A stretch of DNA of 64,000 bases, from assembly GCA_030429705.1 (NCBI GenBank), contig JAUIES010000001.1, positions 1,178,001 to 1,242,000 of the forward strand, in the 5' to 3' direction. Source of the DNA: Phycisphaerae bacterium (GTDB taxonomy: Bacteria; Planctomycetota; Phycisphaerae; Phycisphaerales; UBA1924). Position 1 is the first letter of the stretch, and each line of letters opens with the position of its first letter. Below the pieces are notes generated by a model. The model was not told where the DNA came from and did not search any database. It saw only the letters and a program-made list of their open reading frames with translations. Shown in pieces: positions 1-64,000 of this stretch. The translations under genes and the position numbers were made by a program.

Positions 1-1
1 C

Positions 2-1540
2 GTCGAGTTAGGTCTCGATCCCTATGGCGGCCGAACGGATTCGCTCGAATCGCTCACCGATGCGCACGCCCAGCACAGTGCTGCAGCGGATGAATATCAC
101 GCTGCGCACGGCAAAGAGGATGGGTATGAAGATCGCAGACCGCGCGTGCGTGTAGCTGGTCGTGTCATGCTTTCGCGTGACAATGGCAAGTTGGTTTGGA
201 TGAACCTGCGCGACAGTACGCGAGACAGTTTGCAGGTTGCCGTCAGCAAGCGCGATTGCAGCGAGCGAGGTTTCGCGGTTGCCAAGGCGGTGGATCTTGG
301 CGATCTTGTGGTTGTTGAAGGCCCGCTGATGAAAACGCGAGCGGGCGAAGTCACTGTTTGGGCTTCAGATGTCCTTCCTGCCAGCAAGTGTCTGGTGCCG
401 CCGCCCGAGAAACATGCGGGGCTTGCCGACCATGAAACGAGGTACCGTCGGCGATATATCGATATGTGGTCGACGCCTGAAACAACGCGAACTTTTGCAT
501 TACGGAGCCGAGTCGTTGCCAAGATCCGGGAGCATCTTTCAACGCTCGGGTTTCTTGAGGTTGAGACACCCATGTTGCAGCCACAGGCGGGGGGTGCGGC
601 TGCTCGGCCGTTCGTGACCCATATGAACGCGCTCGGGCTCGATCTCTATATGCGCATTGCGCCGGAGTTGTACCTGAAGCGACTTCTCGTGGGCGGGCTG
701 CCTCGCGTGTTCGAGATCAACCGCAATTTTCGGAACGAGGGTCTCGACAAGTCTCACAACCCAGAGTTCACGATGCTTGAGTTGTACCAGGCATACGGCA
801 ACTACCACACGGTGATGGAACTCACGGAATCTCTCGTGCGCACAGCTGCCAGTGCGGCTGCTGCAACGCGCGCGGGCGAAGAGGGTGTTGATGTCGAGAG
901 CTTGGTGCTGCCGTTTGGTGATCTGCAGATTAACTACGCAGAGCCGTTTGCTCGCGTGACTTATGCTGCGTTGTTCGAACGCGGGCTTGGATTTAGCTTC
1001 ACTGATATTGATCGCGTGATGCAGGAGGCTGAGGCAAGAGGTGTCCCAACCAGAAACGATCGGGGCGAGCAGATTGACGAGTTGTTTATCATCAACGCGC
1101 TGTTTGAACGATTTGCTGAACCGCTCCTGCTCGATGAAGCGGGGTATGGCGGGCAGCCTGTGTGGGTGATGGATTATCCGGCTCAGTTAAGCCCACTGAC
1201 CAAATCGAGTGTTGCGGACCCGTCGATCGCCGAGCGCGCGGATCTGTTCATCGCGGGGATGGAGATTGGTCCGCACTATACCGAGCTCAACGACCCTGAC
1301 ATTCAGTCAGCCCGTTTCCGCGAGCAACTCGCGGGTGTTGATGATGAAGAGTCGACCTTCCGTACATTTGATGAAGACTTCATCACAGCGCTGAAGGTCG
1401 GGATGCCCCCTGCGGGGGGGATGGGTATCGGGATTGACCGTTTGATGATGCTGCTTGCCGATGCGCCGACGATTCGTGACGTCATCCTGTTTCCACTCAT
1501 GCGGCCCCAGTCGGGCCGTATTGCCGAAACAGCGGAATGA
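2..1540 (+). CDS. lysS: Lysyl-tRNA synthetase, class II (5' end outside the window)
   Basis: Charges tRNA-Lys with lysine in the cytoplasm. The reading frame is open from base 2, so the gene begins upstream; the first visible residues, VELGLDPYGG, match the N-terminal helix region that precedes the anticodon-binding OB fold of class II LysRS. Class II motif 1 is around VETPMLQPQAGGAAARPF, motif 2 is FEINRNFRNEG, and motif 3 near the C-terminus is GIGIDRLMMLL. The visible 512 codons are close to the usual bacterial length of about 500, so only a few residues are missing. The first ATG in frame at 161 and the GTG at 146 are both inside the OB fold and are not the true start. A GC-rich hairpin follows the stop. 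Confidence 0.96.
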   Translation, partial: VELGLDPYGGRTDSLESLTDAHAQHSAAADEYHAAHGKEDGYEDRRPRVRVAGRVMLSRDNGKLVWMNLRDSTRDSLQVAVSKRDCSERGFAVAKAVDLGDLVVVEGPLMKTRAGEVTVWASDVLPASKCLVPPPEKHAGLADHETRYRRRYIDMWSTPETTRTFALRSRVVAKIREHLSTLGFLEVETPMLQPQAGGAAARPFVTHMNALGLDLYMRIAPELYLKRLLVGGLPRVFEINRNFRNEGLDKSHNPEFTMLELYQAYGNYHTVMELTESLVRTAASAAAATRAGEEGVDVESLVLPFGDLQINYAEPFARVTYAALFERGLGFSFTDIDRVMQEAEARGVPTRNDRGEQIDELFIINALFERFAEPLLLDEAGYGGQPVWVMDYPAQLSPLTKSSVADPSIAERADLFIAGMEIGPHYTELNDPDIQSARFREQLAGVDDEESTFRTFDEDFITALKVGMPPAGGMGIGIDRLMMLLADAPTIRDVILFPLMRPQSGRIAETAE

Positions 1541-1567
1541 AAAAACCCCGGCCGAGGCCGGGGCTTG
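1541..1567 (-). terminator. Hairpin terminator between convergent genes
   Basis: The arms CCCCGGCC (1546-1553) and GGCCGGGG (1556-1563) form a perfect 8-bp stem with a two-base spacer. Five A residues precede the stem, so on the minus strand the stem is followed by a T run, as expected for an intrinsic terminator of the minus-strand gene ending at 1613. It may also stop lysS transcription, although the T tract on that side is poor. Confidence 0.7.
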
Positions 1568-1612
1568 TGAACAGCACTGAGTTTATAGGTTCAGGGTTAC
1601 TTCGTACGGTGT

Positions 1613-2659
1613 TTAGCCACCATCGCCCGCCGGAGCATCGCCTGCTTCACCGGGCTTCCGCATTTTGATTTCAACATTGTGTTCGCCTTCGATCAGATCC
1701 GGGTTGGACAGATCGAGCATGCGAACGGGCGGCGCGTGAGGATCTTCTCTGGTTTCGCGGACAGCATTCAGGAATGCTTGCTTTTGCTTCAGGTCGAGTG
1801 AGTCCCAGGCATCGCGGACCATAATCGCCTTGGCGGCGTTGACATCGGCTTCGTCATTTGCCGAGCCATTGATACCGAGCAGTGCAGAAGCGGCAGCGGT
1901 ATCGGCGAGACCTGCCTTCTCGACCACTTCTTTCATGCGCCAGGTTGCCTCAGCGAGCATGCCTTCGAAGGCGATGGTTGATTCCTTCAGCGACTCACCC
2001 ATGATGTATTTCATGAAATTGGTGAGGCCGGTATTGGCATCTTGCTCGGTTAACTCGCCCATGATGGCTTTTTGATACTCACCGAGAATCTGCAGATTCA
2101 TGTCTTTCTGTACGCGAGACAGCAGTTGCCGATCGAACATCTCGAGTGTAATGCTCTTGGGGGGGACAAGCGGCGTCATGACATCCGTGATCAACTTCAT
2201 CGCTTCGGGATTGTCAAGTTGCAGGTTGTCGAGCAGGCCGTTTTCAATCTGGATGATGAAGTCGAGGTTGTCGACGACAATCTGTTCCATGCGATAGCGA
2301 CGGCCGACGAGCATGGGCATCAGTTCGATCGCTTTGCGCTTGCCACCGACGAAGGGGTTGTTGCGCAGTGCTTCGAAATCGAGGGGCACATCGAAGCGAA
2401 TGATCTTGCCGTCTTCACCGATCTGGGCGAGTTTGCGATATTCAACATCAGGAACCTTGCTCATGGTTCCGGGGTTGGAGAGATTGGGTCGATTTCGATC
2501 GGGCGCTTGCGGCCGGGCGACCGGGGCCGGTTGTTGGTCTGGCGGCGTAAACTCGGGCGTTTCCGGATTGGCTTTGGGTGGCGGCGTTGTGAGCTGGGCG
2601 TGTGCGCTTCCAGCGACGATAATCAGGCTCAATGCTGCAGTTCGACAGATTCGTTTCAT
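1613..2659 (-). CDS. Secreted or periplasmic protein of unknown function
   Basis: A 348-residue protein that I do not recognise. The start at 2659 was chosen over the in-frame upstream start at 2737 because it gives a clean signal peptide (MKRICRTAALSLIIVAGSAHA, cleaved after AHA) and sits 7 bases behind GGAGGG. A proline-rich segment (about residues 22-60) follows the signal peptide. The rest is rich in charged helices with no membrane segment, and the last 20 residues are glycine- and proline-rich. It is transcribed divergently from pyrE; the 162-base gap between the two starts must hold both promoters. Export is well supported; function is unknown. Confidence 0.8.
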   Translation of the reverse strand: MKRICRTAALSLIIVAGSAHAQLTTPPPKANPETPEFTPPDQQPAPVARPQAPDRNRPNLSNPGTMSKVPDVEYRKLAQIGEDGKIIRFDVPLDFEALRNNPFVGGKRKAIELMPMLVGRRYRMEQIVVDNLDFIIQIENGLLDNLQLDNPEAMKLITDVMTPLVPPKSITLEMFDRQLLSRVQKDMNLQILGEYQKAIMGELTEQDANTGLTNFMKYIMGESLKESTIAFEGMLAEATWRMKEVVEKAGLADTAAASALLGINGSANDEADVNAAKAIMVRDAWDSLDLKQKQAFLNAVRETREDPHAPPVRMLDLSNPDLIEGEHNVEIKMRKPGEAGDAPAGDGG

Positions 2660-2821
2660 TTCATCCCTCCCTCTGGGTGATGGGGCACAGTGCATGCAAG
2701 AGGCACCCACCGGCCTCGTCATGTCAGGTTTCGACACAATTATGACTCTGATTCGGCTCAGAACACGCAGTCGATCCCAAAATTCCTGGCGCGTTGCGCC
2801 CGCGTGACAGAGGCATATGGT

Positions 2822-3391
2822 ATGTCCATGCCTATTTCAACGCCCGATCGAGCCAAAATTGCCGATTCCATCGCCAAACTGTCGCTTTTGCGTGGTCAGT
2901 TCACCCTTCGTTCTGGGCGCACAAGTTCGTATTATTTGGACAAATACGCCTTTTCGACAAGCCCACTCGTGTTGGATGGGGTCGGCGATTTATTGCAAGC
3001 CCACCTGTCGGCCATTGCCGAACGATTGGGCCAACCGATCGACCGTCTTGCTGGTGCTGAGTTGGGCGGCATCCCACTTGTGACGGTGGCATCCCTGAAA
3101 ACGGGGCTTCCGTGCCTGTTCGTCCGCAACGCCAAAAAGGGGTATGGCACGGCGAAACAACTGGAAGGCCCCCTCGTTGCGGGCGACCGGGTCGTATTCA
3201 TCGAAGATGTAGCGACGACCGCCGGGCAGGCGCTCGAAGCGGTGGGGGTGCTGCGCGATGCAGGCGTGGAGGTCGTTGCGGTTCTGACCACGATCGATCG
3301 GCTTGAGGGAGCGCGCGAGAATGTGGAGAGCGCAGGTTTGATCTTTGATTCGTTGTTTACGGTGCGTGATTTCGGGATCGATGCCGACTGA
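2822..3391 (+). CDS. pyrE: Orotate phosphoribosyltransferase
   Basis: Transfers phosphoribose from PRPP to orotate to give OMP, the fifth step of de novo pyrimidine synthesis. The PRPP-binding motif VVFIEDVATTAGQAL is near residue 125, the FTLRSGRTSSYYLDKY substrate region is near residue 20, and FVRNAKKGYGTAKQLEG matches the flexible catalytic loop carrying the active-site lysine. The 189-residue length from ATG 2822 is normal. An alternative ATG lies at 2828 and an upstream extension to 2690 lacks pyrE-like sequence and is unlikely to be translated. AGAGG lies just upstream. The stop codon directly abuts the stop of the convergent gene at 3392. Confidence 0.93.
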   Translation: MSMPISTPDRAKIADSIAKLSLLRGQFTLRSGRTSSYYLDKYAFSTSPLVLDGVGDLLQAHLSAIAERLGQPIDRLAGAELGGIPLVTVASLKTGLPCLFVRNAKKGYGTAKQLEGPLVAGDRVVFIEDVATTAGQALEAVGVLRDAGVEVVAVLTTIDRLEGARENVESAGLIFDSLFTVRDFGIDAD

Positions 3392-3640
3392 TCAGAATGG
3401 AATCAAGAACAAGACAAACACCGCGATCAGAGCAAGTACTACGACGATGGTCCAGATTGGCGCGCGTGATACAGGGTCGCTGACGCCGTGCCCGCAATAC
3501 GGGCACATTTCGGTCTGGTCGTAGACGGACTTGTGGCAGTTGGGGCAGGTGATGAACTCGTCGCCGAAGCGGTCGAGGTCTTCGGCGCTGGGGCCATCAG
3601 GGTCAAGTCCTTCACCGATATCGGGGTCATCCCATGCCAT
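3392..3640 (-). CDS. Small zinc-ribbon membrane protein
   Basis: An 82-residue protein with an acidic N-terminal 28 residues, a zinc-ribbon-like pair CPNC (about 32-35) and CPYC (about 46-49), and one C-terminal membrane helix, IWTIVVVLALIAVFVLFLIPF, running to the last residue. The layout predicts a tail-anchored protein with a cytoplasmic metal-binding head. No family with known function comes to mind. It lies convergent to pyrE and divergent from the flagellin gene. A similar CxxC zinc ribbon occurs at the end of the K+ channel at 9939. Confidence 0.75.
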   Translation of the reverse strand: MAWDDPDIGEGLDPDGPSAEDLDRFGDEFITCPNCHKSVYDQTEMCPYCGHGVSDPVSRAPIWTIVVVLALIAVFVLFLIPF

Positions 3641-3696
3641 GTGTTCAGGGTATGTCGTCGATGGGCGATACCGGGCGCTTCAGGGTTCAATGTTGG

Positions 3697-3704
3697 GCCG
3701 ATAG
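3697..3704 (+). promoter_or_regulatory. Possible sigma-28 -10 element before flagellin
   Basis: GCCGATAG matches the sigma-28 (FliA) -10 consensus GCCGATAA at seven of eight positions and lies directly before the flagellin gene. No TAAA -35 box is present 15 bases upstream, and the implied start point would make the message leaderless or nearly so. A related GTCGATAG occurs at 38240 before the flgM-like gene. This is suggestive only. Confidence 0.3.
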
Positions 3705-3709
3705 TTTGA

Positions 3710-4540
3710 ATGACGATGCAGACGATTGGCTTTTCCAATGTGATGGATCTGATGCTGCGCGGGCGCATGGCGGCTGCGGACCGGGCGATGGGCCAGGCGA
3801 TCGAGCGGCTGGCGACCGGCAAGCGCATCAATCATCCGAAAGATGATGTCTCCGGGTTTCGGGTTGCAGAAGATCTGCGTGTGGATGTCATTGCGCGGGA
3901 AAAGGGGATTCAGTCAGCGGAGCGGCACAATCACTTTTTGGCTGCGAAAGAGGGCGCGTTGAGTGTTATCAACGATATGGCGATCGAGTTGCAGGGGATT
4001 GTGGTTCAGGCAGCCAACCGAGGCGGACTCGGCGAAGGAGAACTCAGAGCCTTACAGACCGAAGCCGATTCGATTCTGGATGGGATTGACTTCATCTCAA
4101 GCACAGCCATGTTCAAGGGCGAAAAACTCCTCGAAGGCGTGAACTCGACGACACTGGGCCTTCGCAAACTCGTCGCGGGGGACGAGGGTGAGGACGACGA
4201 TGATGTTGACGATGAGCCTGCACGGCCGCGACACTTTCTCGATCTGACGGACGGTGAACTGAAGGCGATTCAAGAAGCGGTCGACCATGCGGCATCAACG
4301 CTCAACAAGCGTCGCGCGGGTGTTGGTCTCATGATGCAACGCAATGAGAGCAATATGCGGCAGATGATGGTCGAACTCGAAGCCATGAGCAGCGAACTCA
4401 GCCGCATCGAAGATACGGATTATGCGGTCGAGATCAGCAAACTCGTGCGGGCCCAGATTCTCAAAGAGACGAGCATGCGAAGCCTGATGATCGGGCGGTC
4501 GCAGGCGGGTGGCGTGCTGAACCTGTTGAGCAACAATTAG
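3710..4540 (+). CDS. fliC: Flagellin, short form
   Basis: A filament subunit of the bacterial flagellum. The N-terminal D0/D1 coiled coil is recognisable (AIERLATGKRINHPKDDVSGFRVAEDLR, near residue 32, then EGALSVINDMAIELQGIVVQAAN), as is the C-terminal partner (ISKLVRAQILKETSMRSLMIGRSQAGGVLNLLSNN). At 276 residues it is near the lower size limit for flagellins: the surface D2/D3 region is almost absent and replaced by a very acidic loop at about residues 158-172 (GDEGEDDDDVDDEP). ATG 3710 and ATG 3716 are both possible starts and neither has a clear ribosome-binding site. No other flagellar structural gene is next to it. A flagellin-glycosylation operon lies at 31-36 kb and a FlgM-like gene at 38.3 kb. 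Confidence 0.88.
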   Translation: MTMQTIGFSNVMDLMLRGRMAAADRAMGQAIERLATGKRINHPKDDVSGFRVAEDLRVDVIAREKGIQSAERHNHFLAAKEGALSVINDMAIELQGIVVQAANRGGLGEGELRALQTEADSILDGIDFISSTAMFKGEKLLEGVNSTTLGLRKLVAGDEGEDDDDVDDEPARPRHFLDLTDGELKAIQEAVDHAASTLNKRRAGVGLMMQRNESNMRQMMVELEAMSSELSRIEDTDYAVEISKLVRAQILKETSMRSLMIGRSQAGGVLNLLSNN

Positions 4541-4573
4541 AAAAGCCGCCGGGCGCGGTGTCCGGCGGCTTGA
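4541..4573. terminator. Bidirectional hairpin terminator (flagellin / sat)
   Basis: GCCGCCGG (4545-4552) pairs with CCGGCGGC (4562-4569) around a nine-base loop. Four A residues precede it, giving a T run for minus-strand transcripts from the sulfurylase gene; two T residues follow on the plus side. It sits between the convergent flagellin and sat genes and probably serves both. Confidence 0.7.
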
Positions 4574-4602
4574 AATCAAATCAAGAAGCAAATCGCGGTC
4601 GA

Positions 4603-5784
4603 TCAGGCTTTGGTGGCCCAGGCGATGAGTGCGTCAGCGACCTCGGGGCGGCTGAACTCCATCGGCGGGCGTTCGCCCTTGCCGAGCATTTCGCGGACCT
4701 TGGTGCCCGAGAGGAAGATCTGGTCGCCTTCGATCTTGGGGAAGGTCTTGCCTGAGACCATGCCCTGGGCGCGCTTGCTGTAGGCAGCGTGCTCGAACTT
4801 GAGCGGGATGATGCCGATGTTATCAGCGTCGAGCCCGTCGAAGATGGTCTGTGCGTCGTATGTGCCGTAGTAGTTGCCAACGCCGGCGTGGTCGCGACCG
4901 GTGATGAAGTGGGTGCAGCCATAGTTCTTGCGAACGAGTGCGTGCAGGATTGCTTCACGCGGTCCGGCGTAGCGCATGGCTGCGGGCATGACGCTGAGTG
5001 CTGTGCGCTCGGGGACGAAGTAGTTTTCGATGAGCACTTTGTAGCAGTCCATGCGGACATCCGCGGGGATGTCGCCGGGCTTGGTCTCGCCAACGAGCGG
5101 GTGGATGAGCAGTCCGTCACAGATTTCCTGTGTGCACTTGCAGAGATACTCGTGAGCGCGGTGGATCGGGTTGCGGGTCTGGAACGCGCCGATGGTCTTC
5201 CAGCCACGCTTTTCGAAGTCGGCGCGGGTCTGGGCCGGGGTGAGGCGTTCATCGAGGAACGCTTCGGGTCCATCCGGGTCGACACAGACGGTGACGACTT
5301 CGATCGGGCCGGCGAGACAGGTGTCGCCTTCCGCCTTAACGGCTTCAGCACCGGGGTGGTTGCCATCGTCGTCTTCGGGCTTGTTGAAGAAGACTTTGGA
5401 AGCTTCCTTGGCGCGGTCGTGGGGATAGACCTCTTCAACCGTCATGACTGCCTGGAGGACGCCGTTCGGTGCGTTTAGCGCGACGCGATCACCGACCTTG
5501 GGGGCATCAGCAGCGTCGACCGACAGCGTAATCGGAATCGGCCAAACATCGCCGGACGCGAGTGTCATATTGTCACAGACGCTGTCAAAGTCGGCTTTGC
5601 CCATGAACCCGGTGAGCGGGCTGAAAGCACCGATACCGATCATTTCGACATCGCAGGACTGCTTGGCTGAAAGCGAGATCTGCTGCAGCGATGATGCTTC
5701 TGCGGTCAGTTCCTTGGCTTTGCCTGCATCTGCGACCTGATTGACGAGAGTGCCGCCGTGCGGCTCGATCAAACCCTTGCTCAT
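4603..5784 (-). CDS. sat: Sulfate adenylyltransferase (ATP sulfurylase)
   Basis: Makes adenosine 5'-phosphosulfate from sulfate and ATP. The monomeric Sat/PUA-fold type is indicated by the 393-residue length, by the substrate motif FQTRNPIHRAHEYLCK and by the downstream GRDHAGVGNYYGTYDAQ motif. The start at 5784 has GGAG upstream. It is not the CysD/CysN heterodimer. APS kinase (cysC, 7450) lies 1.7 kb away on the other strand with a thioredoxin-like gene between, so the region as a whole can form PAPS. No APS/PAPS reductase or sulfite reductase is present in this window, so assimilation and sulfotransfer cannot be told apart here. Confidence 0.95.
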   Translation of the reverse strand: MSKGLIEPHGGTLVNQVADAGKAKELTAEASSLQQISLSAKQSCDVEMIGIGAFSPLTGFMGKADFDSVCDNMTLASGDVWPIPITLSVDAADAPKVGDRVALNAPNGVLQAVMTVEEVYPHDRAKEASKVFFNKPEDDDGNHPGAEAVKAEGDTCLAGPIEVVTVCVDPDGPEAFLDERLTPAQTRADFEKRGWKTIGAFQTRNPIHRAHEYLCKCTQEICDGLLIHPLVGETKPGDIPADVRMDCYKVLIENYFVPERTALSVMPAAMRYAGPREAILHALVRKNYGCTHFITGRDHAGVGNYYGTYDAQTIFDGLDADNIGIIPLKFEHAAYSKRAQGMVSGKTFPKIEGDQIFLSGTKVREMLGKGERPPMEFSRPEVADALIAWATKA

Positions 5785-5883
5785 TGAAGACTCCTCATGT
5801 GGGAAATGCGTTGTCCCTCCCAGAACAAAACGCGTGGATGCGAGGGTAGGTTTGTGGTGAGAGCGAGTCTACACAATCGTTCT

Positions 5884-5911
5884 TTGTTCGGTATGACAAT
5901 TATGGAATAAT
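5884..5911 (+). promoter_or_regulatory. Possible sigma-70-type promoter for the thioredoxin gene
   Basis: TTGTTC (5884-5889) and AATAAT (5906-5911) are separated by 16 bases, with the -10 box matching consensus at five of six positions and the -35 at three. It lies in an AT-rich pocket of the 245-base gap between sat and the gene at 6030 and would give a leader of about 110 bases. The call rests on pattern only. Confidence 0.3.
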
Positions 5912-6029
5912 GCGCGAGTCGTGGTGTTTACAGGACTAGGCTCAATGGACTTTGGGGGTCCTCGGTTTGCCGACGGTCGGCGCCGAGCATTGACCGGTGA
6001 CAGAACCGAAACAGATGGAGGATCGTCCG

Positions 6030-7151
6030 ATGAACAAGAAATTACTTTCGACCCTGTGTGCAGCGGCTGCGTTTGCGATGCCGTTCTCGAGCACCGCTCT
6101 CGGGCAGGCCGAGGCGCAGGAAAAGGTTGCTCAGCCAGAAGAAAAGCGTCCGGCATTGTGGGTCGGCGATGACGCTCCGGCGCTGTCGATCGGCGAGTGG
6201 ATCAAGGGCGAGCCCATCACCGGTTTTGAAAAAGGCCGGGTGTATGTGGTCGAGTTCTGGGCGACCTGGTGCGGGCCTTGTATCGCGGGCATGCCTCATC
6301 TGAGCGAAATGCAGAAGACTTATGGCAAAAAGGGCGTGACCATCATTGGTGTGAATGTGTGGGATGACCCAAGCAAGGTCGAGCCGTTCATGAAGAACAA
6401 GGGCGGCAACGACTTGATGCAGTACACCGTTGGCATCGAGCAGAAGATTGAAGGCGAAGATGTCTCGCGCACCGGCGAGATGGACCGCGCGTGGATGAAG
6501 CCTGCTGAGCAACGCGGTATCCCGGCATCATTTGTGGTCGATAAAGCGGGCAAAATCGCGTATGTCGGGCACCCGATGTGGCTCGATATTCCCGTGCAGG
6601 GCGTGCTTGATGGCACCTGGAACAGCAAGACCGGGATGGCCAAGATCAAGGAAGCCGAAGCGATGCTGATGAAGGCCTATCGCGCCGGCTCGCCCGAAGA
6701 GCGCCTCGAAGCGTTTGATGCTTTTGAAGCCAAGTACCCGGCGGTCGCCCATCAGAGCATGTTCACAAGCATGAAACTCGACCTTCTCATGGCGACCAAG
6801 CAGTACAGCCGGGCGTGGGATCTTGCGGGCAAGTTGGTTGACGAAGCGATCAAGAAGGACGATGTGCAAACGCTCAACAGCATTGCCTGGTCGATCGTCG
6901 ATCCGGAAGGCGATGTCAGCGAGCCCAATCTGCCGCTCGCGTTGAAGGCTGCCCGGGCTGCCAACGCTGCGACAGGTGAAGAAGATGCCGCGATTCTTGA
7001 CACCCTTGCTCGGGTTTACTGGAACATGGGCGAGAAGTCGCACGCGATCGAGCTGCAGCGCAAGGCTGTGGAACATGCCGAAGGCCCGATGAAGGCCGGG
7101 ATCGAAGGCGCGTTGAAAGAGTACGAAGAAGCTGTCAGGACTGGTGGCTGA
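6030..7151 (+). CDS. Secreted TlpA-like thioredoxin-fold protein with helical C-terminal region
   Basis: A 373-residue exported protein. The start at 6030 gives a signal peptide (MNKKLLSTLCAAAAFAMPFSSTALGQA) and has GGAGG eight bases upstream; the frame extends to 5997 but without a site. A thioredoxin fold follows with the active-site motif WATWCGPC at about residues 76-83 and the cis-proline segment RGIPASFVVD. Residues from about 210 to the end are helical and repetitive (LEAFDAFEAKYP, TLNSIAWSIVDPE, ILDTLARVYWNMGEKSHAIELQRKAVE), resembling TPR repeats. A role in periplasmic thiol-disulfide chemistry is inferred. A strong terminator follows. Confidence 0.85.
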   Translation: MNKKLLSTLCAAAAFAMPFSSTALGQAEAQEKVAQPEEKRPALWVGDDAPALSIGEWIKGEPITGFEKGRVYVVEFWATWCGPCIAGMPHLSEMQKTYGKKGVTIIGVNVWDDPSKVEPFMKNKGGNDLMQYTVGIEQKIEGEDVSRTGEMDRAWMKPAEQRGIPASFVVDKAGKIAYVGHPMWLDIPVQGVLDGTWNSKTGMAKIKEAEAMLMKAYRAGSPEERLEAFDAFEAKYPAVAHQSMFTSMKLDLLMATKQYSRAWDLAGKLVDEAIKKDDVQTLNSIAWSIVDPEGDVSEPNLPLALKAARAANAATGEEDAAILDTLARVYWNMGEKSHAIELQRKAVEHAEGPMKAGIEGALKEYEEAVRTGG

Positions 7152-7186
7152 GCGATTCTGAAACGATCGATTGAACTCGAACATTG

Positions 7187-7230
7187 CATCGCCGCGGCTG
7201 TTATCGGCCGCGGCGATGTTGGTTTTGTTG
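7187..7230 (+). terminator. Strong hairpin terminator
   Basis: CATCGCCGCGG (7187-7197) pairs perfectly with CCGCGGCGATG (7208-7218), with one or two more pairs possible inside, and is followed by a T-rich tract (TTGGTTTTGTTGG). It ends the transcript of the thioredoxin-like gene. The remaining 220 bases up to cysC show no further feature that I can identify. Confidence 0.85.
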
Positions 7231-7449
7231 GCATTGGGTGCGTGTCTGGCGGGTGGGTATGCTTGATTGGCAAAAACACCTGTCTAGGCTCTGGGTTCAC
7301 GGTTTTCCCTCACTTCCGAGCCGATGGGAGCCGATCGTAGAAAACCGATCAACCGTCTGTGCGGGCAGCCTTGGAGGCTGGCTGCAACGGTCAGATCAAC
7401 ATCGCTCCGCGAAGTGTGACCCAAAGGCGGAGCCCAGGAGAATGCAGCA

Positions 7450-8070
7450 ATGAGCGAAGTCAAATCAACCAATATTCACTTTCACGAAGGCAACATCAGC
7501 CGCGAAGAACGCTGGAAAGCGCTTGGCACCACCGGTGTGACCATGTGGTTCACCGGCCTGTCGGCGTGCGGCAAGAGCACCATCGCCTGTGCTCTCGAGC
7601 AGGCGCTGTGCAACCAGGGTGTGGCGTGCTACCGCCTTGACGGCGACAACATCCGTTTCGGGCTGAACAAGAACCTCGGGTTCAGTGCCGAAGACCGCGA
7701 AGAGAACATCCGCCGCATCGGCGAGGTGTCCAAACTATTCGCCGATGCGGGCATTGTGACGCTCTCAAGCTTTATCAGCCCATACACCAAGGACCGCGAC
7801 GCAGCCCGTGCATTGCATAAGGAAGCCGGCGTGAAGTTCATCGAAGTGTTTGTGGACACACCGATTGAGATCTGCGAAGAGCGCGACCCCAAGGGGCTGT
7901 ACAAGAAGGCCCGCGCCGGCGAGATCAAGGGCTTCACCGGGATTGACGATCCATATGAAGCGCCCGAGAACGCTGAGTTGGTCATCAAGGCCGGCGAGCA
8001 TGATCTCGAAGCCTGCGTGCAGCAGTGCCTTGAGAGCCTTGCCAAGCACGGCATCATCAGCATGGACTGA
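7450..8070 (+). CDS. cysC: Adenylyl-sulfate kinase (APS kinase)
   Basis: Phosphorylates APS at the 3' hydroxyl to give PAPS, the activated sulfate donor. The P-loop [13 protein letters not shown] is near residue 35, followed by [19 protein letters not shown] and the [20 protein letters not shown] segment that are typical of CysC. Its length of 206 residues is standard for the stand-alone enzyme. ATG 7450 is preceded by AGGAG. It works downstream of the ATP sulfurylase at 4603. A strong terminator follows at once, so it is probably monocistronic. Confidence 0.96.
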
Positions 8071-8105
8071 TGATCGGCTGAGGCAATTGAATCGAGAATC
8101 TTGTG

Positions 8106-8140
8106 ACGGGCAGCCTAAGGCTGCCCGTCTTTTCTTTTTG
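8106..8140 (+). terminator. Strong intrinsic terminator after cysC
   Basis: ACGGGCAGCC (8106-8115) and GGCTGCCCGT (8119-8128) form a perfect 10-bp stem with a TAA loop, followed by CTTTTCTTTTT. This is a textbook intrinsic terminator. Confidence 0.92.
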
Positions 8141-8172
8141 TCGGTCGAAAGACGAAGAGAGGATGGCTTGTG

Positions 8173-9104
8173 ATGGAACGAAATGTGGTTGTCGCCGGCG
8201 TGGCAGCGGTATCCATGATTGCACTGGGCGCTTGGTTTGCCCGCGGGCAACTTGGTGGCAAGCGGACCATTCGCACGCCGACACAGGCGGTGCCTCGCAC
8301 CCCTGGTGAGAGCCCAGCGGGGGACAATGGGTCTGGCTTGGAGCGGCGTATTGAGGGGGGCGAGGCGCCCGCGTGGGTGCGCGAGAACCCGCTTGAAGGC
8401 ATCGAAGATGAACTGGTGTTTACCAGTCATCGATCGCCGGAAGCCGCCTCGCTGGCCATCGACAATGACCAATCGGTGCTCATTGAAGCAGCTGCGGATG
8501 CTGGCGGGCTTGAGCAGGTCGGATATGACACGCGGGTGGGGCTTGTCGATGCGTGGCGAGATTTTGTGCAGCCGATTGTGGCCGATGACAAGGAGGGCTT
8601 TGCCGACGCTGTTGCTGCGTTCGGCGGGGTCACGCGATTTGAAGATGACGAAGCGGATGGGTCACCAAGCGACAACCTGTTCGATCGTGTGCAGCCTTTC
8701 TTTGCCGGCGCTTCGATCGACCTCTCGCATGCGAAGGTGCGGGCTGCCGACTTGTCTGAGCCGATGGCGGTGCCGAGGCTGATGAAAATGCCGGGCATGC
8801 CCGAGATCGGCGCCGGTCAGGTACCGATGATGGCGATGGCAACCGTGAAAGCGAGCGGGTCGCGGTATCGCTTCCGATGGAGGCACTCTTTCCACAGGTG
8901 TCCGCTGCGATTGACGGGGGGGCGGCGGTGGTCGAAGTCTGGGTGCCGGTGCGTCTGGCGGGCTCGAAGAGTGCGGCTGCGGATGTGACTGTGAGCACCT
9001 TTCTGGTGCGGATGGGCACGAGTCGCAAGTGGCAGCCGTTGTCGATGCGATTGAATCTGCTGACCGAGACCGCCCGCGAAGCGATGCCACGGCGCGGCGG
9101 CTAA
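8173..9104 (+). pseudogene. Membrane-anchored protein of unknown function, frame broken once
   Basis: From ATG 8173 (AGAGAGG upstream; a GTG lies at 8170) the frame encodes an N-terminal membrane helix (VVVAGVAAVSMIALGAWFA), a proline-rich linker and an acidic domain. That frame runs to 8988, but after about base 8850 it becomes an Arg/Cys-rich tail (RWRHSFHRCP and on) unlike protein. From there the -1 frame reads naturally, SLPMEALFPQVSAAIDGGAAVVEVWVPVRL and on, to a stop at 9104 just before the next gene's ribosome-binding site. The simplest reading is a single-base deletion near 8835-8870, either real or a sequencing error. No canonical slippery heptamer is present. The product is not recognised; it is next to a prepilin gene. 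Confidence 0.6.
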
Positions 9105-9128
9105 ACACCCCGAAAACGGAGCGACACC

Positions 9129-9917
9129 ATGCGTAAGAACAACGGTTTCACATTGGTCGAGGTCTTGGTGGTTATTGCGATCATCGCACTCTTGATCGGT
9201 ATCTTGTTGCCGGCTCTTTCGGGTGCTCGACAATCGAGCAGGCAAACACTGGCCCTGTCAAATGCAAAGACAGTGGCAACGGTATTCGAGCAATATCGCG
9301 GTACTTTTGGCGATGCCTATCCATTTGCCAAACCGGTCGAAATGCCGCAATTGCCGGGGGAAGAAGTCATCTTCTTTCAGTGGTATCCGGACGGCGTGAT
9401 GATGGCGACGACGGACTGGTTTGTACTCGAATGGGCATGGCCCGCATTTACAAAAAGCACGGCACCGTGGGACGAACACTATGCGACATGGGTTTCACCT
9501 GGCATGGAAACGACGCTTCCGACGGATCCAGAGCGCATGGGGATCGGCGATGACGATAACCCGGGCGAAAACGAAATCAGTTGGCGATACGCCAACTCGT
9601 TTCTCGCCGACCCGAAGTTGTTTGACCCGGATGGCGCGGCTGCGGACGACTCGCTGATTCGCGCTGTGCGCGGGCATGAGGTTGTGTTTCCAGCCAGCAA
9701 AGTGTTGCTTTGGGACACGCACCTCGCGTACATCAACAAAGAGCCTGCTGTGCGCGAGGGGCATTGGGACGCACCGACCCCAATGGCGTTTGCCGACACC
9801 CATGCGGAGATACGCAATCCGCTCGATGCGAAGCCGGGTGTTGCCAATCCTCTTCGCGGCGGGTACGACGCTCGGCTGCATAACACGCCCGATGGCGTGC
9901 GCGGCGCGGACTATTGA
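9129..9917 (+). CDS. Prepilin-type N-terminal methylation protein
   Basis: A pseudopilin-like secreted protein, 262 residues. The type III signal is [19 protein letters not shown] with glycine at the cleavage position and glutamate five residues after it, followed by the long hydrophobic helix LLPALSGARQ. The rest is a soluble domain rich in Trp and Asp, with FADTHAEIRNP near the C-terminus recalling the (F)xDGH motif of planctomycetal DUF1559-like pseudopilins. GGAG is upstream of ATG 9129. It would need PilD peptidase (not in this window) for processing and may belong to a type II secretion-like system; a role is not known. Confidence 0.88.
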   Translation: MRKNNGFTLVEVLVVIAIIALLIGILLPALSGARQSSRQTLALSNAKTVATVFEQYRGTFGDAYPFAKPVEMPQLPGEEVIFFQWYPDGVMMATTDWFVLEWAWPAFTKSTAPWDEHYATWVSPGMETTLPTDPERMGIGDDDNPGENEISWRYANSFLADPKLFDPDGAAADDSLIRAVRGHEVVFPASKVLLWDTHLAYINKEPAVREGHWDAPTPMAFADTHAEIRNPLDAKPGVANPLRGGYDARLHNTPDGVRGADY

Positions 9918-9938
9918 TCGCCGCGATACCATGCAGGC

Positions 9939-10778
9939 ATGGATGGTCTGCAAGAACCGAGGCTTTCACGCCGCGAGCATTTGTATGAGGTGATCTTCGA
10001 AGCCGACACCCCAAGCGGGAAGGCGTTCGATATTGGATTGATCATCGCGATCATCGTGTCTGTGATTGTGGTCGTGTTGAGCACCCTGCAAGTTGCCCAA
10101 GAAGAGCCGTGGCGGCATTGGTTCTACGGCGTGGAGTGGTTTTTCACGGGTCTGTTCACCATCGAGTATGTCGTTCGGCTGAGTATCACGCGTCGGCCGC
10201 TGCGATACGCTTTTAGTTTCTATGGCATCATTGATCTGCTGTCGATTCTGCCTGCATTTGTTGGATTGGTCATGCCAGGCAGCGAGCGGCTGATGGTGGT
10301 ACGGACGCTTCGTCTGCTGCGCGTGTTTCGTGTGTTCAAACTGGCGCGATACCTCAGCGAGGCCCAGGCGCTTCGGCACGCGTTCTACATCAGCCGGCAC
10401 AAGATCGCGGTCTTTCTGGCAACGGTGGTCATCATTGTCTTGATTACAAGCGCTCTCATGCATGTTGTTGAAGGGCCTGCCGACGGCATCGACAACGGCC
10501 CGTTCGATTCGTTGCCCAGCGCGATGTATTGGACGGTCATCACGATGACAACCGTCGGCTATGGCGACATCACACCACAAACGGTTCTTGGAAAATTTAT
10601 CACCACCATGCTGGTGTTGGTCGGGTATTCCCTGATCATCGTACCGACCGGGATTCTGTCAGCGGAGATCCAAAGCGCGTCCAAGCAGAAGGTTTCAACC
10701 CAGGTGTGTCACTCGTGCATGCGTGAAGGGCATGATGCCAACGCTGCGTACTGCAAATATTGCGGAGAGATACTCTGA
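9939..10778 (+). CDS. Voltage-gated-type potassium channel with C-terminal zinc ribbon
   Basis: A six-helix Kv-like channel, 279 residues, in the inner membrane. Hydrophobic segments S1-S3 lie at about residues 28-50, 62-80 and 90-110. S4 carries regularly spaced arginines (RTLRLLRVFRVFKLAR, near 122-137). The pore filter TTVGYGDI is at about 204-211 and S6 is FITTMLVLVGYSLIIVPTGIL. The C-terminus ends in VCHSCMREG and YCKYCGEIL, two CxxC pairs that form a probable zinc ribbon instead of the RCK domain often seen in bacterial channels. No strong ribosome-binding site precedes ATG 9939. The gene overlaps cutC by 19 bases. Confidence 0.9.
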   Translation: MDGLQEPRLSRREHLYEVIFEADTPSGKAFDIGLIIAIIVSVIVVVLSTLQVAQEEPWRHWFYGVEWFFTGLFTIEYVVRLSITRRPLRYAFSFYGIIDLLSILPAFVGLVMPGSERLMVVRTLRLLRVFRVFKLARYLSEAQALRHAFYISRHKIAVFLATVVIIVLITSALMHVVEGPADGIDNGPFDSLPSAMYWTVITMTTVGYGDITPQTVLGKFITTMLVLVGYSLIIVPTGILSAEIQSASKQKVSTQVCHSCMREGHDANAAYCKYCGEIL

Positions 10779-11479
10779 GCGCTGCCGTTGCCATCGAGGT
10801 GTGTGTCGGGCGTATCGAGGATGCGATCAACGCCGATGCGTGTGGTGTTGATCGTATTGAAATCAGTTCGGCACTTGAGGTCGATGGCGTCACGCCTTCA
10901 GCGGGGTTTGTCGAGGCTGTGCTTGAACAGGTTCAGACGCCGATTGTCGTGTTGATTCGCAGTCGGCCTGGTGGGTTTGTGTATGAGTCCTGCGAGATCG
11001 ACGCCATGGTGCGCGATGCGCGGCACTTCGCGGCTATGGGTGTCGCGGGTCTTGCATTTGGAATTATGACTGACAATGGCCGACTCGATATCGAGGCGAT
11101 GGGCGCGATCGCAGACTCGGCCCGCACCAGTCGGCCGGGTATTGATCTCGTGTGCCATCGGGTGTTCGATGCGCTGCCCGATCAGGCTTTGGCATTGCGA
11201 GAACTCGAGCAGATCGGCGTACAACGGGTGTTGACGAGCGGTGGAGCTGCCACAGCGCTCGATGGGGCTGAGACGATTTGCAGACTCCAGCGCGATACAA
11301 CGGTCGAACTCGTGCCAGCGGGTGGCGTTCGAGCGAGCACGATCGGGCGCGTGGTCGAGATCATGAAGCCGCGATCAGTTCATGGGAGTTTTCGTCAGGT
11401 CGAGGGCTGTGACACGGCAGGCGTTCGCCTTGATCGTGGTGATTTGCAGCGAGCAATCAAGTCGATCGACCGGGATTGA
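10760..11479 (+). CDS. cutC: CutC family protein
   Basis: A TIM-barrel protein of the CutC family, historically linked to copper homeostasis; its biochemical role remains uncertain. Diagnostic segments are IEVCVGRIEDAINADACGVDRIEI, IVVLIRSRPGGFVY, HRVFDALPDQ, RVLTSGGAATALDG and the closing VHGSFR. At 239 residues the length is normal. The start is taken as TTG at 10760, inside the end of the channel gene; no ATG or GTG is available before the conserved IEVCV strand, so either TTG or another weak start is used. This points to translational coupling with the channel gene. Confidence 0.88.
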   Translation: MRRDTLSAAVAIEVCVGRIEDAINADACGVDRIEISSALEVDGVTPSAGFVEAVLEQVQTPIVVLIRSRPGGFVYESCEIDAMVRDARHFAAMGVAGLAFGIMTDNGRLDIEAMGAIADSARTSRPGIDLVCHRVFDALPDQALALRELEQIGVQRVLTSGGAATALDGAETICRLQRDTTVELVPAGGVRASTIGRVVEIMKPRSVHGSFRQVEGCDTAGVRLDRGDLQRAIKSIDRD

Positions 11480-11487
11480 AATCAGCG

Positions 11488-12231
11488 CTAGGGCGTTTCA
11501 GCAACATAGTTGCCGTCGTCCCATGTCGAGTATTCGCGCAGTTCGTCAACCTTCAGACGCGCGCCGTGCCCGTCGAAGAAGATGGTATTGCACCCGCCGC
11601 TGTGGCGCGTGTGACTGACGCGGTTGAGTGATGGGTGAGCACGGATGTGGACGCGATCAAACGCGTCGTAGTACACCGCAATGTTGAAGTCATCGGATTC
11701 ATCCGAATAGGCTTCGTTGTAGTGTCTTTGTAGATTGTCATCGCCAAAGCACGCGAGATAGACCACTTCTGACGGGCGAAAGATCGTTGACAGGCGGCTC
11801 GACTTGCGGCTCTCGTAAATGACGCCGGGCTCGGAGAACTGGAATCCATTGGCGACATAGTGCAGCACATGCCCGTCGTCGAGCCTTCGGCTCGGGTCGC
11901 GGAAGTACTCAGCCCCGGCGTACAGGTCGCCCTTGGGCGTATCCCAACTCGCGGTGTCGTCAATCAGGGGGCGCACGGCTCGGGCCCATGACATGTCGTC
12001 AGCATTACCCGCCTCGCGCGGAATGAAGTCCTGGAACTGGTCAGCGTACATCATGAGCGCCATGCCGATCTGACGCTGGTTGGACAGACAGACCGAGGCC
12101 CGCCCGGCTTCGCGGGCTTTGGCGAGGGCGGGCAAAAGAATGCCGATGAGCAGCGCGATGATCGCGATGACGACGAGGAGTTCGATCAGCGTGAATGCGG
12201 GTGAACGGCTCAATCGGAACGATGCAGGCAT
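11488..12231 (-). CDS. Prepilin-type pseudopilin with H-x-DG-like C-terminal motif
   Basis: A 247-residue exported pseudopilin. The start at 12231 has GGAG upstream and puts the class III signal directly after a short basic leader ([25 protein letters not shown], then [25 protein letters not shown]). The upstream in-frame start at 12333 would add 34 non-pilin residues and is rejected. In this protein alanine replaces the usual glycine before FTLIE. Near the end, [21 protein letters not shown] matches the H-x9-DG pattern seen in planctomycetal DUF1559/general secretion pathway G-like proteins. It is convergent with cutC; the two stops are nine bases apart. Confidence 0.87.
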
Positions 12232-12358
12232 TGATTTCTCCGTTTGAGCAAGAGTCGGCGGCGCGTGATCGCAAAAGGATGATCCAACAGACATTGTGGT
12301 AAAAAAGACGAACCGTGTCAAGGAGATAGTCATTCGTCGACCGTCCGTGCGATGACAG

Positions 12359-12949
12359 CTAGTCCCCGACCTCCAGCTGAATCTGATAGTCCTTCGAGTT
12401 GTACTCGTCCATATACACGGTTACGGTGCTGTCAAACTTGCCTGCGTGCAAGGGTGTCAGGGTGATGGTGAACTCGGCTGATTCACCGGCCGCCAGGGGT
12501 GTGCCGTAGATGAACTCGTGATACCCATACTCTTCATTACTCGACGCCGGCTGCGGCGCGATGGCATCGCGCTGAAACATATCGCAGATAGCGCCGTTGA
12601 GATCGACAGTTTCGACCAGGCGGCGTTTGTCCTTGGTGTCGGTGACGGTAATGACAAGATCGAATGGCTCGCCGACCTTGACGTTGGGGGGGCGTTCAAC
12701 ATCGAGATAGATCCCGGCATCGTAATCGTCGTATGCGCCCGGGCCAAATCCACCCATGGGCCCGCCATACATGCCGAGCCCACCGAACCCGCCGTAGGCG
12801 GCTGCCTGCCCCATGACCCAGCCGCCGACGATGCCTCCGCCGCACCCGACCGCGAAGATGACCGCGCCGACGATCATTACGGGGACCCAGTTGGGGCCTT
12901 TGATCTGTTCGGCCGGCCCGTTCCAGTTGGCGTGCGGCGCCCGGCCCAT
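12359..12949 (-). CDS. Membrane-anchored glycine-rich protein
   Basis: A 196-residue protein of unknown function. ATG 12949 overlaps the aldolase stop (TGATG), so translation is probably coupled. A hydrophobic segment ([27 protein letters not shown], about residues 20-46) anchors it; the Cys in VGCGGG could be a lipidation site, though the preceding 20 residues are hydrophilic. A glycine/tyrosine-rich stretch ([20 protein letters not shown]) leads to an extracytoplasmic beta-rich domain (about 75-196) resembling an immunoglobulin-like or DUF4352-like fold with a closing [25 protein letters not shown]. Why it shares an operon with a glycolytic enzyme is not clear. Confidence 0.72.
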
Positions 12950-14040
12950 CACGCCACCGTCACACCCTTGTCGAGGTAGACATCCTGGATCGTGTTCAGG
13001 AGGCCCACGCCTTCTTTCATCGGGCGTTGGAAGGCTTTGCGGCCTGAGATCAGCCCCATGCCGCCAGCTCGCTTGTTGATGACAGCGGTGGTCACCGCGT
13101 CCGCCGTATCGCCTGCGCCCTTGCTCTCGCCGCCCGAGTTGATCAGCGGCACGCGACCCATGAACTGGTTGATGAGTTGATAACGGCACAGGTCGATCGG
13201 GTGCCCCCCCTTGCCGTTCTCGTCGCTGCCCGCCAGTTCGGTGTAAACCTCCTTGCGGAATTTGCCGTAGGAGGAATCGCCAGAGTTGAGAGCCGCGAAC
13301 CCGCCGTTGTTGGTCGGCAGTTTCTGCTTGACGATGTCGGCCTGAATGGTCGAACCGAGGTGGTTGGCCTGCCCGGTCAGGTCGGCGGAACTGTGGTAGT
13401 CCACGCCATCGACCTTGAACGCGCTATTGCGGATGTAGCACCACAGCACGGTCACCATGCCGTATTCGTGGGCTTCGTGGAACATTTCAGCCACCTGCTG
13501 GATCTGGGTCTCAGACTCGGGGCTACCGAAGTAGATCGTTGCGCCGACCGCGACCGCGCCCATCTCGAAACACTGGCGGATATTGCCGAAGGGGATCTGG
13601 TTGAAGGTGTTGGGGTAGGTCATCAGTTCGTTGTGGTTGAACTTGACCATGAAGGGGATCTTGTGGGCGTACTTGCGAGCGACCGCGCCGAGCACGCCAT
13701 AAGTCGAAGCGACCGCGTTGCACCCGCCCTCGATCGCCAGTTCGACGATTTTCTCGGGGTCGAAGTAGTCGGGGTTCGGGGCGAAACTCGCGCCAGCGGA
13801 GTGCTCGATGCCCTGGTCGACGGGTAGGATCGAGACATACCCCGTCCCGCCGAGTCGGCCATGGTTGAGCATGGTCTGGAAGTTCCGCATGACATTGAGG
13901 TTGCGGTCTGAGTTACTGAAGACGCGGTCGATGAAGTCGGGCCCGGGCAGGTAGAGTGCGTTCTTGCTGACGGTTTTGGACTCGTGGCTCAAGAGGGCGT
14001 CAGCGTCAGAGCCGAGCAGTTCGCGGATGTTGGTGGACAT
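12949..14040 (-). CDS. fbaB: Fructose-bisphosphate aldolase, class I (DhnA/FbaB type)
   Basis: Cleaves fructose 1,6-bisphosphate through a Schiff base in glycolysis and forms it in gluconeogenesis. The DhnA-type archaeal/bacterial class I family is shown by [20 protein letters not shown] near residue 70, the lysine-bearing strand [25 protein letters not shown] near 125, and the phosphate-binding end [12 protein letters not shown] and [19 protein letters not shown] precedes ATG 14040. The 363-residue length suits this branch, which is longer than archaeal FbaB. No cofactor metal ligands of class II aldolases are seen. The 262 bases upstream to 14302 show no recognised regulatory structure. Confidence 0.92.
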
Positions 14041-14302
14041 GATGGATATCTCCGGATGTTGACAAGTATGAAGTCTTCTGTGAACCGGAGTTTATACGGC
14101 TCACCCGATCCGGGCCGAGGTCCAAATACCGGATACCGTAGTCATGGCTTTGCAAGTACACGACGGGGACTTTGCATGCTCAAGTAGGCTTCATGTCACC
14201 ATAGCCATCCAATGCGGCGACCTTACCACCCGCACAGATGCTCTCTCATGATCTCCGCGTCTCCGCGTTCGCATCAATCAACGAACCGCTTGCCACCTTC
14301 GA

Positions 14303-15658
14303 TTATGGGCACCCGGCTGCGAATGCGGCGAGGTACAACTGAATATCGAAGAAGTCGAAGACACTGTCGTTGTTCCAGTCGGCGGCGGCCTCCTGGTTGG
14401 TGAACGCGGTCAGGAATGCGAGCAGGTCGAAGAAGTCGACGGTGCCTTCGCCGGTGAAATCGACCGCGCACTCGGGGGCGGGCGCGGTGAATGCGTACGC
14501 CGAGCCGGCCCGATTGCCGACGAAGGACACATTGGCGCCGGCGAAGATGCGGCTATTCTCAATCGCGACCGAGATCCCGAAATACGCCCCGGTGCTTCCG
14601 TCCGTGGGCCGGAGTTTGGCGATCTGGGTGCCGGTGGCCGCGTCGAATAGATACGCCGAGCCGGTGTCCGTGCCGCCGTCGTCATCACGATCGGCGCCGA
14701 CGACCACGAGCCCGTTGCTGACCGCGACCGACCGACCGAAGTAATCGGTGCTCGCCGGATCATTCTGGGTGAGTTCGCCGAGATACGCGCCGGTCGAGGC
14801 TTCGTACATGAAGGCCCCGCCTGAATCATTGTTCGGGTGGTTATGCCGGTACGACCCGACGACGGCCATGCCATCGCCAACTGCGACCGAGATCCCGAAA
14901 TAGTCAGTGATGTTCGGGTGGCCTGAGTAGATTTTGGTGATCAGCGAGCCATCCGCGACATTGAAGAGGTAGGCAGCGCCAGCCGCCGGAGCTTGATCGC
15001 CATCGGACCACGCCCCGACCGCGAGGATGCCGTCATCCAGAGCAACTGAATAGCCGAACTCGTCGAAGGATGCACCGTCGGCGGGCGTGATCTTCAAGAG
15101 TTCAGCCCCGGTGAAGGCGTCGAAGAGGTACACCGAGCCAGAGCGGGTGCCGTTGTCGTCGTCGCGGTGGGCACCGACCGCGACGATCCCGCCGTCGATC
15201 GCGATGGCGTTGCCAAACCATTGCTCAATGCCGCCATCGGATGGGATGAGTTTATGAAGTTGGTTGCCTGAGACGGCATCGAAGAGATACGCCGAGCCAG
15301 AGTTGCCGCCATTGACATTGTCCCATTGAGCGCCGACCGCGATAACCCCCCCGTCAATATCGACAGCGTATCCGAAACTGCCTGTTGGAAAGTCATCGGG
15401 AACAATGTCAGCAACCAGAGCGCCGGTGGATGCGTTATAGACATAGGCCCTGCTCGCCGACCCGGCGCCAATAGCCACCAAGCCGCCTTGGATTGCGACT
15501 GAGACACCAAACGCATTTCCGAGGCCGCCATTGGCGGGAACGATCTTGAAATCCTCGTTGATGATCTGCCCGGCAGTGATAGGGGCAAAGATCGCAAGGC
15601 CGATCAAAGAGGCGAACACTGAACGCAGTGAACATCGGCTGGCGATTGGCGAGGGCAT
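14303..15658 (-). CDS. Secreted seven-repeat FG-GAP protein with dockerin-like C-terminal repeats
   Basis: A 451-residue exported protein. A signal peptide (LRSVFASLIGLAIFAPITAGQ) is followed by seven repeats of about 50 residues with the signature FGxSVAxxxGxxAVGA and SGSAYLFDAxTG (FG-GAP type), enough for a seven-bladed propeller; the calcium-like loops are DDDNG-type. The C-terminus has two dockerin-like units, DFTGEGTVDFFDLLAFLTAF and DWNNDSVFDFFDIQLYLAAF, framed by Cys (CAVDF and AGCP). The same tail occurs in the protein starting at 63278. NCBI uses the name GC-type dockerin for a similar planctomycetal tail; I match this from memory. Such tails suggest cell-surface sorting. AAGGAAG precedes ATG 15658. 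Confidence 0.88.
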   Translation of the reverse strand: MPSPIASRCSLRSVFASLIGLAIFAPITAGQIINEDFKIVPANGGLGNAFGVSVAIQGGLVAIGAGSASRAYVYNASTGALVADIVPDDFPTGSFGYAVDIDGGVIAVGAQWDNVNGGNSGSAYLFDAVSGNQLHKLIPSDGGIEQWFGNAIAIDGGIVAVGAHRDDDNGTRSGSVYLFDAFTGAELLKITPADGASFDEFGYSVALDDGILAVGAWSDGDQAPAAGAAYLFNVADGSLITKIYSGHPNITDYFGISVAVGDGMAVVGSYRHNHPNNDSGGAFMYEASTGAYLGELTQNDPASTDYFGRSVAVSNGLVVVGADRDDDGGTDTGSAYLFDAATGTQIAKLRPTDGSTGAYFGISVAIENSRIFAGANVSFVGNRAGSAYAFTAPAPECAVDFTGEGTVDFFDLLAFLTAFTNQEAAADWNNDSVFDFFDIQLYLAAFAAGCP

Positions 15659-15703
15659 GGTGGCTTCCTTTCGTTGACGGCGCGACAGCGACTGAACAAG
15701 CCA

Positions 15704-15725
15704 AAGTACTCAGTACGAGGTACTT
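15704..15725. promoter_or_regulatory. Imperfect inverted repeat between divergent genes
   Basis: AAGTACTC (15704-15711) is mirrored by GAGGTACTT (15717-15725) with one extra G, around AGTAC. It is in the 245-base intergenic region between the FG-GAP gene and the ECF sigma gene, 46 bases from the former's start. It could be an operator or a repeated GTAC motif by chance. Nothing else stands out in this gap. Confidence 0.3.
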
Positions 15726-15903
15726 ACACAAGGGAAAAACCCCCGTGATTGGGTCGGCGTGCTGGCGTGTCATCGCAGATGGTCAGATCCAGGTCCGATC
15801 ATGTGCCTCGGATTCGCTGGACCGACAACGGCAATTGCTCATTGTCACAGAGAAATCACAGCCACCATCATCCATGCACCCATCCGCTGCGTCCAACGAA
15901 TAG

Positions 15904-16512
15904 ATGACTATGGCTGCGTCCAATCAAACAACCGATCGTGAACTGCTGACGCGATTTGCGAATGGCGAACGCGAGGGTCTTGGCGAGTTGGCCCGCCGGT
16001 ATGAAAACCGCCTGCTCGGGCTCGCTCGCGGGCTCTTGGGGGGGTCGAGCACGCTGGCTGAGGAAGCGGTGCAGGAGGTCTGGGTCAAGGTCATCCGGTC
16101 AGCGGGTTCCTTTGAGGGGCGTAGCGAAGTCTGGACCTGGCTCTACCGCATCACGGTCAACACCAGCCGCGACCTCATGCGGCGGCAGCGCGTGCGGAAT
16201 AGGTCCGCCCATGCACCTTCATACGACGCGAATGAAATAAGTGAAGACAACGACGCAAGCGGCGACATGCATGGTGATTCGGGTGATGCTGCGGGCGCTG
16301 GCGATTCACTCGGGTTTGATGAATCCATTCGTGCCGCGGTGCGCGCGCTGGCTATCGACAAACGCGAGGCGTTGATGCTCAGCGTCCACGCGGAACTGAC
16401 GGACGAACAGGCCGCCGAGGTCTTGGCGATTCCGCTCGGGACCTTCAAGTCGCGTGTGCGGGCTGCCAAAACCACGCTGCGGCGAACCCTTGCTGTCGAG
16501 ATCCAATCATGA
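15904..16512 (+). CDS. ECF-family RNA polymerase sigma factor
   Basis: A 202-residue extracytoplasmic-function sigma-70 factor. Region 2 spans about residues 25-95 (ARRYENRLLGLARGLLG, AEEAVQEVWVKVIRSAGSFEG, WTWLYRITVNTSRDLMRRQR), and region 4 about 145-200 (DKREALMLSVHAELTDEQAAEVLAIPLGTFKSRVRAAKTTLRRTL), joined by an acidic, Gly/Asp-rich linker. ATG 15904 (or 15910) has no strong ribosome-binding site. It overlaps the next gene by four bases (ATGA). The partner product is membrane-bound and anti-sigma-like, so the pair probably forms a regulatory unit that senses an envelope signal. Confidence 0.92.
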   Translation: MTMAASNQTTDRELLTRFANGEREGLGELARRYENRLLGLARGLLGGSSTLAEEAVQEVWVKVIRSAGSFEGRSEVWTWLYRITVNTSRDLMRRQRVRNRSAHAPSYDANEISEDNDASGDMHGDSGDAAGAGDSLGFDESIRAAVRALAIDKREALMLSVHAELTDEQAAEVLAIPLGTFKSRVRAAKTTLRRTLAVEIQS

Positions 16513-17705
16513 CCAACGAACACAACAACCAGAACGATTTGTCGCGGGAGGAACAGATGGACGCAGCCCTGCAATCGATGACGCAATGGAACGGCCCGCA
16601 GACACAACTGTGGCGCGATGCGCTCGAACAAGTCGAGCAAGACACTGACACAATCGCGAGATCGCCTCGAAATCTATTCACGCGCGTCCTTTCGTCAGAC
16701 TGGTCAACCGGGCACAAGTGGTCAGCGCTCGCAGCGTGTGTCGCGTTGGTCATTGTTGTTGGCGCGATCATGCTGCCTGCGACCGGCAAGGCGCGGCGGT
16801 CTGCGCAGGTTTCGCCAAAGGTGTTTGCTTCGATTGACACGCCATCGACAGCCAGGCACGAACAATCGCCGGAATGGTTCGCTGGCCTTGATCGTGATTT
16901 CCTTGGGTCAGGGGGGAACGAGTCGATGTTCTTGATGCCTTCGTACGCAGGGTTGCCGGCGCTGGCTTCGACGCAGGACCATATCCACGGCACCGAACGC
17001 CTCGTCGAACGCAAGGTCACGATACAACTCGAAGTCGAGAACGCGCGGCAGGCTTACCTCAAGGCTCGCAGCCTTGTCAGCGAGGCCTCGGGTGAGTTTG
17101 TGCAAGGGGGGCGTATCGATCAGCAGAGCGATCAGCCGCGGGCCGATCTGGTGTTGCGTGTACGAGCCGATCGGCTGGAAGAAGTCCTGATGGCCCTCCG
17201 CGAGATCGGCGAGGTGAAGAACGAACAGGTGCAGGCCGCCGATGTCACCGATCAGATGTTTGATATTGAAGCGCGTCTCAAGAATGAGCGGCAGATCGAA
17301 GCCGAGTTGCAGCAGTTGCTCGAATCACGGCCGAACGACAAACTCGAAGATATTCTGCGCGTTCGTCATGAACTGGGCGAGGTGCGCCAGCAGATCGAAC
17401 GCCTCGAAGCGAGCCGATCAAACCTCTCGCAACTGGTCAATTTGGCGACCGTGACCGTGCTTGTGGTGCAGGAATCTGTCGAGGAAGAACCTGAACCAGA
17501 GCCGGAAGAACTTGGCTTGTGGGGTCAGTTCAAGACAGATCTTGGCGATGGATTGCGCACAGGCGTCGAGTCTCTGCTTGGTTTCTTCGTGTGGCTGGCG
17601 GAGGTCATTGTCGCAGGCATCCCAGCGTGGATCCTGCTGACGATCATCAGCGTCTTCTTATGGCGCGCCTACCGCCGATCGAATCCGAAGCCGCTTGCCG
17701 TGTGA
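16509..17705 (+). CDS. DUF4349-domain membrane protein, likely anti-sigma partner
   Basis: 398 residues. The N-terminal 65 residues are cytoplasmic and hydrophilic, like a short anti-sigma region but without the HxxxCxxC zinc motif. A membrane helix (WSALAACVALVIVVGAIMLPA, about 74-94) leads to a periplasmic DUF4349 domain (about 160-325): RLVERKVTIQLEVENARQAYLKA, LVLRVRADRLEEVLMALREIGEV, DVTDQMFDIEARLKNE, then a coiled coil up to RSNLSQLVNLATVTVLV. A Glu/Pro linker and a second membrane segment (FFVWLAEVIVAGIPAWILLTIISVFLWRAY) end it. The ATGA overlap with the ECF sigma gene supports a sigma/anti-sigma pair. DUF4349 function is unknown. Confidence 0.85.
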   Translation: MTNEHNNQNDLSREEQMDAALQSMTQWNGPQTQLWRDALEQVEQDTDTIARSPRNLFTRVLSSDWSTGHKWSALAACVALVIVVGAIMLPATGKARRSAQVSPKVFASIDTPSTARHEQSPEWFAGLDRDFLGSGGNESMFLMPSYAGLPALASTQDHIHGTERLVERKVTIQLEVENARQAYLKARSLVSEASGEFVQGGRIDQQSDQPRADLVLRVRADRLEEVLMALREIGEVKNEQVQAADVTDQMFDIEARLKNERQIEAELQQLLESRPNDKLEDILRVRHELGEVRQQIERLEASRSNLSQLVNLATVTVLVVQESVEEEPEPEPEELGLWGQFKTDLGDGLRTGVESLLGFFVWLAEVIVAGIPAWILLTIISVFLWRAYRRSNPKPLAV

Positions 17706-17743
17706 ACGATCCGACAGCACTGCTGGTGGTGTACACGATGGAC

Positions 17744-18772
17744 TTACGCGATATCACCACTGGTGGCGAACGGAATGCGCCAACTCGATATGCGAGGCTG
17801 AGCGTAGCGCGGATTCCAACCCCAGTAATCATGCTCCCAGTCCGCCCCGATTTCATCCGGGCTCGGTCCGACCCAACTGCTTGAACGCCCTTCAACGCTG
17901 ATGACCTGATGTTCGAGATCAATCGTCAAAACAGCCCAGAGCGGATTGCGATAGGGACAAGTGCGATCAAGGCTTGGCGCTTGGGCATGCACCTCGGGCG
18001 GGTAACTCATGTGCTTGTGTTTACTGCCAACCCACTGGTACGACGCACTGTTGATCGTCAGGTAGAGGATGCCGTTGATCGATCGGCCAAGATCGATGTG
18101 GCTATGACCGGCGAGTACAGCGATGACATGCGCCTGGTCGGGTGATTGATTAGCCTGCTCGAGCACTGCGCGAATGTCCGCCCGATTGTCAACGCCATCG
18201 CTCGAATCGAGTGGTTGATGGACCATGACAATCGTTGGCAGGCGGGTCGAGGCGAGGTCGTCGCGCAGCCAGTTGACCTGATCAGGCGCGATAAATCGTG
18301 GGTACCCGCCCGATGACCCCCCTCGGTCGTTCCCATCGAGCACAACGAAGTGCAGATGTTCATGATCAAAGCTGTAGTAGCGTGATGGCATGCCGAAGTA
18401 CTCGACGACCTGTTCGCGCGTGTAGCCGCCGTCGGTCTCGTGATTTCCAATGACATGGTGGTGCGGCCGAGCGAACGCGTGAAAGATCGAAAGAAACTTG
18501 TCGTTGCGCTCGTGCGGCACACAAAAGTCGCCCAGTTGGACGATCATGTCTGGATCAACATCACGCATGGCCTTGACGAACTGCGTGAGTCGTTGTTCGC
18601 CGTCGTGCATGATATCCTGATGAACATCGGCAATCACGCCGATGCGAACGCCTTGGGTTTGGGGTATGGGTTCGCCGGACGGCGATCCCGCGGCTTTGGT
18701 GAGTGACCCAACAGCCAGCAGGGCACCGGTCCCGACGAGCATGTTTCGGCGTGAGATTTCGATCTGGTTCAT
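17744..18772 (-). CDS. Exported metallophosphoesterase, probable Tat substrate
   Basis: A calcineurin-like phosphoesterase, 342 residues. The start at 18772 has GGAG upstream and gives the leader MNQIEISRRNMLVGTGALLAVGSL, with the twin-arginine SRRN; the frame extends to 18829 without merit. Metal-binding motifs are in family order: IADVHQD, LGDF, GNHETD, VMVHQPLD and AGHSHIDLG. These residues bind two metals and hydrolyse phosphoesters; the substrate is unknown. A cofactor-loaded, folded enzyme fits Tat export. The gene is convergent with the DUF4349 gene. Confidence 0.9.
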   Translation of the reverse strand: MNQIEISRRNMLVGTGALLAVGSLTKAAGSPSGEPIPQTQGVRIGVIADVHQDIMHDGEQRLTQFVKAMRDVDPDMIVQLGDFCVPHERNDKFLSIFHAFARPHHHVIGNHETDGGYTREQVVEYFGMPSRYYSFDHEHLHFVVLDGNDRGGSSGGYPRFIAPDQVNWLRDDLASTRLPTIVMVHQPLDSSDGVDNRADIRAVLEQANQSPDQAHVIAVLAGHSHIDLGRSINGILYLTINSASYQWVGSKHKHMSYPPEVHAQAPSLDRTCPYRNPLWAVLTIDLEHQVISVEGRSSSWVGPSPDEIGADWEHDYWGWNPRYAQPRISSWRIPFATSGDIA

Positions 18773-18877
18773 GGCGATCTCCGGTCGTCGAGTGTGTTCT
18801 AGAGCGTACCCGGTTTCTGCTCTCGCCATATCTCCGCCATCGGACCGGAACTTGCTCGACTCGCTAACATCGACGGT

Positions 18878-20209
18878 ATGTGGTCAACACTCGCAAGTGC
18901 AGCAAGTGACTCGTCGGTCGCCCATGCGGTTGAACTGACGATCGCGCTGGTCGCCATTTCATGCGTCGTCGCTGCAGCCACGCGTGTTGTGCGAGTTCCA
19001 TACACCGTTGCCTTGGTGCTGACCGGGCTCGGGATTGCCGCCTGGGGCTATGCCCCCGAAGGTGCGTGGATTCGTGAAGATGTCGTTTTGATGGTGTTTT
19101 TGCCGCCTCTTCTCTTCCAGGCCGGGCTGCACACTGACCTGGCGCATCTGCGGCGCGTGTGGCTTCCGGTACTGCTGTTCGCGTTTCCTGGCGTGATTTT
19201 TACCAGTTTTGTGGTGGCAATGTGCGCGTGGCCATTGGTTGAGAAATCAGTCCCCGGTGCCGGGCTTCCGGTCATGCTCATGCTGGGCATCATGCTCGCA
19301 CCGACCGACCCGATCAGTGTCATGGCTGCGTTCAAAACCGCGGGCGTGCCTGACAAGCTCAAGACTGTCGTCGAGGGTGAGAGTCTGTTCAACGATGGCA
19401 CGGCTGTCGCACTCTTTGGCGTACTTAAGGCGGCGGGTGTCGGTATGGCAGCAGCAGGCGTGGCAGGAGCGGCGCACGACGCGGCGACGCCTGAGGCAAC
19501 GCTTGATGTGCTCACAGCCGGTGTCGCATTCGTCAAGGTCGCCGGGCTCGGGACGGTCATCGGCCTGCTTACCGGGCTCGCTGCGTTCTACATATTGCGA
19601 AGACTCGAAGACCGGCTGCTCGAAACGGCAATCACCGTGGCGCTCGCTTGGGGCACCTTCATCCTCGCTGAGCAATTCCATGCGTCTGGTGTGATCGCGG
19701 TGGTGTGCGCTTCGCTCATCATCGGAAACTATGGCAAAATCTTCTCCATGTCCAAGCGCACGCGCGTGACGCTGACATCGTTCTGGGACAATGTCGATTT
19801 CATCATCAACTCGATTCTGTTCCTGCTGATTGGGATCGAACTGAGTGATCCGAGTCTGGGCGGGGCGAAGCAACTGCTCAACCCAAATGTTCTGTTGACC
19901 GCAGGCGTGGTTTTTGCTGCACTCCTGGCGGCTCGGGCGGTCGTGGTCTATCCGGTCTCGTTGATCACGAAGCCGTACTGGCCGGGTGGGTGGAAACATG
20001 TCATCTGGTTTGCGGGGCTTCGTGGCTCGCTGTCGCTGGCGATGGTGCTGGGACTTCCTGCGGGTGAAGTCCGGTCCTTTTTTGCACCAGTCGTGTTTCT
20101 GGTTGTGCTCATGAGCCTGGTCTTGCAGGGTTCGACCATGTCACTCTGGGTGCGGATGGTGAACGGACAAGAGCAACTCGCCGACGACACCCCCGATTCG
20201 CACGCCTGA
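18878..20209 (+). CDS. Na+/H+ antiporter, CPA1 (NhaP-like) family
   Basis: A 443-residue membrane exchanger with about 12 hydrophobic segments. The CPA1 hallmarks are VFLPPLLFQAGLHTDL in the fourth segment region, APTDPISVMAAFKTAGVP (ion-binding Asp pair region), and VEGESLFNDGTAVALF. FAGLRGSLSLAMVLGLP near the end matches the conserved GLRGAxxLAL segment. A C-terminal cytoplasmic domain is nearly absent (QEQLADDTPDSHA), so it is a short form like bacterial NhaP. A role in pH and sodium homeostasis follows from the family. It is 20 bases upstream of the flavoprotein gene and may be co-transcribed with it. Confidence 0.92.
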   Translation: MWSTLASAASDSSVAHAVELTIALVAISCVVAAATRVVRVPYTVALVLTGLGIAAWGYAPEGAWIREDVVLMVFLPPLLFQAGLHTDLAHLRRVWLPVLLFAFPGVIFTSFVVAMCAWPLVEKSVPGAGLPVMLMLGIMLAPTDPISVMAAFKTAGVPDKLKTVVEGESLFNDGTAVALFGVLKAAGVGMAAAGVAGAAHDAATPEATLDVLTAGVAFVKVAGLGTVIGLLTGLAAFYILRRLEDRLLETAITVALAWGTFILAEQFHASGVIAVVCASLIIGNYGKIFSMSKRTRVTLTSFWDNVDFIINSILFLLIGIELSDPSLGGAKQLLNPNVLLTAGVVFAALLAARAVVVYPVSLITKPYWPGGWKHVIWFAGLRGSLSLAMVLGLPAGEVRSFFAPVVFLVVLMSLVLQGSTMSLWVRMVNGQEQLADDTPDSHA

Positions 20210-20228
20210 AACGCATACGCTGCCCTGT

Positions 20229-21308
20229 ATGCGGGAACATGACACGATTATTGTTGGTGGCGGCCCGATCGGGCTCGAAGTTGCTGCTGCCTTGAAGAGC
20301 CGCGGACACGATCACGCTGTGCTCGAAGCCGGTGCGATCGGTTCAACCATGCAGTGGTGGGCACCGGGCACCAAGTTTTTCTCGAGCCCTGAACGCATCG
20401 CCATCGCCGGCGTGCCGCTCACGACGCGTGATCAGGATAAAGCGACGCGTGAGGAATATCTCGCCTACCTCCGCACGGTGGTCGGGCTGCATGAAATCGC
20501 GGTGCAGACCAACACGCGGGTGGTCGAAGCGCGTCGTGAAGGCGACGGGTTCTTATTGACAACTGTTCGAAGCACGCACGGTGTCGGCGGCCCGGCAGAG
20601 CAGACCTACAAGGCGGACCTGACCGAGACGCAGACCTGGCGGGCGAAGCGACTGGTCTTGGCGATCGGCGACATGCAAAGGCCACGACTGCTTGGCGTAC
20701 CCGGTGAAAACTTGCCGCATGTCAGTCACTATTTTGATGACCCGCATCGGTACTTTCCGTCGCGCGTCTTGATTATGGGGGGGAAGAACTCGGCGGCTGA
20801 AGCGGCCATACGGTGCTATCGCGCCGGGTGCCAGGTGACGATGAGTTATCGCCGACCAGCGCTCGATCCGGACCGCATCAAATATTGGCTGCTGCCTGAG
20901 ATGGAGTGGTTGATCAAGAAGGGACACATTTCATTTCTTCCGAGCACGGTTCCCGAATCAATCGATCGGCATGGAGCGATGCTTCAGTCAACGATCAAAG
21001 GCGAGCCTGGCGCCCGCGTCGAAGCGGACCACATCCTGCTGCTAACCGGCTATGAACAGGATTCGACGCTCTATGAACAACTCGGTATCGACCTGGTCGG
21101 AAGCGTCCGCAAGCCGAAGTTCAGCCTTGAGACCATGGAGACCAATGTTCCCGGCGTGTTCGTGGCGGGGACCGGGTCCGCCGGCTCACAGGAACGAGCG
21201 AAGGTGTTCATAGAGACGAGCCACACCCACGCACACCGGATCGTGGCTGCGATTGAAGGCACGAAGTTTGAAGGTGAAACGCCAATATTTGAACTCGAAG
21301 AGAACTGA
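20229..21308 (+). CDS. YpdA-like FAD/NAD(P)-dependent disulfide reductase
   Basis: A 359-residue flavoprotein with an FAD-binding Rossmann motif (DTIIVGGGPIGLEVAAAL, residues 5-22) and a second dinucleotide motif (SRVLIMGGKNSAAEAAIRCYRAG, about 178-200). The TKFFSSPERIAIAGVPL segment and the closing NVPGVFVAGTGSAGSQERAKVFIETSHTHAHRIV match the YpdA family; its characterised members reduce bacillithiol disulfide. No CxxC redox pair of classical thioredoxin reductase is present, as is usual for YpdA. Whether this organism makes bacillithiol cannot be judged from the window. Confidence 0.88.
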   Translation: MREHDTIIVGGGPIGLEVAAALKSRGHDHAVLEAGAIGSTMQWWAPGTKFFSSPERIAIAGVPLTTRDQDKATREEYLAYLRTVVGLHEIAVQTNTRVVEARREGDGFLLTTVRSTHGVGGPAEQTYKADLTETQTWRAKRLVLAIGDMQRPRLLGVPGENLPHVSHYFDDPHRYFPSRVLIMGGKNSAAEAAIRCYRAGCQVTMSYRRPALDPDRIKYWLLPEMEWLIKKGHISFLPSTVPESIDRHGAMLQSTIKGEPGARVEADHILLLTGYEQDSTLYEQLGIDLVGSVRKPKFSLETMETNVPGVFVAGTGSAGSQERAKVFIETSHTHAHRIVAAIEGTKFEGETPIFELEEN

Positions 21309-21509
21309 CGCAACCCGTTCGCCCGCAAGGCATTAGAGGAATCGTTTGGCAAGCCCACCATAATTTCTCGCTCAAGTCCTTGGCAATTCTCGGTCCTTGT
21401 GGCCTATTTGAAGTGGGTAGGAACCGCGTCAGAGTGTTACCGCACTCTTTAGCGGCTTGAATCAGAATCGTGCAGATGGCCTCGGGAGACCGAGGCCTTG
21501 TACGTTTTG

Positions 21510-23675
21510 TCACCCAAGTGATTGTGCCGATTCGTCAGCCCGGCGTGTGGCTTCACGCATCATGGTTCGGAATGTGCCGAGCACTTCCACCGAGTCTTCA
21601 GCCGCACCCGGAGGTGGCGTGCAAGGCACATACCGCCCGTCCGAACCGAGCTCCCACGCCCGGGCGCAATCAGAAAGCATGATGGTCAACAGGTCCCACA
21701 ATCGCTCACGGGCATCGCGGGCGTCGACGGGGCACATGGCTTCCACGCGAGCGCTCAGGTTGCGGTACATCCAGTCGGCGCTTGAAAACCCGAACCACCC
21801 ATCCAACGGATCACTCGCCCCGCATCCAAAGTAGAACAGTCTGGAGTGTTCGAGGAATCGTCCGATGATCGATCGAACGCGGATGTTCTCACTGATGCCA
21901 GGAACGCCCGGGCGAAGACAGCAAAACCCGCGCACGATCAGGTCAATCTGAACACCCGCGTTTGATGCTTCGTAAAGCGCTTCGGTGATCTGCCGATCTT
22001 CGAGCGCATTCATCTTGGCGATGATGCGTCCGGGTTTGCCTTGTCGAGCGAGGTCGCGCTCGGCTGCAATCATGTCGAGAAAAATGGGTCGCATCTGGTG
22101 CGGGGCGACCACCAGTCGTTTGTAATCCGTGGGATTCGCTCGCCCGGTGAGCACATTGAAGAGTTGCACGACATCGGCTGTGATTTCTGGATCCGCTGTC
22201 AGCAACCCGACATCAGTATAGAGCTGGGCGGTTCGTGGGTGGTAATTGCCGGTTCCAAGGTGGGCATAACAGCGGAGCGCATCGCGGCCATCGATTTGTT
22301 CCCGTCGAACGACAAGTGAACACTTGCAGTGTGTCTTGAGCCCGACCACGCCATAGGCCACATGCACACCAGCTTTTTCAAGTTGGCGTGCGAAGCGCAC
22401 ATTCTTATCTTCATCGAAGCGAGCCCGCAGTTCGACCAGGCACGCGACTTGCTTGCCGCGCTCCGCTGCCCGCACCAACGATTTGACGAACGGCGAATCA
22501 CGGCTTGTCCGATAGAGGGTCTGCTTGATGGCGAGCACATCAGGGTCACGGGCAGCTTCTTCGATAAACCGTTCGACCGATTCGGTGAATGACTCATATG
22601 GATGATGAAGCAGGATGTCCTGCTCGCGGATCCGCGCAAATAGATCGACGCTGTCACCAACCAGCGCCGGGGGCGTGACACCGGTCCAAGACGGCGTTTT
22701 GAGTGAGGGCCGTGGCAGATCGACCATGCTGAACAGTGACTCATATTCAAGCGGGCCGCCTCGAGGATAGATATCTGCGTCATTGAGTCGCAGTTCGTCG
22801 ACGATGAACTGAAGAATGGCAGCCGATGGATTGAGAGGTGTTTCCACACGAACAGCACTGGCAAACCGCCGCATGCGAAGTTGTGACTCGACCAGTTCAA
22901 GCAAGTCGTCCGCGTCTTCGTCATCCATATTGACGACTGCACTGCGCGTGACGCGGAACAACATGACATCACGAATCTCCATCCCGGGGAAGAGATCGTC
23001 GAGATTGTTTCGAATGATTTCGTCGAGTGGGACGAATCGCGATTCGAGCCCGTCATCTTCGAGCGGGACGAACCGGGGCAGCGTGTTCGGGATCTTGATG
23101 CGGGCGAACAGGCTCTCGTCCTGACCTTCGCGGCCGACGATCACGCCGATATTCTCAGACAGGTTCGAGATAAATGGGAACCGATGACCAGGGTCGACAG
23201 CAAGTGGTGTCAAGATCGGGAAGACATTGGATTGATACCACTCGTCGAGCCACTTGCGGTCGTTTGATGCGAGCGTGTTGTAGTCAAGAACAGCAATGCC
23301 CGCCTCGGCGAGCGCCGGTCGCAGATCGTCTTCCCAGGTTGTTGCCTGGAGCGACTCCATTTCGGTGACCAGTTCTCGAATTCGTGGCAGAAGTTCCACC
23401 GCCCGCTGGGCAGCATCAGGATGGGCTTCGGTCGAAGCCATTCGTTGGCGAAGCAGGCCGACGCGCTTCATGAAGAACTCATCCAGGTTCGACGAGAAGA
23501 TCGACAGAAAGTTGACACGGTCGAGCAATGGCGTGCTCTGATCGAGCGACTGGGCAAGCACGCGGCGGTTGAACTCCAGCCAGGACAAGTCGCGATCGAA
23601 AGTATGTGACTGTTCGCCATCCTCCGAATCGACCGAAAACGACATTGCATAAGGATCAGTGGGATCAGGTTGCAT
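21510..23675 (-). CDS. ppk1: Polyphosphate kinase 1
   Basis: Reversibly polymerises the gamma phosphate of ATP into polyphosphate. 721 residues from ATG 23675, which is preceded by a perfect GGAGGG. The N-terminal domain starts with DRDLSWLEFNRRVLAQS, and the catalytic core contains CYAHLGTGNYHPRTAQLYTDVGLLT with the phosphorylated histidine, FVKSLVRAAERGKQVACLVELRARFDE, and RSIIGRFLEHSRLFYF with the second histidine. The start overlaps the stop of queD (TGATG), so the two are probably translated in a coupled way, although no functional link is known. Confidence 0.96.
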   Translation of the reverse strand: MQPDPTDPYAMSFSVDSEDGEQSHTFDRDLSWLEFNRRVLAQSLDQSTPLLDRVNFLSIFSSNLDEFFMKRVGLLRQRMASTEAHPDAAQRAVELLPRIRELVTEMESLQATTWEDDLRPALAEAGIAVLDYNTLASNDRKWLDEWYQSNVFPILTPLAVDPGHRFPFISNLSENIGVIVGREGQDESLFARIKIPNTLPRFVPLEDDGLESRFVPLDEIIRNNLDDLFPGMEIRDVMLFRVTRSAVVNMDDEDADDLLELVESQLRMRRFASAVRVETPLNPSAAILQFIVDELRLNDADIYPRGGPLEYESLFSMVDLPRPSLKTPSWTGVTPPALVGDSVDLFARIREQDILLHHPYESFTESVERFIEEAARDPDVLAIKQTLYRTSRDSPFVKSLVRAAERGKQVACLVELRARFDEDKNVRFARQLEKAGVHVAYGVVGLKTHCKCSLVVRREQIDGRDALRCYAHLGTGNYHPRTAQLYTDVGLLTADPEITADVVQLFNVLTGRANPTDYKRLVVAPHQMRPIFLDMIAAERDLARQGKPGRIIAKMNALEDRQITEALYEASNAGVQIDLIVRGFCCLRPGVPGISENIRVRSIIGRFLEHSRLFYFGCGASDPLDGWFGFSSADWMYRNLSARVEAMCPVDARDARERLWDLLTIMLSDCARAWELGSDGRYVPCTPPPGAAEDSVEVLGTFRTMMREATRRADESAQSLG

Positions 23676-24061
23676 CACGACCCTCCTGTCAATCGAAAAG
23701 TGGCGCTGCACCCCTCTGCTTCGGTCACGCGGACAGATGCCACGCGCACGCTGTGACCAAGTGCCCGTCGGAGGCAGCCGTTTAGTTCTTTTGCGATGTG
23801 CCTGGCGACATGCTCAGCGGTCGGATTCAAGGTGTCGAATGGAGCGACCTCGTTCAAATTCTGGTTGGTCATCGGCTCACACACTTGTGCGAGCCAATGG
23901 TCGACAGCGTGAAAATCGCACAAAAGTCCGTCTCCATCCAATTCTTCACCAACTATCGTTGCCCGTACATGCCAGTTGTGGCCGTGCACGGGCTCGCGTT
24001 CGCCTGCGATGACGATCGCGTGTGCAGCACAAAATGTCCGATCAACTGTGATCTCGTACAT
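23675..24061 (-). CDS. queD: 6-pyruvoyl-tetrahydropterin synthase / QueD family
   Basis: A 128-residue enzyme of the PTPS fold, probably 6-carboxy-tetrahydropterin synthase in queuosine biosynthesis. Zinc ligands are FCAAHAI (His) and VHGHNWHV (two His), and the cysteine of TFCAAH is the catalytic residue. NPTAEHVARHIAKEL and VRVTEAEGCSATF are the conserved C-terminal elements. The start at 24061 matches the family's N-terminus (MYEITVDRTF); the frame extends to 24112 without a better site. It overlaps ppk1 by one base. No queC, queE or queF is nearby. Confidence 0.93.
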   Translation of the reverse strand: MYEITVDRTFCAAHAIVIAGEREPVHGHNWHVRATIVGEELDGDGLLCDFHAVDHWLAQVCEPMTNQNLNEVAPFDTLNPTAEHVARHIAKELNGCLRRALGHSVRVASVRVTEAEGCSATFRLTGGS

Positions 24062-24137
24062 GAGGCAAGCATAGAAGCATCGTTTGGGGTGCGAACAATA
24101 TGAAGCAGACACAGTTGTGTTTGGCAGGAGGATTTAC

Positions 24138-25592
24138 ATGGGCGATGCACCGTTGATGCTTGGGGTTTCGGGACTGCGCGGGATCGTCGGCCAGAGTCTG
24201 ACACCCGAACTCGCGGTTCGATATGCCGCCACTGTTGCTTCCTGGGTTGGCGAGCGCGTCGGTAGGACGCCTTTCATGGTGATTGGCCGAGACGGCCGAG
24301 CGGGCGGCGAAATGATCGAGCACGCCGCCGTCGCGGGTCTGCAGGCTGCCGGAGCACGCGTGTGTCGGCTTGGTGTCGCGATGACACCCACAGTCGCGGT
24401 TGCTACGGACATGTTGAGCGCCGACGCGGCACTGATCATCACAGCAAGCCACAATCCGCAGGAATGGAATGGCATCAAGATATTGATCCGCCAGCGCAGT
24501 TGGGCCAACGCCGGCGACGAAGCGTCCGATGCGTGCGCCCCCCCAGCCGATCTTGCAGCCGAAATCGTTGACCGGTTTCAGAACAACGCGGTAGCCCTGG
24601 TCGGTGTTGAGTCATTGCATGACGCGTGGGAAGACCACGAAGGGCCAGCATTCCATTGTCATCGCGTGACCGACGAAGCGGCAACGCTGCTCGGGGTCGA
24701 GAACTACTGGGACATGATCGCTGCCTCGCGCAAAGTTGGTCGCGTGGTGCTCGACGCGGTCAACGCATCTGCGACCGAGGCGGATGCGTTGTTCTTTGAA
24801 GACACGGTCTGCCGGGCGGTGCAGCTTCACGGCGAGGCGACAGGGTTGTTCCCCCATCCGCCCGAACCAACGCTCGAGAATCTGTCCTCTCCGGGGGGGT
24901 TGTGTGATGCGGTCCCTGGTCTTGGAGCAGATGTCGGGTTTGCACAAGACCCGGATGCCGACCGATTGGCGATTATCGACGAAATGGGACTGTACATCGG
25001 CGAAGAATACACACTGGTTCTGGCAGCACAAGCCGTGCTTTCTGCCATGGGCGCGGACGCGAAGGGACAGGTTCTGTGCACCAATCTCAGCACGAGTCGC
25101 ATGATCGATGATGTCGCGCACAAACACGGCGCGCGGGTGGTGCGCACGCCAGTCGGCGAAGCGCATGTGGTCGACGCGATGCGCGCTCACAACGCGGTCC
25201 TCGGCGGCGAAGGCAACGGCGGCGTGATCTGGCCGAGGGTGACATTCGTTCGTGATTCACTTTCAGCCATGGCACTCGTCCTGAGTTTGCGGGCGCGGAC
25301 GGGACAGACGATCAATCAGATGGTGGCCGATTTGCCGCAGTATGCAATTGTCAAGCGCAAGACACCACTCGCCAATCGCGAAGACGCGACTCCCGCACTT
25401 GAACGCATCGCCTCTCACTTCGCGAATGAGAAAGTGGACCGACAGGACGGCGTGCGCGTCGATTTCGCAGACAAATGGGTGCATGTTCGCCCGAGCAATA
25501 CCGAGCCAATTCTCAGGTTGATCGCTGAAGCACCGACCACCGCTCAAGCCGATGCCTTGCTCGACGAAGCCGCACTGGCTGTCGAATCTTGA
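24138..25592 (+). CDS. Phosphohexomutase (phosphoglucosamine/phosphomannomutase type)
   Basis: A 484-residue alpha-D-phosphohexomutase that interconverts sugar 1- and 6-phosphates. The N-terminal GVSGLRGIVG, active-site serine loop TASHNPQEWNGIK (about 100-112), magnesium loop DPDADRLAI, sugar-binding GGEGNGGV and phosphate-binding RPSNTEPILRLIAEA are all intact. ATG 24138 sits behind CAGGAGG, better than the in-frame start at 24084. The motifs do not decide between GlmM, ManB and Pgm; GLRG and SNTEP favour GlmM/ManB-like substrates. Insertions around 113-145 make it slightly longer than GlmM (about 445). Confidence 0.88.
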   Translation: MGDAPLMLGVSGLRGIVGQSLTPELAVRYAATVASWVGERVGRTPFMVIGRDGRAGGEMIEHAAVAGLQAAGARVCRLGVAMTPTVAVATDMLSADAALIITASHNPQEWNGIKILIRQRSWANAGDEASDACAPPADLAAEIVDRFQNNAVALVGVESLHDAWEDHEGPAFHCHRVTDEAATLLGVENYWDMIAASRKVGRVVLDAVNASATEADALFFEDTVCRAVQLHGEATGLFPHPPEPTLENLSSPGGLCDAVPGLGADVGFAQDPDADRLAIIDEMGLYIGEEYTLVLAAQAVLSAMGADAKGQVLCTNLSTSRMIDDVAHKHGARVVRTPVGEAHVVDAMRAHNAVLGGEGNGGVIWPRVTFVRDSLSAMALVLSLRARTGQTINQMVADLPQYAIVKRKTPLANREDATPALERIASHFANEKVDRQDGVRVDFADKWVHVRPSNTEPILRLIAEAPTTAQADALLDEAALAVES

Positions 25593-25663
25593 TTTTGTAT
25601 CAGAATCTCCAGCCGTCAGACAAAACAAGTTGACGCACGATGTGAAAGGTGTGATGCTCCATT

Positions 25664-26611
25664 ATGAACTTCAAGAACTTTGTATCGATGACCATCCTCG
25701 CTCTTTGTACACTCGCTCTGGTCGGGTGTCGCTCGACCGATACGCGCGACAGCCACGACACAGCGTTAGCGCTTCCTGACGATGTGCGACCGCTGGTGCG
25801 CATTTTTGACCGTGATGGGCAGTCGGTGGACTGGTCGTCGATGCGGGCCTCACTGGTTCAGGCTGACATTATTGTGATCGGCGAGACGCACGAACAGGCC
25901 ATTGGACTTGAAGCAGCAGCCTGCATCTTCGACGATGTTCTTGCTGACAGATCCGAGAAAACAACACCGGCGCTCCTGCTCGAGTTCTTTGAGCGCGATG
26001 CTCAACTTGCGATCGAAGACTATCTGGCGGGCGTGACTGATGAGGCAGCATTTCGCAAGGCATCGCGCCGCACAGCGGGGAACTACCCGCCCGGTCACGC
26101 CCGAATGCTCGAAGCCGCCAAGGCTGCGGGCGCTCCCGTCTATGCAGCGAACGCGCCGCGTCGCTATGTCCGCATGACGACAGGTGATGGGTATGAGAAA
26201 CTCCGTGCGCTCGCGCCAATACAGCAGAGCCTGTTTGAAACACCCGACCCGGTCATCGAAGGGAAATATCGCGACGATTTCTTTGGCTTGATGGGCGGCA
26301 TGTCCCACGGCACACCCGAGACAGAACATGGCATTCCCGCAGCCATGATCGAGAAAATGTATTATTCGCAGCAGATCTGGGACGCGACCATGGCCGATTC
26401 TGTTGCCTTGGCTGTTGGGCGCGGCAATAGACCCGCGGTGCTTGTCATTGGGCGGTTTCACAGTGATTTCGACGGCGGAACCGTGCAGTTGATCAACCGT
26501 TACGCGCCGAGCAGATCTGTGGTGACACTCAGCATGATCGCGTCAAACGAAGCGACGATCGCAGACGAAGACCTCGGCAGAGCCGACTTTGTCGTGTACA
26601 CAAGCGAGTAA
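25664..26611 (+). CDS. ChaN-like (DUF399) lipoprotein
   Basis: 315 residues with a lipoprotein signal (MTILALCTLALVGC, lipobox LVGC at about residues 19-22). The mature part matches the ChaN/DUF399 family: DIIVIGETHEQAIGLEAAACIF, PALLLEFFERDAQLAIEDYLAG, YPPGHARMLEAAKAAGAPVYAANAPRRYVR and WDATMADSVA, then VLVIGRFHSDFDGG. Campylobacter ChaN binds haem at the cell surface, which makes an iron-uptake role possible; haem ligands cannot be assigned here. It probably resides in the outer membrane or periplasm. Confidence 0.85.
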   Translation: MNFKNFVSMTILALCTLALVGCRSTDTRDSHDTALALPDDVRPLVRIFDRDGQSVDWSSMRASLVQADIIVIGETHEQAIGLEAAACIFDDVLADRSEKTTPALLLEFFERDAQLAIEDYLAGVTDEAAFRKASRRTAGNYPPGHARMLEAAKAAGAPVYAANAPRRYVRMTTGDGYEKLRALAPIQQSLFETPDPVIEGKYRDDFFGLMGGMSHGTPETEHGIPAAMIEKMYYSQQIWDATMADSVALAVGRGNRPAVLVIGRFHSDFDGGTVQLINRYAPSRSVVTLSMIASNEATIADEDLGRADFVVYTSE

Positions 26612-26623
26612 TCTGGGTCGCCC

Positions 26624-26806
26624 TCATCCAAGCAGATCGATCAGGAGTTCGTGGGCCGGGACGAGCTTGCCAAACCCCCACCCAAGTACAAACCCGACAC
26701 AGGCCATGACGACGGACAGTACGATTGAGTCCAGCCAGAGTTGAATGCCGATACCAAAGGCAGCAGCCCCGACCAGAGCACAAAGCGAACACCAAATCGT
26801 CTTCAT
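26624..26806 (-). CDS. Small membrane protein
   Basis: A 60-residue protein with two hydrophobic helices (TIWCSLCALVGAAAFGIGIQLWL and SIVLSVVMACVGFVLGWGFGKLV) and almost no soluble part. ATG 26806 is preceded by AAGGAG at a good distance, which is the main evidence that it is real. No function can be assigned. It sits convergent to the ChaN-like gene with 12 bases between the stops. Confidence 0.6.
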   Translation of the reverse strand: MKTIWCSLCALVGAAAFGIGIQLWLDSIVLSVVMACVGFVLGWGFGKLVPAHELLIDLLG

Positions 26807-26966
26807 CACAGACTCCTTCTAAGTAGGCTGTCCTGTTGTTCGGAATCAATCGCGATCGTTGCATGTGATCGCTCATGCTTCTTGGGCGAAACGATACAAG
26901 GTGAAAGTTCTTGAGATCACCTTGTCCCCACCAAGAGGCGCGGCACACTTCCAACAGGAGAATCTC

Positions 26967-27413
26967 ATGCTCTTGACGAAAACGAGTTATGCTTTGGTGT
27001 TGTTGTCGAGCCTGAGCCCGCTGGCATCGGGTCACATCACGCTCCACTCGCCCAATGGCGGCGAAGTTCTGATCGCGAATAGCACATTCATCATCGAGTG
27101 GGAAATCAGGATTCCGCATAATCTCGAAAACTGGGACATCGCCTACAACCGAGACATCGGCAACGCCGAGTGGATCACCATCATTGAAGACCTCGAAGCG
27201 GGAGATCCATCTCAAGGCGCCCAGCACCAATACGCGTGGACGGTGCCCGATATCATCGATGATACGGTGTGGGTGCGTGTGATCATGGACAACGACACCG
27301 CCGACTACCAGGACGGAAGTCAAAACCCGTTTTCAATCATTCCGGCGCCCGGGTCAATTGCAATTGGCGTCGGAGCATGTCTCACCGGTGCTCGTCGTAG
27401 GCGAATCTCATGA
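26967..27413 (+). CDS. Exported protein with PEP-CTERM-like sorting tail
   Basis: 148 residues. ATG 26967 (AGGAG upstream) gives a signal peptide, MLLTKTSYALVLLSSLSPLASG; the frame extends to 26859 but without a signal. The mature domain opens with ITLHSPNGGEVLIANSTFIIEWE, the start seen in Ser-Thr-rich/GPI-anchored-like beta-sandwich domains, and ends with IPAPGSIAIGVGACLTGARRRRIS: a PAPG motif, hydrophobic stretch and Arg cluster, as in planctomycetal PEP-CTERM variants. Export and processing by an exosortase are inferred. It overlaps the next gene by four bases. Confidence 0.78.
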   Translation: MLLTKTSYALVLLSSLSPLASGHITLHSPNGGEVLIANSTFIIEWEIRIPHNLENWDIAYNRDIGNAEWITIIEDLEAGDPSQGAQHQYAWTVPDIIDDTVWVRVIMDNDTADYQDGSQNPFSIIPAPGSIAIGVGACLTGARRRRIS

Positions 27414-27763
27414 CCGTGTTCATCAAACGAGTCTATGAAGAGGCCTCTCCCGAGGACGGGTATCGGGCACTCGTTGATCGTCTCTGGCCGAGGGGGGTCA
27501 GCAAGGAAAAAGCCAGCATCGACGAGTGGTGCAAGGACATCGCGCCATCCAACGAACTGCGCGTTGCCTATCACAGCGGCGACCTCACATGGGCTGCGTT
27601 TGTCAGACTCTATACGAAAGAACTTGATCATCACCTCGACCTGCTTCAACCCCTTGCCGAACGAGCACGCGAACGAAATGTCACACTCATCTATGCCAGC
27701 AAAGAGGACCAGCACAATCATGCTGCCGTTCTGCGTGACTACCTCAACGCGATGGCGCAATGA
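27410..27763 (+). CDS. DUF488 (YeaO-like) family protein
   Basis: A 117-residue cytoplasmic protein. The signatures IKRVYEEASPEDGYRALVDRLWPRGVSKEKA near the N-terminus, WCKDIAPSNELRVAYHSG in the middle and VTLIYASKEDQHNHAAVLRDYL at the end define the short DUF488/YeaO branch. The family's function is unknown. Its ATG overlaps the stop of the PEP-CTERM-like gene, although the two products would act in different compartments. Confidence 0.9.
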   Translation: MTVFIKRVYEEASPEDGYRALVDRLWPRGVSKEKASIDEWCKDIAPSNELRVAYHSGDLTWAAFVRLYTKELDHHLDLLQPLAERARERNVTLIYASKEDQHNHAAVLRDYLNAMAQ

Positions 27764-27778
27764 TTCGGTCACACCGCA

Positions 27779-28069
27779 TTATCGATAGCGTCGATCGGTC
27801 TCGCATTGATCACCATACCGCTGTCCCCCACCGTACCTGTACGAACGAGGCCCATGGTCGTACTGTCGATAACTGTTTCGGCCGTGATTGCCATAGTTGT
27901 GGTGGCGGTGATCGTGATGGCGTGTGTTGTACCCATACCCGCCATAACTGCGGGAGTACACAAAGTCAGTGCTGCAGCCGCCTAAACCAAACAGGATCGT
28001 GGCTCCAAATGCGTAGAAAAACGCCTTTGTTCGAGAAACGCGTAAGCGGCGCGTGGTTTTCGGTTTCAT
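27779..28069 (-). CDS. Small His/Tyr/Gly-rich lipoprotein
   Basis: 96 residues with a lipoprotein signal (AFFYAFGATILFGLGGC, lipobox GLGGC). The mature part is of very low complexity: His, Tyr, Arg and Gly make up most of it (NTRHHDHRHHNYGNHGRNSY and RSYRYGGGQRYGD), with clustered histidines able to bind metal. GGAGG precedes ATG 28069. Function unknown; metal binding at the envelope is a guess from composition. Confidence 0.65.
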   Translation of the reverse strand: MKPKTTRRLRVSRTKAFFYAFGATILFGLGGCSTDFVYSRSYGGYGYNTRHHDHRHHNYGNHGRNSYRQYDHGPRSYRYGGGQRYGDQCETDRRYR

Positions 28070-28138
28070 GCGTCAACACCTCCATGGGTGCACCGCCAGA
28101 ATCGCGTCGAGCCTGACAGTCGAATCGGTCGCATTCAT

Positions 28139-28167
28139 AAAAAAGACCGGAGCATGCGTTGCTCCGG
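28139..28167 (-). terminator. Strong intrinsic terminator (minus strand)
   Basis: CCGGAGCA (28147-28154) pairs with TGCTCCGG (28160-28167). Six A residues at 28139-28144 become a T run after the stem on the minus strand, ending the transcript of the gene at 28198. Confidence 0.88.
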
Positions 28168-28197
28168 CCCTCGGTGTTGTTTGCGTTGTCTGTGTGT

Positions 28198-29556
28198 TTA
28201 CTCGTCAATCAGCGCGTTGAGTTCTTTGCGAAGTTGCGCTTCGAACTGCTCCGGGCCGCCGAAACCGATGTGCACATGGCGAATGACACCCTTTTTATCG
28301 ATCACGAGTGAATGAGGGATACCAGTCACACCATAGGCTGTGGCTGTCTTACCGCCTGGGTCAAGTGCGACCGGGAAGTCCCAGTTTTTCTTATCCATAA
28401 ACGACTGCACTTTCGCAGCCGGTTCGTCGAGATCGACCGCGATGAACACAACACCCTTGCTCTCAAGCTCTTTGGTCACCGCGCTCACGACCGGGAGCCC
28501 AGCAACGCATGGCGGGCACCAGGTCGCCCAAAAATCTACAACAACGACCTTGCCGAGATGATCAGCAAGCGTGAACTCACCCCCACCAAGTGATGCAAGC
28601 GTGAAGTTCGCTGCGGCATCACCCTTGCCGAGGGCGCCGCCTGAAGTTGGCGGCGCGGGCGGCTCGACGAACGGTTCATCTTCACCAAATGGATTGCCAC
28701 CCGGACCGCTGTTCATCAGTTGGTCCATCAGGTCATCGACCTTGGTCCAGTCTTCGCCAATATCGATCTTGGCGACCGCAGGCAGTTCTTTGGCGACCGC
28801 CCACTTGGTCAGACGCATCGTCATGGTCATTCCGCCGAACATCTCCATTTCTTGTTCCGAAGGAATGGGTCGAACCGCAATCACCCATGGCTTCCCTGCA
28901 GCCGCAACATGGACTTCGAGTTGTGACTCCGCGCCAAACGGGTCGGTCTCGGTGACAAGAAAGACATGGTGTGTATCCAGGTCTTCGCCAGCCTTCCCTT
29001 TGTACTCGGCGCTCGCGAGCGACTTGAGCAATCCGGGGCGCACCGGCTTTTCACCAGCCTCGTCGGCGGGCTTGGTGTTCTTGGAGGCATCACTCATGAG
29101 TTCGAGGACGATCTCAGCTCCCGGCACCAACTGCCAGGCCGAGGTCGGCATCATCTGCTCTTCACCGTCCGGGCGAAGGGTGGCTGCAAACGAAGCCGGA
29201 GCATCGGCCACTTCATAGATTTGCATCTCAGGGATTGCTGAGGTCATCGTTTTGCCATCGCTGATCACGCGTGGTGCGGGCATGCCCATCCCCATGCCAT
29301 CTGGTTTCGGGTCTGACCAAAACGCGAACACATTGGGCATGATCACCACACCATGCGCGGTCTGGTTCATCTCGCCGAGCATAGCGGCCATTGGGTTGCC
29401 TTCTTCAAACTCGAAGTCGAGTTTGAGTGTTACCGAGCAACCGGGGAGGCTGCGGTAGTGGGCTTCGACCCGATCAACAATCTCTTGGCCACTAATCTGA
29501 GCGAGGCCGACACCGGTCAGCATTGTGACAGCCAGTGTCCCACACAACATTTTCAT
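28198..29556 (-). CDS. Exported protein with DUF2092-like and thioredoxin (TlpA) domains
   Basis: 452 residues. ATG 29556 follows AAGGAAG and gives the signal peptide MKMLCGTLAVTMLTGVGLAQ; the much longer frame to 29847 is not coding. Residues 20-300 resemble outer-membrane lipoprotein-sorting or DUF2092-like beta domains (VDRVEAHYRSLPGCSVTLKLDFEFE, TLRPDGEEQMMPTSAWQLV). After a Pro/Gly-rich linker comes a TlpA-type thioredoxin domain (about 315-452) with VVVDFWATWCPPCVAGLP and cis-proline VTGIPHSLVIDKKG. The CPPC active site suits a periplasmic reductase. It is the second thioredoxin-fold secreted protein in the window; the other is at 6030. Confidence 0.87.
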   Translation of the reverse strand: MKMLCGTLAVTMLTGVGLAQISGQEIVDRVEAHYRSLPGCSVTLKLDFEFEEGNPMAAMLGEMNQTAHGVVIMPNVFAFWSDPKPDGMGMGMPAPRVISDGKTMTSAIPEMQIYEVADAPASFAATLRPDGEEQMMPTSAWQLVPGAEIVLELMSDASKNTKPADEAGEKPVRPGLLKSLASAEYKGKAGEDLDTHHVFLVTETDPFGAESQLEVHVAAAGKPWVIAVRPIPSEQEMEMFGGMTMTMRLTKWAVAKELPAVAKIDIGEDWTKVDDLMDQLMNSGPGGNPFGEDEPFVEPPAPPTSGGALGKGDAAANFTLASLGGGEFTLADHLGKVVVVDFWATWCPPCVAGLPVVSAVTKELESKGVVFIAVDLDEPAAKVQSFMDKKNWDFPVALDPGGKTATAYGVTGIPHSLVIDKKGVIRHVHIGFGGPEQFEAQLRKELNALIDE

Positions 29557-29734
29557 AGAAACTTCCTTTCGAGTTATCCAACCCAGACACAAAGGCATCC
29601 AAAGCCGCTGATATTCCCCCAACAGACTGAGTTTAGGGCGTGGGACAGTTGAAACCGAATCAACCCAAACGGGCTGAGAATCCGTGATTGCACCCCATTC
29701 ACACCCTCGCGTCGCAAAGCCCATACCATGCTCC

Positions 29735-31054
29735 ATGCAAGATCCCATCGCTGACACCGTGCTCGCCTTTTTGCGCGATGCCGACCCCGAAGCCGCCCAG
29801 ATCATCGCAGATGAAGCCGATCGGCAGGAAACCACGATCGAACTCATCGCCAGCGAGAATCATGTCTCACCCGCTGTCATGCACGCGATGGGCACTTGCC
29901 TGACCAACAAGTACGCTGAGGGGTATCCCGGTCGCCGGTACTACGGCGGTTGCGAACACCACGACCACATCGAGCGACTCGCTCAGGATCGGGCCAAGAA
30001 ACTGTTTGGGTGCGAATACGCCAATGTTCAGCCACACTCGGGCGCTCAGGCGAACACCGCGGCGTTCATGGCGATGATGCAGCCGGGCGACACCTTTGCC
30101 AGTCTGATTCTCAAGGACGGCGGGCATCTCTCCCACGGCATGAAGATCAACTTCTCGGGCACCTTTTACAAGCCGGTCCACTATCCGCTGCACTATGACA
30201 AAACCCACGACCGCTTCGAACAGATCGACTACGACGCGGTCCGCGCGGTCTGTCAGGAACACAAGCCCAAGGTGCTCATGTGTGGCTATTCGGCGTACCC
30301 GCGCGTCATCGACTTCGCCAAGTTCCGTGAGATCGCCGACGAAGTGGGGGCGCTGGTCATGGCCGACATCGCCCACATCGCGGGGCTCGTGGCTGCCGGG
30401 GTCCATCCGAGCCCGTTCCCGCACGCCCATGTGGTGACGACGACGACCCACAAAACCCTCCGAGGCCCGCGCGGCGGGCTCATCATGACCAACGACGAGG
30501 AACTAAGCAAGAAGATCAACCGCGCCCTCTTCCCCGGCGTGCAGGGGGGGCCTTTGATGCACATCATCGGCGCCAAAGCGATCGCGTTTGGAGAAGCCCT
30601 CAAGCCCGAGTTCAAGGTGTATCAAGAGCAGGTGGTGCGCAATGCGCGGGCGCTGGCTGAGGCATTGACCAACCACGGCTACCGCATCACCAGTGGCGGC
30701 ACCGACAACCACCTGATGCTCGTCGATCTCACCGCCCGTCACGCCGACCTGACCGGAAAAGATGCCGAGGCATGGCTCGAACAGGCGGGTCTCATCACCA
30801 ACAAGAACGGCATCCCCGACGATGCACGCTCACCGATGATCACCAGTGGCCTCCGTCTCGGCACGCCCGCCACCACCACTCGAGGGCTCATCGAACAGGA
30901 CATGGTCCAGATCGCGCAGTGGATCGACCGCGTGCTGTCCGCCGGGCTCAAGGGCGAAGCCGAACTTGCAACTCAAGCCGCCACAGTCCGCGACGAAGTC
31001 CGCGAACTCTGCATCCGACACCCGCTCGCCAACGGCACACCGGTCATGGGGTAG
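29735..31054 (+). CDS. glyA: Serine hydroxymethyltransferase
   Basis: PLP enzyme that converts serine and tetrahydrofolate to glycine and methylene-tetrahydrofolate. 439 residues from ATG 29735. [36 protein letters not shown], and [16 protein letters not shown] with the PLP-binding lysine are intact, as is [15 protein letters not shown] near the end. The frame opens at 29684 but the added residues do not match the family. It stands alone between a divergent gene pair and the convergent neuB. Confidence 0.97.
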
Positions 31055-31149
31055 ATCGGTCGCTGAACCGAGGTAACGAGTACCCGGCTTGACCGACTCG
31101 TGTCTCGCCCTGCTGCAACAAGCAGAGTGGGTGTGAATTGGGAGCGCGC

Positions 31150-32217
31150 CTAACTCGCTTTCGCCAGCCCGATCAAGTCTTTGAAGTCGATCAAAGCATC
31201 GGCAGCGATCTCGTTGCGAGCGGTCTTCCCGATCACCATCGGCAGCTGCCAGGGCTCAAGTCCGGTGCCAGGGCGCTTGAAGGTCAGGTGCTCCAGATTG
31301 AGTTCCTCACCAACTTCGATCGTCCGCCGGGCCACGATGGACTGTCGTGACACCTGCCGCACATCGCGTTCGCAGGGCAACACCATTTTGGCACCGATGG
31401 GGTTGATGCGCCCGGTCTTGTTTTTGGCGGATCGGCACAGTTCGACGTACTTTGCAAACTGATCCCCATTGAGTGACGCAGCATGGTCTGGTCCCGGTCG
31501 CGTTCGATCATCTGTGATGTGTCGTTCGAGGATGTGGGCGCCTGTCAACACCGCCGAAGCGCCAGTCTCGACAGAATCGGTGTGGTCACTGTAGCCGATG
31601 ACGAGTCCGGTTTGATTGTGGAGGGCCGCGATCCCCCCCAGTGCGGCTTCTGGCGCTGGGTAGGCACTGACGCATTGCAAGAGCGCCGTCCGATCGTGGG
31701 CGTGATGTATCCACTTGAGAGCCCGAAAAACTTCGCCCATTGTGCTCGCGCCGGTGCTGACGATCAGGGGCCTGCCGTCGTTGCTGATCGCCTCAAGCAA
31801 CGGCTGATGAACAAGGTCCGGGCTCGCGGTCTTGAATGCATCCCACGCAAGCGAACAGGCCTCTTGCACGAGGTCGAGGCTGAACACCGTGACGATGGCG
31901 TGCAACCCGCGGTCGTGCGCGTGATCAACGACCGCTGCGAGTGCTTTGGTGTTCAGCGCGAGCCGGCGCAGCATCTCAACGGCATCGGTCTCCCCCGCAT
32001 GCGACTGATAGGTTGCCAGTTGAGCAGCGGGTGTCATCAGAAGATCGGCTTGAAAGAACTGAAGTTTGATCGCGTCAGCGCCAACACGGGCAGCAAGGTC
32101 GGTCAGCGCGATCGCCCGATTGACATCGCCGTCGTGGTTGACACCGATTTCCGCGATGATGTACGGCTCACATCCGTCACCAATGCGCCGTTCGGCTATT
32201 TGTATCGTGGTCGTCAT
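31150..32217 (-). CDS. neuB: N-acetylneuraminate synthase family (NeuB-like), nonulosonic acid synthase
   Basis: Condenses phosphoenolpyruvate with ManNAc or a related six-carbon sugar to give a nine-carbon nonulosonic acid. 355 residues. The TIM barrel carries IIAEIGVNHDGDVNRAIALTDLAARVGADAIKLQFF, STGASTMGEV, LLQCVSAYPAP and VIGYSDHTDSVETGASAVLTGAHILERHITDD. A C-terminal SAF/antifreeze-like domain (about 295-350: SIVARRTIEVGEELNLEHLTFKRPGTG) closes the active site. It is 17 bases downstream of neuA, with its ribosome-binding site overlapping that gene's stop. Sialic, legionaminic or pseudaminic acid cannot be separated by eye; the NeuC-type gene at 59074 argues against pseudaminic. Confidence 0.92.
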   Translation of the reverse strand: MTTTIQIAERRIGDGCEPYIIAEIGVNHDGDVNRAIALTDLAARVGADAIKLQFFQADLLMTPAAQLATYQSHAGETDAVEMLRRLALNTKALAAVVDHAHDRGLHAIVTVFSLDLVQEACSLAWDAFKTASPDLVHQPLLEAISNDGRPLIVSTGASTMGEVFRALKWIHHAHDRTALLQCVSAYPAPEAALGGIAALHNQTGLVIGYSDHTDSVETGASAVLTGAHILERHITDDRTRPGPDHAASLNGDQFAKYVELCRSAKNKTGRINPIGAKMVLPCERDVRQVSRQSIVARRTIEVGEELNLEHLTFKRPGTGLEPWQLPMVIGKTARNEIAADALIDFKDLIGLAKAS

Positions 32218-32234
32218 CCGATCAATTCCATTTC

Positions 32235-32969
32235 CTAGGCAGCCTGTTGAGCGAGTTCGCGTCGTACCGCATTGGCAACAACCAGATCAATCCGCGTGTC
32301 AATATCGACCGTGGATCCGACTGGGTCGACAATGCCCAGGCGCTCGCGCCCGAGAAAAGCATGCGGGCCGGGTTCGACGCCAAGTTCGAGTTCGAGCGCA
32401 GCGCGCCGAACCACGATCACCCCCCCGGTCGGTATGTGAGCCGGCGGCAGGTCCTGCCTTCGGTAAATGCCACCATTGAGTACGGGTCCATCCCAAGGCT
32501 GTACCTGCCCGGTCGATGTATCCACCCGCGTGGTCCACATGGGGTGGTGTTTGCCGACCGGTTCGTAACTTTGCACAGAGTCGCAGCCTGATTGTTCACG
32601 CAACGCGATCGCCCGATCGATTAACCCGACGGGCCGCACAGGCACATTGCCATAGAGCACAACGACAGTTGCGGCTTCGTGACCAATGAGTGCCGCGCGC
32701 ACAGCATTATCAACCGGCGTTGTATCGGCAGCGAGATCTGCAGGGCGGACATGGCAAAACGCACCCATGCGAGACGCGATATCCAGGACATCCGCATCGT
32801 CACTCGAGACGAGCACGCTGCCCACAGCCGACGCGTTCAGCGCCTCTTCGATGGTCCACGCCACGCAGGGTCGCCCTGCGACCAAGGCGGTGTTTTTGCC
32901 GGGCAAGCCTTTGCTTCCTTTGCGTGCGAGAACAACCGCGATCGTCGATGACGTATGCTGCTGTTCCAT
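32235..32969 (-). CDS. neuA: CMP-nonulosonic acid (acylneuraminate) cytidylyltransferase
   Basis: Activates the nonulosonic acid with CTP to give the CMP-sugar donor. 244 residues from ATG 32969, which overlaps the stop of the MAF fusion gene (TGATG) and follows AAGGCGG. The nucleotide-binding signature AVVLARKGSKGLPGKN is near residue 8-23, followed by PCVAWTIEEAL, SSDDADVLDIA and the metal-binding VVVLYGNVPVR, in place of the usual QPTSPLR. The upstream frame to 33038 is inside the fusion gene. It is in operon with neuB. Confidence 0.9.
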   Translation of the reverse strand: MEQQHTSSTIAVVLARKGSKGLPGKNTALVAGRPCVAWTIEEALNASAVGSVLVSSDDADVLDIASRMGAFCHVRPADLAADTTPVDNAVRAALIGHEAATVVVLYGNVPVRPVGLIDRAIALREQSGCDSVQSYEPVGKHHPMWTTRVDTSTGQVQPWDGPVLNGGIYRRQDLPPAHIPTGGVIVVRRAALELELGVEPGPHAFLGRERLGIVDPVGSTVDIDTRIDLVVANAVRRELAQQAA

Positions 32970-35900
32970 CAGGCCGCCTTTGAGATAGCGTGCGACTGAC
33001 TGGTTGGCACGCCACGCGCCTCCAGCACGCGTATCCACAGTTCACACAACGAAAGACCACGGGCATTGAGCGCGTCACACCCAACGACCGAGCCGTCTGC
33101 TCGAATCGTGAGCACAGTTTGGTCGTGTCGTCGGGCTGCTGACGCTGGCAAAGGTAGAGGCGTGATTCGCGCGCCCGGCATTGTTTGCGTGTCGGGTTCA
33201 ATCAATGCGCACCCGCATGCCCGAAGCCAGCCGTCATAGAAGGGCTCGATCTGCTCATATGAGGCATCGCACCGCGTGATGCGCGGCACAATCCAGGGTG
33301 TCGGCAGACCTCCGGCGGTGCCCTGTTCGTTACGCTCGCGCATCAGTTGCTCAAGCCGCCCCTGCACCATCTCATAGGCATCAACCCCTGTGCGTTGTTC
33401 ATAGAGCACCGGCTCGACCGCGTGCGTATCGACACTCACCACCTCACACCCGATCGACCCCAGCGCGTGCCAATCATCGCCTCGCAAATCCGTGCGCACA
33501 TGGGTCGTGACCTGCCGAAGATGACACGCGTTGATCAGTCGGCTCAATGCCGGCTTGTCTTCAACGCTTTGACCGCAAAGCGTGATCGCCGACCCCGGGT
33601 CGAGTGAAGCGATGATTCCGAGCGCGATCTCCGCATTGTCGTCCGTGAGTTCGAACTCCACGAGTGATGGCAACATCCGTGCCGGCGGCAAGTCCGCGAG
33701 AGATGCTGCGATGGTATCAGCATCCAGGTTGCCCGCGCAAGACTGCAGCACCCGGGCGCAGGTTTCAGCGGTCGAAGGCGTATCCGGGATACACCGCCGC
33801 ATGAGGCTGCGCACCTCACGCGACACGGGCACACACATGGGTTGTGCGATGGGGTCGGCCTGCGGGGCAAATGGAACGTATCCAAGCAGCGCACCAATCG
33901 TGGCAAATGGACCCGCGGTCGAAGCACCAGTGGCAAGTGATTCCATCGCGGTCTGGTCAACAAGCATCGCGCCAAGCCCTGGGGGGGCTTGTGAAAACAC
34001 CAGGCGCATCGCCTCTGGATATTCGGCGTGCCGACACACGATCGAGTCGACCATGGCAGGATCAACCAAACACCAATCGGCACCAACGAGAACAGCAGCA
34101 TCGATTCCGCGCTCAGTCATGGCTGAAAGGCAGGACATCGGATCAACAACCTCGTCGTAACAGGTCAGTGACGCAATGCCGCCGCGCCACGCTGCGGGGT
34201 TCATCCTTCGAGCAGGCCCGATTGCATCGAGGCGGGACCGCATTCGTTCAACATCCAGGTCGCCGATCGAGACTCGTTCTGCAAACTCTCCGAGCGCCAC
34301 GCGCAATCGCTCGGGGTCATCAGTCAGACACACAACTTCTCGAAGCCTGTGCGCACTGAGCAGCCTGCTGATCGTGCGTTTGAGGATCGATGATCCACCC
34401 TCGAATGACGATTCGATATCACGATTGGTTCCGAGGCCGCCGCGTTCAAAATCGACATGCACGATCGCTGCAACCCGGCGGCGACGCTTGCGTGAACTCG
34501 ACAGGCCGACCTGCTCATATTCATCTCTCGTGCGCTTGCGCCCGCCGTTGAGTGCGTCCGAAGTTGACTCCAACAGCCCGACCAGTGTCTCGGCCGAACT
34601 GGCGATCGCTTCGACATTGGCAATGTCGCGCTCGATGCGCTGCCGTTGGCGACCTTGTTCGTCGTCCGCTCCCTCAAGATCAATCGCCCGGTCTGCTCGC
34701 ACCCGGTTCAGTGTTCCTGCCTGATTGAGGAATTGGGTCAACCGAAACGCTGCACCGATTGTCGTGACCTCGTCTCGAATCGCATGCACGCGTTTGACAA
34801 GGTCGTTCGCGCGAGCCGGATCATTGGTCGCTCGGCGAAGTTTTTTCAACAGCCGAACGGTGTCCTTGCTGAGTTGGAAGACGCGCCGGGCATCGCTCCG
34901 CAACTGTAAGACAGCTGACGAGAGTGCGGCGCGTTGCTCTTCTGTCAGGCTCGTGCGGCGGCTGCCTGGAACGGTGACCGGGATAGGTGACCCATAGGCT
35001 TCGACCGCTTCAAACAGCGACATGGCAACTGTGTGTTGTTTGGCAACACCCCCCTCGGTTGCATCGACGATGCGGAGCCCACGCTCAGTGTCAGCCAGAA
35101 AGTCTGACTCAAACTGTGCGAGATAGGTCGACATCTGTTCGTCCGTAAAAATGGTCCTCCCGAACACATCTGTCTTACGACGAAGAAGTGATTTCTCGCG
35201 CGCTATGCGCTCCCACTCCATCATCTCCAGCGTGTTGAATGGTCCCAGTTCACTTGCCCACACATCGTGAATCGCAGCCCCCGCGGCGTAGTACTGGCCG
35301 TCCGTAAATCCAAGGTCCTGGCCGCACAACAAAACCGGATCGCAACCAAGATGTCGGGCGAGGTAATAGCACTGATGCGCTACCGTCGCGCCCGGTGCAA
35401 GTTCGCCCTTGGGTTCTGCGCGCAGTCCACCAGCGTCGATGATCAGATCGAGCAGGTCATTGCCAAGGGTTCGGATCGCACCCGGATAGGCATCAAGAAT
35501 GGCCGGGTTCGCTTTGGGATCAACGACCAGTGTGACGTCTTCGACATCTGCTTCGGTCAGTCCTTCATAGAACCGCGTCGAAATTTCGTGGTGGTCGAGT
35601 GCGCACACGAAGTGTGGCCGAATACCGCGCGCTAGCAAAGGCTTGAGAACTGTTTGCACCGCGATGATGACAACCTTGTCGCGCATGCCAGGCTGAGCCA
35701 GAATGTCGATGTTGCGTTCAAGACTCGGACCGGCAGCGACCACGACCGCCGGCACACCCAGGCACGCCGAACCGAGATCGCCGATGCCATCGCAACTGCC
35801 GTAGTAGTCCACATTCATCAGGAGATTGCGAAGTGTGACCTCGCTTTGAACCAGCGTGGTCACGATGGCGGTGCGAATCGCTTTGAGGACATCTGCAAAA

Positions 35901-36469
35901 CGCTGCCCGAACTGATCGCCCATGTTGCCGAGTCGTGATCTGCTGGGTGGGTGATCAATAAGCCGAACGCCAAGTGCGATGACACCCTCAAGTCCGCTCA
36001 AGACGCGCGATATTGAGGCACCATCGTCCGGATCGGTCACCAAGGCGAAATTGGTCTGAAGCATCCACGCCGAGCAATCGATTTTCTCAAAAACCGCTCG
36101 AAGCAGGGTCAGGTCGGGTTCGAAGCACAACAGAATGCCGGTTTTGGTCAATCGATCAGATAGGACTTTCAGATGATGCCCGAGCCCAAACCCCACCACC
36201 GCGACACCAGCAACTTCGGTGATGTCAACGGTGTCGGCGAGACGGGTCGCTTCTGTAACGGGTTTGCGTCTGCTCGCGAGCAGGCGACCATCTTGAAAAG
36301 ATGCGGAGAGTGCATCTTCGTCGGTTTCGTGAAAATCGAGGTCAGCCCGTGCGGTCGCAGCCCGAATCTGCCGAGCAGCGACCGGGCTGGTTCGAGCCAG
36401 TGCATCGAGATTTCGCTCCAGAATCTCATCAACCGGGGCAGCGAACGGGTCAGTCTCAAAGAAGTCCAT
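32969..36469 (-). CDS. MAF/DUF115 glycosyltransferase fused to nucleotidyltransferase-like and SPASM-like domains
   Basis: A 1166-residue multidomain protein. Residues about 1-500 form the motility-associated glycosyltransferase (MAF/DUF115) module: VVGFGLGHHLKVLSDRL (92-108), VPAVVVAAGPSLERNIDIL (239-257), HFVCALDHHEIS and LLCGQDLGFTDGQYYAAGAA; such proteins move nonulosonic acids onto flagellin. Residues 505-650 are helical, as in MAF C-termini. Residues about 664-870 resemble SpsF-like cytidylyltransferases (AAIVHVDFERGGLGTNRDI, GGSSILKRTISRLLSAHRL). Residues about 930-1150 follow a SPASM/radical-SAM pattern (CEVVSVDTHAVEPVLYEQRTGVDAYE, TIRADGSVVGCDALNARGLSLCELWIRVL) but lack the CxxxCxxC cluster motif. 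ATG 36469 follows AGGAG; the stop overlaps neuA. Confidence 0.85.
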   Translation of the reverse strand: MDFFETDPFAAPVDEILERNLDALARTSPVAARQIRAATARADLDFHETDEDALSASFQDGRLLASRRKPVTEATRLADTVDITEVAGVAVVGFGLGHHLKVLSDRLTKTGILLCFEPDLTLLRAVFEKIDCSAWMLQTNFALVTDPDDGASISRVLSGLEGVIALGVRLIDHPPSRSRLGNMGDQFGQRFADVLKAIRTAIVTTLVQSEVTLRNLLMNVDYYGSCDGIGDLGSACLGVPAVVVAAGPSLERNIDILAQPGMRDKVVIIAVQTVLKPLLARGIRPHFVCALDHHEISTRFYEGLTEADVEDVTLVVDPKANPAILDAYPGAIRTLGNDLLDLIIDAGGLRAEPKGELAPGATVAHQCYYLARHLGCDPVLLCGQDLGFTDGQYYAAGAAIHDVWASELGPFNTLEMMEWERIAREKSLLRRKTDVFGRTIFTDEQMSTYLAQFESDFLADTERGLRIVDATEGGVAKQHTVAMSLFEAVEAYGSPIPVTVPGSRRTSLTEEQRAALSSAVLQLRSDARRVFQLSKDTVRLLKKLRRATNDPARANDLVKRVHAIRDEVTTIGAAFRLTQFLNQAGTLNRVRADRAIDLEGADDEQGRQRQRIERDIANVEAIASSAETLVGLLESTSDALNGGRKRTRDEYEQVGLSSSRKRRRRVAAIVHVDFERGGLGTNRDIESSFEGGSSILKRTISRLLSAHRLREVVCLTDDPERLRVALGEFAERVSIGDLDVERMRSRLDAIGPARRMNPAAWRGGIASLTCYDEVVDPMSCLSAMTERGIDAAVLVGADWCLVDPAMVDSIVCRHAEYPEAMRLVFSQAPPGLGAMLVDQTAMESLATGASTAGPFATIGALLGYVPFAPQADPIAQPMCVPVSREVRSLMRRCIPDTPSTAETCARVLQSCAGNLDADTIAASLADLPPARMLPSLVEFELTDDNAEIALGIIASLDPGSAITLCGQSVEDKPALSRLINACHLRQVTTHVRTDLRGDDWHALGSIGCEVVSVDTHAVEPVLYEQRTGVDAYEMVQGRLEQLMRERNEQGTAGGLPTPWIVPRITRCDASYEQIEPFYDGWLRACGCALIEPDTQTMPGARITPLPLPASAARRHDQTVLTIRADGSVVGCDALNARGLSLCELWIRVLEARGVPTSQSHAISKAA

Positions 36470-36541
36470 GCTTGCTCCTGGCACGCCGTTGGCGCACTTG
36501 TCCGGTGCAACCTTCGGACACCGACCATCGAACGCTGTAGC

Positions 36542-37201
36542 ATGGACCTCATGGAGTTTTCCCGATCGGCCATTCTTGCGCAGTTGGATTTCATCAATGG
36601 CGGGAGCATTCCGCCTTTACCGTCCGCTCCTATTATCGAGCGTCTTTTCCTCGCCAATCCCTGGCCAACCGTTCTCGCGATTGTTCTGCTCGCGGTCACC
36701 CTCTTTCTCGTGCTTAATGCGCGCGGAAAAATCAAACCCGCTCTCGTCACAAGCGGGACGCTTGCGGTTTTGGCAATTGTGGCGTTCTTCGTTTCAACGA
36801 GCACAGTCACCGATCGAGAGCGCATCAAAATGCGGACAGTTGAATTGATCGAAGCCGTCGCGCAGGTCGATCTGGTCGTCCTGCATGCCATACTCCATGA
36901 AGACTTGACCACACACGCGACGCGCGTTCCGAAGAACGCTACCAAAGCCGATGTGATCGAACTCGTCGAGCGGATCATCGGACAGACATACAGCGTTACC
37001 AATCACAAAGTTCTCGACCTGCAATCGACGATCTATGGCCCACGGGTCGGTCGCACACAAACCAGGGTGCGTGTTGGTTCTGAATTCGGCGAGATACCAA
37101 GTTGGTGGCAGATTGATTGGACCCGCCAGGAAGACGGTACATGGCTTGTCAGTCGAATCGAAGCGCTCTGGATCCCCGGGGTTCCCAACCCAGGTGGGTG
37201 A
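36542..37201 (+). CDS. Membrane protein of unknown function
   Basis: 219 residues, divergent from the MAF fusion gene with 72 bases between the starts. Two hydrophobic helices (PTVLAIVLLAVTLFLVLNA and ALVTSGTLAVLAIVAFFVSTS, about residues 40-80) precede a soluble domain that has the look of an NTF2-like or DUF4440-like alpha+beta fold (RTVELIEAVAQVDLVVLHAILHEDLTTHA, SWWQIDWTRQEDGTWLVSRIEALW). ATG 36542 or 36551 may be used; the frame open to 36173 overlaps the opposite gene and is not credible. Function unknown; it may share regulation with the glycosylation operon. Confidence 0.72.
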   Translation: MDLMEFSRSAILAQLDFINGGSIPPLPSAPIIERLFLANPWPTVLAIVLLAVTLFLVLNARGKIKPALVTSGTLAVLAIVAFFVSTSTVTDRERIKMRTVELIEAVAQVDLVVLHAILHEDLTTHATRVPKNATKADVIELVERIIGQTYSVTNHKVLDLQSTIYGPRVGRTQTRVRVGSEFGEIPSWWQIDWTRQEDGTWLVSRIEALWIPGVPNPGG

Positions 37202-37209
37202 ACCGAGAT

Positions 37210-38109
37210 TTAACCCGGAATACTGACCAATGAACTTCGCTGGTCGCGCTCGACGAAGCCGCCATTGCTTGATCGAACTTTCTCGATGATCGTTCGGCCG
37301 TTGAGCAGGTTCTTGGGATGCCGATTTCGCGCCGCCTGCAAACGGGCGCTTTCGATCGCGATGCCGCCATCAATCTCGTGGTCTTCTTCAGTGAATACAC
37401 CGATCGTGACCATGCTTCGATTCGGGCCATGGTAATAAAACGCAAGTTCTCCACCTTGGCGCAGCGCCCGCGTGGCATCCTCAGCAGATCGGCGAAACAG
37501 CGCTTGTTCTTCCGACGATGGTTTCTCAGTGTCCTCGCGCGCAAAGACAGCAATCTGCAGCGTGTATCGAACATCGTTTCCATACTGCGCCTTCGCATTG
37601 CGCAGGTCGTACTCAGGAATCGTCCCGCGCGAAAGATCGCCCGAAGGGGGAGCAAGAAACGCTCGGGCAAACGGATAGGCCCCTTCGACCTCGATCGAAC
37701 GCACACGCTCGAGTTCGATCGTTGCGACCTGTTCTGTCGGGCTCTGGTAACTGCCGACCGCGATGATCTGACGCCCATTTCGTTCCATCAGGAATGCGTC
37801 CGGCAATCGACCAACGCTTTGTACCTGCTCGAGCAGGTGATTGGCTCGATCTTGTTGATCCCCCTCAATCGCGGTGAGAACGATCGTCCATGCGTTCGGC
37901 CCGAGTGCCGTGGGAACCCGGATGGCATCCGCATTGGCATCGTTCCAGGTCGCCCCTTCCATCTGTGTCGAGCGTCCGAACACATCGCGACCCTCACGAG
38001 CAGTGGAACTGTTTCGTTCTGTTGTGGACGAACAACCGAATGACGCGAGTAGCACTGCGCACACAACGGCACATCGCTTCACCAAGTGGAACTGCTCAGA
38101 TATCAGCAT
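37210..38109 (-). CDS. Lipoprotein, possibly with SPOR-like repeats
   Basis: 299 residues. The leader HLVKRCAVVCAVLLASFGC ends in a lipobox (ASFGC). Two stretches follow an alternating pattern like SPOR domains: NAWTIVLTAIEGDQQDRANHLLEQVQ with DAFLMERNGRQIIAVGSYQS, and YTLQIAVFAREDTEKPSSEEQALFRRSAEDATRALRQGG with MVTIGVFTEED. SPOR domains bind denuded peptidoglycan; I cannot confirm the match. ATG 38109 has GGAAGAGG upstream. The stop lies eight bases from the stop of the convergent membrane-protein gene. Confidence 0.72.
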   Translation of the reverse strand: MLISEQFHLVKRCAVVCAVLLASFGCSSTTERNSSTAREGRDVFGRSTQMEGATWNDANADAIRVPTALGPNAWTIVLTAIEGDQQDRANHLLEQVQSVGRLPDAFLMERNGRQIIAVGSYQSPTEQVATIELERVRSIEVEGAYPFARAFLAPPSGDLSRGTIPEYDLRNAKAQYGNDVRYTLQIAVFAREDTEKPSSEEQALFRRSAEDATRALRQGGELAFYYHGPNRSMVTIGVFTEEDHEIDGGIAIESARLQAARNRHPKNLLNGRTIIEKVRSSNGGFVERDQRSSLVSIPG

Positions 38110-38239
38110 TCATAACCTCTTCCAGGGTGTGCCTTGCGTGCGTCGTACTCATTGGAGACCACAAGTCGCCGTGTGCGCAAGATCTGCGGGTTGTCACGCA
38201 CAACACATCCACAAACTTTACAGGGCTTGTTCTGTCGAT

Positions 38240-38247
38240 GTCGATAG
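38240..38247 (+). promoter_or_regulatory. Possible sigma-28 -10-like element before flgM
   Basis: GTCGATAG matches GCCGATAA at six of eight positions and lies about 70 bases before the FlgM-like gene. No TAAA -35 box is found at the expected distance. Its only support is the related element at 3697 before flagellin. Confidence 0.22.
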
Positions 38248-38319
38248 TACTGAGCGTCGGGAGATCTATACGCACCAAACTGGACGAGTGGATCCAGCGA
38301 TCAAACGCGGAGTGTGTCG

Positions 38320-38595
38320 GTGGGGATAGACCCAAAAGAGCATCGTGAAGACGACCACAGCCCGATCGCCCGCATCGGCAATGCACACCGACTCCGGTTG
38401 GATGCAGCGGGTACGCCATCGCGCGATGTAGTGGATTCCAAGGACTCCACGCAGCTCCAGCCCAAATCGCGAAGCGACTTTATTGCTCGTATTCGGGCTG
38501 AGATCGAAGCAGGCACCTACGACACCGACCGCCGACTTGAGGGTGCCGCTCGCCATATGTTGCGAAGTTGGATCGACAATTCGGCCACAGACTGA
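38320..38595 (+). CDS. flgM: FlgM-like anti-sigma-28 factor
   Basis: A 91-residue small protein. The C-terminal half, RSDFIARIRAEIEAGTYDTDRRLEGAARHMLRSWID, has the FlgM sigma-28-binding pattern (a helix, then I-x-x-G-x-Y/L-x-x-D and a second helix); the N-terminal half is polar and probably disordered, as in FlgM. FlgM holds FliA inactive until it is exported through the finished hook-basal body. GTG 38320 is taken because GGAG lies seven bases upstream; GTG 38314 would be too close. It abuts the stop of the convergent ROK gene. This is the only flagellar regulatory gene near the glycosylation operon. Confidence 0.65.
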   Translation: MGIDPKEHREDDHSPIARIGNAHRLRLDAAGTPSRDVVDSKDSTQLQPKSRSDFIARIRAEIEAGTYDTDRRLEGAARHMLRSWIDNSATD

Positions 38596-39576
38596 TCAGT
38601 CGCAGTCGATTCCGAGCCGTTCGATCGCCAGTAGCGCTGCTCCGATAACGCCAGCATCATCATCCAACTGGCTCGCCACAACTTCGACCTGTCGCGCGAT
38701 CGCCGGGAAAGCGGTCCGCTGGACGGATGCACGAACGCGTTCGACGAAGGGTTCTTGCAGCGCTTCGGTGAGTCCGCCGCCGAGAATGATGCGATCGAGA
38801 CTCAAGAGCGTTGTGATATTGCCGAGCGCGATACCGAGCCGGTCGGCAGCATCATTGACAACTTCCATGATCAGTTCATCGTCTTTGAGATAGGCATCAG
38901 CGATGACTTTGCTCTTGAGGCGTGGCCATTTGTCACCCGCCAATTCCTGAATCATCGACGCTCGATTTGATCGAACCAGTTGCAAGATGCGATCGGCGAG
39001 CGCTGTTCGCGAGCAGACATTCTCGACCGTTTTCATGCCAAGTGGATTGCCGGGGTACAACTGAATATGACCGATCTCGCCCGCTGAGAAGTAATGGCCG
39101 TAGTACAACCGACTGTCGAGAATGAGCCCGCCTCCGACACCCGTTCCGATCCACGCTCCCGCGAGATGTGACGAGCCCATGCCCGCGCCGTGCTTGGCTT
39201 CGCCGTACAGCGCGACATTGACATCGTTATCGACGACAACCGGAATACCGAGCCGCTCCGCCAGCATGTCCCCGATGGGCGTATTCGACCAGCGCAGGTT
39301 GACGGCTTCGTGAACAACACCCGTCGCCGGATCAACCGGGCCGGGCACGCCAATGCCGAGTGCGCGAAGTGCGTCGGTTTTCAAACCTGCGCTCTTTGCC
39401 GCAGCCTCGATACTGGTGACCAGTCGGTCCAGGATGGCATCGAGCCCTTGCTCGGGATTGGTCTTGGACTTGGATCGGCCATGGATCGTGCCGCTCGTAT
39501 CGACAATACCGCACTGAATATTGGTGCCGCCAAGATCAATACCGACGAGAAACGAAGACGGGTCAGATGGGCTCAT
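38596..39576 (-). CDS. ROK-family sugar kinase lacking the zinc-binding cysteines
   Basis: 326 residues of the ROK family, most like glucokinase. ATP-binding GIDLGGTNIQCGIVD is at residues 12-26, the catalytic Asp lies in VVVDNDVNVALYGEAKHGAG, and GTGVGGGLILD and GEIGHIQL (metal/sugar contact) are intact. The usual zinc motif CxCGxxGCxE after GEIGH is missing: here the sequence reads YPGNPLGMKTVENVCSR, with one Cys. Either zinc binding was lost or the loop is rebuilt. It lies nine bases downstream of ispE, so the two probably form an operon. Confidence 0.86.
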   Translation of the reverse strand: MSPSDPSSFLVGIDLGGTNIQCGIVDTSGTIHGRSKSKTNPEQGLDAILDRLVTSIEAAAKSAGLKTDALRALGIGVPGPVDPATGVVHEAVNLRWSNTPIGDMLAERLGIPVVVDNDVNVALYGEAKHGAGMGSSHLAGAWIGTGVGGGLILDSRLYYGHYFSAGEIGHIQLYPGNPLGMKTVENVCSRTALADRILQLVRSNRASMIQELAGDKWPRLKSKVIADAYLKDDELIMEVVNDAADRLGIALGNITTLLSLDRIILGGGLTEALQEPFVERVRASVQRTAFPAIARQVEVVASQLDDDAGVIGAALLAIERLGIDCD

Positions 39577-39585
39577 GAGCGCAGT

Positions 39586-40467
39586 CTACAGGGTCTTGGT
39601 CACGATGACGCGGCAATCAGGAACCAATTGTTCAATCATCGCCATGTCCGCCTTCGGATTGAGCAGAAACATGGTGCTGCCGCTGCCACTGAGAGAGACC
39701 GGTTGACCCAGAGCGTCTTGCAGCCGGTGGCGGATGATCGCGAGCGCCGGGTGCAAGTGTTCGGCTGCGGGTTGCAGGTCATTGACAAGGCTCGTCAAGT
39801 TGCCCTGAGTTGCCTGGTCACGGATTCGATCCGCCATATTTGAAAAACCCGGTCCAAGTCCGAGTTCGTCAAACACGCGATAGACCGCACCGGTTTCGCA
39901 CCCGAATTGCGGGAGAATGAGCACAACCGTCGCTGGGCAGGGTCTGACGCGCTCGATGACATTGCCGAATGCCGAAACGACCGCAGGCCGGGCGTTCATG
40001 ACATCATCAATCCAGAACGGGACGTCACTCCCCAACGAGGCGAATGCTCGGTCCTGAAGAACCGCGAGAGGAAGGTCAAGATCGAACAATGCAACAAGAC
40101 CGAGCATGACCTGGGCAGCGTTCGACGAGCCACCCCCAAGCCCGCCACCCGCGGGGATGGACTTGTGCAAATCGAGATCAATCGGGAGCGGGTGTCCGAT
40201 CAGTCGTTCGACGACACGGTGAGCCCGCACCGCAAGATCCGCTTCCTCCGGCCAATCCACCGGGGTGCCGTTCGCCCATCGGCGTACATAGGTTGATTGA
40301 GGACCATTGGCGCGCTTGATGGTCAACTGGTCGCACAGGTCAATACAAGTCATCCACGAACAAATCGGATGGAGGAGCGCGTCGGCTGAGTCAACCCGAG
40401 CCGGGCACCCAACCGCGAGAGCGAGGTTGATCTTGGCGTGACAGGCTCGATGGACAGCGTCTGACAT
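39586..40467 (-). CDS. ispE: 4-diphosphocytidyl-2-C-methyl-D-erythritol kinase
   Basis: GHMP kinase of the MEP isoprenoid pathway. 293 residues from ATG 40467. AKINLALAVG at the N-terminus binds substrate, IPAGGGLGGGSSNAAQVMLGL near residue 105 is the ATP-binding glycine motif, and VSLSGSGSTMFLL near 265 is the third GHMP motif. ASLGSDVPFW carries the conserved Asp. The in-frame start at 40533 overlaps the divergent neighbour and is rejected. It heads an operon with the ROK kinase. Confidence 0.93.
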   Translation of the reverse strand: MSDAVHRACHAKINLALAVGCPARVDSADALLHPICSWMTCIDLCDQLTIKRANGPQSTYVRRWANGTPVDWPEEADLAVRAHRVVERLIGHPLPIDLDLHKSIPAGGGLGGGSSNAAQVMLGLVALFDLDLPLAVLQDRAFASLGSDVPFWIDDVMNARPAVVSAFGNVIERVRPCPATVVLILPQFGCETGAVYRVFDELGLGPGFSNMADRIRDQATQGNLTSLVNDLQPAAEHLHPALAIIRHRLQDALGQPVSLSGSGSTMFLLNPKADMAMIEQLVPDCRVIVTKTL

Positions 40468-40531
40468 TGTGATGATGGTATCGCAGAGGAACGAACCACT
40501 GTTCCCTACACTTCGGTATCGGAGGTTCGTC

Positions 40532-41677
40532 ATGAATGTAGGAGAACTGGTCGCTGTGCTTCAGGAGATTGCACCGCTTCGGTACGCCGAGCCATGGGAC
40601 AAGGTCGGGTTGCAGGTTGGTTCTTCGACCGGGTCGATCGCTGGACCTGTCATGCTCACGATTGATCTCACCGAGTCTGTCCTTGCGGACGCAGTCGATC
40701 GCGGTGTTTCAGCCATCATCGCCTACCACTGCCCGATCTGGAACCCGCTGGCGACACTCACTGACCAGACACCCAAGGAACGGGTCATTCGCGGAGCAAT
40801 CCAAGCGGGGATCGCCATCTATAGCCCGCACACCGCACTCGACGCGGCTCATGGCGGCGTCACAGACTGGTTGTGCGAAGGTCTGAGCAATGGAGAAACA
40901 GGTTCGATCGCTGGCGACTGCCGAGCGCTCAAACCTCACCACGCGGTTGAGCGCAGCCAACAGGTTAAAATTGTCGTTTTCGTGCCCGAAGACAGCGTGG
41001 ACGCCGTTCGCAACGCCATGGGAACAGCCGGCGCAGGAACGATTGGTCGTTACCGCCTTTGTTCATTTACCTCAACAGGGATGGGGACCTTTTTCGGGAC
41101 TGATGGCGCAAACCCTGCGGTCGGTTCGTCTGGTCGACTCGAACGCGTGCCCGAGCACCGTCTCGAAATGGTCTGTTCAAAAGCAGCGGTGCCATTGGTG
41201 GTTGAAACGCTGACCGAGTTTCACCCGTACGAAACACCCGCCTACGAAGTCTACGAGTTGCAAGGCGAATATGAGCGCAAAGCCGGGCTTGGTCGTCGGC
41301 TTGTACTCGATCAGCCAGTGACCACCCGAGAACTGGCGACGCGACTTGCGCATCACATCGGAAGCACCCGCGTCAAATTTGTCAGTTCGCATGACGACAG
41401 ACCGATCAAGCGCATCGGTGTCGTGCCGGGAGCAGGCGAAGATCTTGCAGAACTGGCAGCACGCGAAGGGTGTCAAGTCTTTGTCACCGGCGAGATGCGG
41501 CACCACGCGGTCATGGCAGCCATCGAGCAAGGGTTGGGTGTTGTTCTTGGCGGACACACCAATACCGAGCGAGGCTACCTGCCGAGACTGGCAGCACGCA
41601 TCAAAAAACTTGCTCCCGAACTCGAGTTGGTCATCAGCGAGCACGACTCCGATCTGTTTGAGATGATCAAGCGATGA
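40532..41677 (+). CDS. NIF3/YqfO-family dinuclear metal protein
   Basis: 381 residues, from ATG 40532 with GGAGG upstream. N- and C-terminal halves are the NIF3 fold: YAEPWDKVGLQVGS, AIIAYHCPIWNPL with the metal-binding His, SPHTALDAAHGGVTDWL, and at the end VFVTGEMRHHAVMAAIEQGLGVVLGGHTNTERG. The central part (about 150-250: KIVVFVPEDSVDAVRNAMGTAGAGTIGRY and FHPYETPAYEVYEL) is the PII/CutA-like insertion of YqfO-type proteins. The family was once called GTP cyclohydrolase type 2; the true role is unclear. It overlaps the next gene by four bases. Confidence 0.92.
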   Translation: MNVGELVAVLQEIAPLRYAEPWDKVGLQVGSSTGSIAGPVMLTIDLTESVLADAVDRGVSAIIAYHCPIWNPLATLTDQTPKERVIRGAIQAGIAIYSPHTALDAAHGGVTDWLCEGLSNGETGSIAGDCRALKPHHAVERSQQVKIVVFVPEDSVDAVRNAMGTAGAGTIGRYRLCSFTSTGMGTFFGTDGANPAVGSSGRLERVPEHRLEMVCSKAAVPLVVETLTEFHPYETPAYEVYELQGEYERKAGLGRRLVLDQPVTTRELATRLAHHIGSTRVKFVSSHDDRPIKRIGVVPGAGEDLAELAAREGCQVFVTGEMRHHAVMAAIEQGLGVVLGGHTNTERGYLPRLAARIKKLAPELELVISEHDSDLFEMIKR

Positions 41678-43113
41678 GTGGTGTTTCCAAGTCGAACATG
41701 GGTGCTCAGGTTCTCATCGTCGAAGATGAAATCGACCACGCTGATGTCATGAGTGACGCGCTGCGCAAGCCAGGCCATGTCTGCACCATTGTCAGCACTG
41801 TCAATGATGCGGTCGCCGAACTTGAAGGCGGTTCATTCGATGTCATCGTGACAGATCTGCGCATGCCCTCTTCCGGTGGTCAGCACGAAACGGCGGCCGA
41901 TGGTGCCGATGCCGGGCTGCGCGTCCTCGAAGCGTGTCGCCGATTGCAGCCCAATGCAGAAACGATCATGGTGACTGCACATGGTGATGTGGCGTCCGCA
42001 CGGGCAGCCTTCAAGTACGGTGCGTTCGATTTCATCGAAAAACCGCTCGAACTGGAGCTCTTCCGTTCGTTGGTGAACCGCGCAGCTGAGACGGTCCTGT
42101 TGCGACACGAATCGGGCGAGCTTTCAGAACTGGTTCAGCATGACGGGTTTGAAGGCATCATCGCCGGTTCTGAACCCATGCGGCGGATCTTACAAACTGT
42201 GCGCACGGTCGCTGCCAGTTCGCTTCCCGTGCTCATTACCGGCGAGAGCGGCACCGGCAAAGAACTCATCGCCAAGGCTGTGCACGACAATTCGCCGCGC
42301 AAGAATCAACGCTATGTCATCTTCAATAGTGCAGGCCAAAGCGAGAGTTTGCTTGAAGACCAACTGTTCGGCCATGTGCGCGGGGCATTCACCGGAGCCG
42401 ACAAAGATCGCGAGGGTGTCTTTGAATACGCCAACAACGGGACTTTGTTTCTCGATGAGATCGGCGACATGCCGCTCCCGATGCAGGCCAAACTCCTGCG
42501 CGTGCTCGAATCCGGCGAGGTGATCCGGCTTGGTTCAAACGAGCCTCGAAAGACTGAAGTCCGTTTTGTCAGCGCGACCAACCGCGATCTCAAAGCCATG
42601 GTCGAAGACAGCACCTTCCGGCGTGACCTTTTCTTTCGGATCAACGGCAGCCATATCGTCTTGCCCCCCCTTCGAGAGCGGCGCGATGATATCCCGCGCA
42701 TCGTGCGCCACGCGATCGGGCGATTTGCCAATGAGGTTGTGCCCGGAGCGGCTCCGCCCGATATCACCGACGCTGCACTCCTGCGGCTCAGCAGTTACGA
42801 CTGGCCGGGTAATGTGCGGCAACTCTTGAATGTTGTGCAGAACATGGTCGTGCAGGCGGTCGGTGAGTCCGAAAACGCACAGACAGCAACGCTGGATATT
42901 CGGCATGTACCACCAGAGATCCTTGACGCGGAGCAGTCTGATCTCGGTGGGCCGGCCGGCTCACTCGCCGGGACCAGTCTCGAACAGATCGAAAAACGAG
43001 CGATCCGGGAGACGCTGAAAATGACGGGTGGCAATCGCGAGCAAACCGCGACACTACTCGGAATCGGCGAGCGCACACTTTACAGGAAGCTCCGTGAGTA
43101 CGGGTTGCGGTAG
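41674..43113 (+). CDS. NtrC-family sigma-54-dependent response regulator
   Basis: 479 residues with three domains in order. The receiver (about 10-140) has VLIVEDE, phosphoacceptor VIVTDLRMP and VTAHGD, with KP of FIEKPLE; an extra loop of about 12 residues (SSGGQHETAADG) follows the phosphorylation site. The AAA+ domain (about 165-395) has Walker A GESGTGKE, the sigma-54 contact GAFTGA, Walker B TLFLDEIGD and RRDLFFRINGSHIVLPPLRER. The Fis-type HTH is GNREQTATLLGIGERTLYRKLREYGL. No histidine kinase is adjacent. Its start overlaps the NIF3 gene. Sigma-54 activators often control pili or flagella, but the targets are not shown here. Confidence 0.93.
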   Translation: MSGVSKSNMGAQVLIVEDEIDHADVMSDALRKPGHVCTIVSTVNDAVAELEGGSFDVIVTDLRMPSSGGQHETAADGADAGLRVLEACRRLQPNAETIMVTAHGDVASARAAFKYGAFDFIEKPLELELFRSLVNRAAETVLLRHESGELSELVQHDGFEGIIAGSEPMRRILQTVRTVAASSLPVLITGESGTGKELIAKAVHDNSPRKNQRYVIFNSAGQSESLLEDQLFGHVRGAFTGADKDREGVFEYANNGTLFLDEIGDMPLPMQAKLLRVLESGEVIRLGSNEPRKTEVRFVSATNRDLKAMVEDSTFRRDLFFRINGSHIVLPPLRERRDDIPRIVRHAIGRFANEVVPGAAPPDITDAALLRLSSYDWPGNVRQLLNVVQNMVVQAVGESENAQTATLDIRHVPPEILDAEQSDLGGPAGSLAGTSLEQIEKRAIRETLKMTGGNREQTATLLGIGERTLYRKLREYGLR

Positions 43114-43358
43114 TACACCCACCAATAATGGTGATGACGCACTGTAAACAAAAGTCTCATAATGAAGTTTTTTTCCGGTCAGACTTGGTGTAAGCACCCC
43201 AGGCGACATGTGAGGGAAGTTCCCGAGAGAAATCCAATTTGGATGAATGAACAAACTCAGGATTGGTGTTTCGATCTCCGATGAATCCACAGTCGTGAGG
43301 GTGCGTGTGCTCCTGCGGCTTCTGTACTTGCGTCTGACGCATTCGTGGTGGAGATTCG

Positions 43359-45326
43359 ATGTCGACTGAAATGAGAGATCGAGTGCTATCGTGCCCGAAC
43401 CTGCCATCGCTGCCAAGCGTGGCGGTGCGGATCCTCGAATTGACCAAAGACAACGATGTCTCACTCAAGGACATCGCCAAAGTCGTTGAGCAGGATCAGG
43501 CACTCACCGGCAAGATTCTCAAGACTGTGAACTCAAGTTTCTATGGCCTCGCACAGCCCTGTGGAACAGTTGACCGGGCGCTCAACTATCTCGGCCTGTC
43601 GACGGTGAAGTCGCTCGTTCTCGGTTTCAGTCTGGTCGAATCGACCAAAGGTGTCGGTGACGACTCAGAGTTCAGTATGCAACAGTACTGGAGTCGAACC
43701 ATCTACACAGCAACCGCAGCCCGATTGCTCGCACTCAAGTTCAGGCGAACCGACCCAGACGAAGCGTTTACCGCTGCCTTGTTTCAGGACATTGGTGTCC
43801 TCGCAGCCGTGACAGCAATCCAAGACGAATATGTCGAGGTTGTCGGAGACTCGCTGTTCAAGCCGAACCTGCCTGTGGTGGAACAAGAGAACTTCGCGTT
43901 TACGCATACCGACATCGGCTCGGCACTTGCCGAGAAGTGGCGATTGCCACAAGCATACATCGATGTCATCAGGTACCACCACGACTCAGAGAAAGCGCCC
44001 GCGAGCGCTCAACAGGTCGTACGCACAGCGGTGTTGGGCTCTGGCGCAGCCGATGTTCTCACTGGTGACGGCAGCAAGAAAAGTGCACTGCGCAAATTCG
44101 AATCGCGCGTCAGTGAGTGGTATGGACTGAGCCTGAAAGAAACCGAAGCCCAGTTCGAAGAAATCGCGAAAGCAGCCAAAGAAATCGGTAAACTTTTCGA
44201 ACAGCCGATCGAGCCAGCGGCGAGTGTCGGAAGCCTGCTCTCGGCCGCCCAGGAACGCTCGATCGAGATGCAGATTCAATCAGAACAGGAATCCATGCGT
44301 GACGGGTTGACCGGCGTGTCCAACCGCAAGCATTTCGATGCAAGGGCAGCCGCCATGTTCGCAGAAGCACGAGAAAATGGCACATCAATCGCTGTCCTGT
44401 TCTGTGATGGTGATCGATTCAAGTCTGTCAACGACACGCTCGGCCATCAAGCGGGCGATGCGGTCCTCGTCGAAATGGCAAAGCGCATCAGTTCGACGGT
44501 GGGGGACGCGGGTGGCGTGTTCCGCTACGGCGGCGAAGAGTTCGCGATCATTCTCCCAGACCACGACACCACACAAGCAGCGCAGGTCGCCGAACAAATT
44601 CGTGCTGCAATGGAAGCCGAGCCTGTCAATTTGTCAAAAGTCGATTGTCAGGTCGATGAACATAACCAGACCTTGAGTTTCGGTGTGGCTGCTGGTGTGC
44701 CTGATTCGTGCGATGCCGCCAGTTCGATCACAGCGCTTGTCAAAGCCGCGGACGATGCGGTCTATCGTGCCAAGGAAAATGGTCGAAACCGCGTCGAATG
44801 TGCGGATCTGAATCCGGCGGCTCAACCGGCACCAGCACAGGCACCGGCCGCCGAAGCCGTACCTGCCGCAGCACCAGTGACAGCTGCGAAACCTGCAGCG
44901 AACCCGGCACCGAAACCTTCGACGGATGGAACCACGAACATCCTCGTGGTCGAAGACGATCCGTTGTCGTCAACGCTTTGGCGCACCATGCTGCTCAAAC
45001 GCGCGGGTGTTGAGGTCAGCCAGGCGACCGGCAGGCGCGGTGTTGAAAAACTGATCAAGTCAGGGTATGTCCCGAATGTCGTGATTACGGACTACAACCT
45101 CGGCTCTGGTACTGGTGTTGATGTCATTCTGGCCATCCGCAAGTCGTTCGGTGACGCCGTCACCATTCTCTTGATCTCAGCCCTTCTCGATGAAGACCGT
45201 GTGGAGTCATCGCTTGCTGCGGGTGCCGATCGCTGCGTCAGCAAAGTCGAACTCTGCAAGAAGTTTAAATTCTGGGTCGATCAGATTGTCTCGGGCAATA
45301 TCGATCGGCGCGCCAAGGTAGGCTGA
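43359..45326 (+). CDS. HDOD-GGDEF-receiver signalling protein
   Basis: 655 residues with an uncommon domain order. An HDOD domain lies at about 1-230 (LPSLPSVAVRILELTKDNDVSLKDIAKVVEQDQALTGKIL, then DIGSALAEKWRLPQAYIDVIRYHH), a GGDEF diguanylate cyclase at about 315-480 (RDGLTGVSNRKHFD, LFCDGDRFKSVNDTLGHQAGD, active-site RYGGEEF), an Ala/Pro-rich linker at about 490-525, and a receiver at about 527-640 (ILVVEDDP, phosphoacceptor VVITDYNLGSGTG, LISALLDED). It should make cyclic di-GMP, perhaps gated by phosphorylation of the C-terminal receiver. GGAG precedes ATG 43359; 245 bases separate it from the NtrC-type gene with no clear element. Confidence 0.92.
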   Translation: MSTEMRDRVLSCPNLPSLPSVAVRILELTKDNDVSLKDIAKVVEQDQALTGKILKTVNSSFYGLAQPCGTVDRALNYLGLSTVKSLVLGFSLVESTKGVGDDSEFSMQQYWSRTIYTATAARLLALKFRRTDPDEAFTAALFQDIGVLAAVTAIQDEYVEVVGDSLFKPNLPVVEQENFAFTHTDIGSALAEKWRLPQAYIDVIRYHHDSEKAPASAQQVVRTAVLGSGAADVLTGDGSKKSALRKFESRVSEWYGLSLKETEAQFEEIAKAAKEIGKLFEQPIEPAASVGSLLSAAQERSIEMQIQSEQESMRDGLTGVSNRKHFDARAAAMFAEARENGTSIAVLFCDGDRFKSVNDTLGHQAGDAVLVEMAKRISSTVGDAGGVFRYGGEEFAIILPDHDTTQAAQVAEQIRAAMEAEPVNLSKVDCQVDEHNQTLSFGVAAGVPDSCDAASSITALVKAADDAVYRAKENGRNRVECADLNPAAQPAPAQAPAAEAVPAAAPVTAAKPAANPAPKPSTDGTTNILVVEDDPLSSTLWRTMLLKRAGVEVSQATGRRGVEKLIKSGYVPNVVITDYNLGSGTGVDVILAIRKSFGDAVTILLISALLDEDRVESSLAAGADRCVSKVELCKKFKFWVDQIVSGNIDRRAKVG

Positions 45327-48320
45327 TCACCAATCGAGTGTGCCCAGCCAAGCTGCTGCAAGCGTGTCGATTGGGATGGAAGTTTCGAATGGCGTTTCGA
45401 GGCCAATTTCGAGTCTGCCTGTGCCGGTGGTCGTTCCGACCAAAGTCCACCCGGCCCGCCGCTGACCCATCAACGCAATGAACGCGTCCTGTTGATTGGC
45501 GTGTACCTCGAGCAGATAACAACTGGGGCGCTCAGACCATGCTCGCAGTCGTGGTTCTATTGGCGCCCACTGCGCACCAAGAGGGCGCTCGGCCGTGTGA
45601 CCAGCGATGAGCATTTCTGAGAGTGCAACCAATGGGCCGCCGTCAGAATTGTCGTGGCAAGATGCGACCAAGCCGCGTCGTATTGCTTCAGCGACTGTGC
45701 GCGCATGGCGCGGACCTTCGACAAGGTCAACCTGCGGCATTTCATTGAAGGGTGCATGAGCCCAATCGGGGTCGCTCTCAAACATGCGCTGATAGTGCGA
45801 GCCCGCCATGCGCACGATGTTCTCCGAATCCTCGCCCGGCTCGACAATGAACAGTGGATTGCCCGGTGCCTTCAGGTCCATGGTCACACACTTGCCGATC
45901 TCCGGCACAATCCCGATGCCCGAGATCAAGAGCGTTGGTGGGATCTCGATCGTGCGCCCGTCCTCCGTCGTGAATTGGTTGTTCAGGCTGTCTTTGCCGC
46001 TGACGAAAGGCGTGCGGTAGGCCTTCGCGCCGTCGTAACAGGCTTCTGCTGCCCGCACGAGTGAGCCGAGATTTTCCGGCTTCTTGCAACTCGGCCAACA
46101 AAAGTTGTCGAGGATCGCGATGCGGTCCGGGTCGGCGCCGACGCACACAAGATTGCGCACACACTCGTCGATTGCAGCCAGTGTCATGACATAGGGGTCC
46201 GCTTCGAGACCGGTGGCCAGCCCGCACGCGATTGCCAACCCCTGCCCCGACCCGGGAACAGGTTCAATGACCGCTGCATCCATCGGCCCGCGTTCACTCG
46301 CCCCCCCAAGCGGTTTGATGACCGTGTTCCCCTGCACCTCGTGGTCATACTGGCGGATGATCCAGTGTTTGCTGGCAATGTTTGGGTGTGCAAGCAGTTG
46401 CAGGAGCGCTTCAGTGGTGGTGGGTTGTTCTCTGGATGTCGTTGTGATGGCTGTCGGCTGGCGCATGGTCCAGGTGGCTTCTCGCGTTGGGGTCGGTATG
46501 CCATCGTGCATAAACGCCATCGGCAGACGACCGACTTCTGTGTTGCGGAAATTGAGAATCAGATCTGCGTCGGGGGTGCCAAATGTACCGAGCACCGCGA
46601 GTTCGACATGTTCTTCGTCACAGATCGCCTGCAACTCGGCAAGCCGGGCTTGCGGCACGGCCAGCACCATGCGCTCCTGAGCCTCACTGATCCAGATCTC
46701 GGTATAGGTCAACCCGGTGTATTTGAGTGGAGCCCGGTCGAGGTGAACATCGGCGCCGATCTTTTCCCCCATCTCGCCGACCGCGCTGCTGAATCCGCCA
46801 GCTCCGCAATCGGTGATCGATGTATACAGCGGCCCTCCATCAGCATCCCGCGCCCGCAGAATGGCATCGAGCACGCGCTTTTCTTCAATCGCGTTCCCGA
46901 TCTGCACAGCATGGCTGAACTCATCCGCATGGGTGTCGGTCAGTTCCGCTGATGAGAATGTTGCACCGTGGATGCCGTCGCGCCCGGTGCGCCCGCCGAG
47001 TGCGACGATCAGGTCGCCCGGCTGTGCATCGCCCGCGATCAGGTCGCGCGGCATGACGCCGACGCACCCGCAGAACACGAGCGGGTTCCCGACATGCCGA
47101 TCATCAAACCAGACCGCACCATTCACGGTCGGAATGCCCATGCGGTTGCCATAATCGCGCACGCCGCCGACCACATCGGTGAGGATTCGTCGTGGGTGTA
47201 GGCATCCCACAGGGATCGTCGACAGTTCTGGTGTGCCCACACAAAACACATCTGTGCTTGCAATCGGTTTGGCCGCCAACCCGGTGCCGATGATGTCGCG
47301 GATGCACCCACCGATGCCGGTTGCTGCTCCGCCATAGGGCTCAATTGCGCTCGGATGGTTATGCGTTTCGACCTTGACACACACAGCGTGATCATCGTCA
47401 AACGCGATGATGCCCGCGTTATCAACGAAGACCGAGAGCGTCCAGTCGAGTCCTTCCTCGATCAACTCATGCGTAGCAGCTGCCACAGTCGATTTGAGCA
47501 GGTTGTGAATCGTCACCGAGCCGTCGTCGTGAATCTCGTGCCCCGGTCGACTTGCCCATTCGATGGGGTCTTCGATTCCATCGCTCGCGCTCTCGACTGA
47601 TTGGGTGGGGGTGTACTTGATCGTGCTCTTGAGTGTCTTGTGGACACAGTGTTCAGACCAGGTCTGCGCGAGCGTTTCAAGTTCAATATCGGTCGGCTCG
47701 CGTTCGAGCGCGCGGTATTCATCGCGGATCGCACGCATCTCGTCGAGGCTGAGGAACAGGTGTGCATCGCGGCTCAGCCGCTCGAGCGCACCATCATCAA
47801 GTTCGCGAATCTCGATGTGCTTGACCTCAAACACCGGCTCATGCCCCACGGGGAGGGTGTTCGGGCAGAACGGGTCATCGTGGATCGCGTGGACGACCGG
47901 GTTTGCCAGCGTGCGCTCGGCCACGGTTTGTGCGCTGGTCTGATCCATGCCGACAAACTCGAATCGGCGAGCGGTGGACACTCTGGCTTCGACTCCCACA
48001 AGCGTGCGGATAGCCCCAGCAACCGATTGGGCAGCCGGATCCATGACACCGGGCAACGGATGCACTTCAATCAACGACGACCCGTCGGGTGCGGGGCTCG
48101 CAGCCTGCTCACCTGATTCAATCACAGCATCAACCAGCAGTCGATCGAGCAGACAGGTCGCCTGATCCGGATCCAGATCGGCTTCGATCAGATACACCCG
48201 AGCCGAGCGCACCGAGGCCGGGTCGTATCCCAAGCGCACAGCGTCACGCCTGGCAGCGTCGCCGATAGGATCTCCAGCATTTTCGAGTGGACGGATCTCA
48301 AAGCGATGGACCTTGGTCAT
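45327..48320 (-). CDS. purL: Phosphoribosylformylglycinamidine synthase, PurS-PurS-PurL fusion
   Basis: Purine biosynthesis enzyme that converts FGAR to FGAM. 997 residues. Two PurS-like repeats come first (about 4-70, and 82-150 with LIEVHPLPGVMDPAAQSVAGAIRTL and ANPVVHAI). The PurL body follows: VKVETHNHPSAIEPYGGAATGIGGCIRDIIGTG, TDCGAGGFSSAVGEMG, and GKDSLNN. No class I glutaminase (PurQ) domain is attached, so the protein lies between small PurL plus separate PurS and the large fused PurL with glutaminase; a separate purQ is expected elsewhere. Its stop directly abuts the stop of the HDOD gene. Confidence 0.92.
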   Translation of the reverse strand: MTKVHRFEIRPLENAGDPIGDAARRDAVRLGYDPASVRSARVYLIEADLDPDQATCLLDRLLVDAVIESGEQAASPAPDGSSLIEVHPLPGVMDPAAQSVAGAIRTLVGVEARVSTARRFEFVGMDQTSAQTVAERTLANPVVHAIHDDPFCPNTLPVGHEPVFEVKHIEIRELDDGALERLSRDAHLFLSLDEMRAIRDEYRALEREPTDIELETLAQTWSEHCVHKTLKSTIKYTPTQSVESASDGIEDPIEWASRPGHEIHDDGSVTIHNLLKSTVAAATHELIEEGLDWTLSVFVDNAGIIAFDDDHAVCVKVETHNHPSAIEPYGGAATGIGGCIRDIIGTGLAAKPIASTDVFCVGTPELSTIPVGCLHPRRILTDVVGGVRDYGNRMGIPTVNGAVWFDDRHVGNPLVFCGCVGVMPRDLIAGDAQPGDLIVALGGRTGRDGIHGATFSSAELTDTHADEFSHAVQIGNAIEEKRVLDAILRARDADGGPLYTSITDCGAGGFSSAVGEMGEKIGADVHLDRAPLKYTGLTYTEIWISEAQERMVLAVPQARLAELQAICDEEHVELAVLGTFGTPDADLILNFRNTEVGRLPMAFMHDGIPTPTREATWTMRQPTAITTTSREQPTTTEALLQLLAHPNIASKHWIIRQYDHEVQGNTVIKPLGGASERGPMDAAVIEPVPGSGQGLAIACGLATGLEADPYVMTLAAIDECVRNLVCVGADPDRIAILDNFCWPSCKKPENLGSLVRAAEACYDGAKAYRTPFVSGKDSLNNQFTTEDGRTIEIPPTLLISGIGIVPEIGKCVTMDLKAPGNPLFIVEPGEDSENIVRMAGSHYQRMFESDPDWAHAPFNEMPQVDLVEGPRHARTVAEAIRRGLVASCHDNSDGGPLVALSEMLIAGHTAERPLGAQWAPIEPRLRAWSERPSCYLLEVHANQQDAFIALMGQRRAGWTLVGTTTGTGRLEIGLETPFETSIPIDTLAAAWLGTLDW

Positions 48321-48351
48321 GCTCGCATCCTAAGCCCGGTATAGTCCGATC

Positions 48352-48813
48352 ATGCGTCCACGCGTTCGGCTCTTTACTGATGGTGCTTGCTCGGGCAATC
48401 CTGGTCCGGGTGGCTGGGGGTTTGTGCTCCAGCATCCCGCAAGTGGCAAGGAAATCGAGCGGGCGGGGGCCGAGCGCGAAACGACCAACAACCGTATGGA
48501 GTTGACCGCGGTGATCGAAGGGCTGCGTGAACTCACCAAACCCTCGGCTGTGGAACTGACCAGCGACTCCCAATATGTCCTCAAGGGCCTCGACGAGTGG
48601 TTGGCTGGTTGGAAGAAACGAGGCTGGAAGACCGCTGCCAAGAAACCGGTCAAGAACGAAGATTTGTGGCGTATTCTGGATGAACTATCGCGTGAACACG
48701 AGATTCAGTTCCACTGGATCCGGGGACACACCGGGCATCCCGAAAACGAGCGATGCGATGTTCTGGCCGTCGAAGCGTACCGGGCGCTCATCGAGTCGGA
48801 CCAGTCGATCTGA
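48352..48813 (+). CDS. rnhA: Ribonuclease HI
   Basis: Degrades the RNA strand of RNA-DNA hybrids. 153 residues. The four catalytic acidic residues are visible: Asp in [17 protein letters not shown], Glu in [13 protein letters not shown], Asp in [12 protein letters not shown] and Asp in [15 protein letters not shown]. The basic handle [19 protein letters not shown] is present, as in E. coli RNase HI. The gene is divergent from purL with 31 bases between the starts. Confidence 0.96.
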
Positions 48814-48919
48814 TCCATCCGGGTTCCTCTCCTCTTGCCATCTCGTGTCAACTGCTGCACCTGAACGGCCGATCAAGTGATCGAAGCCCGCCGAGAGGCC
48901 CTTGCGGAGGAGACTCGAC

Positions 48920-49975
48920 ATGGATCTTGATCAAATTCTGCGTGCAGCATATGAAGCTGACGCATCCGATATTCATCTGGTTGCCGGTGAGCCTCCGGTC
49001 ATGCGCGTCCATCAGGTGATGACGCCCATGGAGTTTCCTGTTATCACACCCGCCGATGCCGACCAGATGTTCCGGCAGATGGCATCCGATGAGGCAGCAG
49101 CAATCTTCGACAAGCAGATGGATGCCGACTTTTCGTATGAGATCGCGGGACTGAGTCGATATCGTGTGAACGCGCACATGCAGCGAGCCAAGATCGGCAT
49201 GGCATTGCGTACGGTCAAGACCAAAGTGCCACCGCTCGCCAATCTCGGGCTACCCGAGGTGATCGCGCGATTAACCTACCTGCCGCGCGGGCTGGTGCTG
49301 GTGACGGGTGATACCGGTTCCGGCAAGACGACGACACTCGCAGCCATGATCCAGGCGATGAATGAGCGATACGCCAAACACATCATCACACTCGAAGACC
49401 CGATCGAATACACCTTCGAGAGCGGCCAGTGTCTGATCGAACAGCGCGAACTCGGGCAGGACATGCCGCACTTCGCGTCAGGGCTTAAGCACGCGCTGCG
49501 TCAGGATCCGGACATCATCCTGGTTGGTGAAATGCGTGACCTCGAAACATCTGCACTCGCGATCAGTGCTGCAGAAACCGGCCACTTGGTGCTCTCAACA
49601 TTGCACACCGTGAATGCATCACAGACGGTGGAGCGCATCATCGACATGTACCCGGCTGGTCAGCAGAACCAGATTCGTTCGATGCTCTCGACGACGCTGC
49701 AGGCGGTGGTCAGCCAGACGCTGTTCACACGATCAGATCGCCCGGGCATGGTGCCTGCGGTCGAGACATTGCTCGCGACACCGGCTGTTCGCAACCTCAT
49801 CCGCGAAGACCGGACCTTTGAAATTCCGAATGTGATTGAGACCAACAGGGCGATCGGCATGTGCAGCCTCGACACCTCGATCGCGGAGTTGTACTTCAAC
49901 GGGCTCATCAGTAAGGAAGACGCAATCGCTCAGGCGGTCCACCCGGACAAACTCGAGCGTCAGTTGGTGGCCTAG
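48920..49975 (+). CDS. pilT: Type IV pilus retraction ATPase PilT
   Basis: A 351-residue hexameric secretion ATPase that powers pilus retraction. ATG 48920 has GGAGGAG upstream. Motifs in order: DASDIHLVAGEPPVMRVH, Walker A TGDTGSGKTTTLAAMI, Asp box IITLEDPIEYTF, Walker B RQDPDIILVGEMRDLET and the His box AAETGHLVLSTLHTVNASQTVERIIDMYP. The AIGMCSLD-type segment and following helices match PilT rather than PilB. It heads an apparent five-gene operon through 55540. Confidence 0.95.
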   Translation: MDLDQILRAAYEADASDIHLVAGEPPVMRVHQVMTPMEFPVITPADADQMFRQMASDEAAAIFDKQMDADFSYEIAGLSRYRVNAHMQRAKIGMALRTVKTKVPPLANLGLPEVIARLTYLPRGLVLVTGDTGSGKTTTLAAMIQAMNERYAKHIITLEDPIEYTFESGQCLIEQRELGQDMPHFASGLKHALRQDPDIILVGEMRDLETSALAISAAETGHLVLSTLHTVNASQTVERIIDMYPAGQQNQIRSMLSTTLQAVVSQTLFTRSDRPGMVPAVETLLATPAVRNLIREDRTFEIPNVIETNRAIGMCSLDTSIAELYFNGLISKEDAIAQAVHPDKLERQLVA

Positions 49976-50012
49976 AGCAGCGGAAGAATTGGCACACGGG
50001 AGCAGGTGAACG

Positions 50013-51239
50013 ATGACGACCTATCAGTATCAGGTCAAAGATCGAAGCGGGCAAGTGAGACAAGGCTCACTCAGCGCGCAGTCTGCATCTGCTGCTGCTG
50101 CTGCACTGCGCAGTCAAGGCCTGCATGTGCTTTCAGTGGGTGCTTCGCGCAGCGATGGCTCGGGCAGTTCATTCATGGACACTCTTCGTCGCCTGAATGA
50201 ACCCAAGCCCACAACCAAGAATGTCCTCGATTTCACCACGCAGATTGCGGTTATGATTCGAGCAGGCATCAACCTGCGGGCGGCTCTCGATGGCATCGCC
50301 GACCAGACCACCCACCGTGCCTTCCGCAAAATCATCCTCGAACTCAAGAGCGATGTGGAATCAGGCAAGCAGTTCTCAGACGCACTCGCCAAGCACGAGA
50401 AGTTGTTCGGCCCATTGTATGTGAACATGGTTCGTGCGTCCGAGATCTCTGGTTCATTCGCAGACATGCTCGACCGAATCGCCGGGTACATTGCACAACA
50501 GATGGAAACGCGCCGCATGGTGATCGGCGCTTCGATCTATCCGGCAATTATTGCGGTGCTTGCTATTGGCGTCACTGTGTTCCTGCTCAGTTTCGTGTTG
50601 CCGAAGTTCTATACAGTCTTCGAGGGCAAGGAAGATGTGTTGCCCTGGGCGACAACCTTCCTGATGGGTCTCAGTAAGTTGATGACCGCGCAATGGCCGC
50701 TCCTCGTCGGTGCTGTCGTTGTTGTTATCGGCTTGGTCTGGGCAGCGCTCAAAACTGAAGTCGGTTCATTCTGGTTCGACCGGTTCAAACTGAACGCACC
50801 GGTTCTTCGCAATCTGTTCCGGTCGCTTTACATCAGTCGCTCGTTGCAAACGATGGGGCAGTTGCTCAATGCGGGCGTACCCATGCTGGACACGCTTTCG
50901 ATCACCGGCGACATTTCTGGCAATCAACTGTACCGGATCATGTGGAAGAAGGTCTTCACGAGTGTCAAGCAAGGTAAGAAGGTCGCCACACCACTGCAGG
51001 GCGACAAGCTGCTGCCCAAAGCGGTGGTCCAGATGATCAGCGCGGGTGAAGAGTCCGGTAAACTTGGCGAGGTGCTTGATCAGATCAGTACCTACTACGC
51101 CGGTCAACTCAAGGACAACATCAAGGTGGTTACCGGAATGATCGAGCCCATCATGATCATTGTGATGGGCACAATCGTCGGTTTCATTGCGATGGCGATC
51201 ATCCTTCCGATCTTCAAGATGAGCCAGTTGGTCAAATAG
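50013..51239 (+). CDS. pilC: Type IV pilus / type II secretion inner-membrane platform protein PilC (GspF)
   Basis: 408 residues. It has the two tandem T2SSF domains of the platform protein: the first around LDFTTQIAVMIRAGINLRAALDGIADQT, KSDVESGKQFSDALAKHEKLFGPLYVNMVRASEISGSF, and the second around FNALYISRSLQT-like LFRSLYISRSLQTMGQLLNAGVPMLDTLSITGDI and LLPKAVVQMISAGEESGKLGEVL. Three membrane segments follow the family layout (about 175-200, 230-250 and 380-400). The ribosome-binding site GGAGCAGGTG precedes ATG 50013, 37 bases after pilT. Confidence 0.95.
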   Translation: MTTYQYQVKDRSGQVRQGSLSAQSASAAAAALRSQGLHVLSVGASRSDGSGSSFMDTLRRLNEPKPTTKNVLDFTTQIAVMIRAGINLRAALDGIADQTTHRAFRKIILELKSDVESGKQFSDALAKHEKLFGPLYVNMVRASEISGSFADMLDRIAGYIAQQMETRRMVIGASIYPAIIAVLAIGVTVFLLSFVLPKFYTVFEGKEDVLPWATTFLMGLSKLMTAQWPLLVGAVVVVIGLVWAALKTEVGSFWFDRFKLNAPVLRNLFRSLYISRSLQTMGQLLNAGVPMLDTLSITGDISGNQLYRIMWKKVFTSVKQGKKVATPLQGDKLLPKAVVQMISAGEESGKLGEVLDQISTYYAGQLKDNIKVVTGMIEPIMIIVMGTIVGFIAMAIILPIFKMSQLVK

Positions 51240-51291
51240 CCGATGCACGCATGGCGAGCGTACAGACACGCTCGTCAGGAGGCGAAAGGCA

Positions 51292-51999
51292 ATGCGGATG
51301 ACGAACCGGTCTCGTCGCAGGGGCCGACATGCAGCCCGAGGTGGATTTACCCTCATCGAGGCTGCGCTTGCCACGATCATTATCGGGGTGGGTGTCGTCG
51401 CTATGGTCGAAGCGCAGCAGTCCTTTATCACATCCAACCTGTGGTCGAGTCATGCTGCGTCAGGGACTTTCCTTGCAAATGAAGTGCGCGAGTTCACGCG
51501 ACACCTGCCAAAGCACGACCCGGTCACCGGGCTCTATATTGACAGCTCGGGATTCGGGGGGGATGTGTTGGTTGGCTGGGGGCCCGAAGATGGCGAGGTA
51601 TTGCCGACCGATTTCGACGACCTCGACGATTTTGACGGCGTGAGTTTCTCGTTCCTCGGGACTGTTGGCATCAACGATGGCGACCTGCCAGGACCGATCA
51701 ACGCATTCGGCGATGTCATTCCTGACATCCTGCTCGATGGTTCTGTCGCCGTCCCCGACCCGGAGACCGGCGATCTGGATGCCATGGTCGGCTGGATCCA
51801 GACTGTGTTTGTGCAGAAAGTCAGCCCGTTCGACACGGGTACGGCTGTCGCTGACAACGCGACCGAGCCGGCTGCCGGGTCATTCGCGGGCAGAGAAGTT
51901 GATGATTATCCGTTGCGTGTCACTGTTGAGGTGACCTATGTCCCGCCGTTGAGCGTGCAGGGCGAGGTGATCTCGCGCGTCACTTGGATCGTCCCTTAA
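51292..51999 (+). CDS. Minor prepilin, PilV/GspI-like
   Basis: 235 residues from ATG 51292 behind AGGAGG. The class III signal is GGFTLIEAALATIIIGVGVVAMVEAQQ, with a long basic leader (RRRGRHAARG) and glycine before the methylated Phe. The soluble part is acidic (DFDDLDDFDGVSF) and ends in a beta strand, VEVTYVPPLSVQGEVISRVTWIVP. Its place after pilC and before PilX/PilW-like genes makes it a minor pilin rather than the major subunit. The ribosome-binding site of the next gene lies just after its stop. Confidence 0.85.
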   Translation: MRMTNRSRRRGRHAARGGFTLIEAALATIIIGVGVVAMVEAQQSFITSNLWSSHAASGTFLANEVREFTRHLPKHDPVTGLYIDSSGFGGDVLVGWGPEDGEVLPTDFDDLDDFDGVSFSFLGTVGINDGDLPGPINAFGDVIPDILLDGSVAVPDPETGDLDAMVGWIQTVFVQKVSPFDTGTAVADNATEPAAGSFAGREVDDYPLRVTVEVTYVPPLSVQGEVISRVTWIVP

Positions 52000-52025
52000 C
52001 CGCAGGTGGGAAAAGGAGCAAAGTG

Positions 52026-54953
52026 ATGGCTCAGCGTTTTACAATTGCACGGATCCGGCGCCGATGCCGCTCGCGTCGAGGCGTGGCCACCGTGCTGGCG
52101 ATGATGTTCCTTATCGTGTTCGGTTCACTCGTGGCCGCGATGGCAATCGCGAGTACCGGCAACATCCGAACGGCGGCGATGCATCTGCATGTCATGCGCG
52201 CCATGTCGGCAGCCGACACCGGTATGGAAGTCGCCGAACAACGATTCATGGAAGCGACCAATCGGTTTGTCGTCGCCAAGAGTGATATCGACGAAGACTA
52301 TCTGACCGCACTCTGGACCGGCAATGAAGTCGCGCTCGGTGACTACAGCATTAACCCACCAGCCAGCGGCTTTAACGAAGATAGCGACCCATCAGGGCTT
52401 GCTGAGGCACTGGTCAATCGGCACAACGCCGATCTGAACACAATCACAGGTGGGGGATTCATCAGCGAGGCCTCTGTTGGATCGGCTCCATCTGGAACAG
52501 ATGAAACGCTGTACAAACTTGACAACTGGGTGTACACACCTGCGGTCGCTGTCGAAGACGGCACCAACGAAGGACTGCCCCCGGCGTTCCAAGTCCGGTA
52601 TGTTCCGCTTGCCGATGGAGAGCATATCCGCATCATCGTGGATGGTTACGCCTTTGACTACGGCCGCAATAACGAACCGATCCGCCGCACGATCAGTCGT
52701 GATTTTCAGATCGTCAAGAGAGTCAATCACGCGATTATCAGCCCAAGCCGAATCATGATCGGGAAAAATGTCACGGTCATCGGCGACCTCGGCTCAACCT
52801 ATGACGATATCGATTTTGAAAACGGCGACCCGCTTGTGCTGCGCTCAGATTTTGCGGGTCTCGATCCAATTCTCGATGATAAACTCGACGACTTTTTCGC
52901 CGGGCTTGATGCCTTCGATGTGGATGGCGACAACCGGCTTCGTACTGGTCACCCCATCGAATCAGCAGGTATCCCCGGGTCAGACACAGACTATGACAGC
53001 GACGGAGAAGACGACAACGCGTTTGCTGATATCACCGGCGATGGCTATGTGGATGAGTTTGATATCTTCATTCGCCACTACGATGCAAACAACGACGGCC
53101 GGGTCACACTGTCCGCAGCGCTGATCGCGGGTACCCCCGCCGGGGCTGCTGGCGCAACGCCCGAGTTTGTTCACGACGACGGCACACCGATCGACGATGA
53201 CATGGCGCTCATGTTTGATGCGGGCACGCCCGACCGCAATCGAAACGGCGTGTACGGCTGGGACGACCTGAACGGCAATCACAAGTACGATCCGGCGTCA
53301 GAGCCACTGCTCGACTACGACGCCTATTCATCAACCTACCCCGACCTCGAACTCGGATACCGTGACGGCTGGGTCGACAAGATGGACCGATACGCCAAAG
53401 TGCACGGCACCGTGGCATTCAAGGTGTCTGCGTCCGCATGGGAAGCAGCCCAGGGCGACATCGGCGAGCGGCTGCGAGGCCCCATTCGTCCGACCGATGG
53501 CGAGAGTCCGCAGCGATACGAAGCGCCGTCGAGCATCCTGCCAGACATCTCAGCCGATAGTTTCAGTGATACTGAGACCGCGCTGATCGCGGCTGCGGAC
53601 GGCGAAGCGTTCTGGACACAGGTCGCTGCACAACTCGATGCAAACTTGAGTGATCTCGCAAACTGGACAGAAGCCTCAAACCCCCCCGGCACGGGCGAAC
53701 CTTACTTTATAGCCGTGTGGGACGATGCTGACTATGACGGCATTCCTGACAATGCAGAGGATGCATACTTCGAGAAGTCACCGTTTAACAGTCCTGCATA
53801 TGCAGACTGGTACTACCGGCCTGTTTTCCGCAACTTCGTGTTTCGTAATGTGGTCATTCCCGTAGGGTTGAACGCGCTGTTTGAAGACTGCCAGTTCATC
53901 GGCGTGACCAAGATCGAAAACTACGCCGACAATCGACATCCGTACTGGTCGACCTATGGCAAGATGATCCTGGATGAATCTGCTGGCTATCCCGTCCCCA
54001 TTTATGAGCGGCGCGCTTGGGGTGACGACAGCGATGAAGACCCGTCCGAGATCATCGGCGATCCACACCTGCCCGATTCGGCTCGTCCGCCCCAGCAGAT
54101 CGCCGAACTGGCAATCGCGCCGATTGACAAAGCGGATATCGTCGTGAGCGAGATCGTTCTTTACAGTGCGAGCGCGTACGACGCGACGCCCGACCCGCTG
54201 GTCATCGCCGGCAAGCGCGTCGTCGATACCAAAAAGCACTCCAACAACTTGCGGTTCCACGACTGCCTGGTGGTGGGGTCGTTGGTCAGTCCGCCGACGC
54301 TCAGTTACACACAGGTGCGCAACAAGCTGCAGTTCACTGGCGCGACTCGGTTCGCCCAAGAACATCCGGATGAACCCGATTCGGCGCTGCTCAATCCTGA
54401 CCCCGAAGACATGGACGAGATCGCCAAGAGCTCCATGATGTTGCCGAACCAGTCCGTTGATATTGGCGCGTTCAACTCGCCGCCAGAACAGGATGTGTCG
54501 CTCAAGGGCGCCATCGTGGCCGGGGTGCTTGATGTGCGCGGCAACGCCACCATCAGGGGTTCCTTGCTCTTGACTTTTAACCCGGTGCACGGCGAAGGGC
54601 CGATGGCCGACGCAGCAGGCAACCCGATCGGGAACCCCGCCGGGTTCAACGCATCGCTCGGGTACTTCGGTCCAGATGATGGCGACTTCGAGTCACTCGA
54701 CCCCGAGAGTCTCCCGGTTGTCGATGGCGTGCGCATTGTCGGGTGGGATCTCGATGGAGACGGCCTCGCAGACCTCAGCCCGGACGCCGAACCAACGGCT
54801 GATCAAATTGCAGCCGGAGCCGTCACCGTGCCATGGAACGGCTACGGGCATGTCGAGTTGAGTTACGACCCCGAGATGACGCTGCCTGATGGTCTGATGC
54901 TGCCTCTACAGATCGCGCCGCAATCCGGCTCATATCAGGAGGGCCATCAATGA
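52026..54953 (+). CDS. Large PilX-like pilus-associated protein with calcium-loop motifs
   Basis: 975 residues. ATG 52026 follows AAAGGAG; the frame starts at 51984 inside the previous gene. The N-terminus resembles PilX (RRGVATVLAMMFLIVFGSLVAAMAIASTGNIRTAAM, then MRAMSAADTGMEVAEQRF), a single membrane helix without the classical GFTLxE site. Residues about 297-440 contain several Asp-rich EF-hand/dockerin-like loops (DVDGDNRLRTG, DITGDGYVDEFDIF, DANNDGRVTL, DRNRNGVYGWDDLNGNHKYD). The rest is beta-rich with no domain I recognise. At about five times the size of ordinary PilX it may be a pilus-tip or surface protein. It overlaps the PilW-like gene by four bases. Confidence 0.82.
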   Translation: MAQRFTIARIRRRCRSRRGVATVLAMMFLIVFGSLVAAMAIASTGNIRTAAMHLHVMRAMSAADTGMEVAEQRFMEATNRFVVAKSDIDEDYLTALWTGNEVALGDYSINPPASGFNEDSDPSGLAEALVNRHNADLNTITGGGFISEASVGSAPSGTDETLYKLDNWVYTPAVAVEDGTNEGLPPAFQVRYVPLADGEHIRIIVDGYAFDYGRNNEPIRRTISRDFQIVKRVNHAIISPSRIMIGKNVTVIGDLGSTYDDIDFENGDPLVLRSDFAGLDPILDDKLDDFFAGLDAFDVDGDNRLRTGHPIESAGIPGSDTDYDSDGEDDNAFADITGDGYVDEFDIFIRHYDANNDGRVTLSAALIAGTPAGAAGATPEFVHDDGTPIDDDMALMFDAGTPDRNRNGVYGWDDLNGNHKYDPASEPLLDYDAYSSTYPDLELGYRDGWVDKMDRYAKVHGTVAFKVSASAWEAAQGDIGERLRGPIRPTDGESPQRYEAPSSILPDISADSFSDTETALIAAADGEAFWTQVAAQLDANLSDLANWTEASNPPGTGEPYFIAVWDDADYDGIPDNAEDAYFEKSPFNSPAYADWYYRPVFRNFVFRNVVIPVGLNALFEDCQFIGVTKIENYADNRHPYWSTYGKMILDESAGYPVPIYERRAWGDDSDEDPSEIIGDPHLPDSARPPQQIAELAIAPIDKADIVVSEIVLYSASAYDATPDPLVIAGKRVVDTKKHSNNLRFHDCLVVGSLVSPPTLSYTQVRNKLQFTGATRFAQEHPDEPDSALLNPDPEDMDEIAKSSMMLPNQSVDIGAFNSPPEQDVSLKGAIVAGVLDVRGNATIRGSLLLTFNPVHGEGPMADAAGNPIGNPAGFNASLGYFGPDDGDFESLDPESLPVVDGVRIVGWDLDGDGLADLSPDAEPTADQIAAGAVTVPWNGYGHVELSYDPEMTLPDGLMLPLQIAPQSGSYQEGHQ

Positions 54954-55540
54954 CCAGAACTCGATCCGAGCGCGGGTTCAGCATCATCGAGATGTTGATT
55001 GCGCTGACCATCACCGCCACGCTGCTGACCGCGACCCTCGCTGCTCTCGACGCGAGTTTCAAGAGTTACTCCGTGACGAGTGAGTCAGCATCAACCCATG
55101 TGGTCTCACGCATCGTCATGCAGAGGACCATGGCGCTCATTCGTAACGGCGAAGACTTCGGGCCTTACCCCATCAACCCCATCACCACTCCGATTATCGA
55201 AAGCGATTGGATCGAGTTTGTTTCATTCTCAGACCCGACAACAGGTGTTCAGCGCATTACCACACTCGCGCGCCAGGGCGCAGATGGTGACTTCACCCTG
55301 GTCTACACCCTGTCAACATTCGAGGGGGGCGTCTTGCAGAGCGAAGACACGCGCCCGCTGATCACCGGGCTGACGCAACTGAACTTCATCATGGAGTATG
55401 AAGTCGGACCAACGCTTCAGCGGGTCACCGTTGACATGGTGGTTCAACCGAACGATCTGGCGGACGCAGCCATCACCGCCGGTCTCGAAGCACCGACGAT
55501 TCGCATGGTTTCGTCCGCAAGCCCGCGCCGTCTCGACTAA
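54950..55540 (+). CDS. Minor prepilin, PilW/GspJ-like
   Basis: 196 residues. The class III signal is RGFSIIEMLIALTITATLLTATLAAL, with glycine at the cleavage site and Glu at +5, followed by SFKSYSVTSESASTHVVSRIVMQRTMALIR, a helix typical of PilW/GspJ proteins. The rest is beta-rich. It is the last gene of the pil operon, overlapping the previous gene (ATGA), and is followed by a terminator. Confidence 0.86.
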   Translation: MTRTRSERGFSIIEMLIALTITATLLTATLAALDASFKSYSVTSESASTHVVSRIVMQRTMALIRNGEDFGPYPINPITTPIIESDWIEFVSFSDPTTGVQRITTLARQGADGDFTLVYTLSTFEGGVLQSEDTRPLITGLTQLNFIMEYEVGPTLQRVTVDMVVQPNDLADAAITAGLEAPTIRMVSSASPRRLD

Positions 55541-55597
55541 CTCGTCGACCACCGAATCCGGCGCTTTTGCTGGAAAAAAACCAGCGATTGACAGAAG

Positions 55598-55623
55598 CCT
55601 CGTCCGTCAGGACGGGGTTTTTT
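55598..55623 (+). terminator. Intrinsic terminator of the pil operon, overlapping lptB
   Basis: CCTCGTCC (55598-55605) pairs with GGACGGGG (55610-55617; one T-G wobble) around GTCA and is followed by six T residues. The stop and last lptB codons lie in the loop, right arm and T tract. A short GCTGG/CCAGC hairpin with an A7 loop precedes it at 55569-55585. Confidence 0.85.
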
Positions 55624-56389
55624 CATGCTCTTGGGCGGCCAAGCCAGCCATCGGTTCGTCAAACTCGTCGCCACGGAACAATGAGCCAAGATAGACACGC
55701 CGCACCAACGCATCGTTAATCAATTCCTTCGGCGTGCCCTGCGCCAGCACCTTGCCCGAGTCGATGATGTACGCCCGGTCACACACTCGAAGCGTCTGCT
55801 GAACATTGTGGTCGGTGATGAGAAACGCAATGCCGGTGTCGCACAGTCGTCGAAGTTCCGTCTGCAGTTCTTCAACAGCGATCGGGTCGACACCACTGAA
55901 TGGTTCATCGAGCAGGATCAACTTCGGATTTGTGACCAAAGCGCGCGCGATTTCGAGTTTGCGTCGTTCCCCGCCAGAACAGGTTCGGGCAGCGTGCCGG
56001 GCTTTGTGTGTGAGCGAGAACCGGGCCAAGAGATCGTCCGCCCGCTTGCGCCGCTCGCGCCGACCGATCTTCTGCGTCTCCAAAATAGCCATCAGATTCT
56101 GTCGACAAGTCATCCGTTGAAAGACGCTTGGCTCCTGACTCAGATAGCCCATGCCCATTCGAGCGTGTCGATACATGGGTTGGCCGGTGACATCGATGCC
56201 GTTGAAGGTAACCTTGCCGCCATCCGCTTCGATCATCCCGATCGTCATGCGGAAACTGGTGGTCTTGCCAGCACCGTTGCGACCGAGCAACCCGACGATT
56301 TCGGCTTTGCCTACCTCAAGCGAGACACCATCGACGACTGTTCGTCCGGCGTACGCCTTGCGCAGTTTGGATGCTTGAAGCAATGGCAC
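55607..56389 (-). CDS. lptB: Lipopolysaccharide export ATP-binding protein LptB
   Basis: ABC-transporter ATPase that, with LptF/G, drives transport of LPS-like lipid across the envelope. 260 residues. Walker A GLLGRNGAGKTT, Q-loop GYLSQEPSVFQRMT (the LptB form), signature CSGGERRKLEIARAL (LptB usually has LSGGERRRVEIARAL), Walker B KLILLDEPFSGVDPIAVEEL and the switch His in ITDHNVQQTL are intact. The start is GTG 56389. Its presence implies an LPS-bearing outer membrane. The last codons lie inside the terminator of the convergent pil operon. Confidence 0.93.
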   Translation of the reverse strand: MPLLQASKLRKAYAGRTVVDGVSLEVGKAEIVGLLGRNGAGKTTSFRMTIGMIEADGGKVTFNGIDVTGQPMYRHARMGMGYLSQEPSVFQRMTCRQNLMAILETQKIGRRERRKRADDLLARFSLTHKARHAARTCSGGERRKLEIARALVTNPKLILLDEPFSGVDPIAVEELQTELRRLCDTGIAFLITDHNVQQTLRVCDRAYIIDSGKVLAQGTPKELINDALVRRVYLGSLFRGDEFDEPMAGLAAQEHEKTPS

Positions 56390-56502
56390 GCATGCACTTT
56401 AGGAGCGGAAGGGCGAGGCTGCCGAAACATCATGCGAGCCTCAAACACAAGCCGTGCATGAGATGCCAGCCAGTTGCCCTGAAGGCCGATTCGGCACGGA
56501 AC

Positions 56503-56940
56503 TCAGTTCAGGAACCGAATCGTCATCGGATATCGGAAGAACTCACCCCGACCCGCAGCCATGGCAGCCATGATCATCCCGACCAAACCGAGCACATATG
56601 GAAGCAACGCAGCCGGAATGACCAGCAGCAATCCGACGCCACAGGTGATGATCCCGATCAGCGCGGCTGCAATCGGCAGAACGAACGAATAAATCAGGAT
56701 GGTAATCTGAAAATTGACTGCTTCGCGCCCGTGGTCGTCGATGTACTGCGACTGATCTTTCTTGTTCATCCACATCACAATCGGAGCAATGATCGAAAGA
56801 TACGGAATCACCAAATGCCCGAGCAGCGTCAAGTGCATGATCAATGACCAGGTCTTTTCGTCGTCCGACACATCCGGCGCGACCGCGCGGCCGCGTTCGT
56901 TCACCTGGTATTGCTGCTCGTCGTGTTGTTCTTCGTTCAT
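56503..56940 (-). CDS. DUF4870-type membrane protein
   Basis: 145 residues. A hydrophilic N-terminal 28 residues is followed by EKTWSLIMHLTLLGHLVIPYLSIIAPIVMWMNKKDQSQYIDDHGREAVNFQITILIY, the DUF4870 signature, and two further hydrophobic segments (VLPIAAALIGIITCGVGLLLVIP and YVLGLVGMIMAAMAAGRGEFFRYP). The family is found across bacteria with unknown function. AGAGG precedes ATG 56940. The 113-base gap to lptB shows no recognised element. Confidence 0.85.
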   Translation of the reverse strand: MNEEQHDEQQYQVNERGRAVAPDVSDDEKTWSLIMHLTLLGHLVIPYLSIIAPIVMWMNKKDQSQYIDDHGREAVNFQITILIYSFVLPIAAALIGIITCGVGLLLVIPAALLPYVLGLVGMIMAAMAAGRGEFFRYPMTIRFLN

Positions 56941-57013
56941 CGGTCAACCTCTACTGGTGCAATTCCCTCTATGGGAAATCGACAGTTTCGATTTCAGAAC
57001 GCTCGACAGGCGT

Positions 57014-58750
57014 TCAGTCCGGAATTTTATCGAGTTCTGTCTGCACGCGCTCCACCAATGTGCCAACCACCGCGGGCCCGAACTCGAAAGTCAGCCCGGC
57101 AGCCTCGAACAGTTCGGGAAGTGGCCTCGACCCGCCCAGCCGCATCGCCTTCTTGTATGCATCGAGCGCGACATCCTCACCTTCTTCGAGTGACCGAAGC
57201 CACAACTGCAGCGCCCCGATCTGAGCGATGCCATACTCGATGTAATAGAACGGAGCCCCGAACAGGTGCCCCTGCCGCTGCCACACATGCGTACGCCACC
57301 CTTCGAGCCCATCCCACGAGACGCGCGACCCGGCCGACCCGAACCGATGCTCGAGTTCAAGCCAGTGCGCCTGGCGGTCCTTCTGCGAATGGTTCGGATG
57401 GGTGTACAGCCAATGCTGGAACGCATCGATCGTCGCAATCCACGGCAGGAGCCCGATCGATCCTTCCAATTGCTTGCGCCGAGCGCGAGCAAGGTCAGTT
57501 GGGTCAGGGTAATACGCGTCCCAGTATGGCATCGTGAGCAGTTCCATCGCCATCGACGCGACCTCGCAAAACTCAAGCGGTGCGTGCCGATAGTGCAACA
57601 ACGGCTCATCGTTACACAGCATCGAATGGAACGCGTGCCCGGCTTCGTGCACCATCGTCTCGACATCACGATGAACACCCGCAGCATTCATAAAGATGAA
57701 CGGCTTGCGCATTTTGTCGCGCATGTACTGATACCCGCCGGGCGCTTTACCCTTGCGTGAATCCAGGTCGAGACTTTGCCCGGTTGCCACGCCTTGTGTG
57801 TTGGTCCCATCACCGAGTGAACTGAACATCGCACCCAATTCAGGGTCGAGTTGGTCAAAGACCTGTTTTGTCTTGGTGACCATCTCCTCGCCGCTCTTGA
57901 ACGGCTTGAGCGGCGGGCGATTCTTTGGATCCACCCCGATGTCCCACGGCATCAGCCGCTCGACACCCAGTTCCTTCTTTCGTTTCGCATCAAGTCGGCT
58001 GCAGAACGGCATGACTTCTTTTTCGCAGGCAGCGTGAAAGTCGAAGCATTGCTTGGGTGAGTAGTCAAACCGCAACTTGGCCTTGAACGCGTACTCGACG
58101 AAGTTCTTCAGCCCGGCGTTCTTTGCAAGTGTGTCCCGCTTGATGATCATCTTGTCAAAGATGCTGCTGATGGCTTCAGCGTCCTGCATCCGCCGTGCAG
58201 CGACGGCCTTGTACGCAGCCTCGCGCACGCTCCGGTCTGCATCTTCCTGATACGGTGACATCATCGGCAGCGTCTTTTCTTCGCCATCAAACTCGACTGT
58301 CATCGCGCCGGTGATCTGCTGTTGCTCCTGACTGAGTTGGTCGAGTTCGGTCTGGACCGGGACATTCTCTTCACGGAACAGATCGACAGCCGCGGCTGTG
58401 TCTCGGGCAATGACTTCGTGCCGACCGGCTGTGCAATCAAACTGGGCGCTCAATGCAGCCTGCCTCTTGTCAAGTTCAAAGCCAATCGTCTTGAGGTGCG
58501 GTGCGACCTCAGCGATGTATGTCGAATACGCCGCCTGCGCCGACTTGTCGTCCGTATCACAGGTCATATTGATATAGAGGTTCGCCTGCCCCTCGCTGCA
58601 CGCGGCTTCGATCTCGCTGCGGTCGATCAACCACGCTTCATACGCCTGCTCGCTTTCCACTTGAGCATCAAGCAATGCCTGGAGCCGCGGCTTGATTTCA
58701 CCCCACTTGGTCGCGTCAAACGCCTCGGTCGCAAACGAACTGGCTGGCAT
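57014..58750 (-). CDS. M3-family oligoendopeptidase (PepF-like)
   Basis: A zinc metallopeptidase, 578 residues. The HExxH motif lies in VETMVHEAGHAFHSMLCN (about residues 365-382), with the third zinc ligand Glu expected in PLEFCEVASMAMELL downstream. The long helical N-terminal region (TKWGEIKPRLQALLDAQVESEQAYEAW and on) is typical of M3B oligoendopeptidases. No signal peptide is present, so it should act on peptides in the cytoplasm. AAGGG precedes ATG 58750. Confidence 0.92.
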   Translation of the reverse strand: MPASSFATEAFDATKWGEIKPRLQALLDAQVESEQAYEAWLIDRSEIEAACSEGQANLYINMTCDTDDKSAQAAYSTYIAEVAPHLKTIGFELDKRQAALSAQFDCTAGRHEVIARDTAAAVDLFREENVPVQTELDQLSQEQQQITGAMTVEFDGEEKTLPMMSPYQEDADRSVREAAYKAVAARRMQDAEAISSIFDKMIIKRDTLAKNAGLKNFVEYAFKAKLRFDYSPKQCFDFHAACEKEVMPFCSRLDAKRKKELGVERLMPWDIGVDPKNRPPLKPFKSGEEMVTKTKQVFDQLDPELGAMFSSLGDGTNTQGVATGQSLDLDSRKGKAPGGYQYMRDKMRKPFIFMNAAGVHRDVETMVHEAGHAFHSMLCNDEPLLHYRHAPLEFCEVASMAMELLTMPYWDAYYPDPTDLARARRKQLEGSIGLLPWIATIDAFQHWLYTHPNHSQKDRQAHWLELEHRFGSAGSRVSWDGLEGWRTHVWQRQGHLFGAPFYYIEYGIAQIGALQLWLRSLEEGEDVALDAYKKAMRLGGSRPLPELFEAAGLTFEFGPAVVGTLVERVQTELDKIPD

Positions 58751-58780
58751 GGAAGACCCTTTCTAGAAATCCACGAATCT

Positions 58781-58815
58781 GTGCATCAACGAGCCCCGAC
58801 CGTCAGGAAGGGGTC
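58781..58815 (+). repeat. Hairpin repeat, copy 1 (upstream of tRNA-Arg)
   Basis: The 21 bases at 58781-58801 (beginning GTGCATCAACGAGCC) are identical to 58991-59011. The right part folds: CCCC (58794-58797), GA, CC, tetraloop GTCA, GG, AA, GGGG (58810-58813). It lies between the M3 peptidase start and the tRNA. Confidence 0.8.
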
Positions 58816-58905
58816 CGCGTCGATCCTAGGGCCGTTCAAACAGCTCTCCGCCGAGACGGCACATCCTGACCGCCCGCCTCGCCCGGGCGTAAACTCTGCC
58901 ATCGG

Positions 58906-58979
58906 CCCGGGTAGCTCAGCTGGACAGAGCAGCGCTTTCCTAAAGCGCAGGTCGCAGGTTCGAGTCCTGCTCCGGGTGT
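58906..58979 (+). tRNA. tRNA-Arg (anticodon CCU)
   Basis: A complete cloverleaf of 74 bases. The acceptor stem is GCCCGGG with TCCGGGT (two G-T pairs), the D stem GCTC/GAGC, the anticodon stem GCGCT/AGCGC with loop TTCCTAA giving anticodon CCT (CCU), and the T arm GCAGG-TTCGAGT-CCTGC. It decodes AGG. The discriminator is G and no CCA is encoded, so the tail is added after transcription. Two copies of a hairpin repeat flank it. Confidence 0.97.
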
Positions 58980-58990
58980 TTGTCGTCGTC

Positions 58991-59025
58991 GTGCATCAAC
59001 GAGCCCCGACCATGAGGGAGGGGGT
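58991..59025 (+). repeat. Hairpin repeat, copy 2 (downstream of tRNA-Arg)
   Basis: The first 21 bases equal those at 58781. The structure is kept while the bases change: CCCC (59004-59007), GA, CC, loop ATGA, GG, GA, GGGG (59020-59023). The two copies are 210 bases apart and in the same orientation. Copy 2 may serve as the terminator-like end of the tRNA transcript, though a T tract is missing. Confidence 0.8.
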
Positions 59026-59073
59026 GCCTCGGATCGCATAACCAATCCCTACCTTTCTGATTGTTCGCCATAA

Positions 59074-60228
59074 ATGACTGATGCACATCCTCAGAACACC
59101 AATCCACGCCGCGTCGCCATTGTCACCGGCTCGCGCGCCGATTTTGGTCTCCTCTCCCCCGTCATCTACGCCGCCCAGGCACGCCCAGACCTCGAGCCAC
59201 TTGTCATCGCAGCCGGGTCTCATCTCATCTCGCCCGCGTTGACTTTTCGCGATGTCAAAGCCCTGTTCCCCGTCGCCGATTCGATCCCCATGCAGACCGC
59301 AGGCCGAACCGGCCGATTCGCCGATGTCGAAGCCTTGGGCCGAGGCATCGCCCGGTTTGGTCGCAGTTTCGAAGCCCATCAACCTGACTGGGTCGTTGTG
59401 TTGGGTGATCGGATTGAAGCCTTTGCTGCAGCCTCGGCTGCCAGTATCGCCGGGATCGCGGTCGCCCACATCCACGGCGGCGACCGGGCTGAAGGCGTCG
59501 CCGACGAAGCCATGCGTCACGCCATCACCAAACTCGCCCACCTCCACCTCGCAGCCACAGAAACCAGCGCGAGCCGCATCATCCGCATGGGTGAAAAGCC
59601 CGAGCATGTCTTTAATACAGGTTCACCAGCCATCGACGGCTTGGACTGCCTCGAACCCGCAAACGACGAAGATTGGGCGGCTGCTGGTTCGCCGGATGTG
59701 TTGTTTCTGATGCACCCGACCGACCGACCCCATGCCGATACTGCTGCTGCTCGGGCAGCCCTCGATGCGATCAGCGATCGGCGGGTGTTGGCGTTGGCTC
59801 CGAATTTCGACCCCGGCCGCGAGGCAATTCTCGAAGTGCTTGACGCAGCAGCACCTGGCATCAAGCGGCTTGACCACTTGCCGAGAAACGCGTTCTGTTC
59901 CATCCTCAAACGCCTCACAGCGAATGGCGGCTTCATGATTGGGAACTCGTCCGGTGCGTTGATCGAAGCTGCAGCAATCGGGCTGCCCGCGATCAACATC
60001 GGGCCTCGTCAGACCGGGCGCGAAAAACCAGCGACGGTTTTCGATGTGTCCGATGAGTCAGCTCAATCCATCACACTCGCCATCGAACAGGTTCGAGAGG
60101 TTCATGCGACTGATCAGGTCGAACATCATCCCTATGGCGACGGCCACGCGGGCGAACGAATCGCCGAAGCGCTCGCCACCGTCGACCCACACGACCCCCA
60201 ACTCCTCCGCAAGCAGAATACTTTTTGA
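59074..60228 (+). CDS. neuC: UDP-N-acetylglucosamine 2-epimerase, hydrolysing (NeuC-like)
   Basis: Converts UDP-GlcNAc (or a derivative) to ManNAc and UDP, the first committed step to sialic acid; the LegG branch does the same for legionaminic acid. 384 residues with a GT-B fold: VAIVTGSRADFGLLSPVIYAAQ at the N-terminus, VVLGDRIEAFAAASAASIAGIAVAHIHGGDRAEG in the middle, and GFMIGNSSGALIEAAAIGLPAINIGPRQTGRE near the end, which binds the UDP. It is 27 kb from neuB/neuA, with no sugar gene beside it. ATG 59074 lacks a clear ribosome-binding site. Confidence 0.93.
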   Translation: MTDAHPQNTNPRRVAIVTGSRADFGLLSPVIYAAQARPDLEPLVIAAGSHLISPALTFRDVKALFPVADSIPMQTAGRTGRFADVEALGRGIARFGRSFEAHQPDWVVVLGDRIEAFAAASAASIAGIAVAHIHGGDRAEGVADEAMRHAITKLAHLHLAATETSASRIIRMGEKPEHVFNTGSPAIDGLDCLEPANDEDWAAAGSPDVLFLMHPTDRPHADTAAARAALDAISDRRVLALAPNFDPGREAILEVLDAAAPGIKRLDHLPRNAFCSILKRLTANGGFMIGNSSGALIEAAAIGLPAINIGPRQTGREKPATVFDVSDESAQSITLAIEQVREVHATDQVEHHPYGDGHAGERIAEALATVDPHDPQLLRKQNTF

Positions 60229-60350
60229 ACCCAAGTCTGACTCAGCGTTGTCCCGCAGGGCGAGGTTCGCAGGGACAATGTTTGATTCACACATGACTTG
60301 ACTTTCGTCAAGGGCATCGTTCGGGTATTATCTGGTTCGAGGAGGATCTC

Positions 60351-60764
60351 ATGAAACCCATTCGCGCCCTCATGTTGGTTGTCGCGTGCCTGACGATGTC
60401 CGGTTGTTTGTTCAGCCAGTCCACGATTGCGCCCGACCGCTACACCGGGCCGGTCATCACGCATTCGCAACTGGAAGGCCGACACATGCTCGTGGTGGAG
60501 GCCCCCACACCAGGTTGGCTGACCACGGTCGATCGGACGGAACGATTGCTCGATGTCACGCGGGTCTTTGTGACACTTCGTCGGCCTGATCCTGGCATGT
60601 TGTACCCGGCGCGCGTTGTCCAGCAGGATGTCTTGACGCGAATCGTGGCCAGCCGCGAGATCGAGGTCTTCGCCCGCACGATGGAGTTCGGTCGCAAGGC
60701 AGAAGAGAGGCCGTACCGTCGCGCGGAGATCGGTGATGCGCCGGTTGCCTTCGTCGAGGACTAA
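60351..60764 (+). CDS. Small lipoprotein of unknown function
   Basis: 137 residues. The signal is MKPIRALMLVVACLTMSGC, with lipobox TMSGC, followed by a beta-rich domain (GPVITHSQLEGRHMLVVEAPTPGW, RVFVTLRRPDPGM). ATG 60351 follows GAGGAGG at an ideal distance. Upstream, TATTAT (60326-60331) may be a -10 box, and a perfect inverted repeat CTTGAC-TTTC-GTCAAG (60297-60312) lies before it. The stop is three bases from the dprA start, suggesting co-transcription. Family not recognised. Confidence 0.78.
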   Translation: MKPIRALMLVVACLTMSGCLFSQSTIAPDRYTGPVITHSQLEGRHMLVVEAPTPGWLTTVDRTERLLDVTRVFVTLRRPDPGMLYPARVVQQDVLTRIVASREIEVFARTMEFGRKAEERPYRRAEIGDAPVAFVED

Positions 60765-60767
60765 ATC

Positions 60768-61922
60768 GTGCCAGTCGACGACCACACCATTGCCGTGCTT
60801 CGGCTGAGTCTGATCCCGGGGCTCGGACCGGTTCGACTGACAAACGCGATGAATCTGCTGGGTTCACCTGATGCGGTGCTTAATGCGTCAACACATGCGC
60901 TGCGTCGCGTACCCGGCATCGGGCCGAAGGTGGCGGGCGCGATCGCTGACGGGCGTCGCGCAGCCATCGAGCGTGCGCACCAGGAAGTTGACGCCGCCGA
61001 TCGCATCGGTGCCCGGCTCATCGCTCGTGGTTCACCCTTGTATCCACCCTTACTCGCAGAGATCGACGATGCACCAGCGGTTTTTTCGATGCAAGGGCGC
61101 ATCGAGCCTGGGGGTCTTGATCAGTTCCCGGTCGGGATGGTTGGTTCGCGATCGTGCACCCTGTACGGCCTTGAGCAGGCCGAGCGTTTTGGTGGTGCTT
61201 TGGCGCGCGCCGGTCTGACCGTTGTGTCGGGCGGTGCGCGCGGGATTGACTCGGCCTCCCACAAAGGCGCACTCAACGCTGGAGGCCGAACGATCGTTGT
61301 GCAGGGGTGTGGTCTCGCGCACGCCTATCCACCCGAAAATGCTGAGTTGTACCATCGCATCGTCGACGAGGACCGCGGCGCGATTATCTCCGCGTTACCC
61401 ATCGATACCGCGCCGCAGGCGGAGAACTTCCCAGCCCGCAATCGCATCATTTCGGCTTTGGCGCTCGGTGTGCTCGTGATCGAAGCGGGCCGCAAGTCCG
61501 GCGCTCTCATCACCGCCCGGCTGGCAGCGGAAGACCATGGCCGCGAAGTCATGGCGCTCCCCGGTCGCGTGGACTCACAAGCGAGTTTGGGCACGCTCGA
61601 ACTCATCCGCGACGGGGGCGCAGCACTGGTCGTTGATCCCGCAGATGTGATCCACACGCTTGAAAATGCTGCTCGGCATCATTTTGAAGGCACGCACGCA
61701 GCCCGATTTGTTGAGCCTCTGACAAATGCTGCAGCACCTGCAGCCGCTTCGACGCTGACGGATCTGCAGCAGTCCATCGTGCAGGTTTTGGCCGAACCGA
61801 TGTCTGCCGACGATCTCGCAACGCGTCTTCGGGTCGAATCGTCCGTGTTACGATCCGAGTTGACGATGTTGGAACTGCAACGCCGCGTGTCGCGTCAGGG
61901 CTCAAAGTTTGCAGCCACATAG
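60768..61922 (+). CDS. dprA: DNA-processing protein DprA (Smf)
   Basis: Protects incoming single-stranded DNA and loads RecA during natural transformation. 384 residues from GTG 60768. An N-terminal helix-hairpin-helix region (LIPGLGPVRLTNAMNLLG, RVPGIGPKVAGAIADG) precedes the Rossmann core: VGMVGSRSCTLYGLEQAERFGGALARAGLTVVSGGARGIDSASHKGAL, then QAENFPARNRIISALALGVLVIEAGRKSGALITARLAAEDHGREVMALPG. A C-terminal winged helix (DLQQSIVQVLAEPMSADDLATRL) completes the long form. Together with the type IV pilus genes it is consistent with DNA uptake. Confidence 0.95.
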   Translation: MPVDDHTIAVLRLSLIPGLGPVRLTNAMNLLGSPDAVLNASTHALRRVPGIGPKVAGAIADGRRAAIERAHQEVDAADRIGARLIARGSPLYPPLLAEIDDAPAVFSMQGRIEPGGLDQFPVGMVGSRSCTLYGLEQAERFGGALARAGLTVVSGGARGIDSASHKGALNAGGRTIVVQGCGLAHAYPPENAELYHRIVDEDRGAIISALPIDTAPQAENFPARNRIISALALGVLVIEAGRKSGALITARLAAEDHGREVMALPGRVDSQASLGTLELIRDGGAALVVDPADVIHTLENAARHHFEGTHAARFVEPLTNAAAPAAASTLTDLQQSIVQVLAEPMSADDLATRLRVESSVLRSELTMLELQRRVSRQGSKFAAT

Positions 61923-62524
61923 AATTGTGCGTTTGCAGGCGTTCATTGAACATTTTTGGGCTATTCGCGCGATTGATGACCCTAAATCGAGTATGTTTTC
62001 ATGTGAGTGCGGGTGGTACTTGGCTAGTGGGGACCAAACAATTTGTTCAAGTTTCTCACTCGTTCGGGTCGATGTTTGGTGTGTGGGTGGTAAACTACCT
62101 GTTATGAGGAAGTGGCCAGCCAGTTTGCAAGTACGATTATCAGGGCACTGAGGTCTCGTGATGAGCACAGCAACACAACGATTGGTCATGAAACTCGGTC
62201 CAGGCGGCTCATTCATTCGGGAATTCTCTGGAGACAGAGGGCACCTTGTCGAACGGCGTGTAGCACAGGTCGCGGCAAAGCGTTGCCGTCGCAAAAGCGT
62301 CATGCCTGCGAAGTCCCAAACGAACGAGTGCGATTTGCCAATTGGCCTGGGTCGATTGATCGAACTGACGACACTGATTCACAAACAACGCGTTCGTTTG
62401 ACGCAGTTGCGTTTCGGCCAACAGTTGAAGTTTGGTCGAAGCGAGCAGTCACACCCCGTGCGCACTCGTGTGCCCTCGGCAGCTTCATCCTCGCTGCCAA
62501 ACCATCCCAAGAAGGAGACCGTCG
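61923..62524 (+). other. Gene-free 600-base region before lexA
   Basis: No convincing gene is visible. An open frame from 62158 reads into lexA in another frame but has no domain, no good ribosome-binding site and a basic, low-complexity composition. The first 240 bases are more AT-rich than the neighbours. A near-palindrome with core AACGCGTT and arms CAAAC/GTTTG lies at 62382-62400, about 125 bases before lexA, and could be an operator. Confidence 0.4.
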
Positions 62525-63139
62525 ATGAATCTCACACCAAAACAACTTCGCATTCTGCAGCTCATTCGGGACTGGCGCGTCCGCAGAGGCTTTTCCCCGA
62601 CCATGCAGGAACTCGCCAACGAAATAGGCGTCAGCAAGGTCACGGTGTTCGAGCATGTCGAAGCGCTCATCAAAAAGGGAGCGTTGATTCGCGAGCCGAA
62701 CAAGGCACGCTCTTTGTCGATTGCTGAAGGCACAGCCGTCCCTGACGAGTCGCGCCCGCTCCGCTTCCCGCTTGTCGGCAAGATCGCAGCCGGCTACCCA
62801 ATCGAAAAAGTCGCTGAAGAAGACGAAATCGATCTCGTTGAACTGCTCGGGACTGACGACGATCAGGCGGGCTCGACCTTTGCACTTCGTGTCGATGGCG
62901 ACTCGATGCGCGATGAGGGCATCCTCGACGGCGATTATGTGTTGCTCGAACGCGCCCAGGTCGCTCGGAACGGCGATCGAGTCGTGGCGCTCCTCGAAGA
63001 CGGCTCGACCACACTCAAGACATTCTTCAAAGAGCCTGACCACATTCGTTTGCAGCCGGCGAACCCTGATTTTGATGCCATTTGCGTCAAATTCTGCCAG
63101 GTTCAGGGCATCGTCAAAGGCGTCATTCGACGCTACTAG
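62525..63139 (+). CDS. lexA: LexA repressor
   Basis: SOS-response repressor and self-cleaving protease, 204 residues. ATG 62525 follows AAGGAG. The N-terminal winged helix is LTPKQLRILQLIRDWRVRRGFSPTMQELANEIGVSKVTVFEHVEALIKKGAL. The Ala-Gly cleavage site is KIAAGYP (about residues 90), the catalytic serine is in VDGDSMRDEGI and the lysine is in DGSTTLKTFF. The longer frame from 62432 adds unrelated sequence. The DNA-recognition helix SKVTVFEHVEAL differs from E. coli LexA, so its operator is likely a different sequence. Confidence 0.95.
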   Translation: MNLTPKQLRILQLIRDWRVRRGFSPTMQELANEIGVSKVTVFEHVEALIKKGALIREPNKARSLSIAEGTAVPDESRPLRFPLVGKIAAGYPIEKVAEEDEIDLVELLGTDDDQAGSTFALRVDGDSMRDEGILDGDYVLLERAQVARNGDRVVALLEDGSTTLKTFFKEPDHIRLQPANPDFDAICVKFCQVQGIVKGVIRRY

Positions 63140-63178
63140 GAATAGTCGGATCGAAATTTCCGTTCATAACACCATCAG

Positions 63179-63203
63179 CCCCTCCGTAGAGAGGGGTTGT
63201 TTT
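63179..63203 (+). terminator. Intrinsic terminator after lexA
   Basis: CCCCTC (63179-63184) pairs with GAGGGG (63191-63196) around CGTAGA, followed by TTGTTTT. Confidence 0.8.
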
Positions 63204-63277
63204 CAAGTTGCCCGCTTGTCATACTGAAGACACTGAGGGGGCAACGCAGTCAAAGTAAGAGATCAAGGAGAGAGCAG

Positions 63278-64000
63278 ATGATCAAGCAGGTTCTTGTGGT
63301 TGGAATGGTGGCCGGCTCGGCTGTTGCTGCCAATAGAGATGTGCAATTCGCTCGGTTTGATGTGCCGAACAGAATCATGGAGTTGCACAATTTTGGAACC
63401 GAGACCGTCAACCTCGATGGCTGGCGATTTTGCTCGCACAGTGGCAATCAGATTCGCAGGTACTCATCAGCCGGTGGATTTGATGGCTTGTCGATCGACG
63501 CAGGCGAATCGCTATTCATCTACCTGAACAACAATGCGCCAGATGATGCCAATGCATTCGACGCGTCCGACATCGGGGGCCAGTTTGCCAACATGACTGC
63601 GGGCCCATACGGCATCAGCTTCTACTTTCCGAGTGCGGGTGGCTCGGTGACTTTCGGTAACGGCAATCTCATCGCTGATCATATTCAGTGGTCGATCGGT
63701 GGTGTCGATGATCCGACAGCCGACGAGCGTTCTGATGAAGCCGTTGCGGGCGGGGTGTGGACCGGGGAGGAAGACTGGGTGTCTGTCGCGACGGACACAC
63801 AGTGGGTTGTACTGACCGATCTCAGTGGTGCCCAGATGCATGGGCCCGCCGATTATCAATCACTCTCCTGCCTCGCCGACTTCAACAACGACAATGGGGT
63901 CGATTTCTTCGACATTCAGGAGTTTCTCGTGTTGTTCAGTTCGGGTGCACCCAAAGCCGACACAAACCTTGATGGCGTACATGATTTCTTTGATGTTTCG
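63278..64000 (+). CDS. Secreted lamin-tail-like protein with dockerin-like C-terminus (3' end outside window)
   Basis: The frame is open from ATG 63278 to the window end (241 codons). AAGGAG lies upstream. A signal peptide (MIKQVLVVGMVAGSAVAA) is followed by a lamin-tail-domain-like segment, NRIMELHNFGTETVNLDGWRFCSHSGNQIRRY, with DAGESLFIYLNN, a fold found in secreted nucleases and surface proteins. From about residue 200 the sequence is a dockerin-like pair: CLADFNNDNGVDFFDIQEFLVLFSSG, then ADTNLDGVHDFFDVS. These repeats match the tail of the FG-GAP protein at 14303. Only a few residues of the second repeat are missing. Confidence 0.85.
   Translation, partial: MIKQVLVVGMVAGSAVAANRDVQFARFDVPNRIMELHNFGTETVNLDGWRFCSHSGNQIRRYSSAGGFDGLSIDAGESLFIYLNNNAPDDANAFDASDIGGQFANMTAGPYGISFYFPSAGGSVTFGNGNLIADHIQWSIGGVDDPTADERSDEAVAGGVWTGEEDWVSVATDTQWVVLTDLSGAQMHGPADYQSLSCLADFNNDNGVDFFDIQEFLVLFSSGAPKADTNLDGVHDFFDVS

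Follow-up and report, generated by a model that had tools for sequence, protein, structure and literature searches.

What is the function of a second half, built from two enzyme folds, on a flagellin glycosyltransferase of the Maf type? The question is raised by a 1166-residue protein encoded in the window (the whole stretch of 64,000 nucleotides of Phycisphaerae DNA analysed here), in an operon with genes for the nonulosonate enzymes NeuA and NeuB. A sequence-only reading of the window had proposed that this one chain may gather sugar activation, a sensing or scaffold module and transfer onto flagellin. Here we consider the proposal in the light of predicted structures, residue conservation, gene neighbourhoods and the occurrence of the fusion in related genomes.

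Organization of the fusion locus

The three genes of the operon lie on the minus strand (Table 1). The fusion frame is uninterrupted, with AGGAG 5 bases upstream of its ATG at 36469 (a GTG at 36484 is also present in the frame), and in TGATG the fusion stop overlaps the neuA start. The arrangement proposed from the sequence, three modules in one chain whose stop overlaps neuA with neuB following, is thus confirmed by the frame, the TGATG overlap, the Pfam matches and the predicted folds. An assembly artefact was considered and is unlikely, as the single fusion frame recurs across many genomes; this genome holds one match to the fusion protein. The 3' neighbour of the operon is a converging serine hydroxymethyltransferase gene and the 5' neighbour is an opposite-strand reading frame with no Pfam family above cut-off. 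Scanning the region for promoters and terminators yielded counts near the level of shuffled sequence (2 versus 1.2 and 6 versus 4.6, respectively).

Window NeuA matches PF02348 (CTP_transf_3) with 71.5 bits (cut-off 22.6) and the structure 1eyr with an E-value of 2.4e-18, and its nucleotidyltransferase signature is intact (ARKGSKGLPGKN in the translation). Window NeuB exceeds the cut-offs of PF03102 (196.6 bits, cut-off 22.1) and of SAF and matches SpsE (1vli) with an E-value of 5.7e-43; because it passes these two family cut-offs and stays below the TIGR03569 equivalog cut-off (279.8 versus 399.65 bits), we assign it from its sequence to the NeuB-family synthases at the level of the family. 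It is the single NeuB match found in the whole genome. A NeuC-type UDP-GlcNAc 2-epimerase gene about 23 kb from the operon (TIGR03568, 284.6 bits, cut-off 235.9), the single Epimerase_2 match found in the genome, probably provides the upstream step of the nonulosonate route; it favours a route of the sialic or legionaminic type. The genome also holds 9 PF02719 and 11 PF01041 matches, and none of the three best of these proteins (L129, L132 and L133) reaches an equivalog cut-off.

Two other features of the window are listed in Table 1: a protein with HDOD, GGDEF and response-regulator domains, and a type II secretion or type IV pilus-like cluster (T2SSE, T2SSF and an N-methylation motif) that includes a 989-aa protein with no Pfam match at 1e-5.

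Table 1. Coordinates, within the window, of the operon, of the modules of the fusion protein and of other genes discussed.
Feature	Coordinates	Strand	Description
Fusion gene	32969-36469	-	1166 codons + TGA
Maf flagellin glycosyltransferase module	34514-36469	-	residues 1-652
SpsF/NeuA-fold (nucleotidyltransferase-like) module	33665-34480	-	residues 664-935; predicted fold; no nucleotidyltransferase signature
Pseudo-radical-SAM barrel	33170-33664	-	residues 936-1100; predicted fold; no CxxxCxxC
SPASM remnant	32972-33169	-	residues 1101-1166; predicted fold
neuA	32235-32969	-	244 aa; cytidylyltransferase of CMP-nonulosonate (sialic acid) type
neuB	31150-32217	-	355 aa; nonulosonate synthase
neuC-type gene	59074-60228	+	384 aa; UDP-GlcNAc 2-epimerase
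HDOD, GGDEF, response-regulator protein	43359-45326	+	655 aa, one protein
Type II secretion or type IV pilus-like cluster	48902-55540	+	

The Maf module

The N-terminal part of the protein is laid out as an N domain, an MptE-like/DUF115 catalytic domain (about residues 215-470) and a C-terminal helical bundle (about residues 510-640). PF01973 is the sole Pfam family above cut-off in the fusion protein (123.4 bits, cut-off 34.6). Residues 13-653 superpose on Maf of Magnetospirillum (5mu5) with Z 24.2 and an rmsd of 7.5, 530 of 632 residues being aligned (Foldseek E-value for the module 1.1e-17), and the predicted model shows a complete Maf fold in the fusion protein; across 39 fusions, 36 positions of the catalytic domain are invariant. 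The protein thus resembles the known Maf nonulosonate transferases (PF01973) in its whole fold and in the nonulosonate genes that accompany it in the operon, and differs from them in the extra C-terminal half of about 500 residues with its two pseudo-enzyme folds.

Predicted folds and lost motifs of the C-terminal half

In the window protein itself neither Pfam nor NCBIfam detects the second and third modules, and the window half alone matches no family; they were recognised through relatives and predicted folds. AlphaFold2 models of the full chain (pLDDT 91.4, pTM 0.90) and of residues 641-1166 (pLDDT 93.7, pTM 0.92) were obtained, and the former suggests that the modules have a defined mutual packing. 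Residues 663-938 of the full model superpose on the Leptospira SpsF-type cytidylyltransferase 6oew with Z 21.6 (227 residues, rmsd 2.8), and the C-terminal half modelled alone does so with Z 22.1 over the same number of residues and with the same rmsd. For PqqE, Z is 15.5 with residues 929-1166 of the full model (209 residues, rmsd 4.4) and 16.6 with the half alone, and against the radical-SAM enzymes PqqE, SuiB, MoaA and BlsE together the third module scores Z 14-16.6. A profile of 65 such halves, searched against PDB sequences, finds radical SAM enzymes (8wm2, 3.8e-7) and the cytidylyltransferase 6oew (1.9e-5) in separate stretches, and family matches among the 65 comprise PF04055 (Radical_SAM) in 38, PF13186 (SPASM) in 18, NTP_transf_3 in 10, CTP_transf_3 in 2 and IspD in 1. 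The central SpsF-like and C-terminal SPASM-like folds proposed earlier therefore survive comparison with known structures, with one amendment: the third module is not SPASM alone, being predicted as a radical-SAM-type barrel followed by a SPASM remnant.

The motifs of the ancestral chemistry were sought in an alignment of the 65 C-terminal halves, the window half among them, with 41 rows fused and 24 labelled split; the latter include L041 (frame break) and L046 (contig end), which come from genomes of the window's own family and so belong to the fused clade. The nucleotidyltransferase signature (R-x-G-S-x-R-L-P-G-K type) is present in none of the 65 halves, 56 of which have the columns of that loop mostly filled, whereas the same pattern is found in 63 of 65 distinct NeuA rows; with R permitted for the final K it is found in a single half, that of the shrunken L058. 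SpsF-type cytidylyltransferases such as 6oew and Bacillus SpsF, whose fold the window residues 663-938 share, carry RMGSTRLPGK, which is replaced in the aligned window half. Sugar activation by the central module was accordingly rejected and is left to the separate NeuA, and the suggestion that the one chain also activates the sugar is not upheld. The radical-SAM cluster motif CxxxCxxC is likewise absent from all 65 halves, and radical chemistry was rejected for these aligned rows. Unlike the radical SAM/SPASM enzymes with which window residues of about 930-1166 share a fold (PqqE, SuiB, BlsE and MoaA), the fused clade has also lost the SPASM cysteines: all four are present in 0 of 41 fused rows versus 18 of 24 split-labelled rows, and in the window protein C1131 is the sole cysteine among the four cluster columns. 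Judged by its missing motifs, the C-terminal half appears to be a pair of pseudo-enzymes.

A different set of residues is near-invariant in the nucleotidyltransferase-like module among the 65 halves (R754 in 65, W761 in 63, R762 in 64, G763 in 64, D772 in 62, E773 in 63, G831 in 65, D872 in 62, R892 in 63 and D896 in 58), indicating that the module is under constraint even though the signature is lost. The majority fraction is 0.48 in this module, 0.52 in the pseudo-barrel and 0.50 in the Maf C-terminal helices; conservation is weaker in the SPASM remnant (0.33, with 20 percent gaps).

Distribution and history of the fusion

The earlier view of the architecture as something not previously known has to be revised in one respect, in that other organisms share it: the fusion is frequent within the order, and a second one occurs elsewhere in the phylum. 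Titles and the opening parts of abstracts surveyed in the open-licence literature contain no description of this fusion, and one may exist outside that literature. Among 61 genomes, namely the window's own and others of its family and order, 57 have a match to the fusion protein, mostly in a single frame, which makes the fusion more than a chance event. Two families of the order, like more distant planctomycetes, encode the half in a gene of its own of about 500-550 codons that usually follows maf directly; the distant stand-alone loci have a Maf match in 7 of 9 cases, the exceptions being L118 and L120. One stand-alone spiro-SPASM-like gene (L042/L115) is flanked by two divergent Maf genes. 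Plasmids were searched for relatives of the stand-alone type, and 21 records were returned. None reached 80 percent of the query, and the 15 listed, with 41-49 percent coverage, mostly carry radical SAM annotations.

In a Maf tree of 64 rows, built by a quick method without bootstrap, all 41 fused rows form one clade (SH-aLRT 99), which takes one change. The second fusion (L139, genome G237) is a 1174-aa protein from another family with a SPASM match above the Pfam cut-off and, by inspection, the cysteines present; elsewhere in G237 a further Maf gene precedes a separate gene resembling the C-terminal half (L140). A thinned tree of 43 rows requires at least two changes between split and fused, and the fusion arose at least twice, once in the order and once more in the phylum. 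Within the fused clade, L041 and L043, identical in sequence, represent one locus with a frame break in the nucleotidyltransferase-like part, which may stem from faulty assembly or sequencing or else from a recently split gene. The trees place this locus in neither class, but in the cysteine count it bears the split label. By genome, the irregular frames noted in the own family are a break in the nucleotidyltransferase-like part in G031 and a TGA inside the match in G016.

A sample of 199 genomes was taken from the phylum, its counts being lower bounds. At least 33 genomes have a match, and in at least 22 it covers the nucleotidyltransferase-like part together with most of the barrel. Each of these 22 has a Maf match as well, with the half and Maf fused or adjacent in 16 and on different contigs in 6. 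Three genomes match solely over the final third, a pattern expected of ordinary radical SAM proteins. A strong Maf match unaccompanied by the half occurs in five genomes, each less than 90 percent complete, and a weak partial one in three more, so that Maf may be able to act by itself.

Sequence comparison relates the C-terminal half, at scores below the cut-off, to TIGR04321, the spiro-SPASM family, which from its name we take to be tied to spirochaetes. Matches with E-values of 0.01 or better are found in 52 of the 65 halves (best 1.3e-46), and in stand-alone relatives the match extends to as many as about 430 of 510 positions; the window half itself has no TIGR04321 match, and the curated cut-off of 250 bits is reached in none of 99 genomes, the best relative scoring 158.4 bits. 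The model also catches ordinary radical SAM proteins, with sub-cut-off matches in 10 of 14 control genomes; a tally of 86 of 99 genomes was therefore discarded and long matches alone were followed. The NCBIfam listing states no function for TIGR04321, and no paper under the name spiro-SPASM was found in the open-licence literature. The proteins described here differ from that family in matching below its cut-off and in the fusion of the half to Maf.

Association with nonulosonate genes and flagellin

NeuA directly follows the fusion in all 34 fused-clade loci examined, with NeuB after it in 29. In 32 of these (duplicates L041 and L080 omitted, the shrunken L057 and L058 set apart), the NeuA match begins no more than 52 bases from the fusion end in every case and NeuB is found in 29; adding L145 and L146 gives the 34, and the short-flank fused loci L001-L030 were left out. 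L034 ends too soon for NeuB, and L072 and L079 show NeuA without NeuB; in the genus g24 (L072, L145 and L146) the fusion and neuA are kept with no neuB match alongside. In two sister families NeuA lies within 2 kb in 9 of 10 loci and NeuB in 5 of 10, and loci from more distant relatives likewise carry NeuA, NeuB, NeuC and NeuD-type genes. Neither NeuA nor NeuB occurs in the stretch read at L037, L040, L042/L115, L117, L118, L120, L057, L058 and the second fusion L139; the stretches at L038 and L039 are too short to judge. The NeuB model matches 8 of 14 controls, two of them over the cut-off, so that weak NeuB matches carry little meaning.

Variants of these neighbourhoods were also observed. 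NeuA and NeuB profile matches share one open frame at L033, L047, L049, L050, L051, L059 and L060; by sequence, one sister family seems to carry NeuA-NeuB fusion proteins often, with sporadic cases outside it. At L113 (4690-6171, minus strand) the gene for a B12-binding radical SAM protein, which perhaps modifies the sugar, separates neuA from neuB, and genes of the NeuD and NeuC types follow neuB.

Flagellin is present in 56 of the 61 genomes, and 55 of these 56 have a fusion-protein match; the exception, G005, is a draft of 87 percent completeness. None of the five flagellin-less genomes has a full-type protein: three have no match, and two (G042 and G054) have a shrunken form that has lost the N domain of Maf along with most C-terminal helices. 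Four of the five lack a NeuB match better than 1e-5, and G050 has one. This co-occurrence supports flagellin as the acceptor. The sample is small, and because the flagellin-linked losses fall in two families the association does not reflect a single event. At the two shrunken loci (L057, 4407-7298, plus strand; L058, 5038-7533, minus strand) the reduced Maf catalytic domain is still fused to the pseudo-enzyme half, and the two genomes have no flagellin or NeuB match. The C-terminal half can therefore persist without flagellin and has, or had, some role apart from it.

Proposed role of the C-terminal half

We propose, with a probability of about 0.5, that Maf transfers a CMP-nonulosonate to flagellin and that the fused C-terminal half is a recognition and scaffold module. 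NeuC, NeuB and NeuA would make a CMP-activated nonulosonic acid, which the cytoplasmic Maf O-glycosyltransferase would place on flagellin before export. The half, presumably a former accessory protein now fused to the Maf C terminus, would hold flagellin, and possibly NeuA or the CMP-sugar, beside the Maf active site and thereby set which acceptor sites are modified. Against this reading stand the loci with neither NeuA nor NeuB, among them the second fusion L139 and some distant stand-alone genes, the Maf matches that lack the half, and the persistence of the half in two flagellin-less genomes. Transfer to flagellin, the identity of the sugar and the recognition role are what we infer from these data; of the activation, scaffolding and transfer once assigned to the one chain, scaffolding is the likeliest role of the half, and activation finds no support.

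There are precedents for this arrangement. Maf-dependent flagellin glycosylation in Aeromonas comes before export (PMC4065374). Some flagellin transferases depend on a part that binds the acceptor: the N-terminal TPR of Caulobacter FlmG is the acceptor-binding part (PMC7591256), and Maf-1 with a TPR and Maf-2 with the separate GlfM have acceptor-binding parts as well (Unay et al. 2024, cited in PMC13317340). A partner gene that stands beside maf or is joined to it according to lineage, and that has lost its own chemistry, fits the same plan. FlmG, Maf-1 and Maf-2/GlfM are like the proposed arrangement in being flagellin transferases with a fused or separate acceptor-binding part; they differ in using a TPR domain or GlfM and not a pseudo-enzyme pair, and GlfM is likened here by arrangement and not by sequence.

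The main rival to the scaffold role is ligand handling by a rebuilt pocket of the nucleotidyltransferase-like module. The half would then still carry out chemistry or handle a small molecule, for example by passing CMP-nonulosonate from NeuA to Maf or by modifying the sugar; the different near-invariant set, whose conserved Asp, Arg and Trp could reflect retained ligand binding or chemistry, speaks for it, as does the order Maf, half, NeuA kept in the fused clade. We nevertheless consider it unlikely, given the loss of both the signature and CxxxCxxC in all 65 halves and the adjoining NeuA with its signature intact. Extending such chemistry to a genuinely multifunctional enzyme, both activating and transferring the sugar, would draw on the SpsF fold of the central module and on Bacillus subtilis SpsF, described as a putative cytidylyltransferase in the pathway to CMP-legionaminic acid (PMC7439481); the same missing signature and the separate NeuA make this extremely improbable.

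Another surface or exported protein might take the place of flagellin as acceptor, as the shrunken relatives in two flagellin-less genomes and the location of this genome's best flagellin matches on another contig (C8) would allow. The restriction of the full-type protein to flagellin-bearing genomes, the lack of a NeuB match better than 1e-5 in all flagellin-less genomes except G050, and the action on flagellin of the Maf proteins in the abstracts surveyed render this improbable. Scarcely more credit, and if anything slightly less, is due to the idea that the half is a decaying passenger with no present function in the fused clade. The lost SPASM cysteines, the poorly conserved remnant and the interrupted frames of G016 and G031 would suit decay; most fused-clade genomes keep one frame, and the nucleotidyltransferase-like module and pseudo-barrel show roughly the conservation of the Maf C-terminal helices, and the former retains near-invariant residues. 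The recognition and scaffold role thus remains our preferred reading.

Implications

More tentatively, spiro-SPASM-like proteins, combining dead nucleotide-sugar and radical-SAM folds, may be general partners of Maf that choose the flagellin sites to receive nonulosonic acid; planctomycetes would have fused the two at least twice, and the family named after spirochaetes might do the same job there. The fusion offers an example of two pseudo-enzyme folds recruited to help a glycosyltransferase, and one in which the loss of the SPASM cluster ligands can be traced by comparing living relatives. Conserved as it is, it is of more interest as a Rosetta-stone link between a spiro-SPASM-related family and flagellin glycosylation than as a sugar-activating enzyme.
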